43,946 bases of DNA from a virus: positions 1 through 43,946 of IMG/VR virus record IMGVR_UViG_3300028394_000125. One strand, written 5' to 3'. The notes below the pieces were generated by a model. The model did not search any database, was not told where the DNA came from, and saw nothing but the letters and a program-made list of their open reading frames with translations. Shown in pieces: positions 1 through 43,946 of the stretch (the stretch's first letter is position 1; the number at the start of each line of letters is the position of its first letter). The translations under genes and the position numbers were made by a program.

Positions 1-770
1 GCGATCAAGTTAGCAACACGGTTGATAAGAACAGCTAGAGCAGCGTGTTCGTCACCAACGTAAGTAGCTGTACCTGATACAGTAGCTTGGTTGTATGTAT
101 ACTCTGTACTTGCTAGAGTACGTAATGACAAGAGAATCTCTTGGTCGATTTCAGCAGTAATTTCTTGTGCTAAAGCGGCCATGATTTCTGCTTCAACGTC
201 AATACCATGTTGGCTTTGAGCGTCTTGGGCAGCTTCGAATGTCCAACGTGCTTGCAACTTACGTGATTTAGCTTCAACAGCTTGACGTAAGATTTGTACG
301 CTGATTTGTTTACCACCGTTGCCTTCTAGGGCAGCAGTGTCATTACCAGTGTAATAAGTAGTTGTATTATCAGCTTGCGGTGTGCGTGAATATGCTTGAG
401 CAATCAAGAATGGACTCAATGCTTCTTGACCAGCTGTTACGCTAGTTTGGGCTGCACTGTTGTCTGTTAATGATTGAGCATAACGAACACGTAGAGTGTG
501 AATTTGACCAACTGGTCCTGTCATTGGTTGTACACCAACCAATTCGTTAGCGATAACGGTTGGCATGACACGACGGATAACTGGAAGAATCACACGGTTT
601 AGTGTAGCGATATTACCAGCTGTTGTAGTACCGGCTGAACTTTCAGCTAGTAACTGTTTTTTGGTGTTTTCTAAAATAACACCCATTGTTGAACGGCGAG
701 TTCCTTTTAAGCCTTCTAACAGAGCTTCTTTGGTCTCGTCCCAACGGCTTTCTAAGAGTACTTTTGACAT
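1..770 (-). CDS. 23: Major capsid protein gp23, N-terminal part (cut by window edge)
   Basis: This is the main shell protein of the T4-like head, which assembles on the gp22 core and is trimmed by the gp21 protease. About 256 codons are visible from ATG 768-770; the rest lies beyond the left edge. Recognisable gp23 blocks are LPVIRRVMPTVIANELVGVQ followed by PMTGPVGQIHTLRVRY (residues about 62-97), and later KSRKLQARWTFEAAQD with HGIDVEAEI and QEITAEIDQEIL. A strong AGGAGA ribosome binding site lies just upstream. The gene follows gp22 on the same strand after a 28-nt gap. T4 prohead protease cuts after (I/L)-x-E; LAE at residues 41-43 is one possible processing site, but several other (I/L)xE tripeptides occur nearby, so the true site is open. 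The identity is secure. Confidence 0.95.
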   Translation of the reverse strand, partial: MSKVLLESRWDETKEALLEGLKGTRRSTMGVILENTKKQLLAESSAGTTTAGNIATLNRVILPVIRRVMPTVIANELVGVQPMTGPVGQIHTLRVRYAQSLTDNSAAQTSVTAGQEALSPFLIAQAYSRTPQADNTTTYYTGNDTAALEGNGGKQISVQILRQAVEAKSRKLQARWTFEAAQDAQSQHGIDVEAEIMAALAQEITAEIDQEILLSLRTLASTEYTYNQATVSGTATYVGDEHAALAVLINRVANLI

Positions 771-798
771 TTTTAATTTCTCCTAATGATGTCTTTTT

Positions 799-1902
799 TT
801 AAAGCCCTGCCAGACGCTTGATATCGATAACGTTATCACGTTGTTCCATATCAACTTCTTGTTTGGCAGCTTTATCCCCAGTTGCTTCTACGATAACTGA
901 TTCTGTTAATTTAGCTTTTACCGCTGGTTTAACATTACCGTTATTGAGAACTGCTGGAAGATACTTATCGAAAGCGGCTTGTAGACGTGGTGTCTGTACG
1001 CTTTCTAGTAAGTTCTGCATTACTGATGCCTTTTCTTCGTTCAATGTAGCAAGTAACTCGCCCATTGTTTTTTCACGTAGATTAGACTCTTTAATAATAC
1101 GAACTTCACGTTCTTTTGATTCAATCAACTTCTTAGCGTTGCCGATTGTATTGATGGATTCGGCTAGTTTCTTATCTTTTTCTTCTAGCTGAGTCATTAG
1201 TTTGCGAGTTTCTGCTTTCTCACTTAAGTGAGTGACACTGAATTCACTTGCAAAACTTTCAAAGATACGACGACCAAAGTTATTTTCTCTAGCAATCTTA
1301 ATATCTTCTTTCAATTGACCTAATTCACCTTTGAGTTGGCTAGCGACAACCGTAGTCAATCTTTTAGCAGATTCAGCAACAAAACGTGCCTTCAATGCTT
1401 CAAGTTGTTTACGACCTTCTGCAACTAACTTAACCTTAGCTTCTACTACAGCTTGTTTGTCTTGTGTGAATTCTTTAATTTCACGTGCTAAAGCATGAAC
1501 AATAAATTGTTCTAACTTTTGCTGACTTTCCATTTGTAGTTTACGCTCACTACGTAGTTCTTTGATTTCTTCGGCTAGTTTAGTAACCATAAAATCATTG
1601 AACTTTGTAGCAGATTCACGCAATTTTTGTTGCGCTATCACACGGTCTTCGTTCATTGCTTGACGTTCAGTTTGAAATTCTTGAATTTCATGCTGTAGTC
1701 CTTCACTGACCATTTTATCAAGGGCTTCTACCATCACGTATCTGTCATGTTCATAACGTTGTGCGAATTCTTCTCTTAATTCTGCACGTACTTGCTCACG
1801 AGCCTCATTCAACTTAGATTCCCATGCCTCGTTTATAGCGACACCTGTTTCTTCGTTGATTAATCCACTCTCAAGTAATGGTTTAATGATTTCCAAATTC
1901 AT
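799..1902 (-). CDS. 22: Prohead core scaffolding protein gp22
   Basis: This 367-residue protein sits between the protease gene and the capsid gene, exactly where T4 keeps the scaffold gene 22. It should form the inner core on which gp23 assembles and then be digested by gp21. It is almost entirely charged and helical, with long coiled-coil stretches rich in Glu, Lys and Gln (about residues 30-300), and it starts MNLEIIKPLLESGLINEETG. It is longer than T4 gp22 (269 residues). The start has an AAGGGGA ribosome binding site. The gap to the gp21 stop is 11 nt, so the two are probably cotranscribed and translationally coupled. Several (I/L)xE tripeptides suit the viral protease. The assignment rests on position and composition more than on motifs. 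Confidence 0.85.
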   Translation of the reverse strand: MNLEIIKPLLESGLINEETGVAINEAWESKLNEAREQVRAELREEFAQRYEHDRYVMVEALDKMVSEGLQHEIQEFQTERQAMNEDRVIAQQKLRESATKFNDFMVTKLAEEIKELRSERKLQMESQQKLEQFIVHALAREIKEFTQDKQAVVEAKVKLVAEGRKQLEALKARFVAESAKRLTTVVASQLKGELGQLKEDIKIARENNFGRRIFESFASEFSVTHLSEKAETRKLMTQLEEKDKKLAESINTIGNAKKLIESKEREVRIIKESNLREKTMGELLATLNEEKASVMQNLLESVQTPRLQAAFDKYLPAVLNNGNVKPAVKAKLTESVIVEATGDKAAKQEVDMEQRDNVIDIKRLAGL

Positions 1903-1913
1903 TGGATTTCCCC

Positions 1914-2549
1914 TTATTTAATTTTGAGATCATTGATAAGACGAACCACTTCGTCTTTCAAGTATCTCTGTACTTTTTTGTCGCCTTGTGCCTCTTTTGC
2001 AATATCCAACAATTTATGACCATGACGCATATTCATCATTCCTTCATAGATTGCTTTAGGATAAGCATTGGGTGCACTAGGTTGTGCGACAATATCCACA
2101 GTGACTATTTCAAAGTCACTAACTTTGCCGTCCATGTCATTCACGTTTCCGCTACCACGACTTGAGACGCCGAGTTTCACACCACTCTCCAACATTGTAG
2201 ACACTAATTGTCCCATTGGAGTTGGTAAAATCTTTAACTTGCCAAAACCATTAGCACCATCCATCCACATACTAGTAATCATATGTGATACACGGTCTAG
2301 GTTAATTTTTAAGTCATCTGGGTGATCTACTTCACCTAATACTGAATAGCCTTCTGTAATTTGTCTGTTAAGAGTTTCAACAGCACTTTCAATTTCAGAA
2401 ACGGGGTAGACACGCTCATTAGCGTTCTTTACCCCACCCTGAATGAAGATACCTTTCATATAAAGGCTCTTCAAAGCACCTTCACCCGAGCTTTCAACCA
2501 CCATACTGGCACGGTCGAAAGTCAGATGCTCTTTGAGATACAAAGCCAT
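1914..2549 (-). CDS. 21: Prohead maturation protease gp21
   Basis: This serine protease cleaves the scaffold and capsid proteins during T4-like head maturation. At 211 residues it matches T4 gp21 (212). Family hallmarks are visible: GEVDHP with the likely catalytic His76, then GVSSRGSG with the likely nucleophile at Ser129 or Ser130, and VDIVAQPSAP (about 151-160), typical of the herpesvirus-like fold of prohead proteases. The C-terminus is basic and helical. It lies between the acidic core gene and gp22, with gaps of 14 and 11 nt, inside the head operon. Which Ser is the nucleophile is inferred from family motifs only. Confidence 0.93.
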   Translation of the reverse strand: MALYLKEHLTFDRASMVVESSGEGALKSLYMKGIFIQGGVKNANERVYPVSEIESAVETLNRQITEGYSVLGEVDHPDDLKINLDRVSHMITSMWMDGANGFGKLKILPTPMGQLVSTMLESGVKLGVSSRGSGNVNDMDGKVSDFEIVTVDIVAQPSAPNAYPKAIYEGMMNMRHGHKLLDIAKEAQGDKKVQRYLKDEVVRLINDLKIK

Positions 2550-2563
2550 TGCTCTCAGATTCC

Positions 2564-3382
2564 TTAAATTCTTCTCTTAGCAGGAGTTCTACGTGACTCT
2601 GCTACTGGGCTACGAACTTTACCTGCTTCGTCTTTAGTGACTGGCTTAGGTGCGGCTGTTAAGTCTGCATTGTTTTGAGCTGGACTATTCTTAAATGATC
2701 CTGCACCTTTTACAGATGTTTCACCCTTAGTACCGTAGTTACTTGGTCCTTTTGGTCCTGTTGGAACTGCTTCAGATTGACCACCGAACTTAACTGGCTT
2801 GCTGTCCATTCCAGCTTGACCGCTATTAGCATCTACTGTGCTTTTAGTTTGTGAACCATTGTCACCATGAGTTACAGAAACTTTCTTCAATGTGATAGCT
2901 TCCATCATAGCATCTTCATCATCGTGTTCAGCTTCCATATCTTTTGTGAATTCTTCACCGTCTTGTTCAGCTTCGTCATCAAACTCAGCATCGGATTCAT
3001 CACCGCCCATGATTTCTTCAAACTCGGCCATTAACTGGTCTAATTTATCTTCTAGGTCAACAACACGGTCTTCTAAACCTTCTTCGCCACCTTCTTCATC
3101 ATCCATCTCAATGTCAATGGCTTCTTCACCATCGTCATCCATATCTTCGATGTCAAATTCTTCATCTTCACCTTCTGCCATGCCTTCTTCTTCGCTACCA
3201 ATTTCGTCTAGCAAATCTTCAACCATACCAGATGGCTGATTCATCATGTCATCTTCGTCCATCATTGATTCATAAATTTCGCGGCTTTTCTCAACTACGA
3301 TATCGTGAAATAATGCACGTGCTTGTTCTTCGTTCTCATTGATAATCAAATCAATAAGTTGTTCAAATTTTCTATTATCCAT
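2564..3382 (-). CDS. Acidic prohead core protein (gp68 position)
   Basis: A 272-residue protein in the place T4 uses for prohead-core gene 68, immediately before gp21. The N-terminus (MDNRKFEQLIDLIINENEEQ) is helical. Residues about 45-150 are extremely rich in Asp and Glu, with many Met; the rest is low complexity with Gly, Ser, Pro and Thr, ending in a short basic tail (TPAKRRI). Such composition fits an internal core protein that is later degraded by the protease, or one that fills the shell electrostatically. T4 gp68 is only 141 residues, so this is an enlarged or distinct core component. ATG 3380-3382 has an AGGAGA ribosome binding site, and a late promoter lies 35 nt upstream. The role is inferred from synteny and composition. 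Confidence 0.65.
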   Translation of the reverse strand: MDNRKFEQLIDLIINENEEQARALFHDIVVEKSREIYESMMDEDDMMNQPSGMVEDLLDEIGSEEEGMAEGEDEEFDIEDMDDDGEEAIDIEMDDEEGGEEGLEDRVVDLEDKLDQLMAEFEEIMGGDESDAEFDDEAEQDGEEFTKDMEAEHDDEDAMMEAITLKKVSVTHGDNGSQTKSTVDANSGQAGMDSKPVKFGGQSEAVPTGPKGPSNYGTKGETSVKGAGSFKNSPAQNNADLTAAPKPVTKDEAGKVRSPVAESRRTPAKRRI

Positions 3383-3416
3383 TGAATGTTCTCCTAAGTA
3401 AATGGCTTTGTAGAAT

Positions 3417-3423
3417 TATTTAG
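3417..3423 (-). promoter_or_regulatory. Late promoter, CTAAATA, for the gp68-21-22-23 unit
   Basis: CTAAATA on the minus strand, 35 nt upstream of the gp68-position start and just downstream (in transcription order) of the terminator-like hairpin 3436-3463. The same heptamer precedes gp20 and the gp26-like gene. It resembles the T4 late consensus TATAAATA read by gp55-RNA polymerase. Confidence 0.55.
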
Positions 3424-3435
3424 TGTGTATATGGC

Positions 3436-3463
3436 AAAACAGCACAATAAGTGCTGTTTTTTT
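3436..3463. terminator. Rho-independent terminator-like hairpin between the gp67- and gp68-position genes
   Basis: A perfect 10-bp stem, AAAACAGCAC / GTGCTGTTTT, closes a 5-base loop (AATAA). On the plus strand it is followed by a run of seven T; on the minus strand, the direction of the head operon, by TTTTGCC. It lies after the gp67-position gene and before a new late promoter, so it probably ends or attenuates the gp20-67 transcript. Confidence 0.65.
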
Positions 3464-3478
3464 ACGTTTTTGCCTAGA

Positions 3479-3498
3479 ATAAGAGATTTTTCTCTTAT
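3479..3498. other. Hairpin overlapping the stop of the gp67-position gene
   Basis: An 8-bp perfect inverted repeat, ATAAGAGA / TCTCTTAT, with a 4-base loop, spans the stop codon at 3495-3497. No T-run follows it on the minus strand, so it looks more like an RNA-stability or processing element than a terminator. It may act together with the stronger hairpin just downstream. Confidence 0.35.
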
Positions 3499-3719
3499 AA
3501 TTGTGGTTGATCAGGTTTTGGCTGACTATATTGTGCATGAATTTTTTTAAGATAGTTAGCCTTTTCATAATTTCTAACATCATTCATCTTACGTAATTTA
3601 CGAATCTGACGTAATGTTAATTTAGTTTTACGGCTTTCTCTCCACTTTGGTTTACTGTTATCAGACTCAACATCTTGGTAACCTTCAATAGCGGGAGTAA
3701 ACATCTCAAAAAGTTTCAT
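3495..3719 (-). CDS. Small basic prohead protein (gp67 position)
   Basis: A 74-residue protein directly after the portal gene, where T4 has prohead-core gene 67. It begins MKLFEMFTPAIEG and has a strongly basic helical middle (RKTKLTLRQIRKLRKMNDVR, residues about 30-50), a Tyr/Lys-rich stretch and a Pro/Gln tail. T4 gp67 is similar in size but acidic, so this is a positional equivalent rather than a clear homologue; small basic proteins in this slot are familiar from T4-like phages of aquatic bacteria. The start codon lies only 6 nt after a GATAAATA site that straddles the gp20 stop, so a transcript from there would be nearly leaderless; otherwise translation depends on the gp20 message. Coding status is well supported by composition and synteny. 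Confidence 0.65.
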   Translation of the reverse strand: MKLFEMFTPAIEGYQDVESDNSKPKWRESRKTKLTLRQIRKLRKMNDVRNYEKANYLKKIHAQYSQPKPDQPQL

Positions 3720-3725
3720 ATTATT

Positions 3726-3733
3726 TATTTATC
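3726..3733 (-). promoter_or_regulatory. Late promoter-like GATAAATA before the gp67-position gene
   Basis: GATAAATA on the minus strand directly after the gp20 stop codon (3734-3736) and 6 nt before ATG 3719. It matches the T4 late consensus at 7 of 8 bases, but its closeness to the start codon makes its use uncertain. Confidence 0.4.
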
Positions 3734-5524
3734 TTAAATCTGTCCAGGAGCACCACCGGGTGCATTTCCTGCCATGCCAGCAGCATCACTACCAACTGGA
3801 CCAGCTACTTCCATACCTGCTGCACCATCATCTGGGGGAGGTGCAGCCATATCTTCACCGGTCTGAGTATCAGATTCAATATCACCCACTGATACACCAA
3901 TACTGCGTAAATCATTGCCCTGTGGCTCAATCTCAATCTCTTTATCATTTTCTTCACGCCACATTTTTTCGTTCTTACTGATTTCTTCTTCAGTTAAGCC
4001 CAAGAATCGTTCCATAGCAAAACGTTTACTTATGTATGGATACTGCTCAATAGCTGTAAATGAACCAATACGTGCTGTATCTAATTCACTTTGGCGATAG
4101 GCCGCAAAATTCTGCGGTGGATTAAATTGTAATTGGAATAAACCACTATCAATATTCAACCCTCTCCAACGTAAGAATAACTTAAATTCTTCATCTAGCT
4201 TTTGGCTAATATACTTTTGTAGTCGTTCACAATATTGGTTAAAACGGAACTCTTGGATCATTGCTGTGCCAACTCGTCCATCACTCATTGGAGTAGGATT
4301 ATCATCTGGTCCAGTTGGAAGATAGCTACTTGGCACACGTAAACCACGTGCTAATCTGTTGTTAAAGTAACGCAAGTCATCAATCTCACCCAAATTCTGT
4401 CCACCGGGTAACACTTCAACACTTGATCCTCTTCCGTCAGCAGTAACTGGGAAGAAGTAATCTTCATTCATACTTAATGGGTTATAGCTAGCATCAACTA
4501 CACTGCCACCACCATGTGTACTTGGAATACGTCTTTGATGAATCTCATTTTTAATACGTTCAACGAAAGCCATAGCCAAGTGACTTGGCATATTACCAAC
4601 ATCAATCTTAAACATTCTACGTTCCGGAGCACGTTGTACACGATAGATAAGAACCGCGTCTTCAAGTAATTCTTTTTGTTTATAGACTTTAAAGACATTC
4701 TCTAAAATACTTTGACCAAAGGGCCAGAAGCGGTCAAGACCTTCAGTTAAGCTTAGATGAACAACGTGTTTAGCATCGATGGCTGCTTCACTTTGACCTA
4801 ATGTAAAACGACTACCTGATGTATTGTAGGGCATTGCAGGGACTGTGTATCCACCACCTGCTCCACCTCCACCTGTACCACCCATACCAGTTGCTGGATT
4901 AGCGGCAAAGTCTGTATTAGTTTTAGTAGCTACCGACAAGTTCTGTAAGTTAATGTTAATATCTTTAATAACATATTGCTCAGGCTTTTTACCTTCGCTT
5001 TCGTTAACAATAACTTTAATAACTTTAGTCATATCTACCCAATATAACTTAAAGTTTTCCGGGTCACGTACAAATACCTGATCACCAAACTTAATTGTAT
5101 TACGGAAGATTTTAAATGTTCTAGTTTCAAATTCGTTTAATTTACACCATTGTTGTAATTGAGTTTTTAGTAATTCAACTTCATGTTGTGTTGGTTCATC
5201 TTTGAAATCTAAGTCAAAAGGTGTTTTATTATGTTCATTAGTTTGTGTACTGAATTCACTGATAATATCTAAACAAGCATTAATCTCAGCATCAACATCC
5301 ATCATTTCATATTGATTATAACGTTCAATACGATTTGGGTGACCTGTATAAACTTCTGGTAAACGGCTACGATAATTTTTATAACCCATTTCAGCGTTAT
5401 TATAACCGCCGGTGTCACTACCATTTTGTCCTGGGCTACCATTCCAAGCACCGGTATTGTTATTGAATCCAGAGATGGGACTGGACATGCCAGATTTATT
5501 TGAGAAACGTTTTTTATAGGTCAT
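3734..5524 (-). CDS. 20: Portal vertex protein gp20
   Basis: The portal forms the dodecameric ring at the unique head vertex, where it starts prohead assembly, passes DNA in during packaging and joins the tail. At 596 residues it is somewhat longer than T4 gp20 (524). The T4-type portal blocks are clear: RYNQYEMMDVDAEINACLDI (about 68-87), FKIFRNTIKFGDQVFVRDPE, DAVLIYRVQRAPERRMFKID and GSSVEVLPGGQNLGEIDDLR with YFNNRLARGLRVPSSYLP. A Gly-rich loop (about residues 215-225) and a Gly/Ala/Pro-rich C-terminal tail are low complexity and account for part of the extra length. A CTAAATA late-promoter-like site lies 18 nt upstream of the start; no good ribosome binding site is visible. Confidence 0.94.
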   Translation of the reverse strand: MTYKKRFSNKSGMSSPISGFNNNTGAWNGSPGQNGSDTGGYNNAEMGYKNYRSRLPEVYTGHPNRIERYNQYEMMDVDAEINACLDIISEFSTQTNEHNKTPFDLDFKDEPTQHEVELLKTQLQQWCKLNEFETRTFKIFRNTIKFGDQVFVRDPENFKLYWVDMTKVIKVIVNESEGKKPEQYVIKDININLQNLSVATKTNTDFAANPATGMGGTGGGGAGGGYTVPAMPYNTSGSRFTLGQSEAAIDAKHVVHLSLTEGLDRFWPFGQSILENVFKVYKQKELLEDAVLIYRVQRAPERRMFKIDVGNMPSHLAMAFVERIKNEIHQRRIPSTHGGGSVVDASYNPLSMNEDYFFPVTADGRGSSVEVLPGGQNLGEIDDLRYFNNRLARGLRVPSSYLPTGPDDNPTPMSDGRVGTAMIQEFRFNQYCERLQKYISQKLDEEFKLFLRWRGLNIDSGLFQLQFNPPQNFAAYRQSELDTARIGSFTAIEQYPYISKRFAMERFLGLTEEEISKNEKMWREENDKEIEIEPQGNDLRSIGVSVGDIESDTQTGEDMAAPPPDDGAAGMEVAGPVGSDAAGMAGNAPGGAPGQI

Positions 5525-5542
5525 AGTAGATACTTTGTCTAG

Positions 5543-5549
5543 TATTTAG
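5543..5549 (-). promoter_or_regulatory. Late promoter-like CTAAATA before gp20
   Basis: CTAAATA on the minus strand in the 27-nt gap between the tape-measure stop and the gp20 start. The same motif precedes the gp68-position and gp26-like genes. Confidence 0.5.
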
Positions 5550-5551
5550 TG

Positions 5552-8227
5552 TTAAACCATTGAATTGCGTAATAATTTATCTTGTATATCGTTACCCGTG
5601 CTGAGTTGAGAAATCATTTCATCAAACTTATCTTCCATCATTTGCATCATTGCTTGAGTAATTCCAGCAAGTTGGTCTACGCCCGGTAAAGATCCACTTG
5701 ATGCACTAGCCATTGCACTATCTAATGGTTCTTTTGTAGCCCCTTCTTCACTAACGCTAATCATTGAACTTGGGTCGGGTAACGGTACAATAGCTTCTCT
5801 GCCATGTAATTCAACGTTATAACCTCCTATAGGTCCTTCAAAAACTCCACCGTCATATGCTTTTAATTGACCGTGAAAGTGGCCACCAGTTGATTTAGCA
5901 CTAGCATTATTATATTCATCTTGTGCATAGTCAAGACCTAACCCTTTCATCATTTCTACAATCTCTTTACCTTGTTTTTTACTAGGCTGGCCTGCTACAA
6001 CAAAATCTAAAGCTAACCCTTTTGTATGCAAACTTGATGAAGCTTTTTCATTATGATATTGATCATTAAACCCAGTAAATTGCATGAAGCCTGGTATTTC
6101 TGCTTGAATATCTTTAGCAATATCAATCAAATCAGGATGTACATGTTTTCCCTCAGCCTGAACATCACCCTTTTTAAGTTGTAATCCAGCATCAGCTAAT
6201 TGTTTAGTAGTTGTAGGGTTAGGTGCAACGGGGGCTGATGCACCTTTTGATGCTACACTACGACTGCTACCTCCACCTCCTGCTCCACCACCGCTAGCAG
6301 CTGCCTTGTTGGCCTCTTGTCTTTTAAGCATATCTTCGTAATATGCTCGGTCTTTTTTACCTAGACTAGGATCTTGTAATGCTTCTTTGGCTGCTTTAAT
6401 TTCATCGTCAGACCATGCGGCGTTTTTACCAACCCCGCCGGCATTACCGGCTGGCGGGGCTTCGGTTGCAGGTTTATCCTCATTACCTAAAAGTTTGTTA
6501 ATGTATTTCATTACATCTACTAAACCTTTAGTAAAGGCATTTACCGCGAGTGCGGCTTTTGGCATAGCTAAATTACCCATTTTCCAAACTTCTTGTCCCA
6601 TTCTTTCCATGTTTTGCTGAGCCTTAACAGTATCTTCTGTTAAACCACCGCTAGCGGCTTTTTGTTTTTTCTGTACTTCCATGGCTTCTTCCATAGAGAT
6701 ATTTTGGCTTTTGGCAATCTCATTTAACACAGTCCAGTTACCTAATTTCTTAGTATCAGGCATAATTGCGGCTGCTTCTCTGAAATTTGATGAATATTCT
6801 TTAGCACCTTGCCTAAATATATCCTGAGCTTTATCAAACTGTTTGGCCATATCTTCAGGTTTAGAATTTTTTAATGTGTTTAAAACATCATCAGCCGTGT
6901 CTCCCATTTGTACCATAAGTTTCCTAGCGGCTTCCGTATTATTACCGCCTAATTTATCCATAAATCCGCGTTTTAATTCTGGATCCTTAAGAGTACTAAT
7001 AAATGCCATCACCGCATCTGCGCCCGCCTCATTTTCTTCTCTAAGCATATCCATACTAGCCCCAAAGCGGCTATCAGATAACATTTCATTACGTTGTTTT
7101 ATTAAATCTGCTTTGCTTAAGCCTGTTATTTTTTGTAATGCATCTAGTTCTTGGGAATACTTGACAGTACCCTGTGCTAGCTGTTCTTCACTCATGTTTC
7201 TAGCACGACCTAATTTAATTTCCTGTTGTAGGAAGCCGGCTGATGCACTTCCTATATCATCAGCAGTCATACCCAATTTACGTAATCCTAATCCGGCGTC
7301 TGCTAATGCACCGTCACTTTTAGTTAGCATTCCAACAGCTTTAGTAAACATAGTGGCGCCACCGCCTACTGTCTTACCCCATTGGGCTAAATCACCGGCA
7401 TTATCTTTAATTGCTTTTTTGAATCCTTCAAGACTCATGCCTGATTCTAAGAATTGTTTAGAAACACCCTCCATACCCTCTGCAGTTAGTGCACCTGCAT
7501 TCCCTAATTCTTGAAATGCTTTAAGGTTTTTGTCCATCAACTCTAAAACAAGTTTGGCGCCTTCTGCGGCAGCTTTAGTAACCCCGGCTATTGCTTCTCC
7601 TACAAATGGTATAGCTTTAGCTAAACTAGCTAGTGTGTTTGCTACAATGTCAATTAACGGATTTAATGATGTAAAATTAGTACTTCCGTTTGCTAAACCT
7701 GATGCAAAACTACCCAACCCCTTAGTTATATCACCTATACCTTTGGCAAAGTTACTTCCAAACTCATCCTGAGCCTTTTGTGTTGCGGCTTTTCTAGCGT
7801 TTGCTTGTTCTTCTTTTATTCCTTCTTTTCTTAATCTGGATAATACCTTTTGTTGTTCTGCGTCTAGTTCAGTATTTTGTTTACTAATCAGTTTTGTTAA
7901 ATTGTTTTGTTCATCAATAAAATAATCGTATTTTTCTAACTCTTTTTCATATAGAACTTGTTTTCTGTTTTGAAGTGCCTGCTCCTTACCAAGCATCTTC
8001 TCTATTTGATTGTTAACATCTTGTTCCAGTTTACCACGTTTTCTTGCGCCAAGCTCAAGAATTTCCATGGTTTTACGTTCTATTTTGCCGTGCTCATCTA
8101 ATTTAGCATTTATACCATGACGGACTCGTAACTCCTCTTCACGTGCGCGGCGGTCTTCCTCAGCCGCATCAGCTTGCATGCCTAAAGCTTCTCGTAATCT
8201 TCTAAGGTCGTCTGCTTCGTCAGCCAT
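5552..8227 (-). CDS. Tail tape-measure protein with M15-type peptidase motif
   Basis: An 891-residue protein next to the head genes, read here as the tape measure (T4 gp29 role) that sets tail length and helps deliver DNA. Residues about 1-165 are charged coiled coil. Residues about 165-240 are a hydrophobic, Ala/Gly-rich stretch (including LASLAKAIPFVGEAIAGVTK), and the middle is helical. Near the C-terminus is a metallopeptidase signature: SSLHTKGLALDF (about 727-738), matching the SxHxxGxAxD zinc motif of M15 D-Ala-D-Ala carboxypeptidases, and GGHFH (about 780-784), supplying the second HxH. The tail segment FEGPIGGYNVELHGREAIVP is typical of phage tape measures. A hydrolase here would help open the cell wall. 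No strong ribosome binding site is seen. A CATAAATA late-promoter-like site lies about 60 nt upstream, back to back with that of the gp26-like gene. Confidence 0.8.
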   Translation of the reverse strand: MADEADDLRRLREALGMQADAAEEDRRAREEELRVRHGINAKLDEHGKIERKTMEILELGARKRGKLEQDVNNQIEKMLGKEQALQNRKQVLYEKELEKYDYFIDEQNNLTKLISKQNTELDAEQQKVLSRLRKEGIKEEQANARKAATQKAQDEFGSNFAKGIGDITKGLGSFASGLANGSTNFTSLNPLIDIVANTLASLAKAIPFVGEAIAGVTKAAAEGAKLVLELMDKNLKAFQELGNAGALTAEGMEGVSKQFLESGMSLEGFKKAIKDNAGDLAQWGKTVGGGATMFTKAVGMLTKSDGALADAGLGLRKLGMTADDIGSASAGFLQQEIKLGRARNMSEEQLAQGTVKYSQELDALQKITGLSKADLIKQRNEMLSDSRFGASMDMLREENEAGADAVMAFISTLKDPELKRGFMDKLGGNNTEAARKLMVQMGDTADDVLNTLKNSKPEDMAKQFDKAQDIFRQGAKEYSSNFREAAAIMPDTKKLGNWTVLNEIAKSQNISMEEAMEVQKKQKAASGGLTEDTVKAQQNMERMGQEVWKMGNLAMPKAALAVNAFTKGLVDVMKYINKLLGNEDKPATEAPPAGNAGGVGKNAAWSDDEIKAAKEALQDPSLGKKDRAYYEDMLKRQEANKAAASGGGAGGGGSSRSVASKGASAPVAPNPTTTKQLADAGLQLKKGDVQAEGKHVHPDLIDIAKDIQAEIPGFMQFTGFNDQYHNEKASSSLHTKGLALDFVVAGQPSKKQGKEIVEMMKGLGLDYAQDEYNNASAKSTGGHFHGQLKAYDGGVFEGPIGGYNVELHGREAIVPLPDPSSMISVSEEGATKEPLDSAMASASSGSLPGVDQLAGITQAMMQMMEDKFDEMISQLSTGNDIQDKLLRNSMV

Positions 8228-8273
8228 ATATTGTACTCATAATGTTATTATTTAAAGGCGTAAAATTCACCCA

Positions 8274-8280
8274 CTAAATA
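8274..8280 (+). promoter_or_regulatory. Late promoter-like CTAAATA for the gp26-like gene
   Basis: CTAAATA on the plus strand, 43 nt upstream of the chosen start at 8324. Transcription from it would begin near 8290, which excludes the upstream in-frame ATG at 8294 as a normal start and favours 8324. Confidence 0.5.
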
Positions 8281-8288
8281 GTTCATAG

Positions 8289-8296
8289 TATTTATG
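8289..8296 (-). promoter_or_regulatory. Late promoter-like CATAAATA for the tape-measure gene
   Basis: CATAAATA on the minus strand, 61 nt upstream of the tape-measure start at 8227. It lies within 10 nt of the plus-strand site 8274-8280, and the two point through each other, so the polymerases may compete. Confidence 0.45.
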
Positions 8297-8323
8297 ATTG
8301 TAAAAACCCCTTTTGGAGAACAA

Positions 8324-9148
8324 ATGAACAATAACCCATTAAAACAATATTTTCGCAGACCTGCAATATATTTAAAATTGCCTAGTGAGGGTAAGTTTTA
8401 CCCAGAAAATGCCATTGATTTACCTGAAAATAAAGAACTACCTGTATACCCAATGACAGCTATAGATGAAATAACTAGTAAAACCCCTGACTCCCTGTAT
8501 AGCGGTTTGGCAATTTCTGAAATCATCAAAAGCTGTGTTCCAAATATTAAAGATCCATGGTCTATCCCGACAATTGACTTGGATGCTATATTAATAGCTA
8601 TTAGAGCGGCAACTAATGGAAATATGTTGGACATTGAGTCAACTTGCCCTAGCTGTACTGAAACTTCTTCATATAATGTTAATTTAATTGGATTACTATC
8701 AAAAATAATAGTGAACGGTTACAGGGATAATGTAGCCCTTGATGAAATGACTATTTCTTTCAAACCAATCACATACAAATCTTATAATAAATTAAATCTA
8801 ACACAGTTTGAGCTAGAAAAAAATGTAAGAAAAATGAATGAACTTACATCTGATGAGGAACGAATACAATATTCAAAAGAAATGATGAAACAATTAAATG
8901 ATTTAACCATGCTTCTTGTGTCTGAATCAATTGATAATATTACAACACCTTCATTTGTAGTAAATGAGAAAGAATATATTCTTGATTTTTTACAAAACTG
9001 TGACAGAAACTCATTTGTAAAATTAAAAGAACATACTATAAAATTACGAGAAGATGCTCAATTAAAACCATTACCGGTAAAATGTATACATTGTGAACAT
9101 GAATATAATCAAACTATTGCGTTAAATGTATCTGATTTTTTCGAATAA
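8324..9148 (+). CDS. 26: gp26-like baseplate hub/tail assembly protein, zero-frame product
   Basis: A 274-residue protein of the T4 gp26 type, required for baseplate hub assembly. It opens MNNNPLKQYFRRPAIYLKLP, then SEGKFYPENAIDLPENKELP, the typical start of this family. The start is taken at ATG 8324 because a GGAG ribosome binding site sits 6 nt ahead of it; an in-frame ATG at 8294 has none and lies too close to the promoter. Two Cys pairs, CPSC (108-111) and CIHC (254-257), look like a zinc ribbon. The gene ends DFFE-stop over a TTTTTTC slippery site, and a second ORF continues in the -1 frame. It stands next to the tape-measure gene but is divergent from it. In many tailed phages a frameshifted chaperone pair is encoded beside the tape measure, so a tape-measure chaperone role is plausible (inference). 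Confidence 0.82.
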   Translation: MNNNPLKQYFRRPAIYLKLPSEGKFYPENAIDLPENKELPVYPMTAIDEITSKTPDSLYSGLAISEIIKSCVPNIKDPWSIPTIDLDAILIAIRAATNGNMLDIESTCPSCTETSSYNVNLIGLLSKIIVNGYRDNVALDEMTISFKPITYKSYNKLNLTQFELEKNVRKMNELTSDEERIQYSKEMMKQLNDLTMLLVSESIDNITTPSFVVNEKEYILDFLQNCDRNSFVKLKEHTIKLREDAQLKPLPVKCIHCEHEYNQTIALNVSDFFE

Positions 9149-9266
9149 GGCTTCTGTACCTAGCGCCTGAAGAGATACAGAAGCTCATAGACGATATGGA
9201 AAAAGATACCATGTCAATTAAAGAAAATGCCATACGTATGGCTTGGCATATGCGGGGTGGCGCTAG
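9136..9266 (+). promoter_or_regulatory. Programmed -1 frameshift signal: slippery heptamer, stem and predicted pseudoknot
   Basis: Heptamer TTTTTTC at 9136-9142 is in the X XXY YYZ phase of the gp26-like frame (P-site TTT 9137-9139, A-site TTC 9140-9142). A 7-nt spacer leads to a perfect 9-bp stem, GCTTCTGTA (9150-9158) with TACAGAAGC (9176-9184). Eight loop bases, CTAGCGCC (9160-9167), are exactly complementary to GGCGCTAG at 9259-9266, allowing a long-range pseudoknot. The zero-frame stop is at 9146-9148. In the -1 frame a TGA at 9133-9135 closes the frame just before the heptamer, so the downstream ORF opens exactly at the slip site. Confidence 0.8.
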
Positions 9267-9372
9267 CTATGAAGATATACTAAACATGTCTACTGAAGAA
9301 CGCAATGCCATATCAAAGTTAATGGAAGATAACTATGATACTACTAAAAAATCAGGGTTACCATTCTTCTAA
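9142..9372 (+). CDS. -1 frame extension of the gp26-like protein (frameshift product tail)
   Basis: A 76-codon ORF in the -1 frame, reached by ribosomes that slip at TTTTTTC 9136-9142; the fusion would be 349 residues. Its sequence begins RIRLLYLAPEEIQKLIDDME and continues KDTMSIKENAIRMAWHMRGG, then SYEDILNMSTEERNAISKLM and ends KKSGLPFF. It looks protein-like from the very first codons, before any ATG: the first are at 9196 and 9211, and neither has a clear ribosome binding site. That argues for frameshifting over independent initiation, though a short internal product cannot be excluded. Helical, about 76-residue extensions of this sort are the second part of tail-assembly chaperone pairs such as lambda G/GT; equivalence with T4 gp51 or another hub factor is not established. 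A terminator follows at 9435. Confidence 0.75.
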   Translation, partial: RIRLLYLAPEEIQKLIDDMEKDTMSIKENAIRMAWHMRGGASYEDILNMSTEERNAISKLMEDNYDTTKKSGLPFF

Positions 9373-9877
9373 TTAATCCCGTAACTGTTCATTTATCATT
9401 ACGGGTTATCTCTGTAAAGATGAACTTCGTTCATCTAAGAACTCACTTCGTTCGTTCTTAGTTTTTACGGTTATCTATTGTCTTTTACTCTATATCATAT
9501 ATGGACTATATTGCCGCTTTGAAGCCATGGTAGTGCTATTCAGCACTACCAATGGTTAAGGGTATTTGCCATGCCCGTCATCCTTTGTCATCTTTTCCCC
9601 GTCTAATTAGCTATTTGTTGCTACTAAACGCTACCGGTTGCTCTGTAAAGTTATGGGACTGTAGTGAAGCTATCAATGGTTTTTCAATTGATTCTTCAGC
9701 AACGCACTTCTCACCCCGCAAAGATAAAGTAGGGGTGAGCTTGTTGAGGGTTCGCTTTGTCGATTGCCCTCTCGGTATTCCATAGTTATCACTAACTATG
9801 CTTACTCCAGATCCATCAGCGTTCTTACACGCATCTTCAAGGAGGTCTTGCAGCCAAGACAACGAATTTTTATTTGA
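9373..9877. other. Hairpin-rich intergenic region between convergent operons
   Basis: About 505 nt with no convincing gene. Inverted repeats seen: 9378-9384/9399-9405 (CCCGTAA); 9418-9425/9429-9436 (AGATGAAC); 9435-9442/9454-9461 (CTAAGAAC, the terminator); 9529-9537/9542-9550 (GGTAGTGCT, tetraloop ATTC, extended by CCAT/ATGG at 9525-9528/9552-9555 with a bulge); 9710-9717/9732-9739 (CTCACCCC); 9746-9750/9767-9771 (GAGGG); 9781-9788/9793-9800 (CATAGTTA, loop TCAC); 9845-9850/9855-9860 (GTCTTG, loop CAGC). The base composition looks less AT-rich than its neighbours. The 10-mer CTCTGTAAAG occurs twice (9410-9419, 9641-9650). Either a structured RNA or a long 3' untranslated region is possible. 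Two ORFs here (9611-9862 minus, 9552-9785 plus) look spurious. Confidence 0.6.
9435..9466 (+). terminator. Rho-independent terminator after the gp26-like operon
   Basis: An 8-bp perfect stem, CTAAGAAC / GTTCTTAG, with an 11-nt loop is followed directly by TTTTT on the plus strand, about 60 nt after the stop of the frameshift extension. The preceding hairpin, AGATGAAC-TTC-GTTCATCT (9418-9436), overlaps its first bases, so the two may be alternatives. Confidence 0.65.
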
Positions 9878-10432
9878 TTATGTTGTTGAGATATTGATAA
9901 CAGTTTGATTTGACGTGGTGTCTGGTGTTGCCGAATAGGTCTTTAATAATGTACTGTTGTGTTGAAAAAAGTCATCAAATTCAACGATTAGCCAATCGCC
10001 AAACTTGCTTGACGAATAATAGACAAAGTTGTCTGTTATCCATGTTGAGCCGCATTGCACGGCAACATAACGACCTTTTCTATTAAACTTCATAAACAAT
10101 AAATTTACATCACCGGTATCGGCAACATCCATTAATTGTTCAATCCATGTATTTATTACTTTACAGTCGCCTGAAAGTAGTAAGTGAAAAGGGAAGTCTG
10201 CATAAAATTTGCATTCAATGTTCATTTTACTGAAACTTTGACCGGGTACAATATCACCTTTGAAAGAACGTACTTGTCCCTCATGTAATATTGCTGTTCT
10301 ATGCTGATTTTTACCACCAATGTAAGCTCCAGATCCGGGTGCTCTTATAAAGCTTTCGCCATATAGGTCAGAAAGAAACTTTGCAACTTCTCTCTCAAAT
10401 CCTGATCCTTTAGCCTTCTGTGGTGATGTCAT
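9878..10432 (-). CDS. PD-(D/E)XK nuclease, Holliday-junction-resolvase-like
   Basis: A 184-residue protein encoded right after gp46. The motif series of the PD-(D/E)XK fold is visible: GFEREVAKFL (Glu13 or Glu15), APGSGAYIGG, KGDIVPG (Asp60) and IECKFY (Glu73-Cys-Lys75). Early Glu, a PGSGA block, a central Asp and E-x-K are the arrangement of Hjc-type resolvases and related phage nucleases. Acting with gp46/gp47 it could process recombination or replication intermediates; whether it cleaves Holliday junctions is not shown. The frame is open upstream to a TTG at 10478-10480 that overlaps the end of gp46 by 14 nt. ATG 10430-10432 is preferred because the conserved block begins close after it, but neither start has a good ribosome binding site. 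Confidence 0.75.
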   Translation of the reverse strand: MTSPQKAKGSGFEREVAKFLSDLYGESFIRAPGSGAYIGGKNQHRTAILHEGQVRSFKGDIVPGQSFSKMNIECKFYADFPFHLLLSGDCKVINTWIEQLMDVADTGDVNLLFMKFNRKGRYVAVQCGSTWITDNFVYYSSSKFGDWLIVEFDDFFQHNSTLLKTYSATPDTTSNQTVINISTT

Positions 10433-10466
10433 GTTAATACTTATCTGTCTCTGTGTCTCTTTGAAA

Positions 10467-12539
10467 TTATTCTGTGTCAACTGCTGTTGAATAACTTGTA
10501 AAGCCGTTTTCTTTAATCACTTTAAGAACACTAGGCACACGCCCAGCTAATTCTTCACGGTGACTTACAAGCCAAATACTTTTCTGTCTGCGTCGGCTCA
10601 TGTCTTTAAGAATCGCAATAGCATTCTCAACACCCATCGTGTCAAGACCACTATCAATCAGTTCATCAATAAACAATGTATTAATAGGACGATATAAACT
10701 CTCCCATACATCTCTAAACGCAAAACTCAAGCCAAGAATCAATCGGTTACGCTCACCACGACTTAAGTTATCAAAGTCAAGTTCACGACCGAGCTCGGTA
10801 ATCTCAACTTGTAAATCATTTTGAAAGATAACCTGATGTGGTAAACCAATCTTGTCTAAGTAATGTGTCAATCGTTGATTCAAGTAACTTAAGTTCTGGT
10901 CAATAATCTTTTTACGAACAAAACTGTCTTTGCTAACTAACAAATCTAACAAGAACTTCTGATGATCCATTGTCCTTGTCAATCTGTTGATAGCATCAAA
11001 GTCAATAGATTGTAATGCGTTACTCTCCATCTCTACTACTTGTTCATAATATGGATCAGTTTCATTATCTTTACTACCAATCTGAGTTAGTAAACTATTA
11101 ACAGTAGACCTATGTTCAACCGCTTCTGCTTCTGTATCATATATTGTTATAGGTTGGGGCCCTAATTCAACATAACTTAACTCATTAAGTTGTTCACTAA
11201 ATGGATTAGATTCTTTCCTCTTATCTTCCCATACTTTCTTTAAGTTAGCTACATCACCGCTATGACGAATGGCTTCTGCTTCTGTTTTGTATTTTGGAGT
11301 AGGTTTAGGACCAATATCTTTTAATGCTAATTGATTAGTCTCTAAATGATCTTCCATCATTGCTAAATCAGCTTTTGTATTTTCAAGTAACGTAGTCTTT
11401 TCTAACGTAACTTCTAAATGCTTATCATCATGGAAATCTTGACCACATGCATAACACTTATGATCCTCTAATTCTTTAATTTCCCGAACCAATTTCTCAA
11501 TTAATTTTTTTTCTTTTGTGATATTTTTATTTTGGGTGTCAATTGCTGTGGCAATAATCTTTTGGTCAGCTTCATCTTTTATCCACTCTTTTAAGTCAGC
11601 CCATGCTTTGAGTTCGGCTTCAATGTCATACTCATTCTTGCGTAGGTATGTAGTATGTGCTACTGTAATATCAGTATCATGTTTTTGTTGCCATGCGGTA
11701 GAACGTGCAACTAACGCATTGTATGTATCCTGTACTTCTTTTTGTTTAGCCCAAACATTCAAATCTTTATGTGCTAGTAGTTCTGCTTCAATATCAATCT
11801 TGCTCAATTCATCATAGTCAGCAACTAATTTAGCAAGATCCTCATCATGCTTTGCTTTCCATAACTTCTGTCTACGTTTGAAACTTTCAATCTGTTCAGC
11901 TACACGTTTGTTAGCTTCTTCAATACCTTTTACACGATATTCTTCTTGTTGTATACTGTCTTTGCTATCACGGATCATATTCTTAATGACCTCAGCTTTT
12001 TCACTTAACAAAGTAATACCAAGTAATTGTTCAATGATATCACGTTGATCATTAGTTTTCAGTGCTAAAAACGGTTCACTATATGTATTCAATACAACAA
12101 TATGTTTGAACATATCGGCACTCATGTGAATAACACTTTCAATAGCTACTTGTGTTTCTTTATTCTCACCCTGTGCATCGTCAGTATTCTTTTGTAAATC
12201 GTTGTTTACATAGAATCGTAAGATGTTGGGCTTGCGACCTCGTTCAATCTTATACTCAATGCCATCTACACTAAACTCTAGTGTGACCATCATGTTTTTA
12301 CCATTAGTACGATTAACTAGGTTATCTTTACGAATACTATTGATTGGTACACCGAACAGGGCGTAGGATAAACCCTGAATGAGGGTAGTCTTACCTGTAC
12401 CATTACGAGCACCATCACCACCTAAGTCTAAGTTCTCACCTAGAATAAGTGTTAAGTCTTGTCGATCAAAACAAACTGCTTGTGTTACTTGTCCAATTGA
12501 TAAAAAGTTTCGTAATGTAATATTCTTTAATGTAATCAT
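10467..12539 (-). CDS. 46: Recombination endonuclease subunit gp46 (Rad50/SbcC-like ATPase)
   Basis: gp46 is the ATPase half of the T4 gp46/gp47 complex, which resects DNA ends for recombination-dependent replication. The 690-residue protein has the full SMC/Rad50 layout: Walker A GARNGTGKTT (43-52); coiled coil from about 185; a zinc-hook CYAC (Cys362, Cys365) at the coil tip; a second coil; signature LSRGERNR (592-599); Walker B NTLFIDELIDSGLD (620-633); and the His switch VSHREEL (658-664). T4 gp46 is about 560 residues; the extra length lies in the coiled arms, where two similar segments around KYKTEAEAIRH (416-426) and IYDTEAEAVEH (466-476) suggest an internal duplication. The start overlaps the gp47 stop as ATGA, indicating translational coupling. 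Confidence 0.95.
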   Translation of the reverse strand: MITLKNITLRNFLSIGQVTQAVCFDRQDLTLILGENLDLGGDGARNGTGKTTLIQGLSYALFGVPINSIRKDNLVNRTNGKNMMVTLEFSVDGIEYKIERGRKPNILRFYVNNDLQKNTDDAQGENKETQVAIESVIHMSADMFKHIVVLNTYSEPFLALKTNDQRDIIEQLLGITLLSEKAEVIKNMIRDSKDSIQQEEYRVKGIEEANKRVAEQIESFKRRQKLWKAKHDEDLAKLVADYDELSKIDIEAELLAHKDLNVWAKQKEVQDTYNALVARSTAWQQKHDTDITVAHTTYLRKNEYDIEAELKAWADLKEWIKDEADQKIIATAIDTQNKNITKEKKLIEKLVREIKELEDHKCYACGQDFHDDKHLEVTLEKTTLLENTKADLAMMEDHLETNQLALKDIGPKPTPKYKTEAEAIRHSGDVANLKKVWEDKRKESNPFSEQLNELSYVELGPQPITIYDTEAEAVEHRSTVNSLLTQIGSKDNETDPYYEQVVEMESNALQSIDFDAINRLTRTMDHQKFLLDLLVSKDSFVRKKIIDQNLSYLNQRLTHYLDKIGLPHQVIFQNDLQVEITELGRELDFDNLSRGERNRLILGLSFAFRDVWESLYRPINTLFIDELIDSGLDTMGVENAIAILKDMSRRRQKSIWLVSHREELAGRVPSVLKVIKENGFTSYSTAVDTE

Positions 12540-13549
12540 AGGTTATTATAAATGTCCAACAATAGTTTTTTGTCAAAAGTATTTGATTCAATAGAATTAA
12601 TTTGGTCAATGACAATTTGGTCAACTGATTCAAATCGTAATCCATCTGACCCAGCTATCTCTGTTTGTTCTGCTTTCATTGGTATCAATGCCATTTCTCT
12701 TAATTTATGTTCTGGGATTAATGTTTCTCTAATGAAGTTAGCTTCTTCATAACTAATATCAATGTCAAGATGTACTCTAACATGACTGTCAATCAATAGC
12801 AAGCCCTCAGGGTTTTCTAGTACATCACTTAGTTTATATACACGATATAATGGTTGTCTAGGCCAACTAAAGAATTGCGGATCTTGGCCCCATTCAAGTA
12901 TCATCATACCACGTGCATCATCTCCGGCGTCAGCATAGTTATGCGGGAAAGCGTTACCTATATACCACACATTCTTTTTACTTTGACGTTTATGGAAATG
13001 ACCACTGAATACTAAATCTGTGTTTGGAAAAGAATCCATATTAATATCACCATGATCAGGCATTAATATTTGTGCATTCATGTAAAAATTGGGAAGCTCA
13101 AAATGTCCAAATATATATTTAGATTTTAATTTTTTAATTTGTTTTGCCTCATCACCTACTAGCCATGGACAAATAGTCACATCACCTTCAGTAAAAATAT
13201 CATTAATAACATGAACATTTGGAAGATATCCTGCCCATAATACACTATGAACGTCACGTTTTTCTCTATAGTATAAATCATGGTTACCTGTTAAAAAGAA
13301 CACTTGAGTAAAATTAGAATTTAATAGTTCTAAACATTGCATAGAGTAATGGAGACTATGTATGTTAATACTTGCGCGGTGATTATGCCAATCCCCACAT
13401 ATAATTGCAGTATCACACCCCTCATCTTTTGCTTTGGATATAAACCACGTAACAAAATTCAAACAGTCCTCATTGTGAACTATACTATTTGATTTTAGAC
13501 CAATGTGAAGATCAGTCATTACTGCCGCTTTTTTAAATAGATTACTCAT
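12536..13549 (-). CDS. 47: Recombination endonuclease subunit gp47 (Mre11/SbcD-like)
   Basis: This is the calcineurin-type metallophosphoesterase partner of gp46. In 337 residues, close to T4 gp47 (339), the metal-binding motifs occur in order: TDLHIG (Asp13, His15), CGDWHNH (Asp53), GNHD (89-91 region), GHFE (His149) and SGHFHKR (His184, His186). The C-terminal third should bind the gp46 coiled-coil base. It is the first gene of a three-gene unit (gp47, gp46, nuclease). A sigma70-like promoter with a perfect TATAAT box ends 6 nt before the ATG, so the message would be almost leaderless, and no ribosome binding site is seen. Expression before the late phase is inferred from that promoter type. 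Confidence 0.95.
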   Translation of the reverse strand: MSNLFKKAAVMTDLHIGLKSNSIVHNEDCLNFVTWFISKAKDEGCDTAIICGDWHNHRASINIHSLHYSMQCLELLNSNFTQVFFLTGNHDLYYREKRDVHSVLWAGYLPNVHVINDIFTEGDVTICPWLVGDEAKQIKKLKSKYIFGHFELPNFYMNAQILMPDHGDINMDSFPNTDLVFSGHFHKRQSKKNVWYIGNAFPHNYADAGDDARGMMILEWGQDPQFFSWPRQPLYRVYKLSDVLENPEGLLLIDSHVRVHLDIDISYEEANFIRETLIPEHKLREMALIPMKAEQTEIAGSDGLRFESVDQIVIDQINSIESNTFDKKLLLDIYNNL

Positions 13550-13555
13550 ATGTTT

Positions 13556-13584
13556 ATTATATAGGATATGGCACTACAAAGCAA
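13556..13584 (-). promoter_or_regulatory. Early-type sigma70-like promoter for gp47-gp46-nuclease
   Basis: On the minus strand: TTGCTT (13579-13584), a 17-nt spacer and TATAAT (13556-13561). The gp55 promoter has the same TTGCTT box and the same spacing. The spacer lies in an imperfect inverted repeat (ATGGCA...TGCCAT). Confidence 0.6.
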
Positions 13585-13598
13585 TGCCATTGGACAAA

Positions 13599-14510
13599 TT
13601 ATTCTTCGTAAACTGTACTGCTTGACCCAGAGCCTTGACGACTCCAACTTGGGTTAAGACCGTTAATTTCTAAGATATCATCACGTATGTTTTGATTACG
13701 CTTTTCAGTATTCAATACACGACAGAAGCTATTTGTTATAGCAGCCGTGTAATAAGCGAATGGGTTTGCTGATTTAGCTTCATTGAAACGTAAACCAACG
13801 TATGTTAATTGTAAGATAGCACTGTTACGCATTTCATCATTGTATGTATACCCACGCCAATTATATTTCATTGCGTATTTTTCGCACATCATAATATACA
13901 TACGGGCAAGTTTGTTTGTGATTTTACCATGTTCTTTATTAAAAGAACCAGTTGGTAGATCACCTTGCCAATGACTTTTGCCCACACAATAGAATGTATT
14001 GTTCTCGTCAATTTTATAATGTTGGAATGGGGGAAAGTTAACTTTAACATGAACCATGTCATCTACTTCAGCTTTAGTTGTATTATCTTCTAGGTCAGCA
14101 AAAATCTCATCTGGATTTGGTTCTTCAAACTCAAAGATATCTTTTGCTGTTTTCTTTTTAACTGTTTTTCTAGGTTGTTTTGGTGCAACTGGAACATGAT
14201 CCCAATTCATTACACGAAATACCAAATCTGTTAGTTGAATTGAATCAGGGGAAACTGAATCTTTACTACCTTGTTCTAAACTTAAACGTAATGCACGTGT
14301 TTCTTTTGCTACTTGAATTGTTTCAGGTTTGAAAGCGTATGCTAGACTTTCATCAATTGGTGCTTGGGGCATATCTACTATAAAGTCATACCTATGATAT
14401 TCTGGTTTAGTAAAACAACAATATGCGTTTTTACTTTCATGTATTTCTTTTAGAATATCTTTGTTATTAAGATAGTTTACAGGTTTGCGTGGTGCGGGTA
14501 ATAGAGACAT
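13599..14510 (-). CDS. 55: Late-transcription sigma factor gp55, enlarged
   Basis: gp55 replaces host sigma70 on RNA polymerase and recognises the late TATAAATA-type boxes. The 303-residue protein shares with T4 gp55 (185 residues) an N-terminal YLNNKDILKEIHESK block (13-27) and the core NKLARMYIMMCEKYAMKYNW with RGYTYNDEMRNSAI (199-232), then GLRFNEAKSANPFAYYTAAI with RVLNTEKR (239-271). Between them, residues about 30-195 form an insertion absent from T4, with a basic patch (RKTVKKKTAK) and an acidic one (EFEEPNPDEIFADLED). The C-terminus ends SSSTVYEE and shows no obvious hydrophobic clamp-binding tail like that of T4. The start is placed at ATG 14510, with AAGGAA ahead of it, rather than at the longer frame from 14543. 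Identification rests on motif resemblance. Confidence 0.8.
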   Translation of the reverse strand: MSLLPAPRKPVNYLNNKDILKEIHESKNAYCCFTKPEYHRYDFIVDMPQAPIDESLAYAFKPETIQVAKETRALRLSLEQGSKDSVSPDSIQLTDLVFRVMNWDHVPVAPKQPRKTVKKKTAKDIFEFEEPNPDEIFADLEDNTTKAEVDDMVHVKVNFPPFQHYKIDENNTFYCVGKSHWQGDLPTGSFNKEHGKITNKLARMYIMMCEKYAMKYNWRGYTYNDEMRNSAILQLTYVGLRFNEAKSANPFAYYTAAITNSFCRVLNTEKRNQNIRDDILEINGLNPSWSRQGSGSSSTVYEE

Positions 14511-14531
14511 AGTTTCCTTGTTATTGTGTGT

Positions 14532-14560
14532 AGTGTAACACATTAGTTGCAGAAAAGCAA
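14532..14560 (-). promoter_or_regulatory. Early-type sigma70-like promoter for gp55
   Basis: On the minus strand: TTGCTT (14555-14560), a 17-nt spacer and TACACT (14532-14537), followed by AAGGAA and the gp55 ATG at 14510. The -35 box and spacing are identical to the gp47 promoter. It is divergent from the late promoter at 14604. Confidence 0.55.
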
Positions 14561-14603
14561 CGATTTTTTAGTGAAAAGGGTAAAAATACTACTTTTATTT
14601 AGC

Positions 14604-14611
14604 GATAAATA
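14604..14611 (+). promoter_or_regulatory. Late promoter, GATAAATA, for the baseplate operon
   Basis: GATAAATA on the plus strand, 22 nt before ATG 14634, with a TAAGGAT ribosome binding site between them. It is the only strong late site before gp25, so it probably drives the four genes 14634-23353. Confidence 0.65.
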
Positions 14612-14633
14612 TAAGTAAGGATAACAACATATT

Positions 14634-16766
14634 ATGCCAACTCCAACGCAAGCCCAATTAGCATTAGAACGTGATGCATTAAAAGCCGACATTGCTGACA
14701 AACAAGCATTGTATGCCGACCTGATTGCAAGAGGCAAGGTTAATTCTGCTCAGGAACTTTTGGGAGACATTAATAAACTAACAGGGCAAGAACGCACACT
14801 ATCAAATGATATTAAAAATTTTACGCAGTTTAGTACAGAAAGAGCCTCACAAGATGCTGAAATCGCTCAGACACAAAATTTTGAATCAAAAAATTCACCA
14901 GCAAATCAAACAGTAACAAGTAGTTCAACTACTAGTACAACAACGGGTGGTACTGCAACTACTACAATTTCAGGGGCAGCAACGTTGTCACCTGAGGCTG
15001 AAAACGCCGCTAAACAAGCAAATTTACGAGCATCAGCATTTACGGCAAACCCTAGTGGAAAAATTGGCAATAATACAATTGATAAGGCAGTAACTTCCGG
15101 TGCAATTACTCCGGCAGAGGCCGCGGCATTAAAAACAGGCGCAGTACCTGAAGCAGATAGATTTGCCGCTGCATCAGAAGCCAGAGCAAAAGCTAACGCA
15201 ACTGTTGCAGCCGGAACAACTGAAGGTCCACCTACTACTATAACAACATCAACTCCCAATTCAAGTGGTAACACTACTGTAGAACAACAATCCGTAGCGA
15301 CCCCTCCTCCAAGTATTAATAGTAATTCAAATCTTACTAATACTGCTACGATTGTGACTAACCCAGACGGAACAAAATCTGAAGTAACTGTAAATAACAC
15401 TACCGCAACGGTAACAACTACCCCTGTTGTTGATAATCAATTAGTACAAGGTACAGAAACTACTATTGTTGCTAGTCAAAATGTAGATAATACAAACCCT
15501 GCACTTATAAATCCAAACACTGATCCTAATACAAATATTGGTGCAGAAGGACAAGATTTAGTGTATGATCCATTATTAGAACCTCCTATTACTAATGACG
15601 GAGATGAGTTTTCTGGAATAGATGAACAAGTTCAAAGACAAAAAGATTTAGAAGATGGGTCACTAGAATTTGCTGGTATAGATGAACAAATTGGTATAAA
15701 TGAAAATGCATTACAAGAACCACCTTTATTATCAGATGAAGAAATAGATCAACAGCTACGATTAGCCGCCCAAGACGAACAAATTGAAAATAAAGATCCG
15801 GCTGACGTTGGGGAAGAAGATCCGTTTGAGGCTGCTCGCATACGAGCCGGTGAAGAATACGATAGAACAACCGGAATAACAGAACAAGATATATTTGCGG
15901 CTGAAGGTGTTACTAATGCAGCCGGGTTACAAGGTAAACTTGAAGATGCTAGAGCGCAACAAATTACACAAGATGCCGAGAATGCAAAAACACAAGGCGA
16001 TTGGCGTGTAAGATTAAGTTTAGCACCAAGTGCAGGATATTTATATAAGGCAGTAAACCCAGGCATATTATTACCGTTACAAAAAACAGACGGTATAATT
16101 TTCCCATACACACCAAGTATACAAGTTACCTATGCCGCACATTATGATGCTTCAGATTTGACACATAGTAATTATAAAGTATTTCAATATAAAAATAGTA
16201 GTGTAGATCAAATTAGTATTTCATGTGATTTTACCGCACAGGATACTGAAGAAGCCAATTATATGTTAGCTGTAATACATTTCTTTAGGTCTGTTACTAA
16301 AATGTTTTATGGTCAAGACCAAATACCTAAACCAGGAACACCGCCTCCATTGTGTTATCTATCTGGAATGGGTGATTTTCAATTTGATAGACACCCATTA
16401 GCAATATCTTCATTTAATTATAGTTTGCCCACTGATGTGGACTATATACGAGCAAGCAGTCCAACTTTGTTATCTGGAGTTAATGCAACTGGTTATAATG
16501 ATAATAGAAATAGTGATTTAACACCACAACAAGTTAGAATGCAATCAGGAACTACTCCGTTGAATGCAGGTGCTACAGAATCAGCACCTAAGTTTGGAAA
16601 GGCAACTAATACACAACCTACATATGTACCTACAAAGATTCAGATAGCAATAGTTGCATATCCAATTGTAACACGTAATGACATAAGCAATAATTTTAGT
16701 TTAGCAGAATATGCTACTGGCAAGTTACTACAGGGTAGTAAACGCAAAGGCGGAGGAATTTGGTAA
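14634..16766 (+). CDS. Baseplate tail-tube cap protein, gp48-like C-terminal domain with long disordered N-terminus
   Basis: A 710-residue protein at the head of the baseplate operon. Residues about 455-710 look like the T4 gp48/gp54 tube-initiation family: DGIIFPYTPSIQVTYAAHYD, LTHSNYKVFQYKNSSVDQIS, then ISCDFTAQDTEEANYMLAVI and HFFRSVTKMFYGQDQ. In T4 these proteins cap the central baseplate and start tube growth. The first ~55 residues are coiled coil. Residues about 80-450 are low complexity, rich in Thr, Ser, Asn, Pro and Ala, with a small duplication (FSGIDEQ, FAGIDEQ). T4 gp48 has 364 residues and no such extension. The segment TDPNTNIG recurs near the C-terminus of the protein at 17078. 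Assignment to gp48 rather than gp54 is tentative. It overlaps gp53 as TAATG. Confidence 0.62.
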   Translation: MPTPTQAQLALERDALKADIADKQALYADLIARGKVNSAQELLGDINKLTGQERTLSNDIKNFTQFSTERASQDAEIAQTQNFESKNSPANQTVTSSSTTSTTTGGTATTTISGAATLSPEAENAAKQANLRASAFTANPSGKIGNNTIDKAVTSGAITPAEAAALKTGAVPEADRFAAASEARAKANATVAAGTTEGPPTTITTSTPNSSGNTTVEQQSVATPPPSINSNSNLTNTATIVTNPDGTKSEVTVNNTTATVTTTPVVDNQLVQGTETTIVASQNVDNTNPALINPNTDPNTNIGAEGQDLVYDPLLEPPITNDGDEFSGIDEQVQRQKDLEDGSLEFAGIDEQIGINENALQEPPLLSDEEIDQQLRLAAQDEQIENKDPADVGEEDPFEAARIRAGEEYDRTTGITEQDIFAAEGVTNAAGLQGKLEDARAQQITQDAENAKTQGDWRVRLSLAPSAGYLYKAVNPGILLPLQKTDGIIFPYTPSIQVTYAAHYDASDLTHSNYKVFQYKNSSVDQISISCDFTAQDTEEANYMLAVIHFFRSVTKMFYGQDQIPKPGTPPPLCYLSGMGDFQFDRHPLAISSFNYSLPTDVDYIRASSPTLLSGVNATGYNDNRNSDLTPQQVRMQSGTTPLNAGATESAPKFGKATNTQPTYVPTKIQIAIVAYPIVTRNDISNNFSLAEYATGKLLQGSKRKGGGIW

Positions 16767-17077
16767 TGGCAAATAACACACTTTATCCACAAACAAGTCC
16801 ATACTATGCAACAGATATAGTTAATGGCAAATTTTTAGATATAATGGTAGATAGACCTATCATTAAACAACCATCGGATATCTATTGGGAGATTACATTG
16901 GTATATGAATTTCGTCCTGATATGTTAGCATATGACTTGTATGCTGATAGCAGATTGTGGTGGGTATTTGCACAACGAAATCCAAACACATTAAAAGATC
17001 CCTACTTTGATTTTGTAGCGGGTGTAAGTATATACTTGCCTAAAGCAGATTTGTTGAAACAATTATTGGGAATATAA
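16766..17077 (+). CDS. 53: Baseplate wedge protein gp53
   Basis: A 103-residue protein of the gp53 family, which joins adjacent wedges around the T4 baseplate hub. The typical run is visible: RPIIKQPSDIYWEITLVYEF, then RPDMLAYDLYADSRLWWVFA, QRNPNTLKDPYFDFVAGVSI and YLPK. T4 gp53 has about 196 residues, so this is a short form keeping only the conserved core. The frame is open to a TTG at 16760, but ATG 16766 is preferred: it has GGAGG at 16752-16756, and it overlaps the upstream stop as TAATG. The stop TAA abuts the next ATG, so the three genes are tightly coupled. Confidence 0.87.
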   Translation: MANNTLYPQTSPYYATDIVNGKFLDIMVDRPIIKQPSDIYWEITLVYEFRPDMLAYDLYADSRLWWVFAQRNPNTLKDPYFDFVAGVSIYLPKADLLKQLLGI

Positions 17078-19954
17078 ATGGCAACAAATTCAAGTACTCA
17101 AATTGGACAAGGTGCTGACGGATCTTCATGGACATCTACAGTCGACCTTGACACTAATACTGGTTCAAAAACATCAACTGTTACTTTTACTACACCCAAA
17201 GGTCCAGTAACATTGACCGGTACCCCTGATTCAGTCTCATCTCAATTAGGTGCATTAATGACAAAAAATGCCGCATTTCCTAATTATGTTTCATTGTTAA
17301 GAGCGGCACAATCGGCGCTTATTAATATATCAGCGACACTAACTGCGTCATATCAACAACTAGTTCCTCCACCTAATGCAGAACCAACTCCTCCAGCATC
17401 TAATGATCCAACCGGACAATTTGCTGACCAAAATTTGGGGGGCGGAGAAGAACCCGCATACCCCACAGCAGGTGGCCCAACTGGACAATTTGCGGATCAA
17501 AATATGGGAGGCGGAGATGATTTGGGTGGTACTTCGGGTGATGAAGAATATAGTTATGATAAATCATATGCAGCCAAGATTGATGCTACTAAAAATGTAA
17601 CTAATCCAAATAATGAAATGGAAACGCAAAACGAAAGTTATGCGGGTACAACAGTTGCTGGACAAGGAGACAAAGGATCAGCTAATAAAGTAAAATCAAC
17701 CGAGATAGCATCTGGACCAAAACCAGGATCACGCCCACAAAACCCATTAGGTAGTTTATCAAGTTACACCTATCAAATTTCTTTGTATATGATAACACCA
17801 GACGCATATGATGCTTTTATCCAATCTGGCAGAAATAACATTAATGCAATTAACAATGCGGCTAATCCACAAGTAGCAACACAGGTTGAAGAAAGTAGTT
17901 CTGGTGCATATATTATAGCTCAAAGCGGTGGTATAAACAATAAAACAAGCAAACGTGCATTTGACCTTGATTTCTATATAGATGACTTAAAAATTAATAC
18001 AACTACTAATGCTAAAGCAAAGAAAACATCATCCAATGATACAGAAATGTCATTTAACATTTATGAACCATATGGATTTTCATTCATATCAAAATTAAAT
18101 AATGCGGCTGCTTTATTAAAAAAGAAAAGTAAATTAAAAGATTATAAAAGTTTATCTAACTCTACTAAACAATTTTTTGTGTTAGGTATTAGATTTCAAG
18201 GATATGATGAAAATGGCAAAGAGATATCAGGAGCCTCTACTTATAACCAAGATACATTTGATGTGACGGGTGATTCAGGTGGAGTATTTGAAAGATTTTT
18301 TGATATTAGAATTACTGATATGAAATTTAAGATTGACGGCAAGATGACAGTATATAATATTACTGCTGCAACAGTTGCACCTAAAGCTGGCTTTGGTGTA
18401 AAGTATGGTAGAATAGATAAAGGTGCTAGAGTAGAGGGAAGTACAGTAGAAGATGTATTACGAGGAACTAAAGGGTTATTAACAACGTTAAACGAACAGC
18501 AAGAATTACAAGCTAAAAAGAATGGTGAGGGTAGTATACCAAATGTATATAAGCTTAGATATTTGGGTACAGCAGAAGCAGAAATAGGAGCCGCATCTAT
18601 TGTAAGTATTGCTGATTTGGATAAATCTAAAATGCCTATGAGTGCAGCCGCAAATATTAAACAGGTAAATGAAGCGGTGTCAGTATCAGCAGTGCCTGAT
18701 ACAAATAGAAGAACTATTACATTTGCAAATGATGTATCTATAATGCAAGCTGTAGGATCAATTATTTCTCAAAGTAGTTATTTAGAAAATGCATTGACCC
18801 AAGTAATAAAATCTGACACCGAGCCACCTAAACCGGGACAAGGTAGTGAAACAATTAAAGATCCTAATCCAAAAACTATTAAATGGTATAACTTAGGGTC
18901 AGAAGTTAAATGTTTGGGTTTTGATAATATAGTAGGTGATTTTGCGTATGAAATAACATATGTTATACAACCATATGAAACCCCAATGATTACCAGCCCG
19001 TATGCAGGTAAAACATCAAAATATTACGGAGCACATAAAAGATATGAATATTGGTTTACTGGAAAGAATTCAGAAATAATACACTATGAACAAACAATGG
19101 ACAACTCATATTTTTTACCAGCAATGAATCCAACTGGTTCTTCTGCTAGTCAAGGTGGCGGAGCAGATATTTCTACTGTGCCTGGAAAACGTCAAAATGA
19201 AGATAGAACAGGTAAATTAGATATAGGTAAAGAAGCACAAAATTCGTATCTAACAAGTTTATATGATCCCGGTGCTTATGCTACAGCAAAGGTAACTATA
19301 TTAGGTGATCCTGATTATTTAATGCAAGATAGCCCTAGTTCAATCAATCAAGTATATCGACAATTTTATGGAAAAGGTTTTACTATTAACCCAAATGGTG
19401 GACAAGTTTTTATTGAAATAGATTTCAAAGAAGCAGAAGATTATAACAACATTGACGGATTGTTAAGTATAAATGATTCTATTCAATTTTGGAAATATCC
19501 CAAATCAGTATCATCACAAATCAAAGGTGTAAGTTACATGTTAACTGAAGTAGTAAGTATTTTCTCAAAAGGTAAATTTACACAAGAATTAGATTGTGTC
19601 ATAAATCAATTTTCTGAAAGCGGAAATATTGTTGACAAAGGTGCAGGAGGTAGACCTACGTCAGAGGAAACTACTGCAACTAAGACTACGGATGCTAGTG
19701 GACGAAGAACAGGTGCAACAGATCCTAGAGTCGCACAAATAAATCAAACAAATCTAAACAGTGATCCTAATACAAATATTGGGACAGATATACAAGACAG
19801 TAGTGCATCAGGTGCCGGCGCAAACAATACAAATAAATCTCTTAATTCAGGATCACAGGCTAATGATGATGGTGTAATAGATGCTAAGAAACAACCTGCA
19901 AATCAAGGTGGAAGAGAAGAACCTGTTGTAGGAAGACCAAGGGGCGGGGCATAA
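17078..19954 (+). CDS. Large virion protein, baseplate-hub-like, unassigned
   Basis: A 958-residue protein between gp53 and the gp5-like spike; not recognised with certainty. The N-terminal ~210 residues are Gly/Thr/Asn/Pro-rich, with two copies of PTGQFADQNxGGG. Residues about 220-860 are folded-looking beta-rich sequence, including YTYQISLYMITPDAYDAFIQ, FFVLGIRFQGYDENGKEISG, VKCLGFDNIVGDFAYEITYV and IQPYETP. The segment near 740-860 (AKVTILGDPDYLM, VFIEIDFKEA, GVSYMLTEVVSIFSKGKFTQ, ELDCVINQF) reads like the domain ends of phage hub proteins (gp27/late-control type), which build their beta-barrels around the spike. The last ~100 residues are disordered again and carry a DPNTNIG motif shared with the gp48-like protein. 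Position beside gp5 supports a hub role (inference). Confidence 0.55.
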   Translation: MATNSSTQIGQGADGSSWTSTVDLDTNTGSKTSTVTFTTPKGPVTLTGTPDSVSSQLGALMTKNAAFPNYVSLLRAAQSALINISATLTASYQQLVPPPNAEPTPPASNDPTGQFADQNLGGGEEPAYPTAGGPTGQFADQNMGGGDDLGGTSGDEEYSYDKSYAAKIDATKNVTNPNNEMETQNESYAGTTVAGQGDKGSANKVKSTEIASGPKPGSRPQNPLGSLSSYTYQISLYMITPDAYDAFIQSGRNNINAINNAANPQVATQVEESSSGAYIIAQSGGINNKTSKRAFDLDFYIDDLKINTTTNAKAKKTSSNDTEMSFNIYEPYGFSFISKLNNAAALLKKKSKLKDYKSLSNSTKQFFVLGIRFQGYDENGKEISGASTYNQDTFDVTGDSGGVFERFFDIRITDMKFKIDGKMTVYNITAATVAPKAGFGVKYGRIDKGARVEGSTVEDVLRGTKGLLTTLNEQQELQAKKNGEGSIPNVYKLRYLGTAEAEIGAASIVSIADLDKSKMPMSAAANIKQVNEAVSVSAVPDTNRRTITFANDVSIMQAVGSIISQSSYLENALTQVIKSDTEPPKPGQGSETIKDPNPKTIKWYNLGSEVKCLGFDNIVGDFAYEITYVIQPYETPMITSPYAGKTSKYYGAHKRYEYWFTGKNSEIIHYEQTMDNSYFLPAMNPTGSSASQGGGADISTVPGKRQNEDRTGKLDIGKEAQNSYLTSLYDPGAYATAKVTILGDPDYLMQDSPSSINQVYRQFYGKGFTINPNGGQVFIEIDFKEAEDYNNIDGLLSINDSIQFWKYPKSVSSQIKGVSYMLTEVVSIFSKGKFTQELDCVINQFSESGNIVDKGAGGRPTSEETTATKTTDASGRRTGATDPRVAQINQTNLNSDPNTNIGTDIQDSSASGAGANNTNKSLNSGSQANDDGVIDAKKQPANQGGREEPVVGRPRGGA
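17408..17515 (+). repeat. Two copies of a 39-nt coding repeat (PTGQFADQNxGGG)
   Basis: Copies at 17408-17446 and 17477-17515 encode PTGQFADQNLGGG and PTGQFADQNMGGG. They are spaced 69 nt start to start (23 codons), in frame, in the disordered N-terminal part of the hub-like protein. The DNA copies differ at synonymous sites, so the duplication is not recent. Confidence 0.8.
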
Positions 19955-19957
19955 TAT

Positions 19958-22900
19958 ATGGCATACGATGAAATAAAACCTAGAGGTAGTACTAAAGCAA
20001 GTCAACCAGACGCCGGCGGTGCAGTATTACGTAGCGTACCACTATTTGGTATTGTTAAAGATAATATAGATCCTATTCGTTCTGGTAGACTACAAGTATA
20101 CATTAGTGACTTGGGAGGATTAGATCCGGATGATAGCAGTTCTTGGGTAACTGTTAGTTATATGACTCCCTTCTATGGTGTAACTACACCCTCAGGTGCA
20201 AATACAGGTTACGGAGAATATATTAAAAACCCTAACAGTTATGGTATGTGGAATAGTCAACCTGATCTAGGCACAACTGTTATATGTATATTCATTAACG
20301 GTGATCCTAATTATGGATTTTGGATAGGATGTGTACCACAACCAGAAGCATTACAAATGGTACCGGCAATTGGCGGTACCGATAATATTGTAGCAAATGC
20401 AGGTGAAGCAAAAGGTCTGGGCGGCGCTATTAGATTACCGGTAACTAATATTAACACAAATAATTCGGGAATAGCAGATGGTCCAACATTTTTAAGTGAC
20501 GCTAAACCCGTACATAGTTATGTTGCCAGTATATTAGCACAACAAGGATTAATTAGAGATCCTATTAGAGGTGTAATTGGTTCAAGCGCACAACGTGAAA
20601 CTCCAAGTCGTGTTGGATGGGGAGTAAGCACACCGGGAAGACCTATATATGAAGGTGGCTTTACTGATGAGACTATAGTTAGTAAACTTAATGGAAACAC
20701 ACAAGGTGATATATACGGTTTAAAAGTTATTGCACGTAGAGGTGGACATACGTTAGTAATGGACGACGGAGATATTTTAGGTAGAGACCAATTAGTAAGA
20801 CTGCGTAGTAGTTTAGGACATCAAATATTAATGAGTGATGATGGTCAAACATTATTCATTATTCATGCTAACGGACAAAGTTACATTGAGTTAGGTAAAG
20901 AAGGTACAATTGATATGTATTCTACTAACTCATTCAATGTAAGAACACAAGGTGATTTGAATCTACACGCTGATAACAACATTAATATTAATGCAGGTAA
21001 GGCATTAAACATAAGTGCTGATACAATTGCAATGAGTAGTGAAAAACAAACTACACAAAAAGTTGGAACAGATTTTAGTTTATATGCTTCTGGAACATAT
21101 ACAACTAAAGTAGATGGTAAGATGAGTTTTGCCAGTGGCTCGGATTCTTCTTTCTATAGTGATTCTATTACGTATTTTAATGGTAGTAAAATTAATTTGA
21201 ATACAGGAGCATCAAGTTTAGTTCCGCAAGAAGTTAAACCATTGCCGGTAGTAGCACATACTGATACATTGAATGATGCTACTAAGGGTTGGTTATCTGC
21301 TCCGGGTAAGTTATTAAGTATTGTAAGTAGAGCACCGGCTCATGCACCATGGGCTAGTGCAAATCAGGGTGTTGATGTTAAAGTTAATAACAATGCAAGT
21401 GCGGCACTACCAGCTGCACCTAGTTCAGCCGTAGCGGCCGCAAATGCCAGTTCAGGTTCAGCAGAAGTTACTGCCCCAGTAACACCGTCAGTGGCAGCTA
21501 CTGTACCCCCATCGGCTGCAATTAGTGCGGCATTAGATAAGAATGTAACGGGCACATTGGTTGCTCAAGTATCTACATTAGCCGCAACAGGTCCGGCAGC
21601 TGCCGCAGTTAAGTTGGGTGCAGGCGTAGTAGAAACTGCAAATGGTGCTGTTGCGGCAGTGGGTGCAATGGCACAAAGTGCGGCACAACTTGAAGCAGGT
21701 GGTGTAATTAAACCAGGTGCAGCCGCACTAGTTAACAACCTAGTGCAAGGTGGTAAGACAATACAACAAGCATTGACACCAAATCTCTTTACGGGTAAAG
21801 ACGGCGCTGCAAACTTAACTAGTTATGTTAACAATCCTGTAGCACAAGTAGCAACACAAGTTGCTACATTTACTCAAGCACAAACTGCATTAGTACAAAC
21901 TGGATTAATTACAGGTAAAGAATCAGGTACAGCTATAGCAGGTTTAGTAATGTCGGCGGCAACAGCCGGTATACAAAATACTGTTAATTTAGTTAGTAAT
22001 GCGGCTAATGCAGTAGTTGGTGCAGTTAATGGAGCAATATCAAATGTAGTTGGCGCGGCTACTGGTGCATTGAATAGTGTATTAGGATCGGCCGCAAGTT
22101 TAGTTTCTGCTGGCAATTTTGCAGGTAACTTAGCATCTACTGTAACCGGTGGGTTAAGTAGTATTGCAACATCACTAACTGGAATGGCAAAAGGTGCTGT
22201 TGCAGGTTTAACAGGTTTACTAGATAGTGCTAAAGGTGTTGCTGGAAGTGCATTTGCGGCAATTAGCGGGGCATTACCGACACTAACTGTTGGGGTACCA
22301 CAAAATATTAAAGACATAACAGAAAAAGCACAAGCTTTGGCACAGGCGCCGACTGCCAATGCATTGACAGGAGCATTAAGTTCAGTAACAGGTGCCGTAA
22401 CCGGAGCATTAAGTTCAGTGACAGGAGCAGTAACCGGAGCATTAAGTTCAGTAACAGGAGCTGTTGCAGGAGTTACTGGAGCAATTAATAATGCGGTAGG
22501 TTCAGTCACAGGCGCAATTGGTGCGGTTACCGGAGTTACCGGAGCACTAGATGCAGTTAATGGTGTTGTTGCAGGAGTTACCGGCGCAATCAACAGCACA
22601 ATAGGTGCGGCTACTGGATTAATTAAAAATACATTAGGTGCGGCCACTAATTTAGCTACTGGTTTAGGAGCATTGCCGGGCGGTGGTGGTGTTGCATCAA
22701 TCGTTAACAATGCTGTAGGAGCAGTTAATAGTGTACCAGGTGTGGCCGCAGTATCAGGTTTAATTAATACAGCTTCATCAATAACTAATGGTATAGCCGG
22801 GTTGGCAGCTAACCCACTAGCATCATCTAGTGCATTGACCGCGGCCGCAGGTGCAGCCGGTGCATTGACAAAAGGGTTAGATGACTTAAAGAGTGGTAAA

Positions 22901-23353
22901 TTGACGTTAGCGTCATTGGCTAGTGCAGGTTTACCGGCTGGAGCATCTGCACAATTAAATGCCGCTATCAGCTCAATGAGTTCAGGTGGTGCAGTACAAA
23001 TTAAGTTACCTACTATAGCTGTTAATACTACTGATAGAAGTGAAGTAGATACTTTGGGTAAGGATATACGAGGTGATTCAAGAATACCAGCACCAAACTT
23101 TACAGGTAATCCTGCAACAACCGGTGAATCGCTACCTGAGACTACACTTGAAACTTTTAATAAAAAACGTAGAGATCAGCGAAAACGGTTTAATGAACAA
23201 TTTGAAATTACAAAAACAGCAAAGCTAGCATGGATAGAGTCAGTAGAAACATTGCCGGCAGGTGATCCAACAATAGCAGAATTGAAAAAGAAATATGAGA
23301 CTGAATATTCAAAAATCTTGTCGATAACTGACGAACTTAATACACTCACATAA
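19958..23353 (+). CDS. 5: gp5-like baseplate spike with Ala-rich C-terminal region, no lysozyme domain
   Basis: A 1131-residue spike/hub protein. Residues about 27-130 are the OB-fold of gp5/VgrG proteins (LFGIVKDNIDPIRSGRLQVY, SSSWVTVSYMTPFYG, FINGDPNYGFWIGCVPQPEA). Residues about 260-420 resemble the gp5 needle: GHTLVMDDGD, GHQILMSDDGQTLFIIHANG, IELGKEGTIDMYSTNSFNVR, DLNLHADNNININAGKALNI, the regular alternation of a beta-helix. T4 gp5 has a lysozyme domain between these parts; nothing like it is seen here. Residues about 480-1030 are extremely rich in Ala, Gly, Val, Thr and Ser, with SVTGAVTGAL repeats, and about the last 60 residues are charged helix. Such a region could form a stalk or be disordered. 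Only weak ribosome binding (AAGGGG, rather distant) is seen. Confidence 0.75.
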   Translation: MAYDEIKPRGSTKASQPDAGGAVLRSVPLFGIVKDNIDPIRSGRLQVYISDLGGLDPDDSSSWVTVSYMTPFYGVTTPSGANTGYGEYIKNPNSYGMWNSQPDLGTTVICIFINGDPNYGFWIGCVPQPEALQMVPAIGGTDNIVANAGEAKGLGGAIRLPVTNINTNNSGIADGPTFLSDAKPVHSYVASILAQQGLIRDPIRGVIGSSAQRETPSRVGWGVSTPGRPIYEGGFTDETIVSKLNGNTQGDIYGLKVIARRGGHTLVMDDGDILGRDQLVRLRSSLGHQILMSDDGQTLFIIHANGQSYIELGKEGTIDMYSTNSFNVRTQGDLNLHADNNININAGKALNISADTIAMSSEKQTTQKVGTDFSLYASGTYTTKVDGKMSFASGSDSSFYSDSITYFNGSKINLNTGASSLVPQEVKPLPVVAHTDTLNDATKGWLSAPGKLLSIVSRAPAHAPWASANQGVDVKVNNNASAALPAAPSSAVAAANASSGSAEVTAPVTPSVAATVPPSAAISAALDKNVTGTLVAQVSTLAATGPAAAAVKLGAGVVETANGAVAAVGAMAQSAAQLEAGGVIKPGAAALVNNLVQGGKTIQQALTPNLFTGKDGAANLTSYVNNPVAQVATQVATFTQAQTALVQTGLITGKESGTAIAGLVMSAATAGIQNTVNLVSNAANAVVGAVNGAISNVVGAATGALNSVLGSAASLVSAGNFAGNLASTVTGGLSSIATSLTGMAKGAVAGLTGLLDSAKGVAGSAFAAISGALPTLTVGVPQNIKDITEKAQALAQAPTANALTGALSSVTGAVTGALSSVTGAVTGALSSVTGAVAGVTGAINNAVGSVTGAIGAVTGVTGALDAVNGVVAGVTGAINSTIGAATGLIKNTLGAATNLATGLGALPGGGGVASIVNNAVGAVNSVPGVAAVSGLINTASSITNGIAGLAANPLASSSALTAAAGAAGALTKGLDDLKSGKLTLASLASAGLPAGASAQLNAAISSMSSGGAVQIKLPTIAVNTTDRSEVDTLGKDIRGDSRIPAPNFTGNPATTGESLPETTLETFNKKRRDQRKRFNEQFEITKTAKLAWIESVETLPAGDPTIAELKKKYETEYSKILSITDELNTLT
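22370..22468 (+). repeat. Three tandem 33-bp coding repeats in the gp5-like gene
   Basis: Units 22370-22402, 22403-22435 and 22436-22468 each begin GGAGCATTAAGTTCAGT and encode GALSSVTGAVT (last copy GALSSVTGAVA). The match at DNA level, broken by a few silent changes, points to fairly recent slippage or unequal exchange. More degenerate copies (GVTGAINNAVGSVTGAIGAV) follow. Confidence 0.9.
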
Positions 23354-23356
23354 ATA
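23349..23356 (+). promoter_or_regulatory. Late promoter-like CATAAATA before gp25
   Basis: CATAAATA overlaps the end of the gp5-like gene and lies 17 nt before ATG 23374. A TAGGAT ribosome binding site (23362-23367) lies between them. Confidence 0.55.
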
Positions 23357-23373
23357 TACTATAGGATAACAAT

Positions 23374-23823
23374 ATGCCATCATATATAGGTTTCAGTACA
23401 ATTAACGCTAATAAACCCCGCTCTACTAATCTACCGGCGGGTATTGCAGGTGGAGTAGGTTCTATGGTGCAGCCAGTTATCCCTGGCAAAAAGTATAGAC
23501 TAGTTGACCAACAATTAGTTATACAAGATTTTCTTAATGCACTGAATATTCAACAGGGGCAAAAAGTAGGAAACCCCGGATACGGAACTACTCTTTGGAG
23601 TTTTGTTTTTGAGCCTAACACTTTTGATGTACAGAACAAATTAGAGACTGAAATTAGACGAGTTGCTAATCAAGATCCAAGAATGATAGTCAATACTGTT
23701 AGCGCATACCCCCAAGAAAACGGTATATTAATTGAAGTAGAACTAGCAGTTTCACCCTTCAATAATGCAGAAATGCTTAGTGTTTTCTTCAATAATCAGA
23801 CGAATACAGCAGTAATTCAATAA
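23374..23823 (+). CDS. 25: Baseplate wedge protein gp25
   Basis: A 149-residue protein of the gp25/TssE family, which links the inner baseplate to the sheath and starts sheath growth. The family block is clear: DQQLVIQDFLNALNIQQGQK, then NPGYGTTLWSFVFEPNTFDV, where FEP is the start of the conserved EPR-type motif (here EPN rather than EPR). It ends with the beta-strand pair typical of the fold (ILIEVELAVSPF). T4 gp25 is 132 residues. The start is supported by TAGGAT and by a late promoter directly upstream. The next gene, gp6, is its partner in the wedge core. Confidence 0.92.
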   Translation: MPSYIGFSTINANKPRSTNLPAGIAGGVGSMVQPVIPGKKYRLVDQQLVIQDFLNALNIQQGQKVGNPGYGTTLWSFVFEPNTFDVQNKLETEIRRVANQDPRMIVNTVSAYPQENGILIEVELAVSPFNNAEMLSVFFNNQTNTAVIQ

Positions 23824-23850
23824 TCTTCCAAAAGTAGTGTTTTCATTTAA

Positions 23851-23858
23851 GATAAATA
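23851..23858 (+). promoter_or_regulatory. Late promoter, GATAAATA, before gp6
   Basis: GATAAATA in the 54-nt gap between gp25 and gp6, 19 nt before ATG 23878, followed by AAGAGAA as a weak ribosome binding site. It can also drive the giant gene downstream, which shows no late box of its own. Confidence 0.6.
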
Positions 23859-23877
23859 CTTAAAAGAGAATACCACT

Positions 23878-26800
23878 ATGGCAACTAGTTCACGACAATC
23901 AGCATTATTCGGCGTCAATGATTGGAAGGCAATCTATCAAACCTTCCGTGAAGCCGACTTCCGTTCATATGACTATGAAACATTACGTAAAAGTTTTATT
24001 GATTATCTACGTGTTTACTATCCAGAAACGTTTAATGATTACATTGAATCAAGTGAATTCATTGCGTTAATGGACGTTATGGCCTTTATGGGTCAGGGTC
24101 TTGCATTCCGTAGTGATTTGAATGCCCGTGAAAACTTTATTGATACTGCTGAACGTAGAGATAGCGTTGTTAAACTAGCAAACCTAGTTAGTTATACTCC
24201 TAAACGTAATTTAGCTGGACAAGGGTATATTAAAGTAACAAGCATCCAAACTACTGAAAACATTACGGATCTGAACGGATACAACTTAAGCAATCAACAA
24301 GTATTGTGGAATGACCCTGCAAATGTCAATTGGTTAGAGCAATATAATACAATTATTAATGCCACATTGATTAACACACAACGAGTTGGCCGCCCGGGTA
24401 ATAGTGCTCAAATATCTGGTATTAAAACAGATGAATATTCAATTAACATTCCATCAAACACTTTACCTATTGTACCTTTTACTGCGATTGTAGATAATCA
24501 AGCAATGAATTTTGAATTAGTTAGTTCAACTACATTAGATGAAGATTATGTATATGAGATACCGCCCGGACCAAGTGGTATAATGAATATGGCTTATCGT
24601 AATGACAAATTAGGTTACGGTAGTCCAAACACAGGTTTTTTCTTTTATTTTAAACAAGGAACATTGCAGAATTTTGATTTTAATTTAGCACAACAAATTT
24701 CAAATCAAGTAGTTGATATCGATATTCAAGGCATTAACAATACAGATACTTGGTTATATCAGTTAAGTACAGATAACAGTTCGGCAGTTAATAGAACGTT
24801 ATGGAATCAAGTAGAGAATGTTTATGCTGATGCTTACTTGCAAACAGAAGGTAGTGTTCGCAGAATATTTTCAGTTGGTTCTAGATTTAACGACCAAGTT
24901 AGTTACGTTTTTGGTGATGGAGTATTTTCCGCAATCCCAGTTGGAACCTTTAGAGCATATGTTCGTGCAGGTAATGCATTGACATATACTATTGATCCAA
25001 ATGAGATGCAAAATTTATCAGTTACATTAAGTTATATTAGCAGGCTAGGACGAACAGAAACACTTACATTAGGATTACAATTACAGACACCAGTGTCAAA
25101 CGCACAGGCAAGAGAAACATTAGCAAACATTAAACAACGTGCCCCTACTCGCTATTACACACAGAATAGAATGGTTAATGGTGAAGATTACAACAATTTC
25201 CCATATACATTATACAGTTCTATTATTAAAAGTAAAGCTATTAACCGTAGTTCTGTGGGTGTATCAAAAAACTTAGACTTGTTAGATCCAACCGGAAAAT
25301 ACTCCAGCACAAATTCATTCTCAAGTGACGGTGGTATGTACCAAAATGATACAGATGGTAACATATTATTAACCATTAACACATCTGGTGATATTATTAC
25401 ATTTTTAACAGACACATTAGGTGCATTACTAGCAGATAATCGTGCAAGACAATATTACATTCAAAATTATACAAGGTATAATGTTAATACAGCATCAGGA
25501 GACGGCACTGTATATTGGCAAGAACAAACAGTTGATGCTAGCAGTTTAACTGGTTACTTTTATAACATTAACGGTAGCGATAACACTCCAATCCCAGTAG
25601 GAACATATTCTACATATAATATGAAATATGTAACTAAAGGTGCAATGATGAAATTTACTGCACCGGCTGGATATTATTTTAGCCCCACAAATCGTTTAAT
25701 AGCTGGTATTGCTAGCCCATCTGACCAAACTTATATATGGACTACAGTATTAAATGTAGTGGGTGATGGTTACAACAATGGTGAAGGTGCATTTAGTAAC
25801 GGGTTAGGACCGGTAACATTAAATGGTTATGTACCTCAAGGTGCAATTGTCTCTACTATATTACCTGCATTTGACAACTCATTACCAAATATAGTAATAC
25901 AAGAGTGTATTGTTAGAATGGAACTTAATCAAAGTTTCAGTTTAATATTTGACAACAGTTTGACTATAGCACAAGATCGATGGAGTATTGGTACATATGA
26001 TGCTAGTAATTATTTTGTAAACATACTAAGTATAGGAAATAATCGTTATAGCATATCATATCGTGCATTAGCATATTATTTTGGTAGTGTAGCTGATACA
26101 CGCTTTACATTTGAAAACGGTAAATTAGTATATGATCCGTTTAGTGGAAAGATATTACAAGACTTTGTTAAAGTATTAGCAACTAATACTCAACCTAGCA
26201 GTAACTATCCATTAGCAACACCTGTAACAGCAAGTATTATTGGTCAGACAGTTGAAAGTGATGGTTATGTAAATGACTTTGAAGTTGAAATAGCTAGTAT
26301 AGATGTTAATGATAGAACCATTGTGAGTAACCCGGATTTCTTCACGGAAGTAACCGGTTATCTTAATGGTAATGCCAATATAGGCATTTACACATTCTTT
26401 GAATTGTTACAAGACGCTGTTAATCTTTCACGTTATCAATTAATAGCATCAAGTGGTGTAGTATATCTATATTCTACTAAAACACAAATTGAAGTAGTTA
26501 AATATGAATATCCAGAAGGTCAATTGTTCTATGCATATACAGATAATTTATTTTACACAACAATTCAAGACCAAACAGTTAATACACCATATTATGTTGT
26601 AACTGAACAACCACAATATATTATGAAACCAGGACGTCAAGGTTTACAATTTCAATATCGGCATAATAGTAATAACACGACTCGTATTAATCCGGCAACT
26701 ACAAACATTATTGATTTGTATGTAGTTACGCAGGCTTATTATACTGCTTATCAAAATTGGTTGCAAGATATTACAAATACAGTACCTATACCAGATAAAC

Positions 26801-27258
26801 CCACAATTAATGAATTAACACAAGCATATGGATCATTAAATGATTATAAGATGTTAAGTGATAGTGTAATTTTAAATAGCGTAGTATTTTTACCATTATT
26901 TGGATCTAAAGCACCAACTCAATTAAGAGCAACAGTTAAGGTTATTAGAGCAGGCAATACAAATGCAAGTGATAGTGAAATACGTAGTGCTGTTCTTTCA
27001 GCAATGAACACGTATTTTAATATTAACAATTGGAATTTTGGTGACACTTTTTACTTTAGTGAATTAAGTGCATACTTACATTCTGAAGTAGGTGATTTAA
27101 TTAGTTCTGCTGTATTAGTTCCAAATGACCCTACAATGAGTTTTGGTGATTTATATGAAATTAAATCTGCACCATACGAAATATTTGCCAACGGAGCAAC
27201 AGCAAATGATGTTCTTGTGATTGCGGCACTTACACCAGCACAGTTACAGATACGATAA
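23878..27258 (+). CDS. 6: Baseplate wedge protein gp6
   Basis: gp6 forms the continuous inner ring of the T4 baseplate. The N-terminus is typical: FREADFRSYDYETLRKSFID, then YLRVYYPETFNDYIESSEFI, ALMDVMAFMGQGLAFRSDLN, ARENFIDTAERRDSVVKLAN and LVSYTPKRN. The C-terminal part contains a segment with J-family baseplate character (SEIRSAVLSAMNTYFNINNW, FGDTFYFSELSAYLHSEVGD). At 1126 residues it is far longer than T4 gp6 (660); the additions lie in the middle, as Tyr/Asn/Thr-rich beta sequence (about residues 420-900). It follows gp25, as expected for interacting wedge partners. A GATAAATA late promoter precedes it. Only a weak AAGAGAA ribosome site is visible. Confidence 0.9.
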   Translation: MATSSRQSALFGVNDWKAIYQTFREADFRSYDYETLRKSFIDYLRVYYPETFNDYIESSEFIALMDVMAFMGQGLAFRSDLNARENFIDTAERRDSVVKLANLVSYTPKRNLAGQGYIKVTSIQTTENITDLNGYNLSNQQVLWNDPANVNWLEQYNTIINATLINTQRVGRPGNSAQISGIKTDEYSINIPSNTLPIVPFTAIVDNQAMNFELVSSTTLDEDYVYEIPPGPSGIMNMAYRNDKLGYGSPNTGFFFYFKQGTLQNFDFNLAQQISNQVVDIDIQGINNTDTWLYQLSTDNSSAVNRTLWNQVENVYADAYLQTEGSVRRIFSVGSRFNDQVSYVFGDGVFSAIPVGTFRAYVRAGNALTYTIDPNEMQNLSVTLSYISRLGRTETLTLGLQLQTPVSNAQARETLANIKQRAPTRYYTQNRMVNGEDYNNFPYTLYSSIIKSKAINRSSVGVSKNLDLLDPTGKYSSTNSFSSDGGMYQNDTDGNILLTINTSGDIITFLTDTLGALLADNRARQYYIQNYTRYNVNTASGDGTVYWQEQTVDASSLTGYFYNINGSDNTPIPVGTYSTYNMKYVTKGAMMKFTAPAGYYFSPTNRLIAGIASPSDQTYIWTTVLNVVGDGYNNGEGAFSNGLGPVTLNGYVPQGAIVSTILPAFDNSLPNIVIQECIVRMELNQSFSLIFDNSLTIAQDRWSIGTYDASNYFVNILSIGNNRYSISYRALAYYFGSVADTRFTFENGKLVYDPFSGKILQDFVKVLATNTQPSSNYPLATPVTASIIGQTVESDGYVNDFEVEIASIDVNDRTIVSNPDFFTEVTGYLNGNANIGIYTFFELLQDAVNLSRYQLIASSGVVYLYSTKTQIEVVKYEYPEGQLFYAYTDNLFYTTIQDQTVNTPYYVVTEQPQYIMKPGRQGLQFQYRHNSNNTTRINPATTNIIDLYVVTQAYYTAYQNWLQDITNTVPIPDKPTINELTQAYGSLNDYKMLSDSVILNSVVFLPLFGSKAPTQLRATVKVIRAGNTNASDSEIRSAVLSAMNTYFNINNWNFGDTFYFSELSAYLHSEVGDLISSAVLVPNDPTMSFGDLYEIKSAPYEIFANGATANDVLVIAALTPAQLQIR

Positions 27259-27284
27259 GTAATATATAACCATAGAGAGAAATA

Positions 27285-30200
27285 ATGGCAACAAGAATTA
27301 GAACATTAAATTTTCTACCTGAAATATTTAAAACAACGACCAATAGTCAATTTTTAAACGCAACATTGGATCAGATAGTAGACCAACCAAATACTAAACG
27401 AATTCAGGGTTATATTGGCAGTAGATTTGGGTATGGTGTCAATGCTAAAAATTATTACGTAACAGAACCTACAAAAACTAGAACAGACTATCAGCTTGAT
27501 CCAGGTGTAGTATTTCTAAAAAAAGATACAAGCACAGCACAAGATTTTATTAGTTACCCGGGTATAATTGATGGATTAGAATTAGAAGGCGCCCTGATAG
27601 GTGACAATAACAGATTATTCACAAGTGAATTCTATTCATGGGATAGTTTTACTGACTTAGATAAAATTATTAACTTTAATCAATACTACTGGCTGCCCGA
27701 AGGTCCTGAAGCGGTAACAGTAAGTACTGAAACAGTTTACAATGCTACTGATTATATCATTACAAGCACTCCAAACGGATATTTAGTAACTGCCACTGGC
27801 CAATCACAGGGCGCTACTAATCCTGCACTTACACTATTACGTGGGGGTACGTATACTTTTAATGTTAATCAAGCTAGTGATTTTTGGATTCAAGGTATGC
27901 CGGGCATTACAGGCTATGATCCAAATCAACCTAATGTACAAACACGTGATGTATTGGGTGTTAATAATAATGGTGCTGACGTTGGAATAGTAACATTCAC
28001 TGTTCCTTTTAAAACTGCACAAGATGAATATATTTTACCCGGCAACAATCGTGTTGATTTAGTAACTACTTTATTATATTCAGATGTTGAAGGTGTGTTA
28101 CTTAGTAGTTTAACAAATGGAATAGATGGTATTACCTCACTTGACGGCCTTACCTTAATGTTCTATAACAATGAGAATGAGACAACGTTCTACACAATTA
28201 CATATACCGGTACTCTTACAGACCCTACAATTACATTAATTGCAGGTGATACTATTCCTGTTGAGGAAAATGTCACAGCAAATTTTGGTACAGAGTATAT
28301 TGGTAGAACATTCTATAGAACTACCGGTGATGTAATTACGTTAATTCCTTACTTAAGTGCAATACTTGATACATTGTATTATCAAGATGGTACATCAAGT
28401 AATAAAGTAGGACAAATTAGATTAATATCTAGTAATACAACTAATCGTATTGATGTGCTTACTGATATTATAGGCAAAAAAAATTATACATCTCCAAATG
28501 GTGTAGTGTTTACTAATGGATTAAAAGTAATATTCTCTGGCGAAATATATCCTGTTAGCTATGAGAATATTAGATTTTATGTTGAGGGTGTGGGTACAGC
28601 TATACAGTTGATTCCAGTAACTGATTTTGTAGCTCCGGAACCCTTCACTCAAGGTACATATATACCTTTTGACACCACACCATATGATATAGGAAATTTT
28701 GATGTTAATTTGTATATTCCTGTATTACAGGATTATATTACTATCGCTAGAAATAGTATTGATAAGAACCCGTGGTCAAGAAGTAACAGATGGTTTCATA
28801 TTGATGTAATTAATGCTACTGCTACGTATAATAGTAATCCAGAGTTAGCTACAATATATGCTACTCCAGAAAATAAAGCCAACCGTCCTATTATTGAGTT
28901 TTACCCTAATTTGCGGTTGTTTGATTCGGGTGTTGTTGGTAAACCACCAATAGACTTTATTGATTTTAGGACAACCGATGCATTCAATAATGTGACCGGT
29001 GTTGCTGGGCAAGAAAATTATTATCCTGATGTAGAAGTGTATACAGCATATACCGCAACTATTAATGAATTATTAGTTGCAGGTACAAGTACTACAATTG
29101 ATATACTTGCATCTGATATTACCGGCTCATTTCAAGTTGGTCAATATATAAATGATAGTACTAATTTGTTGCCAAGAAATAGTCAAATTACTACCATAAC
29201 CGGCACGACAACATTAACTTTAACTGTATCTTGGTCTGGTTCACAGACTGTAACAGGTGGGGTTAATTCATCATTAATAGCCAATGATATACAAAACGAT
29301 AGTTATTCTCTATTTGATGGAGCACGTATTGTATTTGCTGCCGATACTAATCTAAATGTAAGAAATAAAATATATGTTGTTAGATTGTCTACATTAGTAT
29401 TTGGAGACGCCCCGGTAATTACGTTAACAGAAGCCGAAGATGGACTTGTTTTAGCGGATGAACAAACATTCGTATTTAGAGGCTATAACTATAAAGGTAT
29501 GGATTTCCACTTTGACGGTGCAAATTGGCAAGAAAGCCAACAGAAAACTACAGTAAATCAACCCCCATTATTTGATGTGTTTGATAATAACGGAATTAGT
29601 TTTGGTGATCGTACTGTGTATGTCGGTACCTCATTTGCTGGTAATAAATTATTTGCTTATGGTATTGGTTCGGGAATAGATGATCCTGTATTAGGATTTC
29701 CGTTAATATATAGTTCGGTTGATAATATAGGTGATATCAGTTTTGATGTATCATTAAACTCAGCATCATTCAATTATGTGAACGGGTCCATTCCTATCAC
29801 ACAAAAAGTTAATACTGGCTATGTTTACAATTATAGTGATTTGACAACATCGGTAAGACAATTGGGTTGGCAAACTGCGATTGGCTCTAGCGTACAATAT
29901 CAAATATTTGAATTTAATTACTTTGCTACCAGCCCCACTACCACATATGCATGTGATATTGCTAAACTAGTTGACACGGATAGTGCATGGCCTACTATAC
30001 AGCTTTTTGTAAATAATAAAATACAATATTCAAGTGCTTATACAGTAGAGATAACTGCCACACAAACAATAGTAACTTTTACTGTACCTAACCCAGAAGT
30101 AGACACAGTAGTTGAAATATTATTATTAAGTGATCAGGTGAGTGAAACAGCTTATTATGGCATACCTATTAACTTGAATAACAACCCACTAAATGAAGAT

Positions 30201-33200
30201 ATTACTACAGTTAATGTAGGTGATGTACGTGGTCAATATCAAAGTAGTTTTTACAATAATCCAAACACCACCGGCGACGTTTTTGGTTCAAACAATTACC
30301 GTGATTTGGGTAATATGGTTCCATATGGTAATAAAATAATTCAAAATAGCGCAAGTTTAGTATTGCCCGGCGCTTTCTTGCGTAAACAAAATCATAATCT
30401 ATTCAATGCGTTAATGTATAACAGCAGAGAATATATTACATTTAAAACATTATTAGTTGACACAATTAATACAACAGATTTTAGTCAACGGTTATCTCCT
30501 TCGACTATGCTAGATAATGCATTAGACAAAATTACTAACGCAAAAACAGATAGTAATAGTTTCTTTTGGAGTGACATGTTGCCATCAAAAGCGGCATATA
30601 TTACTAATACATATAGTTTTGCTAATGCATTAGATGTAAGTATATATCCATTAAGTAAAATATATAATTTTGCTACAGCTAATTATAACGGAGTATTAGT
30701 ATATATAACTAATACAACAGGGGTAATTACTCAATTAATACGCGGAGTTGATTATACAGTAAGCCCTACTAGTCCGTCATTAACAGTAACACTAGATTTG
30801 GCACCGGGTGAGCAAATTACTATTAAAGAATATAATCAAACATATGGTAGTTATGTTCCAAATACTCCTACTAAATTGGGTTTATATCCTTCAACTATAC
30901 CTACTGTTATATTAGATACAGCATATTATCAACCTACATATTTTATTGTAGGACATGATGGTTCATATAATAAATTATATGGGGATTACATTGACGGTGT
31001 ATTAATTGATTTTAGAGATCAGGTATTACTTGAATTTGAAAAACGTATATATAATAATTTAAAATTAAGTAATGCTATTCCTATACAGGAATATGAAGTA
31101 TTACCGGGTTTCTTTAGAGATACTAATTATACTTATGATGAAATATTACAAATTTACACAACTAGTTTCTTAGACTGGGTTGGACAAAATAGAATTAATT
31201 ATAAAACTCAATTTTATAGTTCTAATAACGAATTTACCTACAACTATAATCAAAGTGGTAATAAAATAAACCAAGAAGTTATCCTACAGGGATATTGGAG
31301 AGGGATATACGAATATTTATATGATACTAGTACTCCGGATACTAGTCCATGGGAAATGCTTGGTTTTACAAATCAGCCAACATGGTGGGAAACACGATAC
31401 GGACCTGCTCCATACACCAGTGATAACTTAGTATTATGGAATGATTTAGCAGAAGGTATTGATTGGAATAACGGTAACCCAGTTGTGGTGCCGTCAGCAG
31501 TACGTCCACAATTATTAAACGTATTACCAGTAGATAGTGCAGGTAATTTAGTTTCACCTTTTGTTTCTATTGTAGGTAACTATAGTAACACATCATTTAA
31601 TCGTGATTGGGTAGTAGGTGATGTAGGCCCAGCTGAGTTCAGCTATCGTAGAAGTAGTAGCTGGCCTTTTGATTTAATGCGTATATTAGCATTGACAAAA
31701 CCTGCTGAATTTTTTAATTTAGGTATTGATATTGACAACTACAAATACAATGAAGAATTTGGTCAATATCTAGTAAATGATAGAAGTCATTTAGTTATAA
31801 GTGATGTAGAGATTTATGGTAGTGGCACTGCTAAAACAAGTTATATCAATTGGATTGTTGATTACGAAAAACAAGTAGGAGTTGATGCTACCACTAACAT
31901 TACTGATTTATTGTATAATTTAGATGTTAGATTAGTATACAGACTTGCTGGTTTTAGTGACAAAAATTTATTAAAATTCTATGTTGAAAAATCAACTGCT
32001 AATAGTAACAATAGTAGTTTATTGATACCGGATGAAAGCTATCAAGTATTGTTATATGATAATCAACCATTTGACAAAATTGTTTATAGTGGTGTAGTTG
32101 TACAATTAACAAACACTGGTTACAAAGTATATGGCAACAGTCAAACTAATGCTTATTTTAAAATATTAGCACCAAAAATTAACGGCAATTATGAAAGAGT
32201 TTCTGTTCAGGGATTAAGCGTACAATTAGCTAAAGACTATTATGATACTCCTGAGGTAGTGGCATATGGCACTGAGTTTATAACAGTACAACAAGTAGCA
32301 CAATTTATAGACGGTTATGGAAGATATTTAGCAAGTCAGGGTGTATTGTTTGACCAAATTGAATCTGGGTTAACTGTCAGCTGGAGACAAATGGTAGCCG
32401 AGTATTTGTATTGGGCACAATGTGGTTGGGAAGTAGGCAGTATTGTTAATATTAATCCTGCTGCCAACTTAATTTCTATTAATAAAGATAGTTATATTGT
32501 ACAACCATTAACATTACAAAGACAAAATTTTGTATTAAATCAAAACTTATATCCAATACAAAGTGTTGATTTAAGCATAATTCGTGATGGAACATTGTTT
32601 ACAGCACAACCATTAAATCAAGGTGATACCGTTGCATATGGTCAATTTAACATTAGTAATTTTGAACATGGTATTGTTTTTGATAATGTTACATTATTTG
32701 ATGATGTAATTTATAATTTAATAACCGGTTTACGTCAAAATCGTATTACAGTGCGTGGGGCTAAAACGGCTGAATGGAACGGTACAATTGATGCACAAGG
32801 CTTTATTTTAAATCAAGATAATATACTTGATTGGAATAAAACAGTAAAATATACAACCGGAAGTATCGTTAAGTATAAAAACAAATATTGGATTGCTCTT
32901 ACTATTATTCAACCAAAAGAAGTATTTGAAGAACGTGAGTGGAAACAAACAGATTATAACGAAATACAAAAAGGATTATTACCTAATACTAGCACCCGCT
33001 CTTATGAAAGCACTATATATTATGACATAAATCGTGCTAACTTAGAGAATGATGCCGACCTATTAAGCTTTAGTTTGATTGGATATCGACCACGTGATTA
33101 CTTGGCATTAGTTGATTTAACTGATATTACTCAAATTAATGTTTATAAAAACTTTATTAAGAATAAAGGAACATTGAACGCAGCCAGTGCTTTTAAAGGC

Positions 33201-36200
33201 GCAAATTTACCGCAAGGTGGTATTGACTATGATGTTTATGAAAATTGGGCTATTAAGTCAGGTGAGTTTGGCGGAGTATTAAACAGTAATTTTGTTGATT
33301 TTAAATTAAATCAAACTGAGCTAACCGGTAACCCGAGTATTGTTGGATTGACTAACGGTATATCTACTGATGGTGTACAACAAGAAGTTCCGTTATATAG
33401 TTTATATAATTATGGTCGTCCAGTAACCAGTACTGACGTATTACCGTTATTGCCAACTGACACACCTTCAGCATTATTCCCAGATGCAGGATACGCTAAC
33501 TTTAATGATATGCGTATTGCGGCATATTATTATAATAATCTAACTACTAGTACATCACCTCGCGGAGTATTAACACCTTTATCACAGTTATATGTAGGGC
33601 AATATGTTTGGTTGGCCGATTATCGAGGTACTTGGCAAGTAATGACACCTGTAAGTTTGGGTGCTGTTGTATTTGCAAAAAATAACTTAAATGGTACAGC
33701 AACGATTACCTTTAACAATCCTCACGGCTTAACAAAATATCAACCATTTGCTATTGTTAATTTCAATGATAGTTTGAATGGTTATTACATAGTTAATACT
33801 GTGATTGACCTCAATAGTGTATTGGTTAATGTAACAGTAGCCCCATCAATTACTACTATAACCGGTCAGGGTATTGGGTTTAGATTCCAATCACAGCGTG
33901 TGGCTAATCCTAGCGATATCATTGATTTGCCTTTATTGAATACTGAATTTGTTAAAACTAAAGTTTGGGTAGATACTAATAATGACGGTGATTGGGCAGT
34001 ATATCGTAAGAGCTTAAATTATACATACGATTCAGAATTAGTTAAAGACGGATCAGAAACATTTGGTAGTGCTGTTGCATATACTGATACATTGGGTTAC
34101 TTGATAGGTGATTCAGATGCCGGTGTAGCATATCGGTATTCTTTCAACGTATTGTTTGATAGATATGATTTGATGCAAACATTAACCGGTGTTGCATCTT
34201 TTGGCACAACAATTACATATGCTAATGATATATTTGTGGTATCACAACCTACAGGTACACCTGCAGTTTATGTTTATCAATTGGTTGTTAGTATAACAGT
34301 AAATGAATTACAATCATTGCAATCTGCCATAGCAGCACCGGGAGGTGTAACTGAGTGGGGTAAAGCAATTGCTATATCCGGCGATACTAATTGGTTATAC
34401 ATATCAGCGGTAACTTCATCTACTAGTTTAGTGTATGTTTATAGATATTCAACTGTCACAGAAGAATATGAACCATCTACTATTATTGATTTAGCATTAA
34501 CTAATAGTGATAACTTTGGATACTCATTGTCAACAGATTATTATGGTGATACTGTTATAATTGGAACACCTGATCAAAACTATAATGCTTCTACAGAAAA
34601 TTGGGGCTACACTTATGTATATGATAGAACAGTTCAGAATTTTGAAGCACAATTTACAAGTATACCAAATGTCCCACAAACGTTTACATTAGCTTGGACC
34701 CCTATTACAGTAACGCAAACTGCTACATCTACTGACGGATCAACTGAAAGAATTACGGTAACTAGTTCTACTGGTTTTAGTATAGGAGATCCTGTTGTAT
34801 TCTCTACCGGCACTAATGCAGGATATTTTGCAATAGGGGAAACATATACAATAACTTCTGTTGGCACTACTAATTTTGTAGCAATAGGTGCAGCCGCTAA
34901 TACAATTGGTCAAACTTTTGTAGCTACCGGTGTTGGTACAGGAACAGGAACAGCTAGTTCAACTGGTCTATTATCTAGTGGAGCAATTTCTGCTAATACA
35001 GTATATTATGTACTTGATAAACCTACAGGTGATACATTTAGAATCACAACATCTAGAGGATCAATAGTTCCTATTAACTTAACATCTGCTACCGGTAGCA
35101 TGACATGTACAATACAAACAACACCATTATTAATTAATGTTAATGGTACTATAATTACTGATAATAATTATGCAGTTATAGATTCAACATTATATGTATA
35201 CAGCTCATTAAATGCAGGTGATATCATCAATGTCAGTGGTAATAACTTTGTATTAGCGCAAACTCTTACAACTGAGAACACACCTAAAATTGGTGTACAA
35301 TTTGGTATTAGTGTTGACACCAACACATATGCTACTGAAATATTAGTAGGGGCACCGTTTGAATTAACCAGTACAAACCAAGAAGGTGCTGTTTATCGCT
35401 ATACCAATGGTGGGGGCAAGTACGGAATGATTATTGGTACAACAGACACTGACATCACAACTACTAGAACTATTTTAATTAATGGTTATATGGTAACATT
35501 AACTGCAGGTAATGCAACAGTAGTAGCAAATGCAATTAACCAAGCAAATATTACCAATGTACGATCATATGAGCAATTAGATATTTTAGGTAACCCAACA
35601 GGCAAATTAATTATTAGTTTATTAGATAGTGCGTTAGCATCACCCAATGATAAACTTAATGTCACTGTAGTAGATACCGCAACATGGGCTGAATTGGGAA
35701 TTAATACATATACTCAAACACAAACTATTAATGACCCCCATGGCCAAGGTACAACTCAATTTGGTAATGTAGTTAAGTTTAATGAATTTAATTCGTTTGT
35801 AGTTAGCGCACCAACAGCTACACGTTATGAAGCAACTACTTTTGATTCCACCGATGATGAAGATTATGATAATGATACATTATTTGACAATAACACTACA
35901 CAATGGGTAGACACATATGCAAATGCAGGTGCAGTTTATATGTTTGATTATCTATCAGTTTACAATGAATCTTTAGCAAATTGTGGTAATTTTGTATATG
36001 CACAAAGTGTTAATGATATTAATGAAACATTTGGGGCCCAACCAATGTACGGGCATGCGGTAGATTTTAATGCTACACGTGTAGTTATTGGTACTCCAAA
36101 CTTTAAACCAGATTCTGTTGCAGGACAAATTGTAACATATTTTAATTCTACAGGAACACCCGATTGGAGTGTATATAGAAGTTCAAGTCCGGTAGTTGAT

Positions 36201-39200
36201 ATCAATAGAATTCAAAACATACAATTGTATAGCGCAATTACTAATGCTACATTAGACAATTTGGATTATATAGACCCATTACAGGGTAAAATATTAGGAT
36301 CAGTAAGACAAAATATTGATGTAGTTTCTAATGTTGATCCGGCTGGATATAATAGTCCTGATAATAAAGGCTCAATGGTATGGGGATCAGCACAAATCGG
36401 AGAAATATGGTTTAACACAAGCACAACTAAGTTTGTAAATTATCATCAAAATGATATCGTATATAATAGTAAATGGTGGGGACAAATATTTCCGGGTAGT
36501 GATGTAACCGTTTATAGTTGGATAACAAGTAATGTACCCCCAATATCATATACAGGACCAGGTATACCGTTTAATACTGATTCATTTGCAATTGAATATA
36601 CTTTAAATGCTACTGGAGTATTAACTCCTGTGTACTTCTATTGGGTAAGAAATACTAATATTATATTCACTAAGCGTGGCAAAACTTTAGCAGATAGTAT
36701 TATTCAATCTTATATTGCATCACCAATTAATTCTGGTATCAGTTATTTTGCTCCGTTAGAACAAGATATATTTGCTCTATACAACTGCGGCGACAATATT
36801 AATGCCAATGATTCAGTATTACATATTGGATATTCTACTGGAACAAATGATGATGTGTCTAATAGTTTATACAATTTAATTCGTACTAATTATCCAGATG
36901 ATTTCTTGCCCGGATTACCTACTACTAACGGAGCTGATGTCCCTCAATCATTATATGATAGAATGTTAGATAGTTTATGTGGTGTAGATGAATCTGGCGC
37001 AGTAGTACCTGATCCATATTTACCTAAACCAGTGCAATATGGTATATACGCAAGACCAAGACAAGGTTTCTTTGTTGATAGATTACTTGCATTGAAAAAT
37101 TATTTAGGATATGCCAATGAAGTATTAGCACAGTATCCTATTAGCGAAACACGTAGGTCATTATTCTTATATACTGAAGGTGTAACAAATCGCTCAACTG
37201 ATCCTGTATATAATACAGACCCAACAAGTCCATATTATAGTATCAATCCATGGACTGGACCAATTATACCATTCTATTCTACAACCGATTACTGGTATTA
37301 TATTAATTGGTGGGCAACAGGATATGACAATAATACTAAATCAGCATTACAGGTACCTATATATGCCGATTTAGCAACCATAAATGCAACCGCTGGTTTA
37401 ATTGTTACTGTTGCAACAAATGGAGATGGTAAATCAGAAACATATGTATATACTAACTTAGGCACATGGGAACGTATTGGTTTACAAGACGGTACTATTG
37501 AATTTAGTAGTAATTTGTGGGATTATGCCACAGCTAGATTAGGATTTGGAGATAATTTCTTTGATACTACTCCATACGATACATATCCATCACAAGAAAC
37601 ACGTAGTATTGTAAGAGCATTAAATGAAGAAATTTATACTAATGAATTATTAATCTTTAGAAATAAGAGTTTAATTCTATTATTTGAATTCATTCAAAGT
37701 GAATCTATTGAATCACAGAATTATTTACCATGGTTAAATAAAACATCATTCATTGATGTTGGACATACTATACGTGAATTATTACCGTTAGAGGTATTTC
37801 AATCAGATAATCAAGATTTCTTGGCTGGCTATATCAATGAAGTTAAACCATACCATGTGGTTATTAAAGAGTTCTTATTTAAATATACAGGGTCTGAGTT
37901 ATACGCAGGGACTATAACTGATTTTGATTTACCTGCACAATATAATACTGAAGTTCAACAGTTTATTACTCCTGAATTAGTATATGCTAATCCAAGCGGT
38001 GTTAATCAATATTTACCAACAGATCCTATATGGCAAACTAGTGCATACTCTGAGTGGTTTAATAATTATGGATTAGGCATTACAGGGGTTGATGATTATC
38101 AAATAACAGTATTAGCGTCTTACGTTTCATTAAATTCTCCGGCTATGGCTGTAGATAATGCATATGGATTCCCAATTAATGGTACTATACTAATAGGTGA
38201 TGAATTAATAGGATATTCTAATGTTGACCGATCGACCAACACACTTAGTGGATTGACACGAGGTGTTGATGGTACACCAATAACGGCACATATACCGGGT
38301 GAAATAATTACAATAAATCTACCTGCAGTATTAGTATTAAACAGTGGTCGTGGTTATACCGAACCTCCTAGAGTAGTTGCATATATTGATACTACTATAT
38401 ATCCAGCACCAAGACGTGCGGCAGTATTGCAAGTAGTAATGAACTTAGATGCAATATTACGTGTAGATGTAATTGATCCAGGTGATGGATATGCAGTATT
38501 ACCTCAAATTATAATTGATCCATCTGTGTCAGTCTCATTCACTTCGGATGATGTTAATTTATTATCAAATACAATATCATTGCCCTCACCGTTGCTACAA
38601 ACAGGAGACTTGATAAAATATACTATAGGCACAAATACAACTGCTGTAGGTGGTTTAGATGTTGACCAATATTACTATGTAAATGTTCTAGAATCTACCC
38701 CAACATTTGTTATTGCTTTATACACTACCTACAGAGATGCAATTAACGATAGTGACCGTGTAGTATTGTTTGATACTGGCTCAGGTATTAATAATGCATT
38801 AAACGTTAGTGCTAGAGCAAGTTGTGTATCAACTTCTTTACCAATACGAGAAAATCAAATCACATTGCGATTTGATAGAACAACTTACAATTCAGAATTA
38901 ACTGAATGGGAAGGTGGAGCATTTTATGGAAGTTTTTATGCTGGATTGTATAATAATTCAGAAAGAATTTCTAGTTCAAGTATTGGATTACAGTCTACTG
39001 CACCGGACATTGATACTATCTTGTCCAGTGCCGCAGGCGCAGTTTTTGAGATTGAAAACGTTACAAATGTTGAGGTAATCGATTGGAGTTCACGTACAAG
39101 ACTAGTATCGGCTATTAATTCTGGTACTAACACGATAACAATAACTGCCTCCGATGGTGGGGCATCACTTATTAATAGTGACACAATAACTAACCCAACA

Positions 39201-42200
39201 ATAGGTTTTTATATTGGCATGCCAATTCAATTTATAGGAGCAGTTACCGGTAACATAACAGTAGAAACTACATACTATATTAAATCATTAGTCGACGGAG
39301 ACAAGTTTACTATATCTGCTAGTATATCAGGTGGTGTGCCAGGTACAGTTGTCTCAATGGTTGGAACATCTTTAGGCGCAGCCGGATTAACTGCCTACGT
39401 AGGTGAAGTAACTAATACAGCAGTAGTTACTATATTCTATCCAGGAATATTAACTGCTACAGCAACTACAAGTACAACTAATGCAATAACAGTACCGTTA
39501 ACTGGCAGTGGTTTAGGAGGAACTAACGGGTTCTATACAAATTTACCGTTATTCTTTGTAGGCAATGTATTTGGTGGTGTTATTGAAAATGAAAGATATT
39601 ATGTTACTACTGTAATAGACAATCAAAGATTTACTATGTCTACAGCAGAAGATCCAGTAATGGTTAGCGTGTATAGTACTGCAGCCAGCACAGACTACAT
39701 AACATGTGACGATACAACCGGACTATCATTTAATGATCCTATTATATTTAATAACATGAGTGTCAGTGGATCTGCTGTAGCAACGTTTGGTAATATAGTA
39801 GATGGTACTATTTATTATGTAAGTGCTATAATTAATGATACTAATTTCCAAATTTCTAGTGTACAAAATGGTGGAACATTTGGCTTAGCTGATCAGGCAG
39901 CAGGTACAGGTACAGGATGTACAGGAACAGATCAAAAAGATATAGTACAATTAACTACCGCTACAGGTACAATGACATGTAATGTTGGATTGCCAGTAAG
40001 TCCTGGTCAAGTTACTGGTCAACAGTTTACATTCTATCCAACTTCAACTTCTACTGTAACTAATCCTGCATATACTCAAGGTAATTTAATTACTCGCACT
40101 ATTAAAAGTGCATTAGCAGACGGCGATTATCTTGCACTAGAATCTGAAACTGGTGGTATTACAAACATTTATGTAAATATGCCAATTAGATTGTCCGCGT
40201 CATATGGTGGATTAAGTACAGGAACAACTTATTGGGTAGTCAACACCGGTACAGTAACTACTGAAGTAATTGAAACTACAGACAACTTAAACGCCTCACC
40301 AAATACATTAATTTCTACTAGCACATCAGGCTTTTATCTTAACATGCCCATAACTTTTACTGGATCTACCTTAGGTGGAACTATTGAAAATACGTTATAT
40401 TTTGTCAAAACATTAGATATTAATGGAACTGATTTTACTATTTCAGACTCATCTGGTGGTGCAGAACTTGCTCTATCTGCAGGTACCGGGTCAATGACTG
40501 CAACTGGTTCATCTTATATTAAAGTATCAGCCACTTTAGGTGGAGGGGTTCTCCCATTATCAAATGCCTCATCAACTACAACATTAACACAATATCCAAC
40601 ATCAAGTCTAACAGTTAATGTAAATTGGGTATTAGGTGGATATAGCGTTGTTATTATTAGTGGGGGCGGAGGTTACGCCATCAATAATACATTTACAGTA
40701 TTAGGTGCTAATTTAAATGGTGCAACTCCTGCAAATAACTTAGTAATGACAGTTAATACTATTGGATCAAATGGTCAAGTAACATCATTAATCAATTCAG
40801 GCACTCCTCCTGAAATAGTTGAACAATATTACTTAAAAGTAATATCAACAACAGAATGTGAAGTATATAGTGATTCATTGTTACAAATCCCAGTAAGTGG
40901 AATTAATTTCCCGTTTACTGCAGGTGACTATGCATTATTACCAGAACCATTCTACTTTAATCAAAGTATTGTCAAGTACAATAATAGAGTTTATCAATGT
41001 ATTATTAGTAATAACGATACAGAGTTTATATTTGGTAAATGGGAAGAATTGCGTAGTGATAGTAGAAAATTAAATGCCCTAGATAGAATTATGGGTTACT
41101 ATCAACCAACTATTAATATGCCTGGGGTAGATTTGACACAATTAGTTGATGGCATTATTTATCCAAATAGTACATATAAAGATAATGCTTTCCCTCCATC
41201 AGAGGAATACACATTAGATACTATCTTACAGGATCAATTGTTTAGTCCGACTGAAGTAGATGTTACTTCTATTGTCTGGGACGGTATTAAATATTTTGCA
41301 CCTTCTAATACACCAACATATTCAGATATTACTAATAGTACAAATGGCACTACATGGCTGTCTAATAAATTAACAAGTCAACCAATTGGTTTATCTGATA
41401 TTGTATATGCTGATACAAAATATGTTATAAGTTCACAAAATAATGCAACTCCTATAGTAGTAAGTTCTGACGGAATTGTTTGGACTACTACAGGATTAGA
41501 AAATGGAACAGTTTCAATAGGTAATACAAGTTTGAATAGTGTTACTTATTTTAATGGCACGTATGTTGCAGTTGGTGATAATATTGTATCTAGTCTTGAC
41601 GCTTATACATGGTTAGAAACATATCGAGTCGCTGATATGATTTTATATGGAGTATCGGCAATATCTATTAATAATTTTGATGGCTTTGTTGCTGTAGGAG
41701 TTGGCCCTGATTATAGTGTTATCCCTACAATAACCAAAAGTGTTATATTAAAAAGCTTAGACGGAATAACATGGACAAATATAACACCTTCGGCATCATA
41801 TGAAAATCTATATGGTGTATCTAGTGGTAATAACACTATTGTAGTTGTTGGAAATAATGGAGCAATCTTTACAAGTATTAACGGTAGTAACTGGAATGAT
41901 ATTAGTACCGGTACTGATAACTTAAGAGATATTACTTATTCTGATAGTCTAGGATTATTTGTTATTGTTGGAGAAGGAGGACGTATTGTAACATCTGATG
42001 GTAGTACATGGTCCGTAGAAATATCAGGTACTACTGAAAACTTAAATAGCGTTATATGGAATAATGATTTAAGTGAATTTATTGCAACAGGCAATAACAA
42101 TGTTATACTTAATAGTACAAATGGAACTGATTGGACAATTAGTAACATATTTATTACTGATCCTACTATATATGACGTTCAAGGAGATGCATTTACTTCA

Positions 42201-43946
42201 GGCTATGGTCCTGAAGAATTAGTACCGGGAGTAGTATCTGATAATCTAACAATGATAGTCACAACTCGTCCGGGAACAGATTGGCCTGTAGCAACTTATC
42301 AACATGTTGGATATAATGTTGTAGCTACCACTATAACTCCACTTAGTGGTCAAGTAATCTTTAGTTTTGATAGATTAGTTTTGATACCGGCACAGTTATC
42401 AGTATTCCAAATTGATGGCACAACTGGTTTAGCCACACGATTATATGATAATGATTCATTTACAATAGATTGGATAATAAAAACAATTACGTTATCAAGT
42501 TCATTGCCTGCAGGTGATTTGATAATGATAGAAGTATATGAAGTTGGTAACGGTGATCAATTAGAAAAATCTAATAGTCAAACTGATCCAATTAGGCTCA
42601 ACGAAGACACTGGATTTAATGAAATAAATCTAAACTGTAACTATAGCGCAACTCGCACCTCTGGATCAGGAGTTATTATACCCGGAACATCACCGGTTAA
42701 TGTGATTGCATCGGAGACAGATAGTACAGAAAATTCTATATTATGTGACGATGTAAGATACTTTACGATAAACGATCAAATCACATTTTATGGAGATGTA
42801 TTTGGTGGTATAGTAGCAGATACTCATTATTATGTTAAAACAGTAAGTAATGTAACAAATAAAATTACAATATCAGAAACTAATCCAGGCGGAGTAGCAG
42901 GTCCTACATTTGTATTAACTAGTGATACAGGTTCAATGGATATTGTAATACAAACTGGAAGTGGTGCCCCTTGGACAGATCCAATAGTCTATCACAATGG
43001 TACTAAACTTATATTAGGACATACTAATAGAATTACACAAACATCCAGTTCAACTAATTCTATTACATGTAATACTACTGATGGTATGGAAGTAGGTGAA
43101 CCAATTGTCTTTAGTGATACTATGTTTGGTAGTGTGATATCTCCACAAACAGTATATTATATTGAATCAATTATTGATGCTAATGAATTTACTATTTCTG
43201 ACACATTGGGAGGTCCTGTATTAGCATTGACTGATGATGCTGGTGGTGCAATTGGAATTACTAATGACTATGCATTTGGCATAGCAAATAATGGAATTTC
43301 AGCAAAAATAATATTTGCGGCACAATATGTTGACACAACCGATTATCTAACTTATACTGTGTTTGGTGAAACTTATCCGGATCAATATGGTTATACTATT
43401 CCCGAACTTAAAACTTTTATTGCAACAGCGGGACAAACTAACTTTAATTTAACAAATTATGTAGGTGGAGATAATCCAACTAATGCTATAGTAGAAATAA
43501 ATGGCGTACGTTTAACATTTACAACAAACCCATTAACTACGGACTATACTATTAATTCATCAACTAACGTATTAACATTGACTACCGGAGCAACAGTAAA
43601 CGATGTTGTTGCAGTTACAAGCTATAATCTAACAGAACGTCAAGATTTTAATACACAGTATGATATAACCGGAGCTACAGTTTCAAATATTATTAATATT
43701 AATAATGAAATTACATCTCCTATTGTAACTACAAACGTAACTGTAGTGTCTAGCACTGGTAATTTATTAACATGTCCTGATACTAGTGGATTCATTGTAG
43801 ATCAAACAATTATATTTAAGGGTATTTCAGTAGGCAATGTACTAACTAATGGTACTGTTTACTATGTTAAATCTGTTACACTACCGTATGATGGTACGTT
43901 CACCATCTCACAAACCTTAGGTGGTTCTACATTTAATCCAGGTAGT
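27285..43946 (+). CDS. Giant modular virion structural protein (incomplete, at least 5554 residues)
   Basis: One frame opens at ATG 27285, 26 nt after gp6 (weak GAGAGAA ribosome site), and runs without a stop to the window edge: 5554 codons. It begins MATRIRTLNFLPEIFKTTTN. Position after gp6 is that of T4 gp7, so a baseplate-peripheral, whisker or fibre role is likely (inference); it is over five times T4 gp7. Visible modules: cupredoxin-like beta-sandwich about 165-250 (LRGGTYTFNVN, DFWIQ); Trp/Tyr-rich region about 1000-1500 (PWEMLGFTNQPTWWETRYGP); carbohydrate-binding-like SIVKYKNKYWIAL about 1860 and SIVKYNNRVYQC about 4560; FG-GAP-like repeats 2260-2970, interrupted near 2476-2612; GxGYxxxP segments near 3685 and 3731; repeats of a GG/YYV/FTIS module about 3755-4410 and 5148-5554; seven Asp-boxes 4685-4950. 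Composition is Asn/Thr/Tyr/Ile-rich with few Cys. No catalytic motif was noticed. Confidence 0.93.
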   Translation, partial: MATRIRTLNFLPEIFKTTTNSQFLNATLDQIVDQPNTKRIQGYIGSRFGYGVNAKNYYVTEPTKTRTDYQLDPGVVFLKKDTSTAQDFISYPGIIDGLELEGALIGDNNRLFTSEFYSWDSFTDLDKIINFNQYYWLPEGPEAVTVSTETVYNATDYIITSTPNGYLVTATGQSQGATNPALTLLRGGTYTFNVNQASDFWIQGMPGITGYDPNQPNVQTRDVLGVNNNGADVGIVTFTVPFKTAQDEYILPGNNRVDLVTTLLYSDVEGVLLSSLTNGIDGITSLDGLTLMFYNNENETTFYTITYTGTLTDPTITLIAGDTIPVEENVTANFGTEYIGRTFYRTTGDVITLIPYLSAILDTLYYQDGTSSNKVGQIRLISSNTTNRIDVLTDIIGKKNYTSPNGVVFTNGLKVIFSGEIYPVSYENIRFYVEGVGTAIQLIPVTDFVAPEPFTQGTYIPFDTTPYDIGNFDVNLYIPVLQDYITIARNSIDKNPWSRSNRWFHIDVINATATYNSNPELATIYATPENKANRPIIEFYPNLRLFDSGVVGKPPIDFIDFRTTDAFNNVTGVAGQENYYPDVEVYTAYTATINELLVAGTSTTIDILASDITGSFQVGQYINDSTNLLPRNSQITTITGTTTLTLTVSWSGSQTVTGGVNSSLIANDIQNDSYSLFDGARIVFAADTNLNVRNKIYVVRLSTLVFGDAPVITLTEAEDGLVLADEQTFVFRGYNYKGMDFHFDGANWQESQQKTTVNQPPLFDVFDNNGISFGDRTVYVGTSFAGNKLFAYGIGSGIDDPVLGFPLIYSSVDNIGDISFDVSLNSASFNYVNGSIPITQKVNTGYVYNYSDLTTSVRQLGWQTAIGSSVQYQIFEFNYFATSPTTTYACDIAKLVDTDSAWPTIQLFVNNKIQYSSAYTVEITATQTIVTFTVPNPEVDTVVEILLLSDQVSETAYYGIPINLNNNPLNEDITTVNVGDVRGQYQSSFYNNPNTTGDVFGSNNYRDLGNMVPYGNKIIQNSASLVLPGAFLRKQNHNLFNALMYNSREYITFKTLLVDTINTTDFSQRLSPSTMLDNALDKITNAKTDSNSFFWSDMLPSKAAYITNTYSFANALDVSIYPLSKIYNFATANYNGVLVYITNTTGVITQLIRGVDYTVSPTSPSLTVTLDLAPGEQITIKEYNQTYGSYVPNTPTKLGLYPSTIPTVILDTAYYQPTYFIVGHDGSYNKLYGDYIDGVLIDFRDQVLLEFEKRIYNNLKLSNAIPIQEYEVLPGFFRDTNYTYDEILQIYTTSFLDWVGQNRINYKTQFYSSNNEFTYNYNQSGNKINQEVILQGYWRGIYEYLYDTSTPDTSPWEMLGFTNQPTWWETRYGPAPYTSDNLVLWNDLAEGIDWNNGNPVVVPSAVRPQLLNVLPVDSAGNLVSPFVSIVGNYSNTSFNRDWVVGDVGPAEFSYRRSSSWPFDLMRILALTKPAEFFNLGIDIDNYKYNEEFGQYLVNDRSHLVISDVEIYGSGTAKTSYINWIVDYEKQVGVDATTNITDLLYNLDVRLVYRLAGFSDKNLLKFYVEKSTANSNNSSLLIPDESYQVLLYDNQPFDKIVYSGVVVQLTNTGYKVYGNSQTNAYFKILAPKINGNYERVSVQGLSVQLAKDYYDTPEVVAYGTEFITVQQVAQFIDGYGRYLASQGVLFDQIESGLTVSWRQMVAEYLYWAQCGWEVGSIVNINPAANLISINKDSYIVQPLTLQRQNFVLNQNLYPIQSVDLSIIRDGTLFTAQPLNQGDTVAYGQFNISNFEHGIVFDNVTLFDDVIYNLITGLRQNRITVRGAKTAEWNGTIDAQGFILNQDNILDWNKTVKYTTGSIVKYKNKYWIALTIIQPKEVFEEREWKQTDYNEIQKGLLPNTSTRSYESTIYYDINRANLENDADLLSFSLIGYRPRDYLALVDLTDITQINVYKNFIKNKGTLNAASAFKGANLPQGGIDYDVYENWAIKSGEFGGVLNSNFVDFKLNQTELTGNPSIVGLTNGISTDGVQQEVPLYSLYNYGRPVTSTDVLPLLPTDTPSALFPDAGYANFNDMRIAAYYYNNLTTSTSPRGVLTPLSQLYVGQYVWLADYRGTWQVMTPVSLGAVVFAKNNLNGTATITFNNPHGLTKYQPFAIVNFNDSLNGYYIVNTVIDLNSVLVNVTVAPSITTITGQGIGFRFQSQRVANPSDIIDLPLLNTEFVKTKVWVDTNNDGDWAVYRKSLNYTYDSELVKDGSETFGSAVAYTDTLGYLIGDSDAGVAYRYSFNVLFDRYDLMQTLTGVASFGTTITYANDIFVVSQPTGTPAVYVYQLVVSITVNELQSLQSAIAAPGGVTEWGKAIAISGDTNWLYISAVTSSTSLVYVYRYSTVTEEYEPSTIIDLALTNSDNFGYSLSTDYYGDTVIIGTPDQNYNASTENWGYTYVYDRTVQNFEAQFTSIPNVPQTFTLAWTPITVTQTATSTDGSTERITVTSSTGFSIGDPVVFSTGTNAGYFAIGETYTITSVGTTNFVAIGAAANTIGQTFVATGVGTGTGTASSTGLLSSGAISANTVYYVLDKPTGDTFRITTSRGSIVPINLTSATGSMTCTIQTTPLLINVNGTIITDNNYAVIDSTLYVYSSLNAGDIINVSGNNFVLAQTLTTENTPKIGVQFGISVDTNTYATEILVGAPFELTSTNQEGAVYRYTNGGGKYGMIIGTTDTDITTTRTILINGYMVTLTAGNATVVANAINQANITNVRSYEQLDILGNPTGKLIISLLDSALASPNDKLNVTVVDTATWAELGINTYTQTQTINDPHGQGTTQFGNVVKFNEFNSFVVSAPTATRYEATTFDSTDDEDYDNDTLFDNNTTQWVDTYANAGAVYMFDYLSVYNESLANCGNFVYAQSVNDINETFGAQPMYGHAVDFNATRVVIGTPNFKPDSVAGQIVTYFNSTGTPDWSVYRSSSPVVDINRIQNIQLYSAITNATLDNLDYIDPLQGKILGSVRQNIDVVSNVDPAGYNSPDNKGSMVWGSAQIGEIWFNTSTTKFVNYHQNDIVYNSKWWGQIFPGSDVTVYSWITSNVPPISYTGPGIPFNTDSFAIEYTLNATGVLTPVYFYWVRNTNIIFTKRGKTLADSIIQSYIASPINSGISYFAPLEQDIFALYNCGDNINANDSVLHIGYSTGTNDDVSNSLYNLIRTNYPDDFLPGLPTTNGADVPQSLYDRMLDSLCGVDESGAVVPDPYLPKPVQYGIYARPRQGFFVDRLLALKNYLGYANEVLAQYPISETRRSLFLYTEGVTNRSTDPVYNTDPTSPYYSINPWTGPIIPFYSTTDYWYYINWWATGYDNNTKSALQVPIYADLATINATAGLIVTVATNGDGKSETYVYTNLGTWERIGLQDGTIEFSSNLWDYATARLGFGDNFFDTTPYDTYPSQETRSIVRALNEEIYTNELLIFRNKSLILLFEFIQSESIESQNYLPWLNKTSFIDVGHTIRELLPLEVFQSDNQDFLAGYINEVKPYHVVIKEFLFKYTGSELYAGTITDFDLPAQYNTEVQQFITPELVYANPSGVNQYLPTDPIWQTSAYSEWFNNYGLGITGVDDYQITVLASYVSLNSPAMAVDNAYGFPINGTILIGDELIGYSNVDRSTNTLSGLTRGVDGTPITAHIPGEIITINLPAVLVLNSGRGYTEPPRVVAYIDTTIYPAPRRAAVLQVVMNLDAILRVDVIDPGDGYAVLPQIIIDPSVSVSFTSDDVNLLSNTISLPSPLLQTGDLIKYTIGTNTTAVGGLDVDQYYYVNVLESTPTFVIALYTTYRDAINDSDRVVLFDTGSGINNALNVSARASCVSTSLPIRENQITLRFDRTTYNSELTEWEGGAFYGSFYAGLYNNSERISSSSIGLQSTAPDIDTILSSAAGAVFEIENVTNVEVIDWSSRTRLVSAINSGTNTITITASDGGASLINSDTITNPTIGFYIGMPIQFIGAVTGNITVETTYYIKSLVDGDKFTISASISGGVPGTVVSMVGTSLGAAGLTAYVGEVTNTAVVTIFYPGILTATATTSTTNAITVPLTGSGLGGTNGFYTNLPLFFVGNVFGGVIENERYYVTTVIDNQRFTMSTAEDPVMVSVYSTAASTDYITCDDTTGLSFNDPIIFNNMSVSGSAVATFGNIVDGTIYYVSAIINDTNFQISSVQNGGTFGLADQAAGTGTGCTGTDQKDIVQLTTATGTMTCNVGLPVSPGQVTGQQFTFYPTSTSTVTNPAYTQGNLITRTIKSALADGDYLALESETGGITNIYVNMPIRLSASYGGLSTGTTYWVVNTGTVTTEVIETTDNLNASPNTLISTSTSGFYLNMPITFTGSTLGGTIENTLYFVKTLDINGTDFTISDSSGGAELALSAGTGSMTATGSSYIKVSATLGGGVLPLSNASSTTTLTQYPTSSLTVNVNWVLGGYSVVIISGGGGYAINNTFTVLGANLNGATPANNLVMTVNTIGSNGQVTSLINSGTPPEIVEQYYLKVISTTECEVYSDSLLQIPVSGINFPFTAGDYALLPEPFYFNQSIVKYNNRVYQCIISNNDTEFIFGKWEELRSDSRKLNALDRIMGYYQPTINMPGVDLTQLVDGIIYPNSTYKDNAFPPSEEYTLDTILQDQLFSPTEVDVTSIVWDGIKYFAPSNTPTYSDITNSTNGTTWLSNKLTSQPIGLSDIVYADTKYVISSQNNATPIVVSSDGIVWTTTGLENGTVSIGNTSLNSVTYFNGTYVAVGDNIVSSLDAYTWLETYRVADMILYGVSAISINNFDGFVAVGVGPDYSVIPTITKSVILKSLDGITWTNITPSASYENLYGVSSGNNTIVVVGNNGAIFTSINGSNWNDISTGTDNLRDITYSDSLGLFVIVGEGGRIVTSDGSTWSVEISGTTENLNSVIWNNDLSEFIATGNNNVILNSTNGTDWTISNIFITDPTIYDVQGDAFTSGYGPEELVPGVVSDNLTMIVTTRPGTDWPVATYQHVGYNVVATTITPLSGQVIFSFDRLVLIPAQLSVFQIDGTTGLATRLYDNDSFTIDWIIKTITLSSSLPAGDLIMIEVYEVGNGDQLEKSNSQTDPIRLNEDTGFNEINLNCNYSATRTSGSGVIIPGTSPVNVIASETDSTENSILCDDVRYFTINDQITFYGDVFGGIVADTHYYVKTVSNVTNKITISETNPGGVAGPTFVLTSDTGSMDIVIQTGSGAPWTDPIVYHNGTKLILGHTNRITQTSSSTNSITCNTTDGMEVGEPIVFSDTMFGSVISPQTVYYIESIIDANEFTISDTLGGPVLALTDDAGGAIGITNDYAFGIANNGISAKIIFAAQYVDTTDYLTYTVFGETYPDQYGYTIPELKTFIATAGQTNFNLTNYVGGDNPTNAIVEINGVRLTFTTNPLTTDYTINSSTNVLTLTTGATVNDVVAVTSYNLTERQDFNTQYDITGATVSNIININNEITSPIVTTNVTVVSSTGNLLTCPDTSGFIVDQTIIFKGISVGNVLTNGTVYYVKSVTLPYDGTFTISQTLGGSTFNPGS
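34062..36100 (+). repeat. FG-GAP-like (integrin-type propeller) repeats in the giant gene
   Basis: Repeat cores begin at 34062 (FGSAVAYTDTLGYLIGD), 34356 (WGKAIAISGDTNWLYIS), 34515 (FGYSLSTDYYGDTVIIGTPD), 35301 (FGISVDTNTYATEILVGAP), 35760 (FGNVVKFNEFNSFVVSAP) and 36048 (YGHAVDFNATRVVIGTP). Several end in a GxVYxY strand. This is the FG-x-SV...VGAP...GAVY pattern of seven-bladed propellers. The gap between the third and fourth copies holds an inserted module (about 34710-35120). Confidence 0.65.
38548..40510 (+). repeat. First cluster of the GG/YYV/FTIS repeat module in the giant gene
   Basis: Degenerate copies about 70-90 codons long at roughly 38548-38790, 39109-39380, 39450-39690, 39690-39930, 40118-40280 and 40290-40510. 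The shared skeleton is: short Thr/Ser strand, GFYxNMPIxFxG, GGxIE, YYVKT, an FTIS strand, then GG and a Gly/Thr-rich tail such as AGTGSMT. The best copies are FYLNMPITFTGSTLGGTIEN and FYTNLPLFFVGNVFGGVIEN. Confidence 0.7.
41337..42134 (+). repeat. Seven Asp-box (BNR-type) repeats in the giant gene
   Basis: S/T-x-D/N-x-x-x-W boxes at 41337 (STNGTTW), 41463 (SSDGIVW), 41592 (SLDAYTW), 41754 (SLDGITW), 41874 (SINGSNW), 41991 (TSDGSTW) and 42114 (STNGTDW). They correspond to residues 4685, 4727, 4770, 4824, 4864, 4903 and 4944. The even spacing (mostly 39-43 residues) suits one beta-propeller blade per box, as in sialidase-like and photosystem-assembly-like propellers. Confidence 0.75.
42728..43946 (+). 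repeat. Second cluster of the GG/YYV/FTIS repeat module, running off the window
   Basis: Three copies: about 42728-42945 (ITFYGDVFGGIVADTHYYVK), 43055-43260 (IVFSDTMFGSVISPQTVYYI, FTISDTLGG) and 43755-43946 (IIFKGISVGNVLTNGTVYYV, FTISQTLGG). The last is cut by the right edge, so the array probably continues. Confidence 0.7.

Follow-up and report, generated by a model that had tools for sequence, protein, structure and literature searches.

In lambda gpG/gpGT, a -1 slip towards the 3' end of the tail-assembly chaperone (TAC) gene adds a C-terminal domain. T4 was still named as the exception among long-tailed phages in a 2016 review of recoding (PMC5009743), and one listing of hub assembly chaperones includes its gp26 and gp51 (PMC3004832). 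According to papers that cite it, the study by Vladimirov, Gautam and Davidson (2022, Virology 566:9-15) reported poly-T slip signals in T4-like TAC-N genes (PMC12846349) and, in some T4-like phages, a pair of TAC genes, one of them short and the other long and fused, in place of frameshifting (PMC10885494). At the TAC locus of Pakpunavirus Adele and other Vandenendeviridae and Andersonviridae a -1 frameshift is conserved, its poly-T motif (GTTTTT) is invariant, and the open -1 frame is usually annotated as a hypothetical gene (PMC12846349). The general idea is therefore not new: as far as the citing papers convey it, Vladimirov et al. (2022) already reported that T4-like TACs are made by frameshifting or gene duplication. 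Our literature search, in which that study was represented by the papers citing it, found no paper joining jumbo phages with TAC frameshifting.

Here we analyse a 43.9-kb virus record (the window, meaning the whole stretch of DNA), which also encodes homologues of a T4-like portal, prohead protease, baseplate wedge and late sigma factor. Comparative sequence analysis indicates, with a probability of roughly 0.93, that its gp26-like gene is the TAC gene of a jumbo T4-like phage, and that a -1 frameshift at T_TTT_TTC, together with a hairpin, yields forms of 274 and 349 residues. As in lambda, the slip would occur near the 3' end of the TAC gene and bypass its stop, and the gene would lie beside the tape measure. 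Unlike in lambda, the slip site is a different one, and the probable tape measure is divergent in the window, where lambda has its tape measure downstream on the same strand. The T4-like gp26/gp51 system, as reported by Vladimirov et al. through citing papers, shares the PF12322 body, the short and long forms and the poly-T slip signals; T4 itself, however, is without the heptamer and has gp51 as its long form, whereas the window's branch appears to use a -1 frameshift and a conserved hairpin. Adele resembles the window in its conserved -1 frameshift, poly-T motif and open -1 frame, but belongs to another phage lineage and has GTTTTT where the window's branch has TTTTTTC. The features of the locus are as follows.

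5552-8227, minus strand: divergent gene for an 891-aa virion structural protein (PHROG 14121), probable tape measure
8324-9148, plus strand: gp26-like gene (short form, TAC-N), 274 aa with two CxxC pairs, identified by PF12322, PHROG 150 and Foldseek
9136-9142, plus strand: slippery heptamer T_TTT_TTC, in phase with the gp26-like gene
9143-9149, plus strand: 7-nt spacer including the zero-frame stop TAA (9146-9148)
9150-9184, plus strand: candidate stimulatory hairpin with a 9-bp stem (9150-9158/9176-9184) and a 17-nt loop, from fold, covariation and recoding
9142-9372, plus strand: -1 frame extension of 76 aa, predicted helical, as read after the slip (frame open from 9136)

The gp26-like gene and its slip site

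The 274-aa product matches PF12322 (E 7e-19; 68.7 bits against a cut-off of 24.5 bits) and PHROG 150 (baseplate hub), and its structural model matches T4-like baseplate hub assembly proteins among viral structures (Foldseek). Neither Foldseek with the model nor the protein's profile against PDB sequences gave a significant PDB match, so no solved structure was found. A ribosome-binding duplex of -6.4 kcal/mol precedes the ATG at 8324. The reading as a tail-assembly chaperone is well supported. The model (8324-9145) also matches uncharacterised proteins of 450-690 aa in phiKZ-like jumbo phages (Ralstonia RSF1 and RP12, Erwinia phiEaH2 and Special G) at E about 1e-6 to 1e-2; these may be unassigned tail-assembly chaperones of the phiKZ-like group.

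At the end of the gene the zero-frame codons read GAT (9134), TTT (9137), TTC (9140), GAA and TAA (9146), which places the stop at the second codon after the heptamer. The initial annotation had pointed to an in-phase TTTTTTC near the stop, and the codon reading verifies it, at a position beyond chance. The string itself is common (8 occurrences in the window, 13 expected); what matters is its in-phase position and its conservation. As had also been described, the -1 frame opens exactly at the slip site and is without an early ATG: it runs from 9136 to the stop at 9370-9372, a total of 78 residues, with its first ATG at 9196. The frameshift fusion would be 349 aa long. An AlphaFold2 model of the extension is all helix (pLDDT 86.6), and searches of Pfam, PHROG and PDB with the extension returned chance-level matches only.

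The 891-aa gene lies about 100 bp from the gp26-like gene, and this divergent neighbour is kept in relatives with enough flanking sequence. Its counterpart is called "putative tape measure" in MT939487 and a virion structural protein in other records; position and size suggest that it is the tape measure. Its profile showed no detectable similarity to T4 gp29 and matched none of the large genes that follow gp26 in phages OLIVR5, ZPAH1 and S13. In these three phages a gene of 610-642 aa follows gp26 on the same strand, which is the lambda-like order. The divergent layout had been called unusual, a description that does not hold: the relatives in the branch keep it, and T4 gene 26 is likewise divergent from 51-27-28-29 (the gp29 operon). 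Residues 719-756 of the 891-aa protein resemble M15 peptidases weakly (E 0.06, below the cut-off).

Conservation of the slip site and the -1 frame

With the 274-aa protein as query, we assembled 80 IMG/VR loci and ten named GenBank jumbo phages. One locus (L069) ends before the slip site, leaving 90 intact sequences: the window, 79 IMG/VR loci and the ten named phages. All 90, a count that includes related sequences, have an in-phase TTTTTTC at the 3' end of the gene and a -1 frame that stays open past the stop; the alignment thus bears out both the heptamer and the -1 frame. The named phages with the conserved slip site reach down to about 26-34% identity. The predicted -1 product is recognisably related to the window's extension, except in PA5oct and in three loci cut by a contig end. 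An in-phase TTTTTTC with an open -1 extension is also present in the T4-like phages S-PM2, OLIVR5, ZPAH1 and S13, and carriers outside the jumbo branch include members of the Kyanoviridae, Pootjesviridae and Straboviridae. Gp26 homologues of this type are found in 86 named records in total.

At the site TTT followed by TTC is invariant, although 66% of the Phe codons in the rest of these genes are TTT. The preceding base is T in 64 of 64 distinct sequences, compared with 37% T among codon third bases. The final C of the heptamer is kept even where the -1 codon no longer encodes Arg (FFQ in PA5oct, FFL in OLIVR5). Because the distance from heptamer to stop varies among relatives, from 10 to 40 nt, the stop is not part of the slip signal. 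PA5oct, the most diverged of the set, has a -1 extension without most of the conserved motif. In its record (NC_071039; L083 3820-4060) the slip site is present and the -1 frame is open; the frame contains no ATG and is not annotated as a gene.

Could the -1 frame instead be a separate small gene, translated from its own ATG (9196 or 9211) or by coupled re-initiation at the gp26 stop? Records of Phosso, 121Q, XaC1, CBB and others in GenBank do show separate ORFs, and in a few relatives an ATG overlaps the stop (CGCATGA in L022, L032 and L081). Against this, the offset of the first ATG scatters from 9 to 114 nt after the heptamer and is at least 60 nt in most sequences, and 2 of 64 have no ATG within 40 codons. 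Mean ribosome-binding strength at the first -1 ATG is -2.3 kcal/mol, versus -5.4 kcal/mol for gp26. The -1 frame, moreover, is protein-like from the slip site onwards, which in most sequences includes a stretch before the first ATG. Among 54 distinct sequences, entropy at the three -1 codon positions is 0.96/0.66/1.43 from the slip site to column 60 and 0.89/0.55/1.46 past it; since the pattern is alike on both sides, coding starts at the slip site, and codon-type constraint precedes nearly every ATG. A separate gene would leave the first twenty conserved residues and the invariant in-phase TTTTTTC unexplained, and we consider it highly improbable.

A candidate stimulatory hairpin

Downstream of the heptamer, the 9-bp stem and 7-nt spacer noted at the outset stand up to analysis. 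The stem is perfect, forms part of the minimum-energy fold and exceeds chance (-13.6 kcal/mol, z -2.5 against dinucleotide shuffles). Most relatives have a two-part hairpin, with a lower stem of 6-7 bp (columns 14-20 with 44-50) and an upper stem of 5-7 bp (columns 21-27 with 35-41); in the window the register is shifted to give the 9-bp stem. In the relatives 75.8% of cells in the two-part stem are paired, against 36-51% (at most 51.2%) when the stem is slid, and changes on both sides occur in 55 cells, against 29 in shuffles. Re-paired examples are GGCTCTTA/TTAAGAGCC in locus L060 and GACTTCTTACGGC/GCCGTAAAGAAGTT in L058.

RNAalifold predicted no consensus pairs on the 237-column alignment, and the named structure was counted afterwards. 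Because the relatives themselves had supplied that structure, the independent support for the hairpin is the synonymous-recoding test. There, natural sequences fold more stably than their recodings (window z -3.7; mean z -2.48 over 54 sequences, Stouffer value -18, control region -1.6). As the sequences are related, the Stouffer value is no true probability. A hairpin 6-7 nt past the heptamer in most environmental relatives is thus supported by covariation and synonymous recoding.

Other stable hairpins occupy the same place in Atu_ph07, Phosso and S-PM2. In S-PM2 (L110 2181-2230), a perfect hairpin, about 13 bp long, comes after the TTTTTTC at the end of gene 26. No hairpin above the synonymous null was found in the enterobacterial jumbo phages CBB, pEa_SNUABM_47, Hallingskeid, PHA46 and phiKp_21, and none was seen in ZPAH1. 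Given its absence from these six, the hairpin is lineage-dependent rather than universal.

The initial annotation had predicted an H-type pseudoknot as the stimulator, in which loop 9160-9167 pairs with 9259-9266. The 8-base match is exact in the window (8 of 8 pairs), but it is confined to the window: the 63 other distinct sequences form 2-7 of the 8 pairs, 51% of cells are paired across relatives, and the pairing is neither conserved nor covarying. Runs of similar length occur elsewhere in the relatives, and 33 of 500 synonymous recodings reach 8 bp. The 3' side overlies codons of a conserved MRGG motif, which accounts for its constant bases. We therefore rejected the pseudoknot as a chance match; as the form of the stimulator it is unlikely, and the plain hairpin describes it better.

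As the site is a T run, the -1 product could also arise by transcriptional rather than ribosomal slippage on T6. Six T are short for slippage by a bacterial polymerase. Frameshift products are known to arise by polymerase slippage as well (PMC5009743). Here, however, the run is T6 followed by C in every case, in exact X_XXY_YYZ phase, and a hairpin 6-7 nt downstream suits ribosomal frameshifting, which makes the transcriptional route extremely improbable.

Relation to T4 gp26 and gp51

T4 gene 26 ends in ...GAGTTCTTTGAGTTACTATAATG, with no slippery heptamer, and TTTTTTC is likewise missing from the end of gene 26 in 44RR, IME13 and KM3. All four phages have a separate gp51 besides gp26. Profile comparison (hhalign) shows that gp26 and gp51 are homologous over the gp26 body (E 2e-18), and that the frameshift fusions of S-PM2, OLIVR5, ZPAH1 and S13 match gp51 throughout, in the body as well as the extension (E 1.4e-18). 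This end-to-end alignment implies that T4 encodes the long form as a gene of its own. The profile of the window's branch matches those fusions at E 1e-16 and the T4 gp26 group at E 3e-7; its fusion profile matches gp51 through the extension more weakly (E 2e-5).

Discussion

The proposal of a gp26-type chaperone made as 274 and 349 residues by frameshifting gains support from conservation, frame constraint and gp51 homology; its pseudoknot part falls away. Judged by comparison, the slip site is genuine, strongly conserved and functional. The comparative evidence comprises the site and its conservation, the frame-specific constraint, the hairpin and the homology of the fusion to T4 gp51; slippage itself, its rate and the binding partners are what we infer. 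Most ribosomes would stop at TAA 9146 and release the 274-aa short form. For a minority, the hairpin (9150-9184) would cause a pause while tRNA-Phe occupies both the P and the A site on T_TTT_TTC; these ribosomes would move back by one base to TTT-TTT, bypass the stop and extend the chain by 76 helical residues to the 349-aa long form. If the parallel with lambda gpG/gpGT holds, the short form would coat the tape-measure protein, a few long-form copies would recruit tail-tube subunits through the helical extension, and both would leave before maturation. The slip rate would set the short:long ratio.

We give even odds to a history in which the U_UUU_UUC-frameshifted TAC is the older state in T4-like phages, T4 proper swapped it for an in-frame-fused gene copy, gp51, and the covarying hairpin of the jumbo branch sets the short:long ratio. 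The new parts would be the hairpin stimulator, the coverage of the jumbo branch and the widespread annotation gap.

The slip site is kept throughout the jumbo T4-like branch yet has been missed by public annotations. The frameshift reading would settle the annotation of the small orphan ORF beside gene 26 in ten named jumbo phages and many environmental phages, and would connect gp26 and gp51, the hub chaperones of T4, with relatives that frameshift. It would also offer slip sites and hairpins that evolution has replicated many times, as material for asking how phages adjust a chaperone ratio.
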